Assembly (NCBI GenBank): GCA_937902985.1
Contig: CALFNG010000104.1
Span: 1-55,566 of the forward strand
Direction of reading: 5' to 3'
DNA length: 55,566 nucleotides
Source of the DNA: an uncultured Myxococcales bacterium
GTDB taxonomy: Bacteria > Myxococcota_A > Polyangia > Polyangiales > Polyangiaceae
The notes beneath the pieces were generated by a model. That model had not been told where the DNA came from. It saw only the letters and a list, made by a program, of their open reading frames with translations, and made no database searches. Shown piece after piece: positions 1 through 55,566 of this stretch. A program made the position numbers and the translations under genes. How positions within the stretch are numbered: the first letter of the stretch is position 1; each line of letters opens with the position of its first letter.

Positions 1-1005
1 GGGCGCGCGCTCGCCGTGGCCGCCAGCAACGCCGCCACGCGCGGAGAGGCCGGCCGCCGTCGCGCCGACGAGCTGGTGCGGGCGGCCCAGCGCATGGCCG
101 CGCAGGTCGACGACCCGCACGGTCACGCGCTGGCACACCTCGTCGCCGGCATGGTCCACTTCTTTCTGGGCGAGTGGCGGAGCGCCAAGGCCAAGCTCGG
201 AGAGGCCGACGCCATCCTGCGTTTGCGCTGCCGCGCCGTGGCCTGGGAGCTGGCGCATACCGAAGTCTGGACGTGCAACGCCCTCATCTTGAGCGGTGAG
301 CTCCGGAAGGCGTCGTCGCGAATCCCCACCGCGCTCGAAGAGGCGCGCGCGCGCGACGACCTGTTCGCGCTGACGCACCTCACCTACCCCGCATGCGTCT
401 CGCACATCGTCGCCGACGACGTCGACGCGGCCTGGCGCGTAACGCAGTACGCGAGCGCGGCGGCCGCGGGCACCGCCGAGCTCGGCCAGTTCATCGCGGC
501 GTGCTCGGTCGAGCGCTACAAGGGCGACGGGCGGGCGGCGTGGGAGCGGGTCGAGCGCGTCTCGCCGGTGCTCGACGGGTCGCACCTCGTGCGCGTCGCA
601 GTCATTCGCGCCTTCGCGGGCTACGAGCGCGGCCTCTCGGCCGTGGCGTCGGCGGCGCAGGGCCACGATCGATCGCGGGCGCTTCGAGCGGCCGAGCACT
701 ACGCGCGAAAGCTCGTGCGCGAGAAGGTCCCTTATGCGCCTCCAATGGGCCACCTCGTCTTCGCGGGAGCGCACGCGGCGCGCGGCGACCTGGAGCGCGC
801 CCTCGAATCGCTCGACGTCGCCATCCCTCTCCTGGAGGCCGCAGACCTCGGCTACCTCGGCGCCTGCGCGCGCTATCGCCGGGGCCAGCTCACCGGGGGC
901 TCGATAGGAGCCGACATGATGACGAGGAGCCGAGGGTTCTTCGAGGAGCAAGGCGTCGCGAACGTCGAGCGCTGCCTCGCGATGAGCGCGCCCGGTTTCG
1001 ACTGA
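1..1005 (+). CDS. C-terminal part of a multidomain Ser/Thr kinase / TPR-ATPase protein (5' partial)
   Basis: The frame is open to the first base of the window, so the gene starts upstream and only about 334 C-terminal residues are visible. They form Ala/Arg/Leu-rich helical repeats of TPR type (for example HALAHLVAGMVHFFLGEW and LEEARARDDLFALTHL), with no kinase motif in view. The end, a paired helix RSRGFFEEQGVANVERCLAM followed by a short APGF tail, resembles the C-termini of the large myxobacterial proteins that join a Ser/Thr kinase to an AAA/TPR module (PknK-like). That family link is inference; the repeat character is directly visible. No downstream partner is coupled to it: 180 bp separate it from the caleosin-like gene. 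Confidence 0.6.
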   Translation, partial: GRALAVAASNAATRGEAGRRRADELVRAAQRMAAQVDDPHGHALAHLVAGMVHFFLGEWRSAKAKLGEADAILRLRCRAVAWELAHTEVWTCNALILSGELRKASSRIPTALEEARARDDLFALTHLTYPACVSHIVADDVDAAWRVTQYASAAAAGTAELGQFIAACSVERYKGDGRAAWERVERVSPVLDGSHLVRVAVIRAFAGYERGLSAVASAAQGHDRSRALRAAEHYARKLVREKVPYAPPMGHLVFAGAHAARGDLERALESLDVAIPLLEAADLGYLGACARYRRGQLTGGSIGADMMTRSRGFFEEQGVANVERCLAMSAPGFD

Positions 1006-1062
1006 CGTCGGCGCTCGCTCTACGAGCTTGTAGCCTGCCGGCGCTCGGAGAGAGCTCTTCGA

Positions 1063-1101
1063 CCCTCTCCTCCCTCTCCTCCCTCTGCTGCCTCCCTCTG
1101 C
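1063..1101. repeat. CT-rich low-complexity tract
   Basis: About 39 bp are built of CTCCCT/CTCCTC words (with one CTGCTG interruption), making a pyrimidine/purine-asymmetric tract in the gap between the kinase-type gene and the caleosin-like gene. It has no coding signal and no hairpin. Confidence 0.6.
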
Positions 1102-1185
1102 GGCCAATCTCCCTCGCCTGGCCCTGGCGGGGCACGCCCCAAAAGCACGAACGAGGAGGGGAAAAGGGAGTATCGTGAACGGTTG

Positions 1186-1782
1186 ATGGGGATGGGGCCG
1201 ACCGCGCTAGAGCGGCATGTTTCGTATTTCGATCCCGAAGGCACGGGGGTCATCACCCTGGCCCAGACGCGCGACGGAATGCGCCGCCTCGGCGTGCCGT
1301 GGTCGCTTCGGATCATCCTGTCGCTCATCATCAACGGGATGCTCGGGTACGTGACCCAGAACCGGCCTTCGATGGTCATCCGCATCGACCGCATCGCGCT
1401 GGGGAAGCACCCGTACGACAGCGGCACCTTCGACCGGAACGGCGACGTCGACGACGCCGCGTTCGAGGCGCTCTTCGCGAGCGCCGGCGACACGCTCTCG
1501 GCCGACGAGATGCACGCCATCATCACGGCTCGCGGCAACCAGATGGTCGATCGCGGCCCCCTGGCGGGCGCGCTCGGCCGCTGGTTCACCGTTCGCGAAG
1601 TGAACCTCTTCTTCTGCGTCGCCGCCGACACGACCAAGTCGGTGAACGGCCGAAGCGTCCCCGCCGTACGCAAGAAGACGATGCGCGCCTTTTACGAGGG
1701 CACGCTCTTGCACGACCTGGCGCGCCGCCGCGTGCTCGTCGAGGCCGGGTGCGTCCGGCACCGCGTTCCCGGCAAAGGCTGA
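1186..1782 (+). CDS. Caleosin-family protein (EF-hand, putative heme peroxygenase)
   Basis: 198 residues from ATG 1186; a TTG at 1183 and an ATG at 1192 are alternatives, with a purine-rich GGGAG at 1166-1170 upstream. The protein has the caleosin layout: His11 just before a single EF-hand loop at residues 16-27 (FDPEGTGVITLAQ), a hydrophobic central segment (SLRIILSLIINGMLGYV), then GKHPYDSGTFD with His75. In plant caleosins two invariant histidines at about this spacing hold heme for hydroperoxide-dependent epoxidation and hydroxylation of unsaturated fatty acids. Loop position 12 is Gln instead of the usual Glu, so calcium affinity may be reduced. It stands alone, with the Cys-rich lipoprotein gene converging on it. 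Family membership looks strong; substrate and heme binding are inference. Confidence 0.82.
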   Translation: MGMGPTALERHVSYFDPEGTGVITLAQTRDGMRRLGVPWSLRIILSLIINGMLGYVTQNRPSMVIRIDRIALGKHPYDSGTFDRNGDVDDAAFEALFASAGDTLSADEMHAIITARGNQMVDRGPLAGALGRWFTVREVNLFFCVAADTTKSVNGRSVPAVRKKTMRAFYEGTLLHDLARRRVLVEAGCVRHRVPGKG

Positions 1783-1881
1783 CGCCGGGCGCTCACTCGT
1801 CGCGCAGGCCCGCGAGGACAGCGTCGCCCAGCAGGGTTAGGGTGACCCTCGGACGGCCACGGCGGCCCCTCCCCCCGGCCT

Positions 1882-3075
1882 TCAGTAGATGCAGAAGGCG
1901 TATCCGTCGAAGCTGTCGTAATCGCACTGGTTGAAGCCGTGCTTCGTGCAGTCGATCGAGAACGGTGCGCCGCCGATGCAGACCTCGGCTGTGATTCCGT
2001 CGGCTCCGCACGACTCCGTGCACGACGACACCGACGGCGGGCCACACCCAGGAGCGACGCAGGCGACGTCGCTGGCCGTGTCCAGGCACGACAGCCCCGC
2101 CCGTGAGCACTGGTATGCGAACTCCTGGGTGCCGTCGGAACTGCACGAGTTGAGGACTCCATTCGCGCAGGTCGAGCCCGCGCTCGGGCACGACGGGGCA
2201 TTGAAGTAGCAGGACGCGCCGCCTCCCTTGTCCAGGCACGTTGCGTTGAGGCCCGTGCAATCCTCGCCGTATCCGACGCCGCTCAAGCACTCGTACTCCT
2301 TGTTGCCCGAGCAGTGATCCACGTTGTCGGTTTCGGTGCAGTTCGGAACGACGGCGCACGACGCGACGGTCGTTCCGGTGTCGTCGAGATGCACCATGCA
2401 CGTTCCGCCCACCTTGTCGCAGTTCTCCACCGCACCGATGAACTTGTCGCCGGAGCAGGTGGTCGCGACATTTCCGGTGCAGAAGCCGGTGGTCCCCTTG
2501 CCCGAGCAGTCGGCGGGGCTCGCGGCCCGTTCGCCCGTGCACCCATAGTAGCCGGTGCAATCGGTGATCGTCGACAGGCACGCGACCGAACCGATGGCCT
2601 GGAGATAGTTCGTCGTGATGCAGTCGGAGACGTTGACCGGGAAGATCCCAGGGTCGCAGTTGACGGCCTTGACGCAGGTGTCGACGAGCTTCTGGAAGTC
2701 CGCGCCGCTGGCCTGCCCGCCCTGGACGAGCCCGCCGTCTGCGCCACAGGACACGGTCGATCCGGCCTCGAGCGGGGTGCCCCCTTCGAAGACGAACGCC
2801 GCGTCCGAGCCAGCGTCGTTCTCGCCCGGCATCGTCGGAGCGTCAGCCAGCATGCCACTCTCACGGACCGTCGTTCCCCCGTCGTCGCCGCCGACGCTGC
2901 CGTCGCCTGGCTTGGCTTGCGAGACGTCGTCGCCACCGCCGACGGCCGCGTCCACGACGTAGTCGCCAGAGCCGACGATCAGGTTGCATCCGCTCGCGGC
3001 GCCGGCCATGGCAAACGCAGCGATCGCAGCGATCGCGACGGCGAGCGTCGAACCGCGTGTCTGCGACCCGCTCAC
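1882..3075 (-). CDS. Cys-rich surface lipoprotein
   Basis: 397 residues from a GTG at 3075 that overlaps the TGA of the upstream gene in a GTGA (4 nt), so translation is probably coupled; the frame runs further upstream, but that would overlap the neighbour heavily. The N-terminus is a lipoprotein signal ending in MAGAASGC. An Asp/Gly-rich linker with VDAAVGGGDD and GGDDGG motifs follows, typical of myxobacterial surface lipoproteins. The rest carries about 30 cysteines in irregular modules such as CTGYYGCTGE, CSGNKEYECLSG and CDYDSFDGYAFCIY. It follows the PEGA-like and kinase genes on the same strand. The specific function is unknown; a disulfide-rich extracellular domain is inferred. Confidence 0.75.
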   Translation of the reverse strand: MSGSQTRGSTLAVAIAAIAAFAMAGAASGCNLIVGSGDYVVDAAVGGGDDVSQAKPGDGSVGGDDGGTTVRESGMLADAPTMPGENDAGSDAAFVFEGGTPLEAGSTVSCGADGGLVQGGQASGADFQKLVDTCVKAVNCDPGIFPVNVSDCITTNYLQAIGSVACLSTITDCTGYYGCTGERAASPADCSGKGTTGFCTGNVATTCSGDKFIGAVENCDKVGGTCMVHLDDTGTTVASCAVVPNCTETDNVDHCSGNKEYECLSGVGYGEDCTGLNATCLDKGGGASCYFNAPSCPSAGSTCANGVLNSCSSDGTQEFAYQCSRAGLSCLDTASDVACVAPGCGPPSVSSCTESCGADGITAEVCIGGAPFSIDCTKHGFNQCDYDSFDGYAFCIY

Positions 3076-4163
3076 TGGAACGTCCCCCCGACGCCGGCCG
3101 TGCCGACCCCGATCCACGGAGACCAGACCGGCCGGGGCACCTCGTGCCAGGTGGCCGCTGACTTCTCGCTCCCGTGCTGCACGACGAGCAAGATCGCACC
3201 GACCGCGACGCCCGCGATGCCCACGCCAAAGCCGACCGTGGAGATCGTGGCCTTCGAGCTCAGGGAATCGATGTCGGACTGCGCCTTGGCAGGACACGTC
3301 TTGTTGGCGCACTCGCTGTCGAGCGTCGACTTCGAGCCGAGAGCGAGGACGCCGAACACGGTTCCGACGAGCAGCCCGACGCCCCCGACAGCGAACGCTG
3401 CGATCGCGGGCCCGCGGCTCGGAGCGCTGGATCCCGAAGACACCTGCGCAGACGCCGTCGTTGCCGTGAATGGGGCAGGCGTCGCCGCTTCGCCCGGCGG
3501 GGGCGCCCCCACGGCGACCGCCGTCGGGTCGATCTCGAGCTTGAGCGAGACCGTCGACTCCGCGCCTTCACGAACGTTCACGTTCTCGGTGTCCGCCTTG
3601 TAGCCCGTTGCCGAGACGCTGACGGCGTGAGCACCGGGGTCGGTCGGGCGGTCGGCGTCGAGCAACGCAGACGAGACCGCGACGCCATCGACCGTGATGG
3701 CGATCTTGTCTGCGGTCGGCCCGTCGACGTGAATCTTCAGATTCCCGATGCGAGGCAGAGCGGCCGTCAGCGCCGCCTGGGCGCGCTTCTTCGCGGCCAG
3801 GAAGGCCGGCGGCGCGCTGGCGGCGAGCGGCTCGCGAACGACGCGATTCAGGTCCTCGGTCCCCGCGACGAGGCGACCGACGCTGATCTCGCACTCGCCC
3901 AGTCGATCGAGCGTGGTCGGCGCGTGAAAGAGCTTCTCGGCCGCTTCGAGCTTGGGTATGGCGCCGTTGCAGTCGCCCGCGTCGGCGAGGCGGGTCCCGT
4001 CGGTGCCGAGCGATCGCGCCGCAGCCACGTCTTCGGGAGACACCGTCTGGGCTCCCGCCGAGCCGGCGACGAGAACGCCGAGGATGCAGACGGGCCACGC
4101 TCCGAGCGCCCTCCGCGTGGTTCGATGGCGGCTTGGAGTGTGCAAAGCTCCGAGTATACTCAC
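3072..4163 (-). CDS. PEGA-like exported protein with two C-terminal membrane segments
   Basis: 363 residues. The start gives a signal peptide (WPVCILGVLVAGSAGAQ). A TPR-like helical region follows (residues about 45-130, with GDCNGAIPKLEAAEKLF), then a PEGA-like beta domain (about 140-215: IAITVDGVAV, PGAHAVSVSATGYKAD), a Pro/Ala/Thr linker, and two hydrophobic segments (AIAAFAVGGVGLLVGTVFGV and ISTVGFGVGIAGVAVGAILL) around a short CANKTCPAK loop. This plan is common in Polyangia next to Ser/Thr kinases. It lies 39 nt after the kinase stop and overlaps the following lipoprotein start, so the three genes look like one operon. A role in envelope signalling or binding is inference. Confidence 0.72.
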   Translation of the reverse strand: MSILGALHTPSRHRTTRRALGAWPVCILGVLVAGSAGAQTVSPEDVAAARSLGTDGTRLADAGDCNGAIPKLEAAEKLFHAPTTLDRLGECEISVGRLVAGTEDLNRVVREPLAASAPPAFLAAKKRAQAALTAALPRIGNLKIHVDGPTADKIAITVDGVAVSSALLDADRPTDPGAHAVSVSATGYKADTENVNVREGAESTVSLKLEIDPTAVAVGAPPPGEAATPAPFTATTASAQVSSGSSAPSRGPAIAAFAVGGVGLLVGTVFGVLALGSKSTLDSECANKTCPAKAQSDIDSLSSKATISTVGFGVGIAGVAVGAILLVVQHGSEKSAATWHEVPRPVWSPWIGVGTAGVGGTFQ

Positions 4164-4202
4164 GCGAACACCAAGACAGTGTCAACGCGGATACGCGCCG
4201 CG

Positions 4203-5648
4203 TCAGTAGCCGAGATCGATCGGTTTGCTGCCGCTACCTTGAGGCGGGGTCGGGCCAGGACCACGCGTCGGGCTGGCGGTCGGGCCCGCGGCATGACCTT
4301 GCGCCTGCGGGTGGGCCTGTGCGCGAGCGGCCGCATGCGCGGCGGCGTCTTCGGGAGTCGCGCTCACGTTGCCGTTGCCGTTGCCGCTCTCGCGCGCGAC
4401 CGGCGGCACCTCTCCGGGCTGCGCGAGCGACACGGCCGGCGCCGCAGGGGCGACGGCCACCATTGTGGAGGCCGCGACGACAGGGGCCGGCGCCTCGCGA
4501 GCGTCGCCAGCGTCAGTGGTGTGCGCGCGTCGCCCGAACGCCAGAAGCGCTGCGATCGCGAGCCCGCCCGCGAGCGCGATGCAGGCCAGCGCGATGAGCG
4601 CCCCCTTCCCTTTGGGAACGGACCCCGCCGTGACCAGCTGCCCGCTCCGGCTCATGCTCGCGTCGGTTCCGACGGAGACGGCCTGCGCGCGACTGCCGAC
4701 GCCAGCGCTGCCGAGCGTGCCCCCGCCCGCGCCGGCTTGCACGACCGCGCCAGGCATGGCCGACCCGCGGTACGGGCCGTCGCAGGCGGCACGGAGCCCG
4801 TCGGCGAACTCCTGGGCCGACGCGAACCGGTGCTCCGGCTCGCGCGCGCAAGCCCGCTGGAACCAGAGCTCCATCGACCCGGGGAGCCACGGCGCGTTCA
4901 AGCAGAGGCTGGGCAGCGGGGCCGTGCAGATCTGGAGCAGGAGGTCGCCGAACGACTCGCTGGAGAACGCGAGATTCCCGGTGAAGATCGTGTACGCCAC
5001 GAGGCCCAGCGAATAGATGTCCGTCCGGTGATCGATGGACTTGAGCCCCCGCGCTTGCTCCGGGCTCATGTAAAGCGGCGTGCCCAACACCGCGCCCGTG
5101 CGGGTCGAGGAGTGGTCGTTCGGGCCGGTCGCGAACTTGGCAATCCCGAAGTCGAGGATCTTGACGAGAAGGGCCTCGTCGTCCGTCGACTGGGCGAGGA
5201 AGATGTTGTCCGGCTTGATGTCGCGGTGAACGATTCCCGCGGCGTGGGCGCGGCCCAGGGCTTTGCAGCACTGCGCGAGGATCTCCACCGCCTCGGGGAC
5301 CGGCACCGGGCCCGCGCGATGCACGCGACCGTGAAGGCTCTCGCCGCGCAAGAGCTCCATCGCGATGTAGGGCGTGCCGTCTTCGAGCGTTCCGTTGTCG
5401 AAGACCTGAACGACGTGCCGTGAGCGGAGCTGCGCCGCGGCCTTGGCCTCGGCGTCGAAGCGCCTCAGCGCCTCCGACGAGCTGACGAACTCTTTCGAGA
5501 TGAACTTGATGGCGACGGCCTGCCCGAGGCCGGTGTGCGTGGCCGACCAAACCGAGCCCATGCCGCCTTCGCCGACGATGGCGTCGAGTCTGTACTTGCC
5601 GGCGACGATCGCCCCAGGGGCTACGAGCGCGGACGCCATCCCGCTCAT
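4203..5648 (-). CDS. Membrane-anchored Ser/Thr protein kinase (Pkn2/PknB type)
   Basis: 481 residues. The kinase domain spans about 19-290: glycine loop GEGGMGSVW (26-34), catalytic Lys48 (VAIKFI), HRDIKPDN with Asp143, DFG at 166-168 and the activation segment GTPLYMSPEQA. All catalytic residues are present, so it should be active. A linker is followed by one transmembrane segment near residue 355 (LIALACIALAGGLAIAALLAF) and an Ala/Pro/Gly/Gln-rich tail of about 100 residues outside the membrane. It is the first gene of a three-gene set with the PEGA-like protein and the Cys-rich lipoprotein. The frame also allows MASAL nine bases downstream as start. Confidence 0.93.
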   Translation of the reverse strand: MSGMASALVAPGAIVAGKYRLDAIVGEGGMGSVWSATHTGLGQAVAIKFISKEFVSSSEALRRFDAEAKAAAQLRSRHVVQVFDNGTLEDGTPYIAMELLRGESLHGRVHRAGPVPVPEAVEILAQCCKALGRAHAAGIVHRDIKPDNIFLAQSTDDEALLVKILDFGIAKFATGPNDHSSTRTGAVLGTPLYMSPEQARGLKSIDHRTDIYSLGLVAYTIFTGNLAFSSESFGDLLLQICTAPLPSLCLNAPWLPGSMELWFQRACAREPEHRFASAQEFADGLRAACDGPYRGSAMPGAVVQAGAGGGTLGSAGVGSRAQAVSVGTDASMSRSGQLVTAGSVPKGKGALIALACIALAGGLAIAALLAFGRRAHTTDAGDAREAPAPVVAASTMVAVAPAAPAVSLAQPGEVPPVARESGNGNGNVSATPEDAAAHAAARAQAHPQAQGHAAGPTASPTRGPGPTPPQGSGSKPIDLGY

Positions 5649-5695
5649 CGACTTCCGCCCTCGGTCTTCAGAATACCGTAAGCAGACCGGCGGCC

Positions 5696-5718
5696 GGGCG
5701 CCTTGTCAAGCGGCGCCC
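5696..5718. other. Inverted repeat between the acetyltransferase and kinase genes
   Basis: GGGCGCC and GGCGCCC form a perfect 7-bp stem around a 9-nt loop. It sits 85 nt past the stop of the hexapeptide acetyltransferase and just upstream of the kinase, so it could help end exopolysaccharide-cluster transcription. There is no T-run on the minus strand, so an intrinsic terminator is not proven. The minus-strand loop contains TTGACA, but no suitable -10 follows at the right distance. Confidence 0.3.
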
Positions 5719-5802
5719 CGGGGCACTTCGTCCCCCCCCCAACGCCGGAGGCGACTTCACCCTCGCCCGAGTGCGTGCCCAGGTTTCGCGCGCGTTTGTA
5801 CT

Positions 5803-6507
5803 TCAGCCCTTGCTCGCGGACCGGGCGCGAAGGCGGCGAAGGCTCCTTGGCGCGTCGTCGTCGAGGTCTCGGATCAAGCGGGCGGGGACGCCGCCGACGA
5901 TGCTGTTCGGAGGCACGTCGCGGGTGACCACGGCACCGGCCGCTACCACGGATCCGCGCCCTACCGTCACGCCGGGGAGAATAGTCACACGTGACGAAAT
6001 CCATACGCCGTCTTCGATGCGAATCGGAGCCGACGTCAGGCGACCGCAGCGCTCTTCGGGTGAGCCAAACTCGTGGTCCATCGTCAAGAGCATGACTTCT
6101 TGACCGAAATGAACGCGGTCGCCGATCGACACTTGGGCGCCGAGGTCGATGTGCAACGGTCCCGACACCGCCGTGGAACGACCGAACGAGAGGAGCGAGG
6201 GCGAGCCTTGCCCGGTGATGTGCAGCGTTCCCATTATGCTGGTCCGGGGGCCGATGGAGATCCCCGCCGCCCGGAGCAGTGCGGTTCGCGTGCGATTGAA
6301 TGCAAACTGGGGAAAGCTGCGCGAGATCACGTAGCTAGCCACCTGGCGCGGCGACACCTCCAGCTCGTTCCTCAGCGCGCGAACCGCTCGCGTCAGCAAC
6401 GGAAGCTTGGCGGAGACCTGGGGACGGGCGCGCTCGGCATCGCTCTTCCTTTCGAGCGCCTGCTTTCTCGCCCCGCCCGGTAGCTCGAAGGTGAGTGCCG
6501 ATGCCAT
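5803..6507 (-). CDS. Hexapeptide-repeat (left-handed beta-helix) O-acetyltransferase
   Basis: 234 residues. A basic N-terminal region of about 75 residues precedes a left-handed beta-helix with hexapeptide rungs (SIMGTL, VSIGDRVHFG, PIRIEDGVWISSRVTILPGV, TVGRGSVVAAGAVVTRDVP) and the family ending NSIVGGVPARLI. The MDHEFG segment contains the catalytic-type His of the NodL/maltose acetyltransferase (WcaF-like) family, which uses acetyl-CoA. The likely job is acetylation of the cluster's polysaccharide or a lipid-linked sugar; the acceptor is unknown. It is the last intact gene of the minus-strand exopolysaccharide cluster, following an ATP-grasp remnant. Confidence 0.85.
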   Translation of the reverse strand: MASALTFELPGGARKQALERKSDAERARPQVSAKLPLLTRAVRALRNELEVSPRQVASYVISRSFPQFAFNRTRTALLRAAGISIGPRTSIMGTLHITGQGSPSLLSFGRSTAVSGPLHIDLGAQVSIGDRVHFGQEVMLLTMDHEFGSPEERCGRLTSAPIRIEDGVWISSRVTILPGVTVGRGSVVAAGAVVTRDVPPNSIVGGVPARLIRDLDDDAPRSLRRLRARSASKG

Positions 6508-6579
6508 GCACGCGAGGAATGCGAATCCTGGGCCGTCGACGGCGGGAGACGCCGCTCCGGGCCCGAAAACTCCTCGAAA

Positions 6580-7087
6580 TCATGCGGCGGACTTTGCCGC
6601 GCGGCGTTCAATCCTTGCGGATAGCGGCCAGTACCGTGCTGCCTCGGCCGTGGCTTCGAGCCGCGCGACGTCGCCGATCGCCGCGAGGGAGGTAGGTCAT
6701 TCCAAGGCGCCGCCAGCCTGCGCACGACGTCGAACCCCATCTGCCCGAAGAAACGCGGCTCGAAGTCGATGAGGCGCGGATCCGTGGACGCGCGAATGAA
6801 CTCGGCCTCGAAGACGCCCACGTAACCGGAAAGCTCGCACAAGCGACGGACGCTTGCGGCCAGCGCCTCGGATACGGGCGCATCTTCGAAGCAGATACCG
6901 ACGCCCGCCTGACGCGGCCACTGGACCAGCTAGCGACTGCCGCGGACCACGAAGAGACCTTTGCTCGCGTCGGCGAACCCCGACAGGCTGTCGATCGGCT
7001 CGCCGGCCCCCGCATAGAACTCCTGGACCATCGGCCAGTCGACGCCCGGCTGGCGCTCGAGGACGCGCGGGGCGACCGCGAGGAAGC
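6580..7087 (-). pseudogene. ATP-grasp enzyme remnant (C-terminal portion, nonsense codon plus frameshift)
   Basis: Reading the minus strand from the GH9 stop gives VDWPMVQEFYAG, then SLSGFADASKGLFVVRGSR, a TAG at 6930-6932, and in the same frame LVQWPRQAGVGICFEDAPV, LCELSGYVGVFEAEFIR and RLIDFEPRFFGQMGFDVVRR. This matches the last half of carbamoyl-phosphate-synthase-like ATP-grasp proteins, including the metal-binding FE.EF and IDFNPR-type motifs. Near 6705 the homology moves to another frame (TSLAAIGDVARLEATAEAARYWPL), ending at a TGA at 6580. The N-terminal half is absent and the GH9 gene starts abruptly there. The damage is visible directly; the family call rests on motifs. Confidence 0.7.
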
Positions 7088-9115
7088 TCAGTGGACGAAC
7101 TTCGAAAGGAGCCGAATGTACTGCACCTCGTACCCGTCGTTCGATTCGGAGACTAGCCACGAGTCGAGTGGCCACGAGCTGTTGAAATCCCGATACGATT
7201 TCTGGATCGGTTGCCCCGCCGGCGGAGCCAGCGGAGCCGCCCCGCAGAGCGCGTCGTTCTCCGGGCTTCCGCATCCCGTAGGGCAGCAGACGTCCCAGGA
7301 GTACGTGGGATTCGGCCCTGCAGAAAGGAACCCGGGCGGCGGCCCGTACGCAGACGCCCCGGCCGCAGCCCACTGGGAGGACGGGGTGAACCAGAGGCTG
7401 AAGATCCTGGACACGGAGTTCGTGGCGCCGTGCGCCCCCATGTTCGACAGGTACACGAGGCCGAGCGGGTTCACGCCGTGCAGGTAATGAATGTACCGCT
7501 CGGCGTAGAGTGAGCCGATGGACGGCGTGCCGGCATCGGCCGGCGCGTACTCGTCGACGTCGAAGAACATGTTGCCCTGGCCGGCCTTCGCGCCGTTACT
7601 ACCCCAGGGGTACGTCTGCAAGGGAGCGAGGTACGGGTCAGCGTTCGCGTGCTGGGCGGCGAAGTTCGGGAACGCGGCGAGGCGCGACTGAAAGCTCGAG
7701 ATGATCGCGGTGGCGACCGCCGGAGTCGCGCCTGCGCTCCGGGTGTATTCGAGCGCCGTGTCGAGCGGCCCCATCGCGAAAGGATCGAGCGTCGTCGGCA
7801 ACTGCGTGTAGTTCGCGTCGAAGAAGGCCTGGTAGGCGGCTCCGCCGTTCATCTCGAAGAGGAACACCGCAGCCTGGAGGGCTTGGTAGAGCTGTCCGTT
7901 GGCATCGACCTCTTCTTCGCGTCCACCAAGGCCCGCGGCCGTGTTGTCGAACGTGACGGCCGGATTCGCGGACGCCCACGACCATGCATTGGTCGCGCGC
8001 GTCGCGAGCCCAGCGGCATAGCCGGGGTAGGCGGTCGTCGCCGCGCCGCTGGCGCCGAGCACTCGCGAGGCATAGGCGAAGGCGGCGCTCGCGGCCATGG
8101 TGGCCGAAGTCGACGCCGGCCCGTACGTGCACGGCGCGCTGTCCGCCGACGGCGGACTGGCGCCTGCGTTGTTCACGATGCTGAGAACCGACCCATCGGG
8201 GTTCTGCATCAGCGACAGCCAGTCGAGCGCCCACTTCACTTCGTCGAGCACGTCAGGCACGCCGTTCCCCGACTCGGGCACATTCGTACCGTCTGTGAAG
8301 GCGCTGGGGGTCTCCGAATAGGCGCGTAGCAACTCGATCGCGTTGTTCGCCATGAAAATCGTGTACTTGCTCTGGTCGCCCGCGTCGAACCATCCGCCGT
8401 GCAGGTCCCTCGTCGCGGCCCCAGCGTCGACTGCCGTGTAAAGCTTGCACTGCGCGTTCTGCGGGTGCTCCGCGGTGTCGGCCCAACCCGCGCCCGCGTA
8501 GGCAGCCGGCTTCGCGGCGTCACGCTGGTAGTAAAACACCCTCGCGGCCTGCACGAGCGCGTCCTGGTAGACGCTGTCGGCGATCTTGAAGGCGCTCGAA
8601 CGCACGCTCGACATCTCTTCGAGCACGTAATAGGAGCCCGGCGTCGTGACGGTCGAGAAGTCGAACCGGCCGCTCTGATCGCCCGACGACGGATCGACGG
8701 CGCCGGCATCGCCGCCCCAGAACGTAGCCGTGCCTTCGAGCACCGTCTGGCCAGAGGCGCTGTCAACGAGGGCGTACTTTCCACCTAGACCAAAAGAGGC
8801 GTCCGAGTCGAAACCGGTCTTCGGATTGCGAATGACGGCGATCTTCTCGGCGCTCGTCCGATAGCCGAATTGATCGACGACGATGTGCGGGCCGACCTGC
8901 TGTGGCGCAATCACGGCCCCATCGGCCGACGCGCCGTCGTTCGCACCTGGCCCCGCGTCCATGCCGGACGTCATCGCCTCGGAGGACCCATCCAGGCCCT
9001 CCACCGAGCCGTCGCGGGCCGGCTGCGGAGCAGCGCTGCCCCCGCCTCCACAGCCTGCCACGAACACCGCCAGCGCTACGGAAGAGCAACCACCGCTACG
9101 TCGGAAAAGGCGCAT
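7088..9115 (-). CDS. Glycoside hydrolase family 9 lipoprotein (endoglucanase-like)
   Basis: 675 residues from ATG 9115, chosen because it gives a lipoprotein signal (ALAVFVAGC, Cys22); the frame runs further upstream without a signal. An Asp/Gly/Ala-rich linker leads to a CelD-type Ig-like domain (about 75-165: VVDQFGYRTSAEKIAVI). The (alpha/alpha)6 catalytic domain follows: GGWFDAGDQSKY near residue 240 carries the catalytic Asp pair, HGVNPLGLVYLSNMGAHG lies near the end, and the last motif SWLVSESNDGYE places Glu657 as the general acid. Family members cut beta-1,4 glucans. The His-x-Arg of GH9 signature 1 is not obvious, so specificity may differ. Sitting inside a polysaccharide cluster, it may trim the cell's own polymer. 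Confidence 0.88.
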   Translation of the reverse strand: MRLFRRSGGCSSVALAVFVAGCGGGGSAAPQPARDGSVEGLDGSSEAMTSGMDAGPGANDGASADGAVIAPQQVGPHIVVDQFGYRTSAEKIAVIRNPKTGFDSDASFGLGGKYALVDSASGQTVLEGTATFWGGDAGAVDPSSGDQSGRFDFSTVTTPGSYYVLEEMSSVRSSAFKIADSVYQDALVQAARVFYYQRDAAKPAAYAGAGWADTAEHPQNAQCKLYTAVDAGAATRDLHGGWFDAGDQSKYTIFMANNAIELLRAYSETPSAFTDGTNVPESGNGVPDVLDEVKWALDWLSLMQNPDGSVLSIVNNAGASPPSADSAPCTYGPASTSATMAASAAFAYASRVLGASGAATTAYPGYAAGLATRATNAWSWASANPAVTFDNTAAGLGGREEEVDANGQLYQALQAAVFLFEMNGGAAYQAFFDANYTQLPTTLDPFAMGPLDTALEYTRSAGATPAVATAIISSFQSRLAAFPNFAAQHANADPYLAPLQTYPWGSNGAKAGQGNMFFDVDEYAPADAGTPSIGSLYAERYIHYLHGVNPLGLVYLSNMGAHGATNSVSRIFSLWFTPSSQWAAAGASAYGPPPGFLSAGPNPTYSWDVCCPTGCGSPENDALCGAAPLAPPAGQPIQKSYRDFNSSWPLDSWLVSESNDGYEVQYIRLLSKFVH

Positions 9116-9321
9116 AATAATAGGGTACCCGCAGTAATGGATATGGAATGGCGTAGCATACCGGAAACTCGAGGCGCCGTGCAACGCGTCAACTCGCCCC
9201 AGCAAGCGCCGAAGGTGGCCTAAGGACGAGGGCGCTTGGAGTCTGCGCTCGACCCCTCGAGCCGGCAAACGGTAGGGAACAAAGGCATGGCGCGGGAACC
9301 GATCCAGACGAACAAGGGCAG

Positions 9322-10827
9322 TCAATCGTCCTTGCGCCAGCCCGTGCGGAACAGCTTGTAGGCGAGCGTGCCGCCGGCGCTCTGCGCACCCTCGCGCTGG
9401 ATCTCGTACACGTCGACCAACTCGAGACTCGCGAGGTCCGGCACGACGCTGACGAGGTGGGCCTTGTCGTCGAGCGCGATGATCCATTGCGGGTCGGCTC
9501 TCCGTACGGCCTCCCAGATGGCCTTCTCGCCCTGGCGGCGGGCGGGCTGCATCTCCGGCGAGATCAGCCCGGCGACGTCTAGAATTCGGCGCTCGGAGAA
9601 ATAGCCGAGAACCCCAACTTGATCGGCGGCGATCAGGTCATCAGGTCCCGCGTTCGCTCGCAGCCATCGGGCGAGCTCCACCAAGCGGGGACTCATCCCT
9701 TCGGGCCACTTGGTCAGATACCAGTCGTATCGAGCTTGTACGTCCATGACGAGCGCGAGCGTAAGCGCTACGAAGGCGACGACCGTCGCGCGCACCCAGG
9801 GTTGTCGCGCGCCGAGCGCGAGGAGCAATTCCCACCCTCGGACCCCCAGGAGAAGGTACGCGGGCAAGCCAAGGAGCAGGTATCGGCCGGCAACGGGTGC
9901 GCCCCCGACGGCATAAAACGTCGGGAGCGCGAGCATCCACGAGACGGGCAGAAACCACCGCGATTGACCTTCCGGATTGCGAAGGACCGTGAGTATCCGC
10001 TTGAACTCGAGCAGCAGGACCAACGCGAGGCCCGTTGCCTCGAACGTGAAGAAACTCCCAAAATATTTGAGCGTCCCGAACAGCGAAGCGCCCCGGTTCC
10101 TGCTGATTTTGGCAGTTATGGTATTGGGAACGATCGTCCCAAAGTGCGCCCACGCGTAGACGAGCCACGGCATGATGACCATCGCGCCGACGAGGGAATA
10201 GATTGCCACTTTCTTCGTGCGATACGTCTTCTCGAACGCGATGGTGTCGACGAACAGGAGCGCACCGAACACAGCGAATTCGGGCCTCGTGAGAATTCCC
10301 AGGCCGCAGCAGAGTGGAGCGATCACGCTGACGCCGGCCCTCCCCCGCTGCCGCTGTTGCGCGAGCATCACCACGCACAGGAGAAGGAGCGCCAGCACGT
10401 TCTCCATGCCGCTCATCGCCCAACGGACGAACCATGGGTCGAGAATCAGGAGCGCGGACGCGAGCACTCGCATGTGAAGGGACGCGATGTAAACGCCGCT
10501 CAACCGAAAAAACACCGGGATCAGAAGGAGCGCGCTGAGTGCGTCGAGCAGGTGCCCGCCGTCGATGATCGAGAAGCCGGCACGGCCCGTCGCCGCCAGG
10601 AGGCCAACCCAGAGCGGTGACGTGGAGCCGTATGTAGGCTGGTCGGGGTTGAAAGAGAACCCGTGCGCCGTGGCCAGGTTCTGGGCGAAGCGAAAAGAGA
10701 TGTACGCGTCGTCTCCCGCAAAGTGCCGATATGGAAAGAGGACGAAGATCGCAAGCGCTACGACCGCAACCATCCAGCGTCGTTCGCGCGCGGTCTCGAA
10801 GGGGGCAGCGGCGGCGTTCTCGATCAT
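9322..10827 (-). CDS. GT-C type integral membrane glycosyltransferase
   Basis: 501 residues with about 10-11 hydrophobic segments. The first periplasmic loop has the metal/catalytic Asp signature of polyprenyl-phosphate-sugar dependent enzymes (HFAGDDAYISFRFAQNLA, then PTYGSTSPLW), the pattern seen in AftB-like and ArnT/PMT-like GT-C transferases. The C-terminal 80 residues form a soluble periplasmic-like tail (AADQVGVLGYFSERRILDVAGLISPE). It would add a sugar from a lipid-phosphate donor on the outer face of the inner membrane. It lies between the Wzx gene and GH9 in the cluster. Donor and acceptor cannot be read from sequence. Confidence 0.8.
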   Translation of the reverse strand: MIENAAAAPFETARERRWMVAVVALAIFVLFPYRHFAGDDAYISFRFAQNLATAHGFSFNPDQPTYGSTSPLWVGLLAATGRAGFSIIDGGHLLDALSALLLIPVFFRLSGVYIASLHMRVLASALLILDPWFVRWAMSGMENVLALLLLCVVMLAQQRQRGRAGVSVIAPLCCGLGILTRPEFAVFGALLFVDTIAFEKTYRTKKVAIYSLVGAMVIMPWLVYAWAHFGTIVPNTITAKISRNRGASLFGTLKYFGSFFTFEATGLALVLLLEFKRILTVLRNPEGQSRWFLPVSWMLALPTFYAVGGAPVAGRYLLLGLPAYLLLGVRGWELLLALGARQPWVRATVVAFVALTLALVMDVQARYDWYLTKWPEGMSPRLVELARWLRANAGPDDLIAADQVGVLGYFSERRILDVAGLISPEMQPARRQGEKAIWEAVRRADPQWIIALDDKAHLVSVVPDLASLELVDVYEIQREGAQSAGGTLAYKLFRTGWRKDD

Positions 10828-10898
10828 GGATGACTTATCGCCTGGCGGCCCAGACCCTGCAAGGTCGTATTAACCGACGCGCCACTTGCCTCTGCGCT

Positions 10899-12443
10899 CT
10901 AGCCACTGCGCGACTCGGCTCGTCGCGACCGGACAACTTTGACGACGCGACGTACGTCGGTCAGGCGGACGACGCCCAGCACCAGTGCCAAGCTGCCGTA
11001 GATGGTCATGTCGATGGCGAGACGCACGACGCCGAGGGGGAGGACCCGCAAGAAGCGGTCAATGACAATCACCACGAACGATATCCCAAGGCTCTTGACG
11101 AGAACCTCCACGTTCCGGCGATCCATGGGCTCGAGGCCAATCCGGAATAGCATTGCGATGACGACGCAGAGCTCACTCAAGATGGTCGCTATGGCCGCCC
11201 CCGCGCACTCGCCGCCGGTTCCAAACACCATCCTCCCGATCGGGACGAAGATGAGCATGAACAAGGCTAGAACGAAGATTGAAGCGACGGAGATCGTGGT
11301 CACGGACCACGACTTATTCGTGATGAAGAGCGCTGTCGCGAACATGATGTTCAGATAGGTCAAAAGAAATACGAGAGACAGAATGGAAAGACCGGTCTCC
11401 GCGGGCAAGAACTTTGCGCCGAACGCCACTTTCACGAAGATCCCCGCCCCGACCGAGATGAGCGTGGTCAAGGGCAAGATCGTGACCAGCAGACCTTCGA
11501 TGGCTCTTTGCAAGATAAGCATCATCTCGGCCTCGGATCGAGCTTTTGCTCTGGAGAGCATGGGCATGACGATCCAGGCGAGGAGCGGATACATCAGCAT
11601 AGCGAGCGAGCCCAGGTTCTGGGCCGCGGCGAACCATCCCACCTCTCGTTCGTCCCGACGAATGAACTCGAGCGCGCTCAGCGCCAGGTTATTTCCGAAG
11701 GTGACGGCCAGTGAATTCACGAAGAAAGGGATGCTCGTTCGAATGACGTCTCGCGAAATCGCGGCGTCGATACGAAATCGGAGATTCGCCGCCACCCGCG
11801 AGGCTGGCACCAGGACAGCCGTGCGCAAGAGCTCGGAGACGGCCATAGGAAGCGCGAGCATGTAGAGCGGGACGCTGTAGTGCAGCCCGACGAGCAGCCC
11901 GATGCCCCAGAGGATCTTCGCGACGACGTTCGCGACGGCGAGCCTGCCTACGTGGGTGGTCGCTTGAAGCACGGCGGCGAGCGTGGCGTTGAAGCAGATG
12001 AGCACCTGTGTGACGCCGAAAACCGCGGCCGCGAGCTGGATTTCGCCGCTCCGTCCGGTCGCCCAGAGCGTCGTCGCCATGATCGCGAAGATCACTGTGC
12101 TCAGCATGGAACGCAGCGCGAAGACGCCCCCGATGAAGTCCGACGCGTGCTCGATCCGGACAGGCACCTCTCGCGCCACGTACGTGTCGACGCCGAGACC
12201 CAGGACGGAGAAGAATATCGTCGCGAAGCTCTCGGCGAAGCCGAAGTAGCCTTGTCGCACCGGACCGAGGTGCTGCGGAATCTGGAACTTGATGATGAGG
12301 GCTACCGACCACGTGATCAGCAGAGAGCCGCCCAGCTTGATGCCGTTCCTTATGGCGATCGCGACCTCGTTCGCGAGCACCTTGCTCGACGGCGCACCGC
12401 CCTGCGGCGATTGCGGCCCTGCTCCCAGGCCTGCCTCGGTCAT
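10899..12443 (-). CDS. wzx: Polysaccharide flippase (Wzx, MATE/MOP superfamily)
   Basis: 514 residues from ATG 12443; a GTG at 12503 would add 20 low-complexity residues and neither start has a clear ribosome site. About 12-14 hydrophobic segments carry the Wzx-type pattern: NEVAIAIRNGIKLGGSLLITW, GYFGFAESFATIFFSVLGLGVDTYVAREV, and a repeated half starting near SIPFFVNSLAVTFGNNLALSALEFI. It would move undecaprenyl-linked repeat units across the inner membrane. It sits near the Wzy-like gene, the co-polymerase and the Wza-type export gene, as expected for a Wzx/Wzy-dependent pathway. Confidence 0.88.
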   Translation of the reverse strand: MTEAGLGAGPQSPQGGAPSSKVLANEVAIAIRNGIKLGGSLLITWSVALIIKFQIPQHLGPVRQGYFGFAESFATIFFSVLGLGVDTYVAREVPVRIEHASDFIGGVFALRSMLSTVIFAIMATTLWATGRSGEIQLAAAVFGVTQVLICFNATLAAVLQATTHVGRLAVANVVAKILWGIGLLVGLHYSVPLYMLALPMAVSELLRTAVLVPASRVAANLRFRIDAAISRDVIRTSIPFFVNSLAVTFGNNLALSALEFIRRDEREVGWFAAAQNLGSLAMLMYPLLAWIVMPMLSRAKARSEAEMMLILQRAIEGLLVTILPLTTLISVGAGIFVKVAFGAKFLPAETGLSILSLVFLLTYLNIMFATALFITNKSWSVTTISVASIFVLALFMLIFVPIGRMVFGTGGECAGAAIATILSELCVVIAMLFRIGLEPMDRRNVEVLVKSLGISFVVIVIDRFLRVLPLGVVRLAIDMTIYGSLALVLGVVRLTDVRRVVKVVRSRRAESRSG

Positions 12444-12503
12444 TGCCAGCGCGACGCCGGACGTCGCTTCGAACGGGCGCCCTTGGGTCGGCCCGCCGGC
12501 CAC

Positions 12504-12842
12504 GAGACGAGCGCCATCTCAGACCTCGCCCACGAGCATGAGACGCCTCCGAAACGCGAACCCGGCACGGCCGCGATACTACGCAAAGCGGGGGCTTTCG
12601 GCACGGCCAATCGCCCACCCTCTCGTGGGTTCGCGGGCAGGAGAGGCCCCCCCTACACGCCTCGGCGAAACGGACGCGGATCGCCATGTCGTCGCGACGG
12701 TCCACAGCACGGCGCGGCCGGCTCGACGCGACCGCCGACCGTTCGTGCACGCAGCCCGAGCTTCACGTTCGGGCTCCTCTCCGGAGAGTCGTCGCCGACG
12801 ACCACGAGCAGCGGCGACCGCTGAGGCTCGCACTTCGAGCGT
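12504..12842. other. 339-bp gap without recognisable gene
   Basis: This stretch, apart from a possible GTG-initiated 5' extension of wzx, holds only short arginine-rich frames typical of chance in this GC content. No hairpin with a T-run, no tandem repeat and no convincing promoter was seen. Confidence 0.4.
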
Positions 12843-13049
12843 CTACTTCGGTGCCTCTCGGTTGTAGCCGGCCTCGACAGGAACGAGCTGGGGATACCAG
12901 CTCAGGCACATGTATGCCCACACGAACACGAAGGCCACGGTGATCCATTGCGTGCGGCGAAGCCCTGACCGCGCGAGGCGCGATGACGACAGCCACGTCG
13001 AAGCCACGACGGTCACTAGCAAGATCGAAATGACGATGAGTTTCGCCAC
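12843..13049 (-). CDS. Small two-TM membrane protein of the exopolysaccharide cluster
   Basis: 68 residues from GTG 13049, beginning 10 nt after the stop of the Wzy-like gene, so the two are probably co-translated. Two hydrophobic segments (LIVISILLVTVVASTWL and WITVAFVFVWAYMCLSWYP) flank a basic loop (SSRLARSGLRRTQ); the tail VEAGYNREAPK is polar. I recognise no family. Position and topology suggest an accessory subunit of the polymerase or flippase, which is inference. Confidence 0.6.
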   Translation of the reverse strand: MAKLIVISILLVTVVASTWLSSSRLARSGLRRTQWITVAFVFVWAYMCLSWYPQLVPVEAGYNREAPK

Positions 13050-13059
13050 GGGTACGACT

Positions 13060-14352
13060 CTACTTTCGCGCGCGGACTGGCTCGGCCCAGACCCCCGTGA
13101 CCGCCGGCAACCTCATGGCAACCGCGTAACTGCCGGCCAGGATGTACATCGTTCGGTACGAGAAATAGCCCATGTCGCCGTACATCTGATTGGCGCATAC
13201 CAGCATCTGCGCCGCGCCGACGAGACCGACCGTGCGGCCCCTGGACGTCTCGCCGAACCGGGCCACTCGCGCGTTCAGGAACATCGCGGTTGGGAACGCT
13301 AGCCAGAAGCCTATGAACCCCAGGGCCCCGGTGAAGGCGAGCAGCCCGAGGAAACCGTTGTGAGGTATATAGCGCCAAAGCTCGAAATCGTAGATGGCAT
13401 ACTTGTTCGAGACCTCGATGTATCCGTGGCCCCACCCCGTTCCCGCGAACGCGTTGCTGGCGTTGCCGGTGGCGATAAGGCCTAGATTTTCCATGTTGCG
13501 TGCCTTCGTCGAGTCGTCTTCCCCGACGGAGACGGTCTCGAAGGCCTTCAGCGGACGGAAGATTTGCTCCGTCCGCCCCCAACCGACGACGCCGTAGAGC
13601 AGCACGATGGGAACGAGCACGGCCACACCTCGAACGACCCGGCGCCGAGTCCGACCCCGCGGAAGCAGCACGAAGCCCTCGACGATGCCCATGATGAGGC
13701 TGACCCACGCGAGGCGACGATTGTTGAACTGGATCGCGACGACGATGAACACGATCGCCGCGAAGACGAGGATCGTCGTCTTTAGACTATGCTTGTCGAT
13801 GGCGTGCGCGATCAGGGTCAGAATGGCGCCGACCCAGAGAACGGTATCGTCGTGACAGGTTACGTACTCGGGAGGCGGGTTGATGTTCTTGAATGCGCCG
13901 AGATAAAACCACCAGCAGACTGCTGCATGATAGAGCGCCGCCGCCACGATGACCCTCCCCAAGATCGCGAACTGCTCAACGGTCTCGAAGGTGGCCGCCA
14001 GCAGGAACGCGAAGAGCGCCGAGGTCAGCAACAGGTAGACTTGCCAGCAGGCGCTGCGAGCGTCCCCGCCCGTGACGACGCCATAGACGAACCACAGAAG
14101 GATAGTGGCGACTTGGAGCAGGAGTGCGTTCCGCATCGGGCGAACGAGCGGCGCCTTGTTCCGCCTCTTGACCAATGCGACGACGAGCATGATCGCCACG
14201 GCGAGGTCGAACGGCCTCACGATAGCGACCGTGTTGAACAGAAGGTCCTGGACCCACCCGAAGGCCACGAACACGTACTGGTCGTAGGTCGCCGCTGCCG
14301 ACCGGTCGTTGACCAGGAGCAAAAACAGCATAATGGTCGTCACACGCCGCAC
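13060..14352 (-). CDS. wzy: O-antigen polymerase / ligase-like membrane protein (Wzy)
   Basis: 430 residues with about 11-12 hydrophobic segments and a large periplasmic loop before the last ones, as in the Wzy/WaaL (O-antigen_lig) family. The loop carries FAGTGWGHGYIE and YIPHNGFLGLLAFTG, matching the family's G-x-G-x-G and HN motifs. It should join lipid-linked repeat units into the long polymer. Start is GTG 14352; an in-frame ATG at 14331 begins directly at the first hydrophobic stretch. Family members are too divergent to tell polymerase from ligase by reading, but the co-polymerase and flippase in the same cluster favour polymerase. Confidence 0.8.
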   Translation of the reverse strand: MRRVTTIMLFLLLVNDRSAAATYDQYVFVAFGWVQDLLFNTVAIVRPFDLAVAIMLVVALVKRRNKAPLVRPMRNALLLQVATILLWFVYGVVTGGDARSACWQVYLLLTSALFAFLLAATFETVEQFAILGRVIVAAALYHAAVCWWFYLGAFKNINPPPEYVTCHDDTVLWVGAILTLIAHAIDKHSLKTTILVFAAIVFIVVAIQFNNRRLAWVSLIMGIVEGFVLLPRGRTRRRVVRGVAVLVPIVLLYGVVGWGRTEQIFRPLKAFETVSVGEDDSTKARNMENLGLIATGNASNAFAGTGWGHGYIEVSNKYAIYDFELWRYIPHNGFLGLLAFTGALGFIGFWLAFPTAMFLNARVARFGETSRGRTVGLVGAAQMLVCANQMYGDMGYFSYRTMYILAGSYAVAMRLPAVTGVWAEPVRARK

Positions 14353-14509
14353 GACGAGACATTAGACAACGACACCCGGGCGCGCAAGTCGCCGCGCCAT
14401 CACGACAAGGCGTATGCGTGACCAACCATCTGGCCCAGGCTGCAAACGGGTTCGCGGCGATCGCATCGGTCGCGCGATCCGCATCACGGATCAGCGCACG
14501 CCACTGCGG

Positions 14510-15724
14510 TCACGCGACTCGCGCGCCGATCTGCCCGTGGAATTGCAGGAGCGTACCGGCCGCCGATCGCCACGAGTATCGATCGACGGCGAGCTGACGA
14601 GCGGCGGCTCCGAGCCTTCGTGCGACTGCGTCGTCGCCCAGGACTCGCGCCAACTCGGCAGCGAGTCTTTCGCCGCCGTCTGCAATCAAGATATGGCGAT
14701 CGTGCTCGGCGTCGATCCCTTCGGCGCCGAGCGTCGTCGAGACGATCGCCTTCCCCATGGCCATCGCCTCCACCACTTTGAGGCGCGTCCCACCTCCGAT
14801 CCTCAACGGCACGACGACCACCGCCGCCTTCGCGATGTGTATGCGGATGTCATCGACGTAGCCCACGACCTCGACGTCGGGGTCCGGCCAATTCGCGATC
14901 GCCGGCGGCGCCTTCTGCCCGACGATTCGTAGACGCGCGGCCGGTCGACGGGCCTTGAGAAGGGGCCACGCCTCGCGCAGGAAAAAGAGCAAGCCGTCGG
15001 TGTTTGGGTAATAATTGATTGCGCCGAAGAAAAGAACGGTATCCGGCTCGGGCGGCGCGGAGCTCGGCGCGAAGTCTTCGATATCGACTCCGTTGGGGAC
15101 GACGGCAGTGCGGACCGTCGGTGCGTCGTGCTTCAGCAGTTGCTCGTCGCGCGCCGAGGTGACGACACAGCCGTCGCAATGGCGCCACGTGTTGCGCTCC
15201 TCGGCGCGAACCTTTCGCCATTCAATCGCGGCGTACCCACGACGCGCCTTCCCGACGTCGACGTTGGCGAGACGTCGCAGGACGTCGTACTCGATGTTGT
15301 GCTCGTCGAGACAGAGGCGCGGTCTACCCTCGCCCCGCGCGAACCGATACGCCGCCATCTGGAAGAACTCGACCTGGATGACGTCGAGCTTTTCCTCTAC
15401 GAGGATCCGGTCGAGCGCCGCCTGCATCGCGCGTGTACGATGAACTCTGTACACGTAGCTGCGCAGCGCAAAGATCGATCGGACTTGCCTGAGACGCTTC
15501 TCGATCCCGCGCACTCCGAGAAGCCGGTTCGGGACCGTAATGACCCGAGCGCAATACGCCGCAGTCGCGCGTATAGACTCGGCTGCATCCTCCGACGGGT
15601 CCACGAACGACAGAGCGAGAACCTCGTGATTGCGAGCGAGTTCGGCCATGAGCCCGTGGAGCCGTCGCTGGCCGCCGAAGCGCGGCGGCGTCGGCAGGAA
15701 CGGCGTCATGAAGAGAACTCGCAT
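14510..15724 (-). CDS. Glycosyltransferase family 4 (GT-B fold)
   Basis: 404 residues from ATG 15724 (MRVLFMTPFLPTPPRFGGQR), preferred over an upstream start at 15763 that adds 13 polar residues. The N-terminal half has the acceptor-domain start with its glycine-rich loop and DEHNIEY. The C-terminal half has the nucleotide-sugar domain: VVPNGVDIEDF, TVLFFGAINYYPNTDG, LRIVGQKAP, and VVPLRIGGGTRLKVVEAMAMGKAIV, which is the E-x7-E type motif of GT4. It acts in the cytoplasm on the lipid-linked repeat unit. It lies between the acyltransferase and polymerase genes. Confidence 0.9.
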   Translation of the reverse strand: MRVLFMTPFLPTPPRFGGQRRLHGLMAELARNHEVLALSFVDPSEDAAESIRATAAYCARVITVPNRLLGVRGIEKRLRQVRSIFALRSYVYRVHRTRAMQAALDRILVEEKLDVIQVEFFQMAAYRFARGEGRPRLCLDEHNIEYDVLRRLANVDVGKARRGYAAIEWRKVRAEERNTWRHCDGCVVTSARDEQLLKHDAPTVRTAVVPNGVDIEDFAPSSAPPEPDTVLFFGAINYYPNTDGLLFFLREAWPLLKARRPAARLRIVGQKAPPAIANWPDPDVEVVGYVDDIRIHIAKAAVVVVPLRIGGGTRLKVVEAMAMGKAIVSTTLGAEGIDAEHDRHILIADGGERLAAELARVLGDDAVARRLGAAARQLAVDRYSWRSAAGTLLQFHGQIGARVA

Positions 15725-15893
15725 GCGCTCAGTATTGTTAGACGAAGACGCCTGGGTGCACAAGGATCGCGCAACCTACGCGCTCGGATGGCGAAGGCCG
15801 ATCAGCGCACCTTGGCCGGCGAGCGCCGTCGGCCGGGTCGCGCCGTCGGTAGCGGTCGCAGCGAACGGGCCCTTGCCGGCGCCGGGACCAAAG

Positions 15894-17123
15894 TCAATTC
15901 GTCTGGAGTCGCACGTTCTTGCTGTGAGGCTCCCATCGCCGTTTCAGCAGAAGAAAGCGCTTTTCAAAAAAATGATAACTGACGATCGCGATGCCCATCG
16001 AAACCACCATGCCGACGCTCGCCTGTAGAAAGACGGCGGCCGTGTGAGAGCCGACCCATCGAGCGATCACGAACTCGGTTTGATGCCGATAATAATAGTA
16101 AGAAATCAGATGATGGAATACGTACAGCCCGTAGCTATAGGTACCGAGAAACTGCAACTTTGGTCCGAACAGCCATGAAAGCCACGCGCCGGGCTTGGAG
16201 CGAAGGGCGGACACCATCATGTGCCCGAGAAAGACGGTGAACAACGAGGCGCGGAGCTGGCGCATCGGGCCGAAGAGGTCGGGCCTGGTCGCGCTGACGG
16301 CGTGCGAGACCACGAACAGGACCACGCCCCAAATCGCCAGCTTGCGGGTCGCCCGAGCGAGCGCGTCGAGCCCGCCCGGCCCTCGTGCATATACGGCGAG
16401 CGCGCCGCCGAAGCAGAGCCCGTCGAGCCGAAACGGGGTGAGAATGCCGAGGGCGAGCAGGTTCACGGCGAGGGATGCCGCGATCATCCGTGCAATCAAG
16501 GACGCGAACGCGAGGCCGATGCACACTCGCAGCAGCGTGGGCCGAGGGCAGAGCCACACGACGAGCGGCCAGAAGAAGTAGAAGTGTTCTTCGACGGCCA
16601 GCGACCAGAAGTGATCGATGTAAGGGAACGAGTACTCTCCGCGCAGGCCGCTGAGGATATTGATCCCGTAGAGCCATGCCCAGGCCTGCCTGGAACGGAG
16701 CACCGCAAGGGCGGGGCTGGAGACGACGAGCGGCGCGATGACTATCAGCACGATCAAAATGCCGTAATAGAGCGGGAAGATCCGGACGGCGCGGCGCGCA
16801 TAGAAGTTGCGGAAGTAACCCCCTCCGCCCTTCGAGTCGACGAGGATTCCCGTGATCAAGAACCCCGAGAGCATGAAGAAGAGGTCGACGCCGTAGGTCC
16901 CGAAACCGCTGACCCTCGTGAGGACTCTCTCGAAGCGGTTCGTCGCAACGGTGTCTGCGAAGAAGTGCACGAAGAGAACCATCAAGATCGCGAGCCCGCG
17001 GACGCCGTCGAGCGCGGGCATCCGGCCGCGAATGCGCGGATCGACGGCCCTCTGCGGCGTCGCGTCGGCCATCGCCGTCGCACGCACGACGGGCACGGCG
17101 CTCGCCTCGGACTCCTGGACCAT
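15894..17123 (-). CDS. Acyltransferase 3 family membrane protein (OafA/YrhL type)
   Basis: 409 residues from ATG 17123; the longer frame would overlap the upstream wecG-like gene. About 10 TM segments follow the acyltransferase-3 signature: RMPALDGVRGLAILMVLFVHF (His in the active site), YGVDLFFMLSGFLI, RRAVRIFPLYYG, and HFWSLAVEEHFYFFWPLVV. Such proteins move acetyl or other acyl groups across the membrane onto polysaccharide. Together with the hexapeptide transferase it points to an O-acylated polymer. The acyl group and acceptor are unknown. Confidence 0.92.
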   Translation of the reverse strand: MVQESEASAVPVVRATAMADATPQRAVDPRIRGRMPALDGVRGLAILMVLFVHFFADTVATNRFERVLTRVSGFGTYGVDLFFMLSGFLITGILVDSKGGGGYFRNFYARRAVRIFPLYYGILIVLIVIAPLVVSSPALAVLRSRQAWAWLYGINILSGLRGEYSFPYIDHFWSLAVEEHFYFFWPLVVWLCPRPTLLRVCIGLAFASLIARMIAASLAVNLLALGILTPFRLDGLCFGGALAVYARGPGGLDALARATRKLAIWGVVLFVVSHAVSATRPDLFGPMRQLRASLFTVFLGHMMVSALRSKPGAWLSWLFGPKLQFLGTYSYGLYVFHHLISYYYYRHQTEFVIARWVGSHTAAVFLQASVGMVVSMGIAIVSYHFFEKRFLLLKRRWEPHSKNVRLQTN

Positions 17124-17178
17124 GTTTACCCGTTCGGTTGATACTACGACGAAAGAGCCAGCGAGTAGTGGTACCTCG

Positions 17179-17985
17179 TCACGAGCGACGGCTGATCGCC
17201 TGCCGGACCACAATGGCCAAGAATTTCGGATCGCGCAGGAGATAGCGGCGCCACAAGCGGCGCGGCTCTCGGGCAAGTCGGTAGAGCCACTCGAAGCCGA
17301 TCTGCGATACCCAGCGTGGCGCCCGCTTCACCTCGCCGGCGACGAAGTCGAGGCTCGCCCCTACGCCCACGATGACCGCCGGCGCCACGGCTTCGCGAAT
17401 GCGAAGCCCCCAGATCTCCTGTTTCGGTGCCCCGAGCGCGAGAAACAGGAGATCCGGCTTCGCGGCACGCACGGCCTCGATCGCGTCGCTGCTCTCGGCG
17501 GCGTCCTTCGACAGATCGATGTCCGGCGAGCTCACGCCGACGATCCGGACGGTCGGAAACTCCCGCTCGAGCACCTCTTTGGCTTTGGATGCGACTCCTT
17601 GGCGACCTCCGAGGAAATAGATGCCCCAGCCGCGCTCGGCCGCCCGGGCCACGAGCGGGCGGACGAGATCCGATCCCGACACCTTCTCCGGCAATGGAGA
17701 CCCGAGTGCCCGCGCGGCCCACATGACGGGCACGCCGTCGACGAGCGACAGGTCCGCCTCCGTGTAGGCTTCACGTAACGCGGGATTGTCGTCCACGAGG
17801 ACGACGTGGTCGACGTTGGGCGTGAAGACCAGACCGCCGCGACGTCTCGCCACGAGTTCCCCGATCGCGTCCACGGCTTCGTCGAGATTGAGGATGTCGA
17901 TGTCGAGGCGACCGATCCGAACGCGACTCCGCGGCGGAGCTGCGGGACAGGCCGAAGACACGCTACTTTGCGATACGTCGCGCAT
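17179..17985 (-). CDS. WecG/TagA/CpsF family glycosyltransferase
   Basis: 268 residues covering the whole family domain: IGRLDIDILNLDEAVDAI, VFTPNVDHVV, ADLSLVDGVPVMWAARALG (Asp of the family), YFLGGRQGVASKAKEVL, FLALGAPKQEIWGLRIRE and VGVGASLDFVAGEVKRAPRW. Members are cytoplasmic-face enzymes (GT26) that add ManNAc, ManNAcA, glucose or similar sugars to a polyprenyl-diphosphate-linked sugar. The start overlaps the GH44 stop by 23 nt, so the genes are coupled. The C-terminal Arg-rich amphipathic tail (EPRRLWRRYLLRDPKF) is the usual membrane-binding appendage. Confidence 0.93.
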   Translation of the reverse strand: MRDVSQSSVSSACPAAPPRSRVRIGRLDIDILNLDEAVDAIGELVARRRGGLVFTPNVDHVVLVDDNPALREAYTEADLSLVDGVPVMWAARALGSPLPEKVSGSDLVRPLVARAAERGWGIYFLGGRQGVASKAKEVLEREFPTVRIVGVSSPDIDLSKDAAESSDAIEAVRAAKPDLLFLALGAPKQEIWGLRIREAVAPAVIVGVGASLDFVAGEVKRAPRWVSQIGFEWLYRLAREPRRLWRRYLLRDPKFLAIVVRQAISRRS

Positions 17986-20122
17986 CGTCGAGCCTCAGGT
18001 CCATGACCGTGATCGAGTAGGGGGGAAGCGCACGAAGCAAGGACCCGCCGGTGCCCGCCGGACGGGGATCGGCGGCGAAGCCGGCGGAGCCGCCGGCATA
18101 CGAGTATGCGCTCCCGGTCGCGATCTTGCCGCAAGAGGTGACGTCCACCTGGGCGGTGAAGGCGGTCTCGGGCGACAGGTTCAGCGCGACCAGCACCATG
18201 TGCTCTCCCGACTCGTCGCGGGACGCGAAGAGCGACACGGTGTCGTTCGTTCCTTTGGTCGGTTGGGACCAATCGAGGAACCGACCGCCTTTCCCGTCGA
18301 AGTTGCGGTACGCGCGAAAGGCCCACAAGGCCGGCGAATTCTCGGGCGGATACGTCCAGTAGAACGCCCACGTGACTCCGAACTGACCGAAGCGCCCCAG
18401 GGCCTCGGCCACCGCGAGTCCGCCGCTGATGTGCTTCTCGCCACCGAAGTTCCACTCTCCGATCGACATGGCCCGTCCCGGGTAGTTCTGGTCGATCCAG
18501 TCCCGCATCCTCGGGAGGAGCTTGACGGGCTCTTTGATCCACGATTCGTCGACATACGAGTCGTCCCAGAGCATGCGCGTCTGCCGGAGCCGCAGCGCCG
18601 CGGTCTTGGGATCGGCTCGATCGCTGTACACGTCTTTTCCCTGCGGATAGGCGTGCAGGTCGAACACGTCCAGGAGGCGTGTACCCGTCTTGGCCTCCTG
18701 CTCCGCAAGAGCTTTGAGGTAATACGCCACGAGCGGAACGTCCCCGTGCGCACGGCGATCGGGGTGCAAGAACGTCGAGCCGGTGCTGTCCTTGGCCGAG
18801 TCCATGTAGCCCGTCCAACCCCATTCGGCAGGACCGGCGATGAGGGCGTCGGGATCGGCCGTGCGAATCGCCGTCGCGTAGTCGATGGTGAGTTTGACGA
18901 TTTCGTCGTAGGTGAGCGGATCGGGGTGAACGTCGCGATGTTTCAGGTTCCAGAGCGTCGGCTCGTTGTCGAGGATGTACATCTGCACGCTGCGCTTGCC
19001 GCTCTTCGCGTCTCCCTGGCGGATGGCCTCGACCCACCGCTTCACGAAGGCGGGATCCGTTTTCACGTAGGCGCGCGGCGGGGCACCGGGCGCAATCGGT
19101 TTGCCTGACTTGTCCTTGCCATTGCCCGCATCGGATCGCCACTGGGCGTCGGTCGCTGCTTGGGGGCCGAATACCGAAACCGGGAACGAGACCGAGTCCT
19201 TGTCCTTGGCGACCCACCCGATCATCGGCACGGTGATCGCGCTGGCCACTTCGTGTGCGGCGTCGCCCTTGAGATACTCGGCATACGACGGAGTCTCGAT
19301 GTTCTCGTAGAACCAGTCCTCGCCCGTGTTGTACACGCTGGCTTCCCAATTGTAAGTGGACATCGTGTTTCCCCCCCACCGACGAGCGGTCGACCCGAGG
19401 AGCCACTGTGCCGCTTGCCGTTCGGGCGGGTTCTGCGGGTAGTAGTTGATTCCGTACACCGTCGGGGCGATGGCAGTCGCCTTCGAGCCGCAGTCGACGA
19501 TGAGCTGAACCCGAGACAGCGCTCCGGGATCATAGGTCTTCGCCTGACGCGGTTCGGACGAGCCGTTCGTCAGCGCCACGTGGTCGATGTAAACCCAGTC
19601 GCTGCTCGTCAAGCGAAATACATGGAACGTGAAGCGCTCGAAGGGAAGCCCGTCGGGATCGAGCTCGGACATCGGAACGAAGACTTCGATCCATCCGTCG
19701 CCCACGTCCTTATGGTACTTCGGCGAGATATTGATCCGAGGGAACTTCACGCCGTCGGACTCGAGGCGAACCTGGAGGAAGTCCGCCTCGCCGGCGGGCG
19801 CCTTCACGCGGAAGACGACGCCGCCATAGTTGCCCGTGAGGCCGGTCTTCGCGAGCGTCCAGCCACCCCAGTTGTCGAAACGCACGCGCGCGGGCCCGCC
19901 TGTCGCGATCTCGCGCGCGGACCAACCCCAGTCCTGCCAACCGTTGGTGAGTCCGCCGTCGAACATGGCCTCCGCGATCGTCAGCGGCGCGTGCTCGCTC
20001 GGGCCGGTCGCAGCCGGCGCCGCCGAGGCCGCGGAAGCCCCCGGGGCCGTTCGCGAATCTCGCGCGCACCCGTGAGCGCTCAACACGGCGATCCCCGCGA
20101 ACACAAGCTCGAGTCTCTTCAT
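17963..20122 (-). CDS. Glycoside hydrolase family 44 lipoprotein (endoglucanase/xyloglucanase-like)
   Basis: 719 residues from ATG 20122, giving a lipoprotein signal (AVLSAHGC); the frame is open 33 bases further up. After an Ala-rich linker comes a jelly-roll carbohydrate-binding-like domain (about 50-190, FDNWGGWTLAKTG, YIDHVALTNG). The GH44 TIM barrel follows: YGINYYPQNP, RRWGGNTMSTYNWEAS, DNEPTLWNLKHRDVHP with Glu387 as predicted acid/base, FDLHAYPQG, and SIGEWNFGGEKH with Glu556 as predicted nucleophile, then a small C-terminal beta domain. Known members cleave beta-1,4 glucans, carboxymethyl cellulose and xyloglucan. The gene sits between co-polymerase and transferase genes, arguing for action on the exported polymer. 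Confidence 0.9.
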   Translation of the reverse strand: MKRLELVFAGIAVLSAHGCARDSRTAPGASAASAAPAATGPSEHAPLTIAEAMFDGGLTNGWQDWGWSAREIATGGPARVRFDNWGGWTLAKTGLTGNYGGVVFRVKAPAGEADFLQVRLESDGVKFPRINISPKYHKDVGDGWIEVFVPMSELDPDGLPFERFTFHVFRLTSSDWVYIDHVALTNGSSEPRQAKTYDPGALSRVQLIVDCGSKATAIAPTVYGINYYPQNPPERQAAQWLLGSTARRWGGNTMSTYNWEASVYNTGEDWFYENIETPSYAEYLKGDAAHEVASAITVPMIGWVAKDKDSVSFPVSVFGPQAATDAQWRSDAGNGKDKSGKPIAPGAPPRAYVKTDPAFVKRWVEAIRQGDAKSGKRSVQMYILDNEPTLWNLKHRDVHPDPLTYDEIVKLTIDYATAIRTADPDALIAGPAEWGWTGYMDSAKDSTGSTFLHPDRRAHGDVPLVAYYLKALAEQEAKTGTRLLDVFDLHAYPQGKDVYSDRADPKTAALRLRQTRMLWDDSYVDESWIKEPVKLLPRMRDWIDQNYPGRAMSIGEWNFGGEKHISGGLAVAEALGRFGQFGVTWAFYWTYPPENSPALWAFRAYRNFDGKGGRFLDWSQPTKGTNDTVSLFASRDESGEHMVLVALNLSPETAFTAQVDVTSCGKIATGSAYSYAGGSAGFAADPRPAGTGGSLLRALPPYSITVMDLRLDDARRIAK

Positions 20123-20181
20123 CTCGATCCGCACCGTCGGAGCGCCTCCGTACACCGCACGTTTTCAGGGATCCTGACCGT

Positions 20182-20712
20182 CTATTTCCCGTTCCTCTTG
20201 CGAGACGCGGGTTGCGGCGGCCGAACGACGATGGCCCCGATGACGCGATCGCGTCCGATCTCGGTGATGGTCTGCTCCGCCAACTTGATGTCGGTCGTAC
20301 CGAGACCGACGCAAAGCAGAACGGCATCCGCCGAGCGCGCCATGGGAACCGCCGTCGGGTTCTCGTAGATCGAGCGCAAGGCGATCGTCACGATCTGCCC
20401 GTCGCGGACCTGCGCCGCGACGTCTTCCTCGTGATGCTTCACCAACCGGAGGCTCATGTCGCGAAGATCGAAGACACACGACGGAGTGCCCCGGTAGGAC
20501 CAGGCGAGGTTGGCGATCAACTCGGCGATCCAGAGCGTGTCGATCGTGTTGTTGGCGCCCACGAGCGCGAGCGAACGCCACTCGCGTCGCTGGGTCGATA
20601 GCCACAGCTTCTGCAGGCGAACGTCGTCCCATACGCTGCTCCCGACCGGCGTGCCGACCGCGAGATTGGACGGTGCCGGATCCGATTCTCGGTTCATTGC
20701 GCTCTTCGCCAT
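20182..20712 (-). CDS. BY-kinase-like / CpsD-type protein without a P-loop (pseudokinase)
   Basis: 176 residues, starting 10 nt after the co-polymerase stop. The fold pattern is that of the Wzc/CpsD ATPase domain: SLALVGANNTIDTLWIAELIANLAW (beta1-loop-alpha1), CVFDLRDM (where Walker A' would be), ADAVLLCVGLGTTDIKLAEQTI and VIGAIVV. The loop VGANNTIDT has no GK[ST], and the C-terminus (PASRKRNGK) has no tyrosine cluster. It should therefore not bind ATP or autophosphorylate as classical BY-kinases do. It may be a structural partner of the co-polymerase. Family assignment is by pattern and needs a profile or structure comparison. Confidence 0.6.
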   Translation of the reverse strand: MAKSAMNRESDPAPSNLAVGTPVGSSVWDDVRLQKLWLSTQRREWRSLALVGANNTIDTLWIAELIANLAWSYRGTPSCVFDLRDMSLRLVKHHEEDVAAQVRDGQIVTIALRSIYENPTAVPMARSADAVLLCVGLGTTDIKLAEQTITEIGRDRVIGAIVVRPPQPASRKRNGK

Positions 20713-20722
20713 GACCTGGACT

Positions 20723-22252
20723 TCATGAGTGCCCGACCCGGCCGTCGATCACGCTCAAGACGTCGAGCTTCAGCTGTCGTCGCACCTGCCAGGTCTCGAG
20801 CAAGACTCCTCCCAAAAGGTCAGCGAAGGTCGAGCCCACCAGCGCGAGCAGCACCCCCGCGATGAGAGAGCCGGCGCCGACGATGAGTCCCATGGGCCTC
20901 TTCGTCCAGCGAGGCAGCTCGGGCGGCGTGATGACGCGGTAGCGATAGGCAACGGCACGGCGCGCGAGCTCGAGCTCGAGCTTGGCTCCGTCGACCCGGT
21001 TGGATGCCTCCTGATACTCTAGGACCACTGACTCGAGGTGCTGCCGCGCAGGCGCGAGCGCTGGACTTTTTTCCACCTCGTTCTCCGTCGCGAGCCTCGC
21101 CGCCGAGCCTGCAGGAGACGGCACGGGGAGCTGCGCCGGTGCGACGGCAGCGGGCGTGCCGCCTGAGGCCGGCGCGGCGGCCGGTGGAGCGGCTGGCGCT
21201 ACGATGACCGACATGAGCTTTCTCTCGTTCGCCTTGAGCTCGGCGAGCTGGGGCGACGGTTCACTCAAGCCCTCGAACGCTCGTTGCAGTCCGATGACGG
21301 TTGGATGCTGGGGCGTCAGCGTGAGCTGCGCCTGCCTGAGCTGATCCCGCACCGAATCGATCTGCCGTTGCCGGCCGTCTTCGAGCGATCGAATGCGCTG
21401 ACGGGTCTCCTCGAGCTCTCGGGCCACATCCGTGTCCGTGGAGGGGCCCGCAGCACCTCCGCCCGATCGCCTGGCAACGGGCGCACGCCGCTGCCCAGGC
21501 ATGCCCGAGCTCGTGTCGGGCTCGGCCGGGTCGGGCAACAAGCGCTCGCGTTGCGACACATACTCGGCGAGCGCCTCGTCCACCTTCGTGGCCTTGGCCT
21601 TGGCGTGCTGTTCGAGGACGCCGACCGCGTCCGAGATCATGGCGACTTCACTGTCGTAGCGCGCCTCGAGCAGGTTCTGCTCGAGCACCGCCGCGACGTC
21701 GAGCGTGGCCTTCGCGTCGAACCAATCGACGCTGATCGTGACCGAGTCGGCGTCCGCGATGACGGTGAGCTTCTTGTCGAGCGTGGCGAGGACCGCCGCC
21801 TTCTTGTCGTCTTCGCTGAGGGGCGTCCCGATGGTCGCGAAGATTTGATCTTTGAGACGCAGCGCGGGGGAGCGCTCTGCGAAGAATCGCCCGACGAGGT
21901 TCGTACGCTCGAGGAGATCGACCATGTTGTCGTGCTGGCGGATGACGTCGGCCACGTTCCGCATCGGGTAGTCTTCTTCTCGGGCCTGCCGAAGCGTGCC
22001 GACCTCGGGCAGGACCGACGTGCGCTGGGCAAAGAGCTTCACGGTCACGTTATAGACGCGCGGCATCGTAGCCGCGACGGTCAAGCCGAGACCTCCGACG
22101 ATGACGAAGATGCACAGAGCGAGAAACGGACGGCGCCGAGGCGCGCGTACGGCGAAGCCCAAGAGATCCTTAGCCGCCTGGAGATCGAATCCCCCGGCGC
22201 CGTCTTCACCCTCCGGCTCCACGTGCTCGCTCTCGTTCATCGCCGTCTGCAT
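20723..22252 (-). CDS. Polysaccharide co-polymerase / chain-length determinant (Wzz/GumC type)
   Basis: 509 residues from ATG 22252; ATG 22240 and an upstream GTG at 22318 are alternatives. TM1 near residue 45 (FLALCIFVIVGGLGLTVAA) is followed by the Wzz domain (VYNVTVKLFAQRT), long coiled-coil helices (VLEQHAKAKATKVDEALAEYVSQRERLL, LEETRQRIRSLEDGRQRQID), an Ala/Pro spacer, and TM2 near the C-terminus (GLIVGAGSLIAGVLLALVGS) preceded by the Pro-rich ITPPELPRWTKRP motif. It sets chain length in the periplasm. The cytoplasmic kinase domain is not fused; the next gene is a degenerate version. Confidence 0.88.
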   Translation of the reverse strand: MQTAMNESEHVEPEGEDGAGGFDLQAAKDLLGFAVRAPRRRPFLALCIFVIVGGLGLTVAATMPRVYNVTVKLFAQRTSVLPEVGTLRQAREEDYPMRNVADVIRQHDNMVDLLERTNLVGRFFAERSPALRLKDQIFATIGTPLSEDDKKAAVLATLDKKLTVIADADSVTISVDWFDAKATLDVAAVLEQNLLEARYDSEVAMISDAVGVLEQHAKAKATKVDEALAEYVSQRERLLPDPAEPDTSSGMPGQRRAPVARRSGGGAAGPSTDTDVARELEETRQRIRSLEDGRQRQIDSVRDQLRQAQLTLTPQHPTVIGLQRAFEGLSEPSPQLAELKANERKLMSVIVAPAAPPAAAPASGGTPAAVAPAQLPVPSPAGSAARLATENEVEKSPALAPARQHLESVVLEYQEASNRVDGAKLELELARRAVAYRYRVITPPELPRWTKRPMGLIVGAGSLIAGVLLALVGSTFADLLGGVLLETWQVRRQLKLDVLSVIDGRVGHS

Positions 22253-22415
22253 ACTCCCGCGTCGCGTGGGGTGGGTTGCGCTCTCGGGCCAACTCCTGGC
22301 ACGGACGTTCACGGTCACGGCAAGGAAAGTAGAGCTGAGAACCGAAGAAATCCTACTATGCCGTGGTCATCGCGTCACCGCCCCCGCAAGAAGAAGAGGG
22401 CGACGCCCCCCAAGC

Positions 22416-23780
22416 CTACAGTCGAAGCGCGCGCGTGGAGACCGCGACCGCTAAGTACCCGAAAATCGAAAAGAATCCGCCCAGCACTCCTTGGTTTTGC
22501 CACTGGGCGTTCTCGCCCAGGATAAAGACGAGGCTGTCCAAACGATCGCTACGGAATCGTGCTTCGGTGGTCCCCCGAACGACCTCCGCCGCCAGCGGAG
22601 CGTCGGTTGGAAATGTCTGTCCGCCTATCGCATCCGCGGTGATGGTCACCGTTTCGCTGAGCCTCTCGGTCAGGGCCAGCTGGCCCTGCAAGCTGTCGCT
22701 CACCAACCCTGTCCTGATGTCGAGCAACGGAGTGAAGAGGACATTCGCGGTAAAGGTCTGGCGCCCGCGCTGGCCAAAGACATGCAGCAGGCCGGCCTGG
22801 AGGCTCGGATAAGCGTGGTAGGAGTACGGCACGTCGTGGCTCGATTGGACCCGGGCGTACGAGGCCCCCGCGTCGACCGAGATTGTCGTCGATCGCGACA
22901 GGGCATCTCGGAGTCCCTCCGAAATGCGGGCAATGCCGTCGCGAGGCTCACACAATGCTGACGCAATGGGCGTGCCGTCATTCGTGTAGCACTGAGTCTG
23001 GCCGAACGACGTCATCTCGGCGTGGCCAAGCGTCACGGCGTGCAGACTTCGGCTCAACGCGTAGTCGAACGAGGCGTCTGCACGCGGTCCTTCGTTCGTC
23101 GGGAGAGCGAGCCTCGACGAGGCATCGAGTCCGCCCGTCGCCGCGTACGTCGCGCCGAGGGTGAACTGACTGCGGCGATCGAGCCTTTGTGCCAAGGTGA
23201 GCGATGTCAGCGTCGAGCCGAAATAGACGTTGATTGGGCGCGGGGCCAGCTGTGTGGTGGTCGCCGTCGTGCCGCCAACGGGGGCCGTAGTTCCCATGGC
23301 CGGGGCCATCTGGCCCGGTGCCATCTGGCCCGGCGTGGGGGTTGGAAGCGCCGCGCCCGGCGCGAACTGGTAGGCAGAATTGAACGTCCCGTAGGTCGCG
23401 CCCTCCGTCAGAAGGAGCGTCGTACTGCGCGAGTGCCACCCGACGAGCCCCATCAGGGACTGCAACACGAGTGGCTCGTTCTGCGCGTTGATTCCGTTCT
23501 CAGCGTCCTGAAGAGTCACAGTTGGGGCATAAGTCAGCGAGAGTTGCGTGGTCCGGCTGTACGCCCGCAAGGTTACCGAAGCCCGATCGTCAAAATCTAT
23601 GCCCGCCACAGGGGGAGGCGTCGGGACGGTCCCAGCAGGAACGATCGCGGTCTGACCGGTCGGAGTAACGACGGTCAGCGCCCCCGCGGTCGTCACGGTG
23701 TCGCGCACGCGCACGTCGATGCGTTCGGTGGCCTGCACCGTCCCGGCGTAGTCGGCGGCGAGGACGACAGGCGGCAACAT
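22416..23780 (-). CDS. Outer-membrane beta-barrel protein, candidate Wzp/EpsX-type exopolysaccharide channel
   Basis: 454 residues rich in alternating polar/hydrophobic strands (ASVTLRAYSRTTQLSLTYAP, SQFTLGATYAATGG, TISVDAGASYARVQ, TFTANVLFTPLLDIRTG, TVTITADAIGGQ) with Gly/Pro/Met loops (PGQMAPGQMAPAMG), as in large outer-membrane barrels. It follows the helix-less Wza gene directly. In Myxococcus xanthus such short Wza proteins are paired with barrel proteins of the Wzp group, so the same role is inferred. The N-terminus is odd: ATG 23780 leaves only the end of a signal peptide (LPPVVLAADYAG), while an in-frame GTG overlapping the previous stop is cut off by a TAA after eight codons. Confidence 0.65.
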   Translation of the reverse strand: MLPPVVLAADYAGTVQATERIDVRVRDTVTTAGALTVVTPTGQTAIVPAGTVPTPPPVAGIDFDDRASVTLRAYSRTTQLSLTYAPTVTLQDAENGINAQNEPLVLQSLMGLVGWHSRSTTLLLTEGATYGTFNSAYQFAPGAALPTPTPGQMAPGQMAPAMGTTAPVGGTTATTTQLAPRPINVYFGSTLTSLTLAQRLDRRSQFTLGATYAATGGLDASSRLALPTNEGPRADASFDYALSRSLHAVTLGHAEMTSFGQTQCYTNDGTPIASALCEPRDGIARISEGLRDALSRSTTISVDAGASYARVQSSHDVPYSYHAYPSLQAGLLHVFGQRGRQTFTANVLFTPLLDIRTGLVSDSLQGQLALTERLSETVTITADAIGGQTFPTDAPLAAEVVRGTTEARFRSDRLDSLVFILGENAQWQNQGVLGGFFSIFGYLAVAVSTRALRL

Positions 23781-23815
23781 GGACGTAGGAGATTACGAGC
23801 CGTAAAACGCTGATA

Positions 23816-24412
23816 TCACTCGATGACGATGACGTCGCCGCCGCGGATTGGGAATGCGGCAGCAAGACCGACATCTCGCGTCACCGCGTCCCAGGTGAAT
23901 CGAATGCGGGTCGCCTGGGGCAGGGAGCGCACGACGAAGATGCGATCGCGGGACGCGAACTCCGTAACGCCGCCGCCCAGCGCGATGGCCTCTGCGAGCG
24001 ACGTGTTTGGCTCGACGGGGAAGACGCCTGGGCGCGCGAACTCACCCAGCAGGGTGATCTTCGGGGGGAGCGTCTCGTCGATGTTGAGGGTGACGCTCGG
24101 AAGCACGAGAAACTCTTTGAGTCGACCCTCGATCTCGGTGCGCAGATCGCTCGGGCGTTTTCCTCCCGCGTTCACCTCGCCGATGATGGGCACTGCGACA
24201 CGCCCGTCGGAGCGGACACGAACTCGCGTGCTCATGTCTTCGTGACCAAGGACACGGACGCTGAGCGTGTCGCCCACGCTGACGAGGTACTCGTTTGCAG
24301 CCGCGATCGCTGCGGGCGAGAGCTGACTGTACCAGACGTAATTTCCCGGTCCGGCGCACGCGCCGCAGGCCGCTGCAATCGCTACACACACGAAGGAGTT
24401 TGCGCGCCACAT
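23816..24412 (-). CDS. Polysaccharide export lipoprotein (short Wza/OPX type)
   Basis: 198 residues from ATG 24412 with a lipoprotein signal (VCVAIAAACGAC). The Poly_export domain covers about 40-115 (EYLVSVGDTLSVRVLGHEDM, VAVPIIGEVNAGG), and one SLBB domain covers about 120-170 (KITLLGEFARPGVFPVEPN, LAEAIALGGGVTEF). It ends at GGDVIVIE with no room for the C-terminal amphipathic helix that forms the outer-membrane pore in E. coli Wza. This matches the roughly 190-220 residue OPX proteins of myxobacteria. It exports the polymer through the periplasm, probably handing over to the barrel encoded next. Confidence 0.9.
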   Translation of the reverse strand: MWRANSFVCVAIAAACGACAGPGNYVWYSQLSPAAIAAANEYLVSVGDTLSVRVLGHEDMSTRVRVRSDGRVAVPIIGEVNAGGKRPSDLRTEIEGRLKEFLVLPSVTLNIDETLPPKITLLGEFARPGVFPVEPNTSLAEAIALGGGVTEFASRDRIFVVRSLPQATRIRFTWDAVTRDVGLAAAFPIRGGDVIVIE

Positions 24413-24486
24413 GAACCAGGACACGTTTCTACTTCGTGAACCTGCCGCGATCAACAACCTAAGAACCTCGACCACGGACGGCAAGC

Positions 24487-25749
24487 TCATGTCTTGGCCC
24501 CATGCTGGGCCTCCCGCGCCGTGCGCACCCACTCGGGAGGGGCACCCGGCTCCGGGCCGGCCGATCCGTCGGCGGGTCTCGTTTGTCGCTTCGCGTTCCA
24601 CATGTGGCGAAGCGGCAAGGTGGCCTTCCAGGCCATGTAGAACGGCAGGTACCCGAGCGTCGCCACACCTCTCGCCCCCGTTCCCGAGACCTGCCACCCG
24701 CGAACGCCGTACGCGACCAGGAACACGCCGCTCACACCGAACAAAACCTGAGCGACGTTCGGGCGACCTGTGACGACGGCCAGCGCCGTTGATGCCGCTG
24801 CGCCCGCGACCGTCGCCGCGACGAGCGTCGACAGCGGCGGAACGAGCAGGTCCATCGCGAGATCGAAGAGCAACAGACTCCGCGTCGCGACTGCACGGCG
24901 AAGGAGGCGAAAACCGTGGTCTTTCACCAGCTGCCGCCGCCCGCGTTCCCAGCGCTCGCGCTGCGAACGCGACGCCTTCTCGGACGAAACCATCTCGCCA
25001 TAAACATGGGCCTCGCCCGCGTAGTGCACGCGATGCCCGCGCTCGCCGAGACGGATTCCGTACTCGACGTCTTCGACGACCGAGTAGGCATCGTGGGGCA
25101 CCTCCGCGAGCAGCGCCGTGGTGAAGCACATGCCGTTGCCCCGCAAACCGCAGGACACCCCGAGGTTCTCGCGGCCCGTGGAGCGCACGACGTGGAACAT
25201 GCCGAGCGCGATCGCCATCAACCGCGGTCGCCAACCGGAGTCGGGGTTCCGCACGGCGTAGTCGGCCTGCACCGCCCCGGCTCCCGCGGCGATGCGCGCG
25301 TCGAAGGCGCGGAGCAGGTTCGGCGAGACGATCGTGTCGGCGTCGACGACGACCACCGCGTCGGCCTTCCGTTCGGCCACGATGCGCTCGAACGCGTGCG
25401 CCAGGGCGAACCCCTTGCCTCGTCGTCCGGCGTCGACCCGCTCGAGCACCTTCGCCCCCGCGGCCGACGCGCGCGCCGCGGTGTCGTCGGTGCAGTTGTC
25501 GGCGACGACGATGACCTCGAACCGATCCAGCGGATAGTCGACGGCCAGCACGCTCTCGACGGTCGCCGCGATCCCCGCCGCCTCGTCGTGCGCGGGAACG
25601 ACGATCGCGAAGCGAGCGCCCGGCGCTCGGTAGGCGGGCGAGCCCGACCGGCTCGAGCGCACGGTGAGCACGAACAGGTAGCCGCTGGCTGCGACGACCG
25701 GAAGCGCTGCGAGGGCAGCGAGCGTGGCGAGTGTGGAGGCGATTTTCAC
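24487..25749 (-). CDS. Glycosyltransferase family 2, membrane-bound processive type
   Basis: 420 residues from GTG 25749. One N-terminal TM segment leads to a GT-A domain: FAIVVPAHDEAAGI, VIVVADNCTDDTA, VVVDADTIV (DxD), GLRGNGMCFT, DAYSVVEDVEYGIRLGERG (ED acid) and QRERWERGRRQL, the Q-x-x-R-W motif of processive or large GT2 enzymes. Two or three C-terminal TM segments follow. This is the layout of membrane GT2 enzymes such as hyaluronan/cellulose/chitin-type synthases and smaller relatives. It may add a beta-linked sugar to the repeat unit. The gene lies between the response regulator and wza. Confidence 0.92.
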   Translation of the reverse strand: MKIASTLATLAALAALPVVAASGYLFVLTVRSSRSGSPAYRAPGARFAIVVPAHDEAAGIAATVESVLAVDYPLDRFEVIVVADNCTDDTAARASAAGAKVLERVDAGRRGKGFALAHAFERIVAERKADAVVVVDADTIVSPNLLRAFDARIAAGAGAVQADYAVRNPDSGWRPRLMAIALGMFHVVRSTGRENLGVSCGLRGNGMCFTTALLAEVPHDAYSVVEDVEYGIRLGERGHRVHYAGEAHVYGEMVSSEKASRSQRERWERGRRQLVKDHGFRLLRRAVATRSLLLFDLAMDLLVPPLSTLVAATVAGAAASTALAVVTGRPNVAQVLFGVSGVFLVAYGVRGWQVSGTGARGVATLGYLPFYMAWKATLPLRHMWNAKRQTRPADGSAGPEPGAPPEWVRTAREAQHGAKT

Positions 25750-25779
25750 GATGACCTCCGTTCCGTCGAACCGTCTTGG

Positions 25780-26211
25780 TCAGGGCATGTCGCTGCGCCG
25801 GAGGCGGCGCACGCTCGGCCGACTCGCGTGCGGCCCGTCGAGCAAGGTGATGACGTACTTGAGCAGCTTCTCGCGGGAGAACGGCTTCTTCAAGAACGCG
25901 TTCGCGCCGACGTATTCGGCGTGCGCCATGTCTTCGGGCGAACTGTGATCGCTCATCACCAGCACGGGGACGAAGCGCAGTCGGGCGTCACCCCGGATGT
26001 ACTCGCAGAGCTCGAACCCCGACTCGCGCGGCAACGTGAGATCCGTGCAGACCAGGCTTGGCACCTTGGCCGAGAGGAGCGACACGGCGCCGTGGTAGTC
26101 CGCCGTTGCCTCGACCTTGAAATCCTGCCCGACGAGGATGCGGCGGACCGTCTCGCGCTCGGGTGGGTGGTCCTCGACCAGGAGAATCGTCCGCTTGCCG
26201 TCGAAGTCCAT
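25780..26211 (-). CDS. Single-domain response regulator (CheY-like receiver)
   Basis: 143 residues with a full receiver domain: acidic pair E13/D14 (LLVEDHPPE), phospho-acceptor Asp57 (CTDLTLP), Ser87 (VLVMSDHS) and Lys109 (FLKKPF). There is no output domain; the tail GPHASRPSVRRLRRSDMP is short and basic. It is placed between the initiating sugar transferase and GT2 genes, 22 nt after the former. It probably links an unlinked histidine kinase to polysaccharide output by protein-protein contact, which is inference. Confidence 0.93.
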   Translation of the reverse strand: MDFDGKRTILLVEDHPPERETVRRILVGQDFKVEATADYHGAVSLLSAKVPSLVCTDLTLPRESGFELCEYIRGDARLRFVPVLVMSDHSSPEDMAHAEYVGANAFLKKPFSREKLLKYVITLLDGPHASRPSVRRLRRSDMP

Positions 26212-26233
26212 GTTTCCTTGCGACTAGCGCAAC

Positions 26234-27601
26234 TCAGCTCGCCCCGCGTCCAGTGAGAACGACGGGCACCGTCTTCAGGATCAGCTGGAAGTCCTGCGCC
26301 AGACTCCAGTGATCGATATACTGCATATCGAGGTACATCCACTCCTCAAAAGAGATCTCGTTTCGACCGCTCACCTGCCAAACGCAGGTGAGGCCCGGGC
26401 GGACCGAGAGCCGGCGACGCTGCCAGGCCTCGTACTTCGCCACCTCGGACGGGACCGGCGGGCGCGGCCCGACGAGGCTCATTTCGCCCCGGAGCACGTT
26501 GATCAGCTGGGGCAGTTCGTCGATGCTGAACTTCCTGATGAACCGCCCGATCGGCGTGATGCGCGGGTCGCGCTTCATCTTGAAGACCGGACCGGCCTGC
26601 TCGTTCATCGCCATGAGCTTCGCCTTCAGCTCCTCGGCGTTGACGACCATGGAGCGGAACTTGAGCATGTGGAACGGGCGCCCGTGGCGGCCGACGCGCT
26701 CCTGCTTGAACAGGATCCCGCCGCGAGACGTGAACTTGATGAGCACGGCGACCGTGACCATCAGGGGCGAGATCAGCCCGAGGGCTACCGCCGAGGCTCC
26801 CACGTCGAACAGGCGCTTGAAGGCGAGCTGGACGGGCTTGTGCCGGACGCAGAGGTAGTGGATGTACCCGTCGGCCACGGCGCGCTCGTATTCGGGGCGC
26901 GCGCGGCCGAAGCGGAAGCCCGCAGCCGGCAGCGCGAACGGGATCCCGAAGCGCTCGAGCACGCGGATGCACTGCTGCATCTCCACGCGCTGGGAGTCAC
27001 CGTTGCCAGCGATGAACACCTCGGCCACGACGTGTTTCTTGAGGATGTTCTCGAGGTCGGCGGCCGTGCCGAGGACCTCGCCCGGAAGGCGATCGTGGAT
27101 CGCCTCGTCTGCGAACCGAAGGTGGCCGAGCACGCGACGATGGTCGTTGCGGTCGATGATCTCCAGGCCGGTGTGCCTGCCGAGGGGACCGATGCCCACC
27201 ACGAGGAGCTGTCGGATCGGGATCTCGCGGCGTCGCAGCCAGCTCGTGGTCGACCTGAGCCAGAGGATGCATGGCATCGACACGAGGATGAAACGATCGA
27301 TCTGACTGCCCGCCGCATACGGAGGCACCACGAGGCGCAGCGTGGCCATGACGCCGAGCATGATGCCGAGCAGCGTGCCCGTGAGGACGACGTCGCCCGC
27401 CATGCCCCGACCGTTCCAGCTGTCGTAGTGCCGGAGGACGCGGCCGCCGAGCATCCACACGAAGGTCGAGCCCATCGACATGCCGAGAAAGACGAGCCAA
27501 TGCCACGGTCGACCGGCGACCTTCGTGGCGACCGCAGAGGCGGCCAGCAAGATGATGCTGTCTCCGATGAGGTTGAGGTGCTGTGCGGTTTGCTTGGTCA
27601 T
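26234..27601 (-). CDS. Polyprenyl-phosphate sugar-1-phosphate transferase (WbaP/EpsZ type)
   Basis: 455 residues. Four N-terminal TM segments (IILLASAVATKVAG, WLVFLGMSMGSTFVWMLGG and others) lead to a Rossmann-like CoA-binding domain (LLVVGIGPLGRHTGLEII). The catalytic bacterial-transferase domain follows from about 265 (FKRLFDVGASAVALGLISP), with KFRSM, DELPQLINVLRGEMSLVGPRP and RPGLTCVWQVSGRNEISFEEW. It starts each repeat unit by putting hexose-1-phosphate on undecaprenyl phosphate. It is the first biosynthetic gene in transcription order, with a 580-bp gap upstream that should hold the main promoter. Confidence 0.94.
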   Translation of the reverse strand: MTKQTAQHLNLIGDSIILLAASAVATKVAGRPWHWLVFLGMSMGSTFVWMLGGRVLRHYDSWNGRGMAGDVVLTGTLLGIMLGVMATLRLVVPPYAAGSQIDRFILVSMPCILWLRSTTSWLRRREIPIRQLLVVGIGPLGRHTGLEIIDRNDHRRVLGHLRFADEAIHDRLPGEVLGTAADLENILKKHVVAEVFIAGNGDSQRVEMQQCIRVLERFGIPFALPAAGFRFGRARPEYERAVADGYIHYLCVRHKPVQLAFKRLFDVGASAVALGLISPLMVTVAVLIKFTSRGGILFKQERVGRHGRPFHMLKFRSMVVNAEELKAKLMAMNEQAGPVFKMKRDPRITPIGRFIRKFSIDELPQLINVLRGEMSLVGPRPPVPSEVAKYEAWQRRRLSVRPGLTCVWQVSGRNEISFEEWMYLDMQYIDHWSLAQDFQLILKTVPVVLTGRGAS

Positions 27602-28181
27602 GAGCGAGCCGTGGCGAGCGACCCCTGGGAAGAACGTATCCCGTGGCCCGATACGCGGGCAGAGGCCGCTCAGAGAACGATCAGACTAGTTACCACGCAG
27701 TGCGGCAGAGTCCAGGTCCGCGCAGCCCGTTCGACGTAACATTCTGACGCATAAGCAAGGCTTGCAACGAGAGGTGAGCATGCCGCGGGCTTCCCGTGCT
27801 GACACACTCGCGACCGATGACGAATTCGTGACGGTGAAGCATTGATGCGAAGGGCGGAAGGGCCTTCGAGGTCCGCCCCCCCCGGCTCGACGCGCGCGCA
27901 CCGACCTCGGCCTCGTAAGCCTCGTAAGCCTCGTAAGCCTCGTAAGCCTCGTAAGCCTCGTAAGTGTCGCCAGTGCGAGCGGAGTGCCAGGGACGCTCGC
28001 CCGAGGAAGCGACCAGCACCGCTTGGTTGCCCTGGTTTTGCTGGTCTTGTCCGTCTTTGTCTCGCTTGTCTTGCCCGAGACGGCGGAAGCCGACGCAACA
28101 AGATCGGGAAGCCGGCTCGAGTCCGGCTTTTTCGCGGCGGGCGGGCGAGCCGCGACGCCAACCAGCACCAGCGACACGTTC
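27602..28181. other. 580-bp gap upstream of the sugar-transferase gene
   Basis: It contains the 9-bp tandem array at 27911-27964 and a T/G-skewed stretch (about 28022-28078) built of TTGTC/TTGC words on the plus strand. Frames across it on either strand translate to repeat-derived peptides and look non-coding. A cluster promoter is expected here on the minus strand, but no -35/-10 pair with good spacing could be fixed by eye. Confidence 0.45.
27911..27964. repeat. 9-bp tandem repeat, six perfect copies
   Basis: The unit is CCTCGTAAG, repeated six times with no mismatch, followed at once by TGTCGCC. It lies 310 bp upstream of the sugar-transferase start. Any frame through it would give a three-residue periodic peptide. 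Copy number could vary by slippage. Confidence 0.95.
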
Positions 28182-28538
28182 CTAAACGGCCGGCTCCTCG
28201 GGCGGCCCGAGGACCTTGGTCAAAAGCTGCAAGGCCTCGGGTTCGAGCTGAATGAACTTGAGGCCTACGTCGTAGCGAGCCGGAGCGCCCGCCGGCAACC
28301 GCTCGATCCACACGACCTCAGCCGTGTATGTGACGGGCGGAACGTCTGCAAGAAAGAACTCCATCTTGAGAAGCTTGCCGACTTTCATCTCGTCGTCGCT
28401 GTAGATGCGAACGCCGCCGAGGCTGATGTCGACCGGCTCCCTCTGGCGAGCGAGAAACTCCACTCCGGCCGGGCGAACATAGAGCGCTGCCCGTAGGCGC
28501 CGGTATCTCCTTCGGTCGTCTTGATTGTCTGACGGCAC
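28182..28538 (-). CDS. PilZ domain protein (c-di-GMP receptor)
   Basis: 118 residues, essentially one PilZ domain. The N-terminal arginine motif RRRYRRLR (9-16) and DISLGG (37-42, the D/N-x-S-x-x-G element) are both intact, so cyclic di-GMP binding is expected. The sequence continues as a beta-barrel (VRIYSDDEMKVGKLLKMEFF, YTAEVVWIER, YDVGLKFIQL). It is transcribed toward the exopolysaccharide genes and is the outermost gene of the cluster, so it may couple polymer production to c-di-GMP, which is inference. Confidence 0.92.
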   Translation of the reverse strand: MPSDNQDDRRRYRRLRAALYVRPAGVEFLARQREPVDISLGGVRIYSDDEMKVGKLLKMEFFLADVPPVTYTAEVVWIERLPAGAPARYDVGLKFIQLEPEALQLLTKVLGPPEEPAV

Positions 28539-28649
28539 TTGCCCTAGCTTAGCTAAGCCCCACTAACACCGACACTACCAGCTTCGCCCATCCGCGCGGC
28601 TTTGGCAAGGGGCAGGAATGTACCGCCTGCCGCTCCCTTTTTTGTCACG

Positions 28650-28753
28650 CTGCCACGCTGCCTCGCTGCCTCGCTGCCACGCTGCCTCGCTGCCACGCTG
28701 CCACGCTGCCACGCTGCCACGCTGCCTCGCTGCCTCGCTGCCACGCTGCCACG
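28650..28753. repeat. 8-bp tandem repeat, 13 copies of two alternating variants
   Basis: Thirteen head-to-tail 8-mers, CTGCCACG (A) or CTGCCTCG (B), in the order A B B A B A A A A B B A A. They differ only at position 6, which gives a two-letter pattern. An 8-bp unit is not a multiple of three, so the array is unlikely to be translated. It lies 111 bp upstream of the PilZ start codon. Confidence 0.95.
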
Positions 28754-29036
28754 CTCACCGCACGGCAATCACCGCCTACTCCGCCTGCTTCGCTCGCTTA
28801 TTTCCGGGTCTCGATCGTTTCCCGTGCGCGGGGGCGGACCGTAGGCCGGCCCCGGGCATCGGCGTTCGGCCTGGCCGCGACCCCCCTGAAGGCGCCAGCA
28901 AAGGCCAGCAAGCCAACGCCTGGAAACGCCACGGCTTCTCGTCTCGTCGCCGGCCCCGGCGCCCCCGAGCGCCGCTCCGTCATCCGCCGCGCGCGGCTCA
29001 CCTCGCCCCGAGCCTTGCTCGTGAATAGCTGAGGAT

Positions 29037-29066
29037 TTGAGAGGATGGCTCTTTGTGGCCTATGTT
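29037..29066 (+). promoter_or_regulatory. Possible sigma-70-type promoter for the 716-residue protein
   Basis: TTGAGA (29037-29042) and TATGTT (29061-29066) are 18 bp apart in a locally AT-richer segment, ending 29 bp before the ATG. This matches the -35/-10 pattern moderately well; no experimental support is available. Confidence 0.4.
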
Positions 29067-29095
29067 TTCCTTGAGGCCCGAGCGACCCCACGCCC

Positions 29096-31246
29096 ATGAC
29101 TGACGCGCCGCATCCATCTTCACCTCCGCCGGGCGGGGCCCTTCGCGTCATCTCGAGCCTTCGCCTCGGCGAGCGCGTCGTGGCGCGATGCGGCGATGGG
29201 CTCCTCGCCGCCGAGAACGCGCTCTTCGACGCGAAGGATACCGTGCTCCGGACGACAGACCCGAACACGGTGCGCGAAGCGGGCTACATGACGACGGCCC
29301 GCGAGGCGCTCGGGCGCCTGGCGATGGCGGGCATCACCCCAGAGTTCGCTTACGATGCCGCGCGCACGCTCGCTCATGACGTCGCGGCCTCGTTCGCGCG
29401 CGGCGAGACTGCGCGCGCGCTCGCGGCGCGACTCGGGCCTCACGAGCTCTTCGACGGAGCGGTCTACAGCGCGTCGGCGCAACGGTACGAGGGCGTATGG
29501 CTCGATCTCCGAGCCCTCTCGGGAGCGCTCAACTCGCCTGCGGCGCCGGTCGTTTTGCAGGCGCTTCACCTGGCCGCGGCGCTCAGCGAAGTGGCGCCGT
29601 CGACCACGGTGCTCCTCTCGACGAGCGCCACGCGCCGGCCAAGCGAACGCGCCCATTTCAGGATGATACTCGAGGGGACACGATGGCTCCTCGAGGCCCT
29701 CTACCGGCTGGGCCCGAACCCGCGCCCGCCCGACGCGCACACGACCAACGAGGAGCGCATGCGCGAGGTGCTCCTTGCGCGCGTCCGGGAGAGGGCCACG
29801 GCCGACGCGTCGCCACACCTTCAGCACCACCTGGGAGAGCTCGAGAACGCGATCACCGCCGGGAACGCACCCCGCGGGCCTATCGCCGGCGGTGAGTTCG
29901 CGGCGATCGAGCGACAACTCGCTGGCGGCGAAGCCTCTGGCGTTGACGAGCGCATCGATCGGCTCGAAGCGCTCCATGGCGTCTCGGCTGGCACGCGGTA
30001 CCTTCGCGCCCGCGCCGCTCTCCTTCGTGGCGACACGCCGCCGCTCAGCGTGGCGACGATGCTCTCTCAGATCGTCGACGAGGACACGAGGTTCCACGAA
30101 GCGTCGCTCCTCGCTGCCCGGGCGTGGCACGCCGCGGGGGACAGTACGCGCGCCCGCTACTATGCGCGACGTATCGTCGAAGACCCCGCGGCGAGCGACG
30201 GGGAGAGGCTCGTCGCGCTCGAGATCCTCGAGTCGACGACCACGACGCACCACTCGATGACGCCGCCGTCCGTCGTGATCGACGCCCCGACCAGCGGCAT
30301 CGCGCACGTGGCCCGCCCGCGCGTCGCCCATGTAACCCAGATGCAGCTCGCGCGCGTGCCGCTGTATCCGACGCTCGGCGGCGCGCCGCCGCCGCATGTC
30401 CTGCCGCCGCTGTCGCCCGTCAACCAAGCAGCGCCTGTCGAGCCGGAACCGGTGTGGGATCTACGGCCGCAAGGCCGCGCGCAGACGGGCCATCGAGAAC
30501 GGCTCGATCGAGACCCACCCCTCCGAGGTCGGCCAGACGTGGACCAGACCGACGGAGGTCGGCCAGACGTGGACCAGACCGACGGAGGTCGGCCAGACGT
30601 GGACCAGATCGATGGAGGCTTCTCCGATCGCGAACCGTCCGATCGACGTCCGCGCAATCGGCCACCCCTCGATCGAGAGCGCGAGCAGCCGGTTCGCGAG
30701 CAGCCGGCTCGCGGGCCCTCGGATCGAACGGCGGCGCCGCGCGGCCGGCCGACCGTGCGTTACGACCCAGAGCTCGCCGAGTCGCTGGCCCTGCCGCACG
30801 GCGCGACCGAATCGATGCTCGGCGTGAACGATCTCCCGACCACGGCAATGCAGGCGCGCGTCGCCATGACGCGGCTCGCCCGCGACCTCGCGCGAGACTA
30901 CCGCCTCTGGTACGCGAAGACGCTTCGCTGCAACGTCATGGCGGTCGAGGCGATGCAGCAGCACATCGCGAACCGGTTCGCGGGCGCGCCCATCTCGGAT
31001 CCAGGCGTCGCCTGGGAGCTTCGACGCCACGGCGCTCTCCTCAGCGAGATCGCGGCCCGCGCCCTCGGCGGCACATGGGTCGACGTCGCGCCCAGCGAGC
31101 CCGGATACTGGGAGATGCTCGTCCCCCCGGGGACCCGCACGCGACCGATCGGTCGCGTCTACCGGTTCGTCGCGCTCGGCAACCGAGAGCGCGATCTCGT
31201 CAGCTACTACCTGGATCTCGACGCACGCGTACGCAAGGGGCGCTAA
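29096..31246 (+). CDS. Uncharacterised 716-residue protein with Asp/Gly tandem repeat
   Basis: I recognise no family. Residues 1-420 are helical and Ala/Arg/Leu-rich (EALGRLAMAGITPEFAYDAARTLAHDVAASFARGE; YLRARAALLRGD; FHEASLLAARAWHAAGDSTRARYYARRIVEDP), the last part resembling a TPR hairpin. A Pro-rich section follows, then three copies of GRPDVDQTDG near residues 478-507 and a charged Arg/Asp/Pro linker. A conserved-looking C-terminal domain covers about 570-716 (ARDLARDYRLWYAKTLRCNVMAVEAMQQHI, GYWEMLVPPGTRTRPIGRVYRFVALGNRERDLVSYYLDL). There is no signal peptide or TM segment, so it is probably cytoplasmic. It is followed by a strong hairpin. Confidence 0.7.
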   Translation: MTDAPHPSSPPPGGALRVISSLRLGERVVARCGDGLLAAENALFDAKDTVLRTTDPNTVREAGYMTTAREALGRLAMAGITPEFAYDAARTLAHDVAASFARGETARALAARLGPHELFDGAVYSASAQRYEGVWLDLRALSGALNSPAAPVVLQALHLAAALSEVAPSTTVLLSTSATRRPSERAHFRMILEGTRWLLEALYRLGPNPRPPDAHTTNEERMREVLLARVRERATADASPHLQHHLGELENAITAGNAPRGPIAGGEFAAIERQLAGGEASGVDERIDRLEALHGVSAGTRYLRARAALLRGDTPPLSVATMLSQIVDEDTRFHEASLLAARAWHAAGDSTRARYYARRIVEDPAASDGERLVALEILESTTTTHHSMTPPSVVIDAPTSGIAHVARPRVAHVTQMQLARVPLYPTLGGAPPPHVLPPLSPVNQAAPVEPEPVWDLRPQGRAQTGHRERLDRDPPLRGRPDVDQTDGGRPDVDQTDGGRPDVDQIDGGFSDREPSDRRPRNRPPLDREREQPVREQPARGPSDRTAAPRGRPTVRYDPELAESLALPHGATESMLGVNDLPTTAMQARVAMTRLARDLARDYRLWYAKTLRCNVMAVEAMQQHIANRFAGAPISDPGVAWELRRHGALLSEIAARALGGTWVDVAPSEPGYWEMLVPPGTRTRPIGRVYRFVALGNRERDLVSYYLDLDARVRKGR
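30525..30614. repeat. 30-bp in-frame tandem repeat, three copies
   Basis: Three 30-bp units, the first two identical and the third with a few changes near its end, encode the decapeptide GRPDVDQTDG in the 716-residue protein. The length is a multiple of three, so expansion or loss keeps the frame. It joins the N-terminal helical part to the charged linker. Confidence 0.93.
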
Positions 31247-31279
31247 AATCTGCGCTCACGAACGTGAGCGCTGATTTAG
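31244..31279. terminator. Strong hairpin between convergent genes, likely bidirectional terminator
   Basis: GCGCTCACG and CGTGAGCGC (31252-31271) form a perfect 9-bp stem (8 bp if the loop is GAAC), extended outward by CTAAAATC and GATTTAG. It begins at the TAA of the 716-residue gene and lies about 90 bp from the end of the opposing metallopeptidase-like gene. A/T-rich flanks on both sides suit termination in both directions, though there is no long T-run. Confidence 0.6.
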
Positions 31280-31369
31280 TCAAACCTTGGCGAATAAATC
31301 GGGCTAGCGCGATCGAAGATCACGCTCGTCTACGCTCGTCGATTTAGCTCGGGCGCCCCTGGCCGGACG

Positions 31370-33679
31370 TCAGCGGCCCTCGCATCGGGCCAGCAAGCGC
31401 AGGAGAGCCTCGCGGCGCCCGCCCGAACTGCCGGCGAACGGTGAGCTCGCGGCGACGGCGTTTCGTCTCACCCGCGCGATCGCGTCGGCGTCTCGCAGGA
31501 CGCAGGCGGCAATGCCCCTCTGGTGCAGGACCTCGCGCCCGATACGCGCCGAGGGCATGCCCTCGGCGATCGCCCGATCGAGCCAGGGGACGGCGCGCGC
31601 GTACTGGTCGTGCAGCGTGAGGTTCCTGCCCGAGAGGTATTGCGCGAGCGGTGGACCCGTCCGATCGGTACCGCCCAGGCCATCGCCAGCCCACGCTCCG
31701 AGGGAGAGCGCGCCCAGCCATGCGTCCTGGGCGCGGCCCGGCTCGGCGAGCAGCAGATCGGAGATCGTTCTTCGTGCCGTCGGGTCTTCGGTCGCGAGCG
31801 CTTTGACCTCGAGCGTCCTCGCGGCGTCTTCGTCGAGCGTGCGGCTCGCGATCGTGCGGTACGCGGCCTCGGCATCTCCCTCGCGTCCTCGCACGAGGTC
31901 GTCGTCGGCGAGCGCTTCTTCCGCACGATCGCGCCACGTCCGCGGCGTCGCCGGCTCCGCCGCCATCTTCCGGAGCTCGCCGCGTCCGGCCGCCGCCTCC
32001 ACCGGGTCGCGGCTCTGGGTGGCGATCCTCGCGCGCGCGAACCGCGCGTGATCGTCGCGAGGGTCGCGGAGGAGTGCGCGGGCGTAGAGGGCCTCGGCCC
32101 GCTCGAACCGGTGCGCGTCGCGGCACTTGTCGCCGTCGCGATCGAGCGCGTCGACCACGTGCGGGCAGCTCCGCGCCCAGATGCTGGGTCGCTCGAATTT
32201 CGCGCGCGCGTATGCCTGCGCCTCGGGGGGCATCGCCAGCGTGCGTAGCCGGTCGCGAAACGCGGCGTCCAGCGCGGGCCACGGCTCTCCCGTCAACGCT
32301 TCGATGGACCCCCCCCCGTACCAAGCGCGTACCACCGGCGCCCCCCATCGATCGAGGACCCAACCGACGAACGCCCCGGCGACCGTGTAGCTCTTCTGAG
32401 CGCTGGCGCCGAGGAACTCGAGCGAGAACAGCGAGCGCACCGCCGGCAGCGTGTCGAGATCGAGCATGGCGCGCGCCCACTGGGCGTCGGTGAGCTCGTC
32501 GTCGTCGGGAGACGTCGCCACGGCCATGCCCTCGATGAGGCCGGGGTTCGGGACGATGCCCCCGCCGCCGACGCGAAACGGGCCCACGGCGAAGCTACCG
32601 GCGACCACGTGCGCGATCTCGTGCCCGAGCACGGGGTGCGGATACGGCGCGTATTGAACGTACACTTCGCGGCGCCAGGGCTTCGCGATCGAGGTGTCTG
32701 CCGCCCCCATGAGACGACGCTTCTCGTTCGCGTCCGGGAAGACGAAGGCGGAGATCCTCCCCGCGAGGTGGGCGCCGAGCCGGGCCTCGTCGGCCGCGAG
32801 CTCTTGCTCGCAATCGCGAACGAGGAGGTCGGCCTGGTAGCCGAGGAGCGAGTCGGGATAGAAGACGTCGCATCGCTCCCCCGCGGCGCGCCCCCCGAGC
32901 GCGTCGGCGATCGTCGCCGCCGTTTGCCAGTGACCGAGCGCGGCGCCTTCGACCGTGACGGCGAGGCTGACCGCGAGCAGCGCCATCCCGGAGGCGAGAT
33001 AGACCCCCGCCCTCGTGCGAAGCGTAAGCCTCCCGGTCTCCGTGCGCGTCAATGCCGCCGCGACGAGCGTGACGCCCGCGAGGGTGGCCACGGAGCCGGC
33101 GCGGTAGGTCCACAGCTCGGGACGCACGTCGACGATCGTGTCGTAGAGCGTGCCGCTGAAGTATCCGAAGAACGGGTCGTACGAGAAGATCATCGGCGAG
33201 CCGTAGAAGCGCGCGACGCTCGCGACGATCCCCCCGAGGGGGCCGGCGAGCGCCAGCAGCACGGACGCGAGCCGGCGCCTACGCCTCCCGCGAGCGAGTT
33301 CCCCGGCGAGCGCGCCCCACGCGCCGCCGACCGCCCCCCCGAACCCAGCGGTGAGCACGAACGAGAGCGTCCCGCCCCAGAGGTCGCAGATCCCGACGCG
33401 AACCCCGTGGAGCAGCGCCGTCGCAAAGGCGACCGCCGCCAGCAGCGCGCCCGACGCCAGGCCGCGCAGCACGCAGCGCACCGGTGAGGCGCCCGCCCAC
33501 CCCGACACCTCGATCGCCGTCGCGATCGCCGCCGCCGCCGGCACCACCAGCCCGCTTGCCAGCGACTGCTCGTACCCCGGGCCACCGAAGAGCGGCATGA
33601 AGCCGACGCCCGCCAGCAGCACGAACACCACGAGCGACGCGATCCCGCGCGCACTCCCGAGGAACGTGCGCAACGTCAC
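31370..33679 (-). CDS. Membrane protein with gluzincin-type metallopeptidase site and TPR tail
   Basis: 769 residues from GTG 33679. Six to seven hydrophobic segments occupy about 1-245. A soluble domain then has HEIAHVVAGSF near residue 350 (HExxH zinc motif) and, about 30 residues later, GLIEGMAVA, whose Glu could be the third ligand as in the MA-clan peptidase-like families. A tetratricopeptide-like C-terminal third (ALYARALLRDPRDDHARFARARI, WLDRAIAEGMPSARIGREVL) follows. A role in protein quality control or envelope turnover is a guess. It is next to lon on the same strand, 40 nt downstream of its stop, so the two could share a transcript. Confidence 0.72.
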   Translation of the reverse strand: MTLRTFLGSARGIASLVVFVLLAGVGFMPLFGGPGYEQSLASGLVVPAAAAIATAIEVSGWAGASPVRCVLRGLASGALLAAVAFATALLHGVRVGICDLWGGTLSFVLTAGFGGAVGGAWGALAGELARGRRRRRLASVLLALAGPLGGIVASVARFYGSPMIFSYDPFFGYFSGTLYDTIVDVRPELWTYRAGSVATLAGVTLVAAALTRTETGRLTLRTRAGVYLASGMALLAVSLAVTVEGAALGHWQTAATIADALGGRAAGERCDVFYPDSLLGYQADLLVRDCEQELAADEARLGAHLAGRISAFVFPDANEKRRLMGAADTSIAKPWRREVYVQYAPYPHPVLGHEIAHVVAGSFAVGPFRVGGGGIVPNPGLIEGMAVATSPDDDELTDAQWARAMLDLDTLPAVRSLFSLEFLGASAQKSYTVAGAFVGWVLDRWGAPVVRAWYGGGSIEALTGEPWPALDAAFRDRLRTLAMPPEAQAYARAKFERPSIWARSCPHVVDALDRDGDKCRDAHRFERAEALYARALLRDPRDDHARFARARIATQSRDPVEAAAGRGELRKMAAEPATPRTWRDRAEEALADDDLVRGREGDAEAAYRTIASRTLDEDAARTLEVKALATEDPTARRTISDLLLAEPGRAQDAWLGALSLGAWAGDGLGGTDRTGPPLAQYLSGRNLTLHDQYARAVPWLDRAIAEGMPSARIGREVLHQRGIAACVLRDADAIARVRRNAVAASSPFAGSSGGRREALLRLLARCEGR

Positions 33680-33719
33680 GGCGGCCTCACGGAGGAGGAA
33701 CCAACGGCCCTCTCTCCTC

Positions 33720-36119
<2,400 letters not shown>

Positions 36120-36200
36120 GGATAACAGCCATAACGCGAAACCCGAGCCCGCGCCCAGCGCTGCGTAGCTCGACCGCCTCATGCTACAAGCGATTGCGCG

Positions 36201-36863
36201 ATGCGGTTTTGGTCGGTGCTCCTCGCCATGGTTTCGATTCCGTGCATCGCGTGCGGTCCCCAGCACGCCAACGATCCCTCGTCGGTCTTGCACACCTACG
36301 CGCGGGCCCTCGAAGAGGGGCGGGCCGACGACGCCTACGGCGTCCTCTCCGACGAGGCCCGGCGCGGCATCTCGCTCGAGGCGTTCCGGCGGATGGTCAA
36401 GGACGACCCCGACGGGGTCCGCGAGATCGCGAAGGCCCTCGAGCGCCCCACGGCCGCGCCCGTCGTGACGGCCACGGTGACGAGCCCGAGCGGGCAAGAG
36501 CTGAACCTGGTGCTCGAAGACGGCCGGTGGCGCATCGACGCATCGACCATCGACCTCTACGCGCAAGACACGCCGCGCCACGCGATCCAGGGGTTCATCC
36601 GGGCCATCGAGCACAAGCGCTACGACATGGTCATGCGGTACGTCCCCGACACGCACAAAGAGGGGCTCGACGCCGCGAAGCTCCAGAGCGCGTGGGAGGG
36701 CCACGAGAAGCAGGAGATCGAGCAAGTCGTGGGCGGCCTCAAGCAAGCGCTCCCCTCGGCCACCATCGAAGAGACGGGCGAGCGGGCGACGATGCCCTAC
36801 GGGGCGGGCGCGATGCAGCTCGTGAAGGAACACGGGCTCTGGAAGATCGAGAACTTCGACTGA
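36201..36863 (+). CDS. Small lipoprotein, divergent from lon
   Basis: 220 residues. The signal MRFWSVLLAMVSIPCIAC ends in a lipobox (CIAC). The mature part has two similar alpha+beta halves: SVLHTYARALEEGRADDAYGVLSDEARRGI with DGRWRIDA, then HAIQGFIRAIEHKRYDMVMRYVPD with HGLWKIEN, which looks like two NTF2-like (DUF4878-type) cone folds. I do not know its function. It faces lon across 81 bp, so regulatory elements are shared, and it ends 1 bp from the exonuclease gene running the other way. Confidence 0.75.
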   Translation: MRFWSVLLAMVSIPCIACGPQHANDPSSVLHTYARALEEGRADDAYGVLSDEARRGISLEAFRRMVKDDPDGVREIAKALERPTAAPVVTATVTSPSGQELNLVLEDGRWRIDASTIDLYAQDTPRHAIQGFIRAIEHKRYDMVMRYVPDTHKEGLDAAKLQSAWEGHEKQEIEQVVGGLKQALPSATIEETGERATMPYGAGAMQLVKEHGLWKIENFD

Positions 36864-36864
36864 T

Positions 36865-37611
36865 TCACTCGAACACGGCGACGACGGGCGCGTGGTCGCT
36901 GGTGCCCACCTCGGGAAAGACCTTGCACGACGTCACCTTCAGCCGCTCGCTCGCAAGCACGTAGTCGATGCGCCAGCCTTGGTTCTTCTGGCGCATGTTC
37001 CGCCAGGGGGCCCACCACGTGAACAGGTGGTCGTTCTCGGGCTCGAGCGAGCGCGCGACGTCGCGCAAGCCGCCCGCGAGGAGCTGTTCGAAGAGGGCCC
37101 GCTCGTCGGACCGCTGGCCGATGACCCCGGGCTTGCGCTCCTTCGGGTGCAGGTCGATGTCGGCGCGGGCGACGTTGAGGTCGCCGCAGAGAATGAGCGC
37201 GTCGCCCCGCGCGTGCACCACGTCGACGTATGCGCGCATCGCCTCGAGGAAGTCGAGCTTGGCGCCGAAGTCCTTGCCGCCGTTCGGCACGTAGACGCTC
37301 GCGACGATGCGACCATCGCCGAGCGCGACCTGCACGACGCGGTTCTCGACGTCGAACGCGGGGTGGCTGAAGGCCGGGCGCGCCGGGTATAGCTCTTTTC
37401 GCACGTGAAGCGAGACCCCGCTGTAGCCCCTCGGGCCGCCGTGCCAGTAGTTCCAATAGTCCGGGAGCAGCGTGAGGGTCTCGCCGATCTGCTCGGCCGT
37501 GGCCTTGATCTCCTGAAGACACACGACGTCGGGCCGCTCGCCGCGCACCCACTCGACGAACTGCGCTTCGCGCGCGCGAAAACCGTTCACGTTCCACGTA
37601 GCGATCTTCAT
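36865..37611 (-). CDS. xthA: Exodeoxyribonuclease III (AP endonuclease)
   Basis: 248 residues from ATG 37611 (MKIATWNVNGFRAR). All endonuclease/exonuclease/phosphatase motifs are present: NVNGFR, CLQEIKA (metal Glu), YWHGGPRGYSGVSLH, CGDLNVARADIDLH, QGWRIDYVLAS and GTSDHAPVVAVFE (catalytic Asp-His). It repairs abasic sites and 3' blocks. It follows tsaB by 7 nt and forms an SDR-tsaB-xthA run. Confidence 0.96.
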   Translation of the reverse strand: MKIATWNVNGFRAREAQFVEWVRGERPDVVCLQEIKATAEQIGETLTLLPDYWNYWHGGPRGYSGVSLHVRKELYPARPAFSHPAFDVENRVVQVALGDGRIVASVYVPNGGKDFGAKLDFLEAMRAYVDVVHARGDALILCGDLNVARADIDLHPKERKPGVIGQRSDERALFEQLLAGGLRDVARSLEPENDHLFTWWAPWRNMRQKNQGWRIDYVLASERLKVTSCKVFPEVGTSDHAPVVAVFE

Positions 37612-37618
37612 GGCAGCA

Positions 37619-38404
37619 TCACTTCTCGCTCGATGCCGGCGGCATCGCCTTCGCCCCTCCAGGCATCGTGATATCCGGTGGCCGAACGTAGACCGGCTCG
37701 AGGGCGTCCGCATGCTCGGCCGCGCGGCCACTCGAGGCGGGGACCGTGGCGAGGTCGAGGCGATCGAGGCGATCGAGGCGATCGAGGCGATCGAGGCGAT
37801 CGAGGCGATCGAGACCGATGCGCCCGACGATGGCGGCGCGGGGCACGTCGTGCGGGGCGACCACGATGAGCGACACCCGCTCCCCGAGCGCGGACCAGTC
37901 GACGTCGGCCGCGGCCTCGCCCGCGACGACCACGCGGCCCGCGGCCTCGAGCGCCGCGACGCTCGCCGCGACTTGGCCGATGCGCAGGTGCGACGGGGCG
38001 AGCACGACGCGCCCCGCGCGCGTGGCCTGGAGGTAAAGTTCGCCCTTTCCGCCAGCCACGACGCTGACCAGGAGGTGGTCGCCGTCCAGGCCGAAGGCGA
38101 GCGCGTCGAGCGACGTGACCCCGGTGATCGACGCGCCCGTCGCGAGCGCGATCCCCTTCACGGTCGCGAGGCCGATGCGGCACCCCGTGAAGCTGCCCGG
38201 CCCGACGCCGACCGCCCAGCGGGAGACCGCCGAAGGAGCCCAGCACGCTCGCTCGAAGATTGCGCTCACCATCGGCAAGAGGGACTCGCCGTGAGCGTTC
38301 GACACGCGGCGGGCGTCTTCGGCCACGAGGCGTCCGTCTTCGAAGAGCGCGACCGACCCGAGCGCGCTCGACGTCTCGACCGCGGCGAGGCGCGTCGTCG
38401 TCAT
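37619..38404 (-). CDS. tsaB: tRNA threonylcarbamoyladenosine biosynthesis protein TsaB
   Basis: 261 residues. The ASKHA fold shows AVETSSALGSVALFEDG, SNAHGESLLPMV, and the family signature VGVGPGSFTGCRIGLATVKGIALA. It works with TsaD/TsaE to make the t6A modification at tRNA position 37. The odd part is RLDRLDRLDRLDRLDRLD near residues 197-214, encoded by a 9-bp tandem array, inserted just before the variable C-terminal tail (LEPVYVRPPDI). It is after the conserved core, so function is probably kept. Start 13 nt after the SDR stop. Confidence 0.93.
   Translation of the reverse strand: MTTTRLAAVETSSALGSVALFEDGRLVAEDARRVSNAHGESLLPMVSAIFERACWAPSAVSRWAVGVGPGSFTGCRIGLATVKGIALATGASITGVTSLDALAFGLDGDHLLVSVVAGGKGELYLQATRAGRVVLAPSHLRIGQVAASVAALEAAGRVVVAGEAAADVDWSALGERVSLIVVAPHDVPRAAIVGRIGLDRLDRLDRLDRLDRLDRLDLATVPASSGRAAEHADALEPVYVRPPDITMPGGAKAMPPASSEK
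37760..37813. repeat. 9-bp tandem repeat inside tsaB, six perfect copies
   Basis: GCGATCGAG is repeated six times, with one degenerate unit before it, coding Leu-Asp-Arg on the minus strand. Each unit contains the palindrome CGATCG. In-frame length changes by slippage are possible without breaking tsaB. Confidence 0.95.
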
Positions 38405-38417
38405 CGTCCCGAAGCCC

Positions 38418-39218
38418 CTATTTCGACGCTCGCCGCCCGATGCGGCCGGCGATGGCGTTGAACGATACGGGCGCGGTCCGCTTCAGGCGCCAGAACCAGC
38501 GCGCGTCGGCCATGGGCAGCGCATAGAGCTCGCCCCGCTCGACCGACGCGATCGCGGCGCGCGCGATCGTCTCGGCGGTCTTGCCGCCGTCGACCATGCC
38601 CCTGGCTCGCGCGCGGAGCTTGGGGTCTGCGATGCGACCGCTGTTGACGATGTTCGTCTTGAAGAACGTGGGGCAGACCACGGTGACGCCCACCTTGGTC
38701 CCCGAGAGCTCGGCGTTCAACGTCTCGGACAGCGCAATGACGCCCGCCTTGGCGACGTTGTAAGCGCCCATGAAGGGAGGGCTGAAGAGCCCCGCCGCCG
38801 ACGCCACGTTGAGCACGTGTCCGTGGCCCTGCGATCGCAGGATCGGCGCGAACGTGTGGCAGCCGTTGATCACGCCGAAGAGATCGACCTCGAGGGTCCA
38901 GCGCCAGTCTTCGATGGGCAACTCGCCCACCGAGCCGGCGCTGCTGACGCCGGCGTTGTTGACGACGAGGTCGACGGGGCGGCCGACCGCAGCCGCGAGG
39001 CCCTTCCAGTCGTCGATCTTCGTGACGTCGCACCGCGTGGCCTTCGTGCTCGCGGCGCCGGCCGCGGTGGCGAGGCGCGCGGTCTCTTCGGCGCCTTTCA
39101 CGTCGACGTCGGAGAGCACGAGGTGCGCGTTGCGACGCGAGAGCTCGAGGGCGAGGGCGCGGCCGAAGCCACCGCCAGCTCCCGTGATGACGCAACAAGG
39201 GGACTCGGGAAGCGACAT
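38418..39218 (-). CDS. Short-chain dehydrogenase/reductase (classical SDR)
   Basis: 266 residues from ATG 39218. Cofactor motif TGAGGGFGRA (12-21), NNAG, VNVAS-type Ser (LNVASAAGLF) and the YNVAK catalytic pair are all present, with SDVDVKG after beta2. The C-terminal part (IADPKLRARARGMVDGGKTAETIARAAI, LYALPMADARWFWRLKRTAP) is like SDRs acting on lipids or retinol-type substrates. The reaction is NAD(P)-dependent alcohol/ketone interconversion, substrate unknown. First of a three-gene run with tsaB and xthA. Confidence 0.9.
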   Translation of the reverse strand: MSLPESPCCVITGAGGGFGRALALELSRRNAHLVLSDVDVKGAEETARLATAAGAASTKATRCDVTKIDDWKGLAAAVGRPVDLVVNNAGVSSAGSVGELPIEDWRWTLEVDLFGVINGCHTFAPILRSQGHGHVLNVASAAGLFSPPFMGAYNVAKAGVIALSETLNAELSGTKVGVTVVCPTFFKTNIVNSGRIADPKLRARARGMVDGGKTAETIARAAIASVERGELYALPMADARWFWRLKRTAPVSFNAIAGRIGRRASK

Positions 39219-39325
39219 GGGCGCGCACCATACCAAAACGACAGAAGGTCGCCCTGCGACCGCGGCGAGTCGAGTCGAGTCGTCGCGTCCGTACTCAATG
39301 CAGGCGGGCCCGTACGATCTCGCGA

Positions 39326-40525
39326 TCAGATCTGGCCGAAGCGGCCGCTCTGGAACGCCGCGTCGAGCAACTGCTCGACACGACCGAGGACCTCCTTCGC
39401 CCGCGGGTCGGTGGCAGAGGCGAGGGCCGTCTTCACCTCGCCGAGGGCCTTGAGCTGGCTGAAGAGCTGCACGTCGCTCAGGCTCGCCGCGCCCGTCAGC
39501 ACTTGCCGGACGCGTTCGACCTCCCCCGCGAGCGCGTCGAGCCCGAGGCCCACGGCGCCGACCCGCCGCGCCTCGGGGTGCTCGCGGAAGTGCGCGTCGA
39601 GGACCGGCGTCACGATCGCTTCGAGGATCGGCGCCTGGTCTTCGCTGTTCCACACGTGCTTGAGGACGAAGAGATCGCTCGCGTCGGGCTGCGTCCGCCC
39701 GTCGAGGTAGGCGCTGGCCGCGAACAGCTTGAGCAGCTTCACGACGCGCCGGTCGCTCAAGGTCACGCCCTCGGCGCGCACCTGGAACACCATGCCCTTG
39801 TACTGCGAGAAGAACTGCTCACTGAACGTCGTACTCGTCAGCAGGCCCCGCTGTAGCGCGGCGAGCTCGCGCGCGTCGACCAGGGGACGGACGGGCGCGT
39901 CGTCTCCCTCGAGCACCTCGTGGTCGAGACCCTTCTGCAGCAGATCCTGGAAGTGGTACGCGTCGAGGTTGTCGCTGCGGATGCGCAGGATGAAGCGATC
40001 GTAGATGGCCGTGAGCGCGTCGTCGGACGGCACCTCGTTCGCCGCGCCGAACGCGCTGAGGAGCGGACAGCGGACCACGTGACCGCCGCTCGTGTAGCGC
40101 CGCTCGTTGAGCAGCGTGAGGAGCGAGTTCAAGATCGCCGAGTTCGACTTGAAGACTTCGTCGAGGAAGACGATCTCCGCGTCGGGGAGCATCCCTTCGG
40201 TGCGTCGCTCGTAACGACCCTCGCGAAAGGCGGCGATATCGACGGGGCCGAAGATCTCGTTCGGCTCGGTGAAGCGCGTCAGCAAGTACTCGAAGTAGCG
40301 AGCCTGCATGAGGCGGGCGAACGTGCGGATGAGAGCGCTCTTCGCCGTTCCCGGCGGCCCAACGAGGACGGCGTGCTCGCCCGCGATCGTCGCCACGAGG
40401 AGCAAGCGGACGATCTCGTCTTTGCCGAGGAACCGGTCCTCGAGGGTGCGCGCAAGGCGGGCGAGGCGCGAGGGCAGCTGCTTGTGCACCTCGGGGGGCT
40501 GCACCTCGTGCGGCGCGACGGCCAT
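39326..40525 (-). CDS. MoxR/RavA-type AAA+ ATPase
   Basis: 399 residues. The AAA+ core has Walker A GPPGTAKSALIR, RFTEPNEIFGPVDIAAFREG (MoxR-specific), Walker B VFLDEVFKSNSAILNSLLTLLNER, sensor GAANEVPSDD and the Arg-rich IYDRFILRIRSDNL, followed by a lid and C-terminal helical region of about 130 residues. Such ATPases act as chaperones with a VWA-domain partner, but none is encoded next to it; the downstream gene is an SDR. Confidence 0.93.
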   Translation of the reverse strand: MAVAPHEVQPPEVHKQLPSRLARLARTLEDRFLGKDEIVRLLLVATIAGEHAVLVGPPGTAKSALIRTFARLMQARYFEYLLTRFTEPNEIFGPVDIAAFREGRYERRTEGMLPDAEIVFLDEVFKSNSAILNSLLTLLNERRYTSGGHVVRCPLLSAFGAANEVPSDDALTAIYDRFILRIRSDNLDAYHFQDLLQKGLDHEVLEGDDAPVRPLVDARELAALQRGLLTSTTFSEQFFSQYKGMVFQVRAEGVTLSDRRVVKLLKLFAASAYLDGRTQPDASDLFVLKHVWNSEDQAPILEAIVTPVLDAHFREHPEARRVGAVGLGLDALAGEVERVRQVLTGAASLSDVQLFSQLKALGEVKTALASATDPRAKEVLGRVEQLLDAAFQSGRFGQI

Positions 40526-40551
40526 CTACCGGGACGATAGCATCGGGCCGA

Positions 40552-40851
40552 TCAGACGCGCGGCAGTTTTCCGAGCGACATGACGTCTACGTTGAGCTCG
40601 AGAACGAGCTTGAGCAGCGCCGCGCGGGCCTCTTCGGTCGGGGGCCGGGTGGTCCAGGCGCGGAGCGCTCGCTCGTACACGTCGGCCTTCGCGCGGAGCT
40701 CGCGCACCCGCGGCCCCGCCGGCTGCTCCCGAAGGCGCTCGAGCGTGTCGATCAGGGATTGCTCCACGATGTTGAGGCGGGTCGATCGGAGCCGGGGTCC
40801 CCCCGGAGGCTTGGGACCGCCAGGGAGCTTGGGAGGGCCGCCGGAAGTCAT
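40552..40851 (-). CDS. Small conserved-looking hypothetical protein
   Basis: 99 residues from ATG 40851. A Pro/Gly-rich start (GGPPKLPGGPKPPGGPR) leads to two charged helices (STRLNIVEQSLIDTLERLREQ; RVRELRAKADVYERALRAW). It ends at VDVMSLGKLPRV, 26 nt before the MoxR ATPase start, suggesting a shared transcript. No family recognised; cytoplasmic. Confidence 0.55.
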   Translation of the reverse strand: MTSGGPPKLPGGPKPPGGPRLRSTRLNIVEQSLIDTLERLREQPAGPRVRELRAKADVYERALRAWTTRPPTEEARAALLKLVLELNVDVMSLGKLPRV

Positions 40852-40913
40852 GGTCGATAACCCTACATCGCCGCGAGGCGTCGCGCCGTAGTCTAGTCTA
40901 CCGACACTCGAAC

Positions 40914-43742
40914 ATGCGCCTTCGATCCGCGTCCATCGCATCGCTCGCTCCGCGTCTTTCGTTCGCCTCGTTCGCGTCGGTCGCGCTGGCCGTCGCCGTC
41001 ACCGCCGTGGGTGGCCTCGGTTGCTTGGCCCGTGCACCAGGCGGCCCTTCGGGCGCCACGGCGAGCGCGGGTCCGCCCGACGCCGCGGCGCCTCTGGCCG
41101 CGCCGCGCGACGACGGGCGCCTCCCGCCGACGGTGACGCCGCAGCGCTACGTCGTGACGCTCTCCGTCGACCCGAATCAACCGCGCTTTTCCGGGCTGAC
41201 CACGATTCTGGTCGATGTGCCGAAGCCGACGGCGTTCGTCGTCGTGCATGCGCGGGACATGAACGTGTCGCGCGCCCTGGCTCACGTGGGAGCGACGGCG
41301 ATCCCCGCGACGGCCACGCCGCGCCTCGCGAGCGGCGGGATGGTCCCCGAGGAGCTCGTGCTCTCGTTCGCGAGCGCCTTGCCCGCGGGGCCCGCGACGA
41401 TCGAGCTCGCGTACGACGCGCCCTTCGCGGGAGATCTGGCGGGCCTGTACCGGGTCGAGGAGCAGGGGCGCTGGTACGCCTACACACAATTCGAGTCGAC
41501 CGACGCGCGCCGCGCGTTTCCCTGCTTCGACGAGCCCGGCTTCAAGACGCCATACGACGTGACCATCACGGCGCCGCCGGGGCTTACGGCGGTCGCCAAC
41601 TCGCCGGAGATCGCGACGGTCGCCACCCGCGACGGCGCCATCCTCCACACGTTCGCGACCTCGCCTCCCCTCCCGAGCTATCTCGTCGCGTTCGCCGTCG
41701 GCGACTTCGATCTGGTCGAGGGCCGCAAGGAGCCCTTCCCGATCCGGGTCGTCACGACCAAGGGTCGCGCCCCCCTCGCGGGTCTCGCGCTCGACGTGGC
41801 CGCCGCCCTGGTCGATCGGCTCGGGGACTACTTCGACATGCGCTACCCGTACGCGAAGCTCGACCTCGTCGCCGTTCCGGACTTCGCGGCGGGCGCGATG
41901 GAGAACCCGGGGCTCGTGACCTTCCGCGACGTGCTGCTCCTGCTCGATCCGGACCACGCGACGACGTCGACCAGGCGCTCGCAGGCCGAGGTCATCGCGC
42001 ACGAGTTCGCCCATCAATGGTTCGGCGACCTCGTGACCATGAAGTGGTGGAACGACATCTGGCTCAACGAGGGGTTCGCCACGTGGGCCGAGGCGAAGAT
42101 CGTCGATCAGTGGAAGCCGGCCTTCGGCGCGACCCTCGGTCAGATCGCGGGCCTCGATCACGTCATGGATACCGACGCGCTGAGGAGCGCGCGCGCCGTC
42201 CGCGAGCCGGTACACTCGACCAGCGACGCCATGGAGGCCTTCGACGGCATCACGTACCAGAAAGGCGCGGCGGTGCTCCGGATGCTCGAGACGTGGCTCG
42301 GCGCCGACGTCTTCCAGCGCGGGGTCCAGCGCTACGTCCACGAGAACGCGTGGAAGAGCGCGAGCGCCGAGGACCTCTTCAAGGCGCTCGACTTCGTCTC
42401 GACGCAAAAGGTCGACGAGCTCGCGAGCGGCTTCCTCGACCACCCCGGCGTGCCGCAGGTGCTGACCAGCTACAAGTGCGACGGCGGCGTCGGCAAGCTC
42501 GAGCTCCGTCAGTCGGAGTGGCACCCGCTCGAGGACGGTGACTCGTCGGCCGCACACGGGGAACGTGAGAAGCGGAGCTGGACGCTACCCGTCTGCGTCG
42601 CGATTGAAGGGCAGAAGACCAAGAACTGCTTCACGCTCGGCTCAGACCCGATCGTCCGCAACGCCGGCACGGCGGGTGGCCGGTCTTGCCCCGCGTGGGT
42701 GTACCCGAACGCCGAAGAGGCCGGGTACTACCGGTTCCTCGTCGAGCGCGACAAGCTGCTCGCCCTCGCTCGCGCGGGCCACGGCGCGCACGGGCTCGAC
42801 CCCGCCGAGCGCCTCGGCCTCGTGTCGAACGCGTGGGCCGGCGTCCGGCAGGGCGCGATCGCCCCCGGCGTCCTCTTCGACTTCTTGCCGCTCTTCGACG
42901 GCGAGACCAACCGCTTCGTGGTCGACGAGGTGATCGATCTGCTCCGGAGCGTCGACCACGCGCTCGTCGCCGATGAGACGCGCCCGGCGTACCGGAAGTA
43001 CGTCGTCGCGCGGCTCGCCGCTCGCAAGAAGGCGCTCGGCTGGTGGCCGCCTTCGGGGCACACCGAGCAAGACGACGACGCGGCGCTCGAGAGGCGCAGC
43101 GTGCTCTGGACCATGGGCGAGCTCGGGTACGACGCGTCGACGCTCGCCGACGCGGAGAAGTACGCGGCCGCCTGGCTGCGCGACCGCTCGAACGTGGCTG
43201 CCGACACGGCCGCCGTCGCGGTGCCGCTGGCATCGATGGGCGCGGGCGAGGCGCGCCTCGTCGAGCTGCGCGAGGCGGCCAAGAGCGCGCCCACGCCCGA
43301 AGACCGGGTGATCGCGATCCGCGCGATGGGCCTCTTCGACGATCCCGCCGTGCTGCGCAAGGCGCTCGATCTGGCGCTCGGCGACGAGATCAAGCTCTCG
43401 GAGTGGCGGTCCCTCTTCGGCTCGGCGATGAGCCATCGGCCGGCGCGTCCGGTGCTCATCGCGTGGGAAAAGGAGAACTGGGCGAAGCTGCGCGCCAGGG
43501 CCCCGAACTCGGCCGGTCGAGGGCTGGTCGACGTGGTCGGGGCCACCTGCTCCGTCGCCGAGCGCGACGACGCACGCGCGTTCTTCGCCGGCGCGACGCA
43601 GGGAATGGAAGGCGTCAAGCGCTCGCTCGACGAAGCGGCGGAGTCGGCCGGTCTCTGCATCGCGCTCCGGCTCCACGGCGAGGCCGACGTGACGCGGTCT
43701 CTCCGGTCCGCCGCAGACGCTCGATCGTCGACCTCCCCGTGA
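40914..43742 (+). CDS. M1 family zinc aminopeptidase, probable lipoprotein
   Basis: 942 residues. A long N-terminal signal ends in VGGLGC (lipobox). The N-terminal beta domain ([29 protein letters not shown]) leads to the catalytic domain: GAMEN at 327-331, zinc motif HEFAH at 363-367 and Glu386 in LNEGFATW, the complete M1 set. The C-terminal ERAP1-like helical domain spans about 580-920. It removes N-terminal residues from peptides, here likely at the cell surface. Its stop codon overlaps the GTG of the NtrC-type regulator. Confidence 0.95.
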
Positions 43743-45124
43743 AACCGCGAGTCCTCATCGTCGACGACCACCTCGAGCTCGCGGAGACGCTGGCCGATGG
43801 CCTGGCCGAACAGGGGTTCGACGCGTCGCCGTGCGCCAACGGCAAGGAGGCCGCGAAGCGGCTCGAGACCGAGCCGTTCGACGCGCTCGTCACCGACCTC
43901 CGGATGCCCGAGGTCGACGGGATGGGTCTCCTCGCCCGCTCGCGCGCGACGGCGCCCGAACGACCGGTCATCGTGATGACCGCGTACGGAGCCGTGGAGA
44001 CCGCGGTCGAGGCGATCCGGCAAGGGGCCTATCACTACCTCACCAAGCCGTTCCGTCTCGACGAGCTGGTCGTCTTCCTCGGGCGAGCGGTCGACGACGC
44101 CCGCGTCCGTCGCGAAGCGCGGAGCCTGAAGGCCGCGCTCCGCGACGAGTACCGCCTCGACAAGCTCGTCGCCGCGAGCCCGGCGATGCGCGACGTGTTC
44201 GACGTCGCGGCCCGCGTCGCCGATGCGTCGACGCCCGTGCTCCTCTACGGCGAGACGGGGACCGGAAAGACCGCCCTCGCGCGGGCCATTCACGCGACGG
44301 GCGCGCGGGCCGGGGGCCCCTTCGTGGCCGTCAACTGCGCCGCCCTGCCGGAGACCTTGCTCGAGAGCGAGCTGTTCGGACACGTGAAGGGCGCGTTCAC
44401 CGGGGCGACCGCGGCCCGCGCGGGTCTCTTCGCCGACGCCGAAGGAGGCACGCTGTTGCTCGACGAGATCGGCGAGATGTCTCCCGCGCTGCAGGCCAAG
44501 CTGCTGCAGGTGTTCGAGACCGGCGACGTACGGGCCGTGGGCGCGAGCAAAGAGCGGCACGTCGACGTGCGCATCCTCGCGGCCACTCACCGCGATCTGC
44601 GCGAGCGCGTCCGGGCCGGCGCCTTCCGTGAAGATCTGCTTTACCGGCTCGACGTCGTTCCCATCGAGATCCCCCCGCTCCGCCGGCGCCGCGAGGATAT
44701 CCCGCTCCTCGTCGAGCGCCTGCTCGGCGAGCAACGCGCGAAGCACCCTCGCAGCGTGGTCGAGCGGTTCTCGGGGGACGCGATGGCCAGGCTCCTGGCG
44801 CACGCATGGCCGGGCAACGTGCGCGAGCTCGCGCACGCGGTCGAGCGCGTGGTGCTCTTCGGGCGCACCCCCGAGGCGTCGTCCGCCGACCTGCCGCCTG
44901 CCGTGACGCGCGCGCCGCCGGCGACGGCGGGAGCGTCCACGGAGGCGAGCACGGGCGACGCGCGCACGGGCGCCGTCTTGCCCATTCGTGAAGTGCAGCG
45001 GCGCTACGCGGTGTGGGCGCTCGAGCAGTTCGACGGGCACAAGACGCGCACCGCGGAGGCGCTCGGCATCGACGGCAAGACGCTCGCCAGGTGGCTCGGC
45101 CTCGACACCGAGGGCAAACCATAG
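43739..45124 (+). CDS. NtrC-family sigma-54-dependent response regulator
   Basis: 461 residues from GTG 43739, which overlaps the aminopeptidase TGA in GTGA. The receiver domain has [11 protein letters not shown], phospho-acceptor Asp in [16 protein letters not shown] and TKPFRLDE. The AAA+ domain has [21 protein letters not shown] (contacts sigma-54), [13 protein letters not shown] and [12 protein letters not shown] Fis-type helix-turn-helix closes it ([21 protein letters not shown]). No histidine kinase is adjacent, so its signal is unknown. Coupling to a peptidase suggests a shared stress or development programme, which is inference. Confidence 0.95.
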
Positions 45125-45355
45125 AGTCAAGGCTGTTCGGTTGCGAAAGCCGTCGCGGGGCTAGAGCGCGTAGGCCTTGTTTCCGCGCGCGCGACGTCCC
45201 GTCCTCAGCAGCATCCGAAGGACGCACTCCTGGCGAAGCCGAACGGTCAGCTCGCGCAAGGGAGACGTCCGTCGCCGAGGAAGGCCGATCCGCTCGCCCC
45301 AATGAGCCAATCGTCGGCGGCGTAGCCCATCAGCTCACCTGAGGAATCCGTCCCT

Positions 45356-45570
45356 CAGCGAAGCAGACCAATCGGCTCGTCTCAGAGACGCGTCGCTCAG
45401 CGAAGCTGCCCGATCGGCTCGCCTGAGAGACCCTTCCCTCAGCGAAGTAGATCCATCGGCTCGCCTGAGAGACCTTCCCTCAGCGAAGTAGATCAATCGG
45501 CTCGTCTCAGAGACGCGTCGCTCAGCGAAGCAGCCCGATCGGCTCGCCCGACCGTCGAGCCGCTCAGCGA
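45356..45570. repeat. About 42-bp tandem repeat array
   Basis: CAGCGA(A/G)G-type words start at 45356, 45398, 45440, 45481, 45523 and 45565, giving steps of 42, 42, 41, 42 and 42. Units share GATCGGCTCG (with variants) and then take one of two forms: one with the palindrome CGTCTCAGAGACG, the other with GCCTGAGAGACC. Weaker copies continue at about 45233, 45275 and 45319 and on to about 45700. There are no unique spacers, so it is not a CRISPR. Confidence 0.88.
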
Positions 45571-45899
45571 GGGGAGCCCACGCCTCCACGAAGCCGATCG
45601 CCCTATCAGCGCGAGCCATCACCCTGCCCCGCCGAAGGATGCGGCCCTTGGCGAAGCTCGTGACCCTCTCGGCGCGAGAGACCCGGTCATGAGCGAAGCC
45701 GACCGCTCCGCGCGCGATCCCCTGCACGTAAGTGATCGGAATCTCGGGCGAAACAACCTGCTCGGTGCTCTCGAGGGGAGCTCTCGTCGAAGCTGGCAGG
45801 AAATTTGTGTAACTGGACCGGGTGACATGCCGGAAGGAATCACCCGATGGAATCTACAGCCGTCCTCGTTCTTCACGCGAAGACCAGTGACCGAAGAGC

Positions 45900-45943
45900 G
45901 ACACGCGCACTTGGATCGAAGGACACGCGCACTTGGATCGAGG
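45900..45943. repeat. 22-bp direct repeat, two copies
   Basis: ACACGCGCACTTGGATCGA occurs at 45901 and again at 45923, followed by a decayed third copy (GGGACAAGCGGATG) and a related ATCGAGGGACACGCGAGGAT near 45980. It is a second, separate repeat family in the convergent gap. Confidence 0.75.
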
Positions 45944-46084
45944 GACAAGCGGATGTCCGTCATGCGATGCGCGTATTTCCATCGAGGGACACGCGAGGAT
46001 CGCTCCATCGATCCCCGCGCGGGCGACATCGTTGCTCGGTCTTGCTCGGGGCGAGGAACGCAGTGCGGGGATCGTTCGAGAACT

Positions 46085-46924
46085 CTAGGGTGAAGTGTGG
46101 GCGCTCAGGTATTCGGCCAGCGCGAGGACGAGCGGCCCCATCTTCGACTGCTCCGGCATGACCTTCGGCGGGACCCCGAGCTCTTCGAGCGTTCGAGCGC
46201 ACGTGGGTCCGACGGCCGCGACGACGACACGCGAACTCAACGCGTCGACGAGTGGGCCTCGCAAGCCGAGATCGTCGGCCACTTCGAAGAGATTGCGCGC
46301 CTGCACCTGCGTCGTGATGGCGAGCGCGCGGAGCTTGCCGGCGATGAGCGAAGCGACGAGGGCCTCGAGGGGCGCGCGATGTTCAGGGAGGGCCCACGCG
46401 TAGGGCTGCACCTCGTGCACGCGCGCACCCCGGGACGCGAGCGCCTCGGGAACGACGCGGCTCGCCCCGCCGTCGTGCACGTAGACGGTCTCGTGGTCAC
46501 GCACCTCGAGCGCCGCGAGCACGTCGAGGAGCTCCTTCGTCGTGTGGGGCGCGGGCGCCCGAACGTGCGCGGCCAGCCCCTCGCGCTTGAGGACCGCGAC
46601 GGGCTTGGGGCCTCGGCAGACGACCGTTGCGCGCGCGAGGCCTTCACGGACCGCGGCATCTCGCCCCAGTCCCGATGCGACCGTCATCCACCGGTGCAAT
46701 CCGACGCCGGTCGCCACCACGACGATGGCGCCGGGGCCGGACAGCGCGTCGACGGCGGCCACCGCCTCGACGGCGCAGTCGCGCTCGACCTCGCGCATGG
46801 CGGGCACGCAAACGGGCTCGCCGCCGTGTCGCCGGACGAGCGACGCCAGCTCGCTCTCCATGCGCGACTCGAGGAGCGCGACGCGAGCGCCGTGGAGCGA
46901 GTCCCTCCCCTTGCCGGCTTCCAT
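46085..46924 (-). CDS. hemD: Uroporphyrinogen-III synthase (HemD)
   Basis: 279 residues from ATG 46924; a GTG at 47008 would add 28 residues without HemD features. The two-lobed HemD pattern is visible: GARVALLESRMESELASLVRRHGGEPVCVPAM, VVVATGVGLHRWM, RATVVCRGPKPVAVLKREGL, ETVYVHDGG, LRALAITTQVQARNLFEVA and VVAAVGPTCARTLEELGVPPKVMPEQSKMGPLVLAL. It closes and inverts hydroxymethylbilane for heme, siroheme and corrinoids. No other hem gene is beside it. The family is weakly conserved, and HemD-like domains also occur in regulators. Confidence 0.82.
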   Translation of the reverse strand: MEAGKGRDSLHGARVALLESRMESELASLVRRHGGEPVCVPAMREVERDCAVEAVAAVDALSGPGAIVVVATGVGLHRWMTVASGLGRDAAVREGLARATVVCRGPKPVAVLKREGLAAHVRAPAPHTTKELLDVLAALEVRDHETVYVHDGGASRVVPEALASRGARVHEVQPYAWALPEHRAPLEALVASLIAGKLRALAITTQVQARNLFEVADDLGLRGPLVDALSSRVVVAAVGPTCARTLEELGVPPKVMPEQSKMGPLVLALAEYLSAHTSP

Positions 46925-47116
46925 CGCGATGGCAGGCACGCATATCACCGCACGTGGGCGCACGCCAGGACGTGGGACCGCGGGTCCCACGAGCCAGGCG
47001 GCCGTCACGCCGAGCGACGCCTCGACGTTCTGCTCTTCGCGTTCGATTCGTGAGCGGGCCAGAAACGTAGAGTAGGATCGCGCTCCGCTCCCGGTTCGTT
47101 CGTGGAAAGTGACGTG

Positions 47117-47200
47117 GGCCCCTTGGCGGAATCGGCAGACGCAGCGGACTTAAAATCCGCGGCCCGTAAGGGTGTCCGAGTTCAAACCTCGGAGGGGCCA
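47117..47200 (+). tRNA. tRNA-Leu (anticodon UAA)
   Basis: 84 nt class II tRNA. Acceptor GGCCCCT pairs with AGGGGCC; the anticodon stem GCGGA/TCCGC holds loop CTTAAAA with anticodon TAA; a long variable arm follows; the T arm is CCGAG-TTCAAAC-CTCGG. CCA is not encoded (A then CAA). The anticodon stem-loop, long variable arm and T arm agree with leucine tRNA. Confidence 0.95.
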
Positions 47201-47201
47201 C

Positions 47202-47440
47202 AATGGTTTCGCGGCCTTGGCGTCGTGTTCCACGTAATTCGAGCGTAATTCGGGGAGCGGTCCGAAGGGCACGCCGAAGTGGGCGACGTCGAAGACGTGC
47301 GCCTCGTTGATGTACCGCTGCGTGGTCGCCAGGTCCGTGTGTCCCCTCGCGAACCGGATCTTGATGATGTCGTCGCCACGGATCGCGCGCCACGTCCCGT
47401 ACGTATGACGCAAGTCATGGACGTCGAGCCAGCTTGTGCG
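47202..47440 (-). pseudogene. Tyrosine recombinase (integrase) remnant at the tRNA-Leu 3' end
   Basis: The minus-strand frame reads SWLDVHDLRHTYGTW, then GHTDLATTQRYINEAH. This is the C-terminal active site of a phage-type integrase: the H-x-x-R motif, the conserved His of GHTD and the nucleophile Tyr in TQRYI. The box I arginine and the whole N-terminal DNA-binding part are missing; upstream sequence is unrelated and runs into hutH. The frame has no stop before it enters the tRNA gene, the geometry of an integrase that once used this tRNA as attachment site. The element itself is gone. Confidence 0.8.
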
Positions 47441-47772
47441 CCCGCTCGGTCTAGGGGGGGGCCGTACAGTCACGGTCGCGAGGAACGGTGGGCGCCTCCC
47501 TCGAGGGAGCGGCGACGAAAGCGACGATGCCTGGTGCCGAAAGTGAATCGCGACCGTTCGCACCCTTTCGGCATCTAGGCTGACCTGCGCCGGGCCAACG
47601 CCGCTGCACCCCCACCCTCCACACAAGAGCGCAGCAGCCGGTCGCCGCGCCGCGTCACCTCGCCTGGCGCACGCGATCGTCGTCCGGCGGATTCCAGCGG
47701 CGCAGCGAGCGGGAGCTTCGGCTCGAACCTTCGTGAATCTTCGTGAACCCATCGAGCGCGGATGTGCGCCCG
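47441..47772. other. Gap between integrase remnant and hutH
   Basis: No gene recognised. The stretch has a short G-run (47453-47461), no clear hairpin with T-run and only Arg-rich chance frames. It may be leftover sequence of the lost integrated element. Confidence 0.35.
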
Positions 47773-49344
47773 TCACGCCAGCGCTCCGATGGCCGATTCG
47801 GCCGCCCCGACGAAACGGCGCGTCTCGATGAGCTCCGCCACACGCGCGATGTCTCGGTAGAGGGGGCGGTCTTCGGTCAAGGGAGCGACGAGCGCGCGCA
47901 CGGCCGCGTGCGCCGCGGCGACGCCCCGGCTTGGCGACAGGGGCGAGCGCTGATCGAGGCCGGCCGCGGCAGTCAGGATCTCGATCGCCAGCGCGTTGCG
48001 AACGTTCACGACGACCTGCTCGAACTTTCGCGCCGAGATGCTGCCCATGCTCACGTGGTCCTCTTTCCCCGCGCTCGACGGGATCGAGTCGACGCTCGCC
48101 GGGTGGCAGAGCACCTTGTTCTCGCTGACGAGCGACGCGCTGGCGACCTGCGCGATCATGAACCCCGAATGGAGACCGAGGCCCGGCGCGAGGAACGGCG
48201 TCAGCCCGGTGGAGAGCGCCGGATTCACGAGCTGCTCGACCCGGCGCTCGCTGACGTTCGCGAGCTCCGCGGCCGCCATGGCCGCGAGATCGAGCGCCAG
48301 CGCCAGGGGCTGACCGTGGAAGTTCCCTCCGCTGATCACGTCGGCGCCGCCGTCGTCCCGCAAGAAGACGCTCGGGTTGTCGGTGACGGAATTGACCTCG
48401 CGCTCGAGCACGCCGCGCACCCACGAGAGCGCGTCGCGCGAGGCGCCGTGGACCTGCGGCATGCAGCGCAGGCTGTAGGCGTCTTGCACGCGGCCGCAGT
48501 CTCGGTGGCTCTCCATGATCTCGCTCTCGGCGAGCATCGTGCGGAGGTTCCGGGCCACAACGGCCTGTCCGGGGTGCGGCCGCGCGACCTGCAGCCGAGG
48601 ATCGAAGGGGCCGCTGGAGCCCTTGAGGGCTTCGACGCTCATCGCGCCCGCGACGTCGGCCACGCGGCAAAGCTCTTCGGCGTCTAGGAGCGCGAGGGCG
48701 CCGGCGGAGGCCATGAACTGCGTCCCATTGATGAGCGACAGCCCCTCTTTCGCCTCGAGGACGATCGGCTGCACGCCGGCCTGCTGCATCGCCTCGGCCC
48801 CGGCGACGAAGTCTCCGCTCCCGAAGCGCGCCTCGCCTTCTCCGATCATGGCCAGCGCCAGATGAGCGAGCGGCGCCAGGTCGCCCGAGGCGCCGACCGA
48901 CCCTTGCGACGGGACGCGCGGATGGACGCCGGCGTTGAGCATCGCGACCAGCACGTCGACGAGCTCCGGGCGCACGCCGCTGTGGCCGAGCGCGAGCACC
49001 TGGGCGCGCAGCAGCATCATGCCGCGCACCTGGGCGACGCCGAGGTCGGGGCCGACCCCCGTCGAGTGGGACCTGACGAGGTTCTTCTGGAGCTGCCGCA
49101 CATCGGCGGCCGAGATGCGGGTCTCGCTGAGCGCCCCGAACCCCGTGTTCACGCCGTAGACGCGCGCGCCCGCGTCGCCCGCCTGGGTGATGGCATCGAT
49201 GGCGGCGCGCGATCGCGACATGCGGGCCCGGGCTTCGGCCCCAAGCGCAACCGGCCGGCCCCGACGGGCCACGTCTTCGAGAGCTTCGAGAGTCAGGCTC
49301 TCGCCCACGAGCACGGGCGGGAGCAAGGCAGAGCGGATGGCCAT
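47773..49344 (-). CDS. hutH: Histidine ammonia-lyase
   Basis: 523 residues from ATG 49344; ATG 49356 (MVAAMAIRS) is an equal alternative. Catalytic Tyr63 (VYGVNTGFG), the MIO-forming triad Ala152-Ser153-Gly154 ([14 protein letters not shown]), [35 protein letters not shown] and the [12 protein letters not shown] region are all present. It deaminates histidine to urocanate. No hutU/hutI/hutG is beside it. It is divergent from the radical-SAM gene with under 50 bp between starts, so promoters must overlap. Other MIO enzymes (PAL/TAL) are less likely because of the His-type [12 protein letters not shown] stretch. Confidence 0.93.
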
Positions 49345-49391
49345 GGCTGCCACCATCGTCCCACAATAATTCCAGGTAAGCTGGCACGCAG

Positions 49392-51200
49392 ATGAGTCAG
49401 ATCCTCCGTCTCGCAGCAAACACCATCTGGCCTCTTCTTCGCGCTTACAACACCCGGTTCGAACGCCCCTCGCCGCATCCGTCCTGGGCGCCCGCGCCCC
49501 TCCTCAAGCGTCGCGAGCGCACGTTCCCGCCCCTCGGCTGGCCCCGGGAGACCGACTCGCTCTGTCCGCAGTGCGTGAAGGAGGTGCGCGGGGCCATTCT
49601 CGACGGCAGCGCCGAGGTCCGGACCCTGGTCGAAGGGCGCCCGGGCGAAGTCCGCGCGCAGATCCTCGAGAAAGACGGCGCGCTCGTCATGACGAAGACC
49701 TGCGAGAAGCACGGCGAGTGCGAAGACGTGATCTCGGTCGACCTCCCGTTCACGGCGCGCATCGAGCGCCTCTTTCCGGGTCGCGATTTCGTATCCCCGG
49801 CGAGCAAGCTGCGAGACCACGGTACGTCGACCATCAAGTACGGCCGCGGGGCGGTGCTCACCGTCGACCTGACGAACCGCTGCAACATGATGTGCGACCC
49901 GTGCTTCATGGACGCGAACCAGGTCGGTTTCGTGCACGAGCTCGAGTGGGAAGAAGTTCAGAAGATCCTCGACGATTCGCTCGAGGTGAAGCCACGCCGG
50001 CAGATGAGCGTGCAGTTCTCGGGGGGCGAACCCACGCTGTCTCCGTACTTCCTTCGCGCGATCGGCTACGCGAAAGAAGCCGGCTACTTTTGCGTCCAGT
50101 GCGCCACCAACGGGATCGCCTTTGCCCAGGATCCGGCGCTGGCCACGGCGGCGAAAGAGGCGGGCCTGCGCCTCGCGTACCTGCAGTTCGACGGCGTGGG
50201 GGAGGAGTCGAACGCGCACCGCAAGGTGGGGAACCTCTTCGAGGTGAAGCTTCGCGCCATCGAGAACCTCCACGCCGCCGGCATCGACGTGGTGCTCGTG
50301 GTCACGGTCGTGCGTGGGGTCAACGACGACCAGGTGGGCCAGATCGTCCGCTTCGCGATCGAGAACGCCGACAAGATCACGGTCGTATCGTTCCAGCCGG
50401 TGAGCTTCACCGGTCGCGATGAAGACATCTCGGACGCGGACCGCAAGAGCCGCCGCTACACGCTCTCGCACCTCGCGCGCGATCTCCACGACCAGCTCGG
50501 CGCCACCGAGCCGATGCGCGATTGGTTCCCGCTCTCGTCGCTCGGCCCGTTCGGCGATCTGACGGACCTCATGCTGGCGGGAAAGACCGAGTGGGGCGCC
50601 CTCAAGTGCGGGTGCCATCCCAACTGCGGCATCGGCACCGCGCTCCTCGTGCAGAAGAGGACGCGTCAGATGGTTCCGCTCGCGCAGGTCCTCGATCTCG
50701 AGGGTCTCCTCGCCGACATCCAGGAGATCACCGACGCGGCCCAGCCGCGCGTCGTGACAATGGGCGCGCTCGCGGTCGCGCTCTGCCGCCGGTTCGACGC
50801 GCGCCAGGCGCCCCCCGGCTTCAGCATCGCGACGCTCGTCCGTCAGTTCCTCAGCCAGACCGGCGCGCGTGGAAGCGAGGTCGGCGCTCATGCGCAGGAC
50901 GCGGCCGAGTTCGAATGGCGCGTCCTCTTCGTGGCCGGCATGTGGTTTCAGGACCTCTTCAACTACGACTTTCGCCGCACCGAGATGTGCATCATCCCCT
51001 ACGGCACCCAGGAGGGCGAGATCAGCTTCTGCGCCTACAACACGGGCGTCGGGTGGCGGCAGGTCGTCGAGAAGATGCACGCCTCGGCGACGCTCGCCGA
51101 CTGGCACCGGACCCGCGGGCGGCACCCCGTCTACGCCAAGAACCAGAAGCTCCCGCTCCCCTCGCCTCGCGGCACGATCCGGCTGCCCATCGTGACCTGA
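49392..51200 (+). CDS. Radical SAM protein of the tetraether synthase (Tes/MJ0619-like) type
   Basis: 602 residues. An N-terminal iron-binding module has C58-P-Q-C61 (DSLCPQC) and C104 in TKTCEKHGE, as in archaeal Tes proteins. The radical-SAM cluster motif is C164-NMM-C168-DP-C171 ([14 protein letters not shown]), with SGGEPT at 210-215. Further cysteines at 406, 408 and 412 (LKCGCHPNC) and at 533 and 547 ([24 protein letters not shown]) sit where Tes has auxiliary Fe-S clusters and its C-terminal signature. Archaeal Tes joins the ends of two isoprenoid chains by radical C-C bond formation. In a bacterium the substrate could be fatty-acyl or alkyl chains; that is inference. Confidence 0.8.
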
Positions 51201-51298
51201 GCTCGCAGGGTCTACGAGGGTCCATGAGGGTCCATGAGCGAGTCGAAGCGCTGCTTCCCCTCGCTCTGAACGAAGGGCGTGAGTAGAGTCCTCGGACT

Positions 51299-54200
51299 TT
51301 GTCCGCACCCAGCCCCGCACCGTGGTTTGGCGAATGGCGCATCGGGCGCGGGCGCGCCGTCCCCACGCTCGCGCTCAGCGCCGCCTCGCTGGCCTTCGTC
51401 CTGTCCGACACCCGCGCCGCTCTCTCCACGAACGCGCTCTCCACGAACCAAGCGCCGCCGGTCCGATGGACGGACGAGACACCGGACACGATGGTCGACG
51501 ACGCGGTCGCTCGGGCGACGTCGCCGGGCGCATCACAGCGCGCCCAGCTCGCGGCGATCGCGACCATCGCGTCGCTGTCCCAGCGTGCGCAAGAGGGTCA
51601 CGCCCAGAAGGCCCTCGCGCAGATCGGCGCCGCCGCCGATGCCGACGTGCGCGGCGAAGCGGCGCTCCTCGCGCGCACCCGCGCAGGCAACGAGGGCACC
51701 GACGACGGCGCGCACGAAGACGAGCAGCTCGGCGTGGTCGACGGGCTCGCCGTCCTGGGCCCCTTCCGCGACACCGGCGGCGGGCTCGACGCGCACGACG
51801 GACCCGAAGCGACGGCAGGGGCCTTCGCCGATCTTCACGCGAGATACTCGTGGGGCGCCTACGACGTGGCGTGGCGGCCCGTCCCTCGGGCGTTCGCCGG
51901 GGCCGATGGCGTTCCGCTCGACGTCTTCGTGTTCCCGCGGAAAGAGAGCTGCACGTGGATCGCGACGAAGCTCGTCGTGGCCGCCGACCAGAAGCTCGTG
52001 GTGCGGCTCTCCGCCACCGGGCAAGCGCGCCTCGTCTTCGACGGGACCGACCTCGGGCGCGACGACGCCGTGCACGAGAGCGCTCCGTTCGATCGCCTCG
52101 CCGCCCGCGTGCAGGCCGGAGCGGGCGCCCACTTGCTCGCAGCCAAGGTTTGCGCGGGCGCCCTCGACGACGACGGGCGCGTACGCCTGCGAGTCACCGA
52201 CGCGAACGGCGCGTGGCCTCAGGGCGTGACGGCGACCGCCGAGCTCTTCGGCTTGCCCGGCGCGGCCCCGGCGAACGGTCCGCCCTCGGCGCGCAAGCCG
52301 GCGCCGCGCGCCATCGTCGAGACCGTTGCCACGCCGCTCGGGCGCGCCCTCGCCGCCCCCGCGACCGACGTCGAGTCACGCACGCAAGTCGCCGTGCTGC
52401 GCACCCTGGGCGGCGCCGACGACCTGCGGAGCCCGCGCGCCCCCGGCCTCCTCGCTTCGCTGGCCGACGGGGCCATCGACGCCGATCACCTCGCGCTGGC
52501 CGCCTGGATCGCGCCGAGCGGAGCCAACCGCAGCGGGTGGCTCAATCGCGCTCGCGAAGCCTCCACGGGCGATGCCCGCACGCACGCCTTCGTCGAGCGG
52601 CGCCTGGTGGAGCGGCACGTCGAGGCCGGCCTCACCGACTGGGCGGTCGCCACCATCCTCGGCGCGAAGATCGACGCGGCAACCGACGCGGAGGCCGCGC
52701 TCCTGGCGTCGGAGGTCGACGGCGCGCTCGGCACGGAGGTCTTGCGGCGGCGCGCGATTGCGCGCCTCGACGCCGTGGCGCGACGAGACGCGAACGCGCC
52801 GACCACGCTGCTCACGATGCTCGCCGACTACCTCGGGCCCTACGATCCGAAGCGCTCCGCCGAGGTGCGCGAACTCCTCGCGCGGCGCGGAGAGGTCGGC
52901 GACGATCGCGTGGTCGCGACCGAAGCGCTGGGCCGCGCGGGGCTCATCCCTGTCGCTCGGCGAGCCCTCGCCGGCGGCATTAGCGACGCGGACGAGGCGC
53001 TCACCGTGGCGCAGGCCGTGGCGCGCTCGGGAGCGCACGACGAGGCACGGGCCATGTTCGAGCAGCTGGCCCGCTGGGCTCCGAACCGCGCGGCGGTGTG
53101 GGCGGGTCTCGCGCAAGAGACCAGCGCCGCCGCTCCTGCGCCCCAGCGCGACGAGGCGACTGCGATCGAGCTGCGCCGCGCCCGCGAACTCGACCCGGGC
53201 GAGGTGCGCTATCGCGCCGAGCTGGCGCTGCGCATCCGCTCGGCCACGGCAAACGGCGCGGCGGGTACCGCCGACGAACCGCACGACGACGAGAAGTACC
53301 TGGTGCCCTCGCCGGCGATCCTGGCGCGGCGGCAGGGCATCGCGCCCGGGCCCGAGGCGCCGAACGTGGCCGATCGTGAGCTCCACTGGCTGCGCGCGGT
53401 GGTGATGCATCCCGACCGCCGCGTCTCCGAGCTGGTGCACTACGCGCGCGAGATCGTGATCCCGCCGCGCACCGAAGAAGAGCTCTACGAGGACGTGCCC
53501 GCCGAGGGCGACCTCACGGAGATCGTGCGGGCGCGCGTGCATCGCAAAGACGGCAGCACCGCCTTTCCGGTCGAGGAGGCCAGCGACGACGCGCGCCCCC
53601 GCATCCGCTGGCCAGAGCTCGCGCCCGGCGACGTGGTCGAGGTGGCGTTCCGTTCGTGGACGGGCGGGCCCGTCGGCGGCCGAGGCGACCCGCCGTTCTT
53701 CCGCCTCGACTACGCCGGCGGCCAGGCGACGCACCCGGTCCTCTACAACGAAGTGGTGGTCGAGTCGCCGCGCGACCGCCCGATCTACGTCGACGTCGTC
53801 AACGGCAAGTCCGACCGGCGCGACGAGCACGACGAAGGCGCCGCCCACGTCGTCCGCCTCGTCTGGGACCGGCCCGTCAACATTCCCGACGAACCCCTCG
53901 CGCCGCCGCTCAGCGAGATTATTCCCACGCTGGTGCTCTCGACGTTCAAAGACTGGGACGCCTTCCGCGCGTGGTACGGCGAGGCGGTCCGCGGCTTCAC
54001 CGAGCCCGACGCCCAGGTGCGCGAGCTCGCCGCCAAGCTCACCGCCGGCAAGGCCACGCGCGAGGCGCGCCTGCAGGCCCTCTTCAACTTCGTGGCCGAT
54101 GACATCCGCTACGTGAACTACGTGAGCGGCGAGTGGTGGTTGCCGAACCGCCCGCAGCAGCTCCTGGCCCGGCGCGAAGGCGACTGCGACGACAAGGCGC

Positions 54201-55171
54201 TCTTGCTGATCACGCTCCTCAAGGCCGTGGGGATCGACGCCCAGGAGGTCATGGTGCAGACGCGGCTGACGGGGCAGCCTTCGGTCGTCCGCGCGCGGGG
54301 CGCGGCGATCCCGCTCTTCGATCATGGCATCGCGTTCCTTCCGGGGCCGAACGGGGGCACCTACCTCGACGCGACGAGCCCCCAGTCGCGCCTCGGGCCG
54401 CTGCCATCGATGGACGCGCGCGCGGTCGCGCTCCGCCTCGACGGTCCCGCCGAGATCGTCGAGCTCCCGTCGAGCACCCCCGAAGAGCACGGCGTCGACG
54501 CGACCTGGACGCTCGGCCTCAAGCCCGACGGCAGCGCGGATCTTCAGGGCGAGGAGCACGCGACGGGCGACGACGCGTTCTGGATGCGCACCTACCTCAC
54601 CGAGCCCGGAGCGCGAGCGCAGTGGGTCGAAGAGCACCTCGTCGGGCCTTGGTTTCCTACGGTCGAAGTCGACAAGAAGGTCGACTTCGAGGGCGACCTG
54701 CCGCGCGGCTCGGCCATCACGCGCTGGCGCGCGCGGTCGAGCGGTCTCGCGCGTCACGAGGGGCTAGAGCTCGTCGTGCCCCTCTCTCCGTCCCAGACGC
54801 TGGCGTCCCAGCTCGCGCCGCTCGTGAAGCGCACGCTGCCGGTGTGGCTGCCGCCCAACGTGGCGCCACGCAAAGAATCGAGGACCATCCGCGTGGTCGC
54901 GCCGCCCGGCTACGCGTTCGAGGCGCTGCCTGCGGGCGGCGACGAGAACAACGGCGCCTTCGGCCGCGCGCACCTCGAGCTGGCGCGCGATCCGCGCAAC
55001 GCGAGCGCCATCGTCGTGAAGCGCACGGTCGTCTTCGACCGGAGCGTCATTGTGGTCGACGACTACCCCAAATGGCGCGCCTGGGTGCAGCGGGTCGATG
55101 CCCTCATGCACCGGACGGTGCGCCTCGTCCCCGCGGCGCCGGCCGCCACCGCGGCGCGAGGTGCGCGATGA
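51299..55171 (+). CDS. DUF3857/transglutaminase-like protein with TPR region, envelope-anchored
   Basis: 1290 residues from TTG 51299; an in-frame TAG just upstream excludes an earlier start. A hydrophobic N-terminal anchor (LALSAASLAFVLSD) leads to a helical/beta region, a TPR-like middle (GAHDEARAMFEQLARWAPNRAAVWAGL), then DUF3857 near 690-830 (HYAREIVIPPRTEEELYEDV, RIRWPELAPGDVVEVAF). The transglutaminase-like core follows: FNFVADDIRYV, REGDCDDKALLL with catalytic Cys, FDHGIAF with His and TYLDAT with Asp. The C-terminal beta region resembles DUF2135-type tails. The triad is complete, so it may be an active protease or crosslinking enzyme. It overlaps the next lipoprotein start by ATGA. 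Confidence 0.85.
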   Translation: MSAPSPAPWFGEWRIGRGRAVPTLALSAASLAFVLSDTRAALSTNALSTNQAPPVRWTDETPDTMVDDAVARATSPGASQRAQLAAIATIASLSQRAQEGHAQKALAQIGAAADADVRGEAALLARTRAGNEGTDDGAHEDEQLGVVDGLAVLGPFRDTGGGLDAHDGPEATAGAFADLHARYSWGAYDVAWRPVPRAFAGADGVPLDVFVFPRKESCTWIATKLVVAADQKLVVRLSATGQARLVFDGTDLGRDDAVHESAPFDRLAARVQAGAGAHLLAAKVCAGALDDDGRVRLRVTDANGAWPQGVTATAELFGLPGAAPANGPPSARKPAPRAIVETVATPLGRALAAPATDVESRTQVAVLRTLGGADDLRSPRAPGLLASLADGAIDADHLALAAWIAPSGANRSGWLNRAREASTGDARTHAFVERRLVERHVEAGLTDWAVATILGAKIDAATDAEAALLASEVDGALGTEVLRRRAIARLDAVARRDANAPTTLLTMLADYLGPYDPKRSAEVRELLARRGEVGDDRVVATEALGRAGLIPVARRALAGGISDADEALTVAQAVARSGAHDEARAMFEQLARWAPNRAAVWAGLAQETSAAAPAPQRDEATAIELRRARELDPGEVRYRAELALRIRSATANGAAGTADEPHDDEKYLVPSPAILARRQGIAPGPEAPNVADRELHWLRAVVMHPDRRVSELVHYAREIVIPPRTEEELYEDVPAEGDLTEIVRARVHRKDGSTAFPVEEASDDARPRIRWPELAPGDVVEVAFRSWTGGPVGGRGDPPFFRLDYAGGQATHPVLYNEVVVESPRDRPIYVDVVNGKSDRRDEHDEGAAHVVRLVWDRPVNIPDEPLAPPLSEIIPTLVLSTFKDWDAFRAWYGEAVRGFTEPDAQVRELAAKLTAGKATREARLQALFNFVADDIRYVNYVSGEWWLPNRPQQLLARREGDCDDKALLLITLLKAVGIDAQEVMVQTRLTGQPSVVRARGAAIPLFDHGIAFLPGPNGGTYLDATSPQSRLGPLPSMDARAVALRLDGPAEIVELPSSTPEEHGVDATWTLGLKPDGSADLQGEEHATGDDAFWMRTYLTEPGARAQWVEEHLVGPWFPTVEVDKKVDFEGDLPRGSAITRWRARSSGLARHEGLELVVPLSPSQTLASQLAPLVKRTLPVWLPPNVAPRKESRTIRVVAPPGYAFEALPAGGDENNGAFGRAHLELARDPRNASAIVVKRTVVFDRSVIVVDDYPKWRAWVQRVDALMHRTVRLVPAAPAATAARGAR

Positions 55172-55566
55172 GATCGCGAGCTTCCCGGCTCGGCTCGGCG
55201 TTTGCCGCGTTCGCTGCCCTCGCGGCGTGCGCCGGCCCGCCTGCACGCACGCCGGCCGTCGCGCGCGAAGCGCTCCCGCACGCCTTCGCCGAGGCCTTCC
55301 GCATCGACGCGACGGGCGCGCCCCACGACGCGGTGAAGGCGTACCTGGAGGTCACCCGCGCGGCCGCGCCGGCCGACGGCGATCCGTGGCAGGTAGCGAC
55401 CCTCGAAGCCTCCATCGACGCCCTCGACGCTCGGTTCATGCCTTCCCTCGGTTCCGGCGCCCGCGACGCAGCGCTCGCGTACCGCACGATCGACGCGCCC
55501 GCGATCGCCGACGGCCTCGGGCACGCGGCCGACGAGGCCCGAGGTCCGTTCGCGCGGGGCCTGCTC
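55168..55566 (+). CDS. Lipoprotein, start of gene (3' partial)
   Basis: ATG 55168 overlaps the TGA of the DUF3857 gene (ATGA), so the two are translationally coupled. The visible 133 residues begin with a signal (SAFAAFAALAAC, lipobox Cys at about residue 21), then Ala/Asp-rich helices (EALPHAFAEAFRIDATGAPHDAVKAYLEVTRAAAPADG) of TPR-like look. The frame is open to the window end with no stop. In related genomes such genes encode long TPR/DUF3857-associated lipoproteins; the family here cannot be fixed from the fragment. Confidence 0.75.
   Translation, partial: MRSRASRLGSAFAAFAALAACAGPPARTPAVAREALPHAFAEAFRIDATGAPHDAVKAYLEVTRAAAPADGDPWQVATLEASIDALDARFMPSLGSGARDAALAYRTIDAPAIADGLGHAADEARGPFARGLL

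What the first reader, a model, noticed from the sequence alone, without database searches (positions are those of the whole stretch)
49392..51200. Bacterial homologue of archaeal tetraether lipid synthase
Seen: N-terminal CPxC...CxxHGE iron module, CxxxCxxC radical-SAM core, CxCxxxC and a C-terminal FNYDF...C...FCAYN motif, i.e. the full Tes-like cysteine layout. Known: Tes and MJ0619-like enzymes build C-C bonds between lipid tails. Inference: this organism may make membrane-spanning or alkyl-coupled lipids, which would be notable in Myxococcota. Solitary placement, divergent from hutH, gives no pathway context.
Basis: partly seen in the sequence, partly recalled or inferred. Interest (0 to 1): 0.75.

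Follow-up and report, generated by a model that had tools for sequence, protein, structure and literature searches.

The report
Bacterial variant of tetraether lipid synthase
A bacterium of the Polyangiaceae group carries an enzyme shaped like the one archaea use to weld two lipid tails into a membrane-spanning lipid; it belongs to a separate bacterial branch that has lost one of the iron-sulfur clusters and is a good but untested candidate for making membrane-spanning lipids in bacteria.

Summary
The 602-aa radical SAM protein at 49392-51200 (+) is a real Tes homologue: phmmer to 7TOL/MJ0619 E 2.4e-70; the AlphaFold model (pLDDT 91) superposes on 7TOL at Z 41, 477 residues, 2.3 A. The 'full Tes-like cysteine layout' is wrong: the N-terminal auxiliary cluster ligands (MJ C73/C77/C80/H83) are absent in 100 of 100 members of its clade and present in 31 of 31 canonical Tes. 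Rubredoxin, radical-SAM and C-terminal cluster ligands, Met439 and Tyr459 are kept. It scores 331 bits against a Tes cut-off of 450; its clade (SH-aLRT 100) sits on a long stem beside or inside bacterial Tes. Such genes are common in Polyangiaceae and Acidobacteriota, and bacterial Tes homologues were reported in 2022. New here: in Acidobacteriota the clade lies upstream of canonical Tes on the same strand in all 8 linked cases read; all 17 sampled Myxococcota with the gene also carry the PlsA/Ger domain DUF2229 (117 of 267 others), and the host's copy has the two-activase-domain form linked to alkyl-ether formation. Best reading: tail-to-tail coupling of iso-branched phospholipid chains (iso-diabolic acid type). 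Not shown experimentally.

The parts
49392..51200 (+). Tes-like radical SAM protein, 602 aa (P0001), clade 'P'
   Evidence: ORF, Pfam Radical_SAM + Zn_ribbon_HMPTM, NCBIfam Tes 331 bits, PDB 7tol 2.4e-70
49395..49457 (+). N-terminal amphipathic helix, residues 2-22; the 18-mer with the highest hydrophobic moment of the protein lies here (possible membrane-surface contact, inferred)
49563..49574 (+). Rubredoxin-type iron ligands C58, C61 (CPQC)
49701..49712 (+). Rubredoxin-type iron ligands C104, H107 (= MJ C33, H36)
49806..49838 (+). Site where Tes has its N-terminal auxiliary [4Fe-4S] motif; all ligands lost here (residues 139-149)
49881..49904 (+). Radical-SAM cluster motif C164-x3-C168-x2-C171
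50607..50627 (+). CGCHPNC: C412 = MJ C338 column; C406 is invariant in this clade and I/L/V in canonical Tes
50937..50954 (+). GMWFQD with M517 = MJ Met439 (labile ligand of the C-terminal cluster)
50988..51002 (+). C533 and Y537 = MJ C455 column and Tyr459
51027..51041 (+). FCAYN, C547 = MJ C470 column
47773..49359 (-). hutH-type aromatic amino acid lyase, divergent neighbour; not seen among the recurrent neighbours of relatives
51299..55171 (+). Downstream 1290-aa protein with transglutaminase core; no evident link

Best explanation
The gene encodes a lipid-tail coupling radical SAM enzyme, a bacterial sister type of Tes that has dropped the surface N-terminal auxiliary cluster. Two phospholipids bind with one acyl or alkyl tail each in hydrophobic pockets (inferred from 7TOL/7TOM and the shared fold). 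SAM bound at the C164/C168/C171 cluster is cleaved; the 5'-deoxyadenosyl radical takes an H from the tail end; the carbon radical is parked on a sulfur of the C-terminal [4Fe-4S] cluster (C412, C533, C547, M517); a second H abstraction on the other tail gives the C-C bond (mechanism shown for MJ0619 only, inferred here). The likely bacterial product is an iso-diabolic-acid type chain from two iso-C15 tails, ester-linked or, with the Ger-like reductase that the host also encodes, ether-linked. Shown here: homology, fold, active-site conservation, clade and loss of the N cluster, linkage to canonical Tes in Acidobacteriota, co-occurrence with PlsA/Ger-type genes. Inferred: substrate, product and membrane association.
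For: 7tol is the best hit by sequence, 2.4e-70, and by structure, Z 41.0 over 477 residues, next family MoaA at Z 20. Ligand columns of the rubredoxin, radical-SAM and C-terminal clusters, M439 and Y459 kept in 100/100 clade members; SAM-site residues F106, G145, Y195, D199, V236, T238, Q268, S271, R275 kept in all, T273 in 99/100. In one Terriglobales family 7 of 15 canonical-Tes carriers have the P gene within 13 kb, one Bryobacteraceae genome has the pair adjacent, and in all 8 regions read the order is P then Tes on one strand. P-positive Myxococcota: 17/17 with DUF2229 against 117/267; the host's protein has 2x PF01869 + DUF2229, a form linked to alkyl-ether-forming Ger (PMC13274423). About 90 of 120 genomes of the family of a subdivision-1 MAG carry the P type; Edaphobacter (subdivision 1) strains contain 12-30% iso-diabolic acid (PMC11354219), whose synthase in Acidobacteria was described as unknown (PMC10087280).
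Against: 331 bits, under the Tes cut-off of 450. The long stem, the changed N108 and R210 positions in the SAM site and the lost cluster could mean another reaction. Genomes with both types suggest the two are not redundant. No lipid-gene operon around the gene. No record found of diabolic acids in Polyangiales. Activity of bacterial Tes homologues is unproven (PMC11868695). S. usitatus makes brGDGTs but no detectable iso-diabolic acid and has two Tes homologues whose types were not resolved here (PMC10087280). Co-occurrence counts are not corrected for relatedness.
Confidence: 0.52

Rival explanations
1. A lipid-active radical SAM enzyme of the Tes fold that does something other than tail-to-tail coupling: a cross-link at another chain position (as the GMGT synthase Gms does in archaea), cyclisation, desaturation or alkyl addition, perhaps acting before or after canonical Tes in genomes that have both.
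For: Coexistence and linkage with canonical Tes; long stem and SAM-site substitutions; clade-specific invariant C406.
Against: All coupling-relevant columns of Tes are kept in 100/100; the clade is common where no gene over the Tes cut-off is found, as in the sampled Myxococcota.
Confidence: 0.22
2. The enzyme works on another hydrophobic substrate (hopanoid, quinone, carotenoid, polyketide or lipid A chain), not on phospholipid tails.
For: Solitary gene with unrelated neighbours; no diabolic lipids on record for Polyangiales in the papers searched.
Against: Fold match extends over the whole Tes chain; linkage to Tes and co-occurrence with PlsA/Ger-type genes.
Confidence: 0.16
3. It is a plain Tes orthologue with the same function as in archaea, only diverged in sequence.
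For: Best match in the PDB and among NCBIfam equivalogs is Tes.
Against: Below the Tes cut-off while Acidobacteriota also hold genes above it (472-619 bits); loss of the N cluster; separate clade; both types in one genome.
Confidence: 0.08
4. A degenerate or regulatory relative without catalysis.
For: One cofactor site is lost.
Against: Every radical-SAM and C-terminal cluster ligand column is invariant in 100 sequences, mostly from Myxococcota and Acidobacteriota.
Confidence: 0.02

Closest known systems
Tetraether synthase Tes / GDGT-MAS (MJ0619, PDB 7TOL/7TOM; NCBIfam NF045702)
   Same: Whole-chain fold, rubredoxin-type Fe ligands, radical-SAM motif, C-terminal cluster cysteine columns, Met439, Tyr459, most SAM-site residues.
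   Different: No N-terminal auxiliary cluster ligands; extra invariant C406; N108 and R210 changed; N-terminal amphipathic helix; 331 bits against a cut-off of 450; own clade.
Bacterial canonical Tes homologues of Acidobacteriota (472-619 bits)
   Same: Nearest group in the tree; close to the P gene in several genomes.
   Different: Keep all four N-cluster ligands and pass the Tes cut-off; both types can occur in one genome.
TrsS-like radical SAM (seleno)protein family (NF045646) and distant 'D' relatives
   Same: Shared N-terminal and radical-SAM half.
   Different: D group keeps the N-cluster ligands but has mostly lost Tyr459 and the C455/C470 cysteines; falls on the other side of a 98-support branch.
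Mss, membrane-spanning lipid synthase of Bacillota and other bacteria
   Same: Same type of product expected (iso-diabolic acid lipids); models reported to share the Tes catalytic architecture (PMC13274423).
   Different: No Mss sequence was available here, so the relation was not tested.

Membership tests
Radical SAM superfamily (PF04055) | CxxxCxxC motif and family score over cut-off | tested here: met
   71.3 bits against 29.5; C164/C168/C171 in 100/100
Tes (NF045702 equivalog) | Score at or above the curated cut-off of 450 bits | tested here: not met
   331.3 bits
Tes | Rubredoxin-type Fe ligands CxxC...CxxH | tested here: met
   C58, C61, C104, H107 in 100/100
Tes | N-terminal auxiliary [4Fe-4S] ligands C73, C77, C80, H83 | tested here: not met
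   0/100 in this clade, 31/31 in canonical Tes
Tes | C-terminal auxiliary cluster columns C338, C455, C470 with Met439; Tyr459 conserved | tested here: met
   100/100 each; which cysteines are ligands is inferred from their invariance
Tes | Whole-chain Tes fold | tested here: met
   Z 41.0, rmsd 2.3, 477 of 493 residues of 7tol
Tes | Falls with Tes and not with other radical SAM families in a tree | tested here: met
   P + T on one side of a branch, support 98; P itself 100 (quick search, long branches)
Tes | sp3-sp3 coupling of lipid tail ends | not testable with these tools
   needs biochemistry or genetics
TrsS (NF045646) | Score at or above 490 bits | tested here: not met
   213 bits
Mss | Sequence similarity to a proven Mss | not tested
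   no Mss sequence on hand

The most novel reading that the evidence does not exclude
This N-cluster-less clade is the missing synthase for iso-diabolic acid type membrane-spanning lipids in aerobic soil bacteria (Acidobacteriota subdivisions 1, 3 and 4), and its presence in Polyangiaceae means that myxobacteria such as Sorangium and Polyangium make membrane-spanning lipids that routine fatty-acid methyl ester analysis has missed.
Probability: 0.35. Interest if true: 0.8.

Novelty: new variant of a known kind. Interest (0 to 1): 0.52.

Why it matters
Bacterial membrane-spanning lipids are the basis of widely used soil and lake temperature proxies, yet the enzyme that couples the tails in aerobic Acidobacteriota was described as unknown in the literature read here. 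A clade defined by a clear structural mark (no N-terminal cluster), found in about 90 of 120 sampled genomes of a subdivision-1 family, linked to canonical Tes and present in culturable myxobacteria, gives a concrete gene to delete or express. It also bears on the Tes mechanism: PMC9433317 states that the role of the other metallocofactors is unclear, and this clade suggests that the N-terminal cluster is dispensable for whatever chemistry is conserved.

Tried and rejected
Viral-contig scan with MJ0619 for archaeal relatives: nothing. Neighbourhood search over 96 loci for a lipid operon: no neighbour family in more than 9 loci; the recurrent ones annotated (protein kinase, cyclophilin, metallophosphatase, HEAT repeats, molybdopterin-binding domain, UPF0047, ClpB) look unrelated. 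A first gene-calling pass picked antisense frames in 28 loci and was replaced (then 54). Pterin methylase ('class D') reading: PMC9433317 could not corroborate it for MJ0619, so it was not pursued. The pair of Tes types was first seen as a possible lipid operon, but the annotated genes around it are housekeeping or unknown. No PDB fold other than Tes came near.

Full report
What was checked. The ORF at 49392-51200 (+) is intact, 602 aa, ATG start. GC 0.67 and GC3 0.89, against window GC 0.68. Pfam: Radical_SAM 71.3 bits, HMPTM N-terminal zinc ribbon 43.7 bits. NCBIfam: Tes first at 331.3 bits, E 8.6e-99, but under its cut-off of 450; TrsS second at 213. PDB: 7tol, M. jannaschii Tes, E 2.4e-70.

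Cysteine layout. I aligned 100 members of the gene's own clade (P), 31 canonical Tes (T: MJ0619 and Acidobacteriota) and 15 distant relatives (D), and mapped MJ0619 numbering onto them. The MJ0619 sequence (chain residues 36-514) was taken from the printed phmmer alignment; its first two rubredoxin cysteines lie outside that stretch. Rubredoxin ligands, the radical-SAM motif, C338, Met439, C455, Tyr459 and C470 are in 100/100 P and 31/31 T sequences (the first two rubredoxin cysteines in 29/31 T, the other rows being cut there). C406 is invariant in P and I/L/V in most T. In the SAM site N108 is D in 100/100 P, and R210 is mostly K (69), with G 12 and R 8.

Structure. AlphaFold2 on a 98-sequence alignment gave pLDDT 91.4, pTM 0.92. 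VIA-align to 7tol: Z 41.0, 477 residues, rmsd 2.3; the next family, MoaA, has Z 20.1. Residues 2-22 form a helix ahead of the Tes-homologous part; the 18-mer with the highest hydrophobic moment in the protein starts at residue 1. Membrane contact is an inference.

Phylogeny. In a quick IQ-TREE run P is one clade (SH-aLRT 100) on a stem of 2.4 changes per column; P and T together are separated from D with support 98, and most bacterial T and P join with 100 to the exclusion of MJ0619 and two archaeal-like acidobacterial sequences. Whether P lies beside or within bacterial T is unsure (support 83, long branches).

Distribution. Myxococcota, 284 genomes including the host: full-length P-type hits (321-365 bits) in 17, of which 14 are in the host's family (the host and 13 of 21 others); none over the Tes cut-off. 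Named carriers include Sorangium cellulosum, Polyangium and Minicystis rosea. Acidobacteriota, 347 genomes: 194 with a match and 38 over the Tes cut-off; the listed scores fall into two groups (472-619 and about 300-350). In the family of a 'gp1' MAG, 103 of 120 have a match, by my count about 90 a full-length P type, and 15 a canonical Tes; in Bryobacteraceae 54 of 61 have a match and 20 a canonical Tes.

Linkage. Of the 15 canonical-Tes carriers in the gp1 family, 7 have the P gene within 13 kb on the same contig; another case is a Bryobacteraceae genome with the two adjacent. I read all 8 regions: P comes first and Tes second on the same strand every time, with the gap from about 0.2 to 11 kb. 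A naive chance figure (4e-13) ignores relatedness and should not be quoted as a p-value; the finding is that order and strand are kept while the genes between differ. The annotated flanking genes are not lipid genes.

Ether-lipid capacity. DUF2229 (PF09989) occurs in PlsA/Ger-type proteins (own knowledge; the search rang in T. maritima, for which a modified PlsA is reported in PMC8788747). In the host's family 14/14 P-positive genomes have it, against 3/8 P-negative; in the phylum sample 17/17 against 117/267. Fisher p 0.002 and 1.6e-6, uncorrected for relatedness. The host's protein (G000:C97, 1268 aa) has two PF01869 domains (66-289 and 414-676) plus DUF2229. PMC13274423 links two such domains to Ger, which makes alkyl ethers, and one to plasmalogen formation, but also says that sequence alone cannot decide between them.

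Literature. Zeng et al. 2022 (PMC8941075) found 456 bacterial Tes homologues and proposed a role in brGDGTs; PMC9433317 noted bacterial homologues; PMC10087280 proposed the two S. usitatus Tes homologues for its brGDGTs; PMC11868695 states that bacterial Tes activity is unconfirmed. None of the passages I read separates the clade described here or notes the missing cluster, but supplements and subscription papers were out of reach. Iso-diabolic acid is 12-30% of fatty acids in Edaphobacter, and some lipid procedures cannot detect it (PMC11354219).

Verdict. A Tes-like enzyme of a distinct bacterial type. It works, most likely, like Tes; it is not filed as a member of Tes as curated, since two tested defining features are not met. 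Coupling of iso-branched tails is the best reading at about one in two.

Noticed in passing
G226:C313, G068:C568, G028:C309: Distant Tes/TrsS-like radical SAM genes occur as up to three copies on one contig in Myxococcota; the sampled D group keeps the N-cluster ligands but mostly lacks the C-terminal cluster cysteines.
   Followed up: partly
L115 (haloarchaeal plasmid NZ_CP147842.1), L116 (Mycolicibacterium plasmid NZ_CP126902.1): Plasmid-borne Tes-like radical SAM genes each followed directly by a methyltransferase-domain gene.
   Followed up: no
L128, L129 (G555, G586): Two acidobacterial sequences are 46-48% identical to M. jannaschii Tes and branch apart from the other bacterial Tes, as a transfer from archaea or a mis-binned contig would give.
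   Followed up: no
G596:C387:1318-2796 (L148): A canonical Tes gene with one in-frame TAA: broken gene or sequencing error.
   Followed up: no
L063: Record titled Acidimicrobiia, but its genome (G292) appears in the Acidobacteriota sample and the gene clusters with acidobacterial ones: probably a mislabelled MAG.
   Followed up: partly
window 51299-55171: 1290-aa protein with a transglutaminase core directly downstream of the gene.
   Followed up: no
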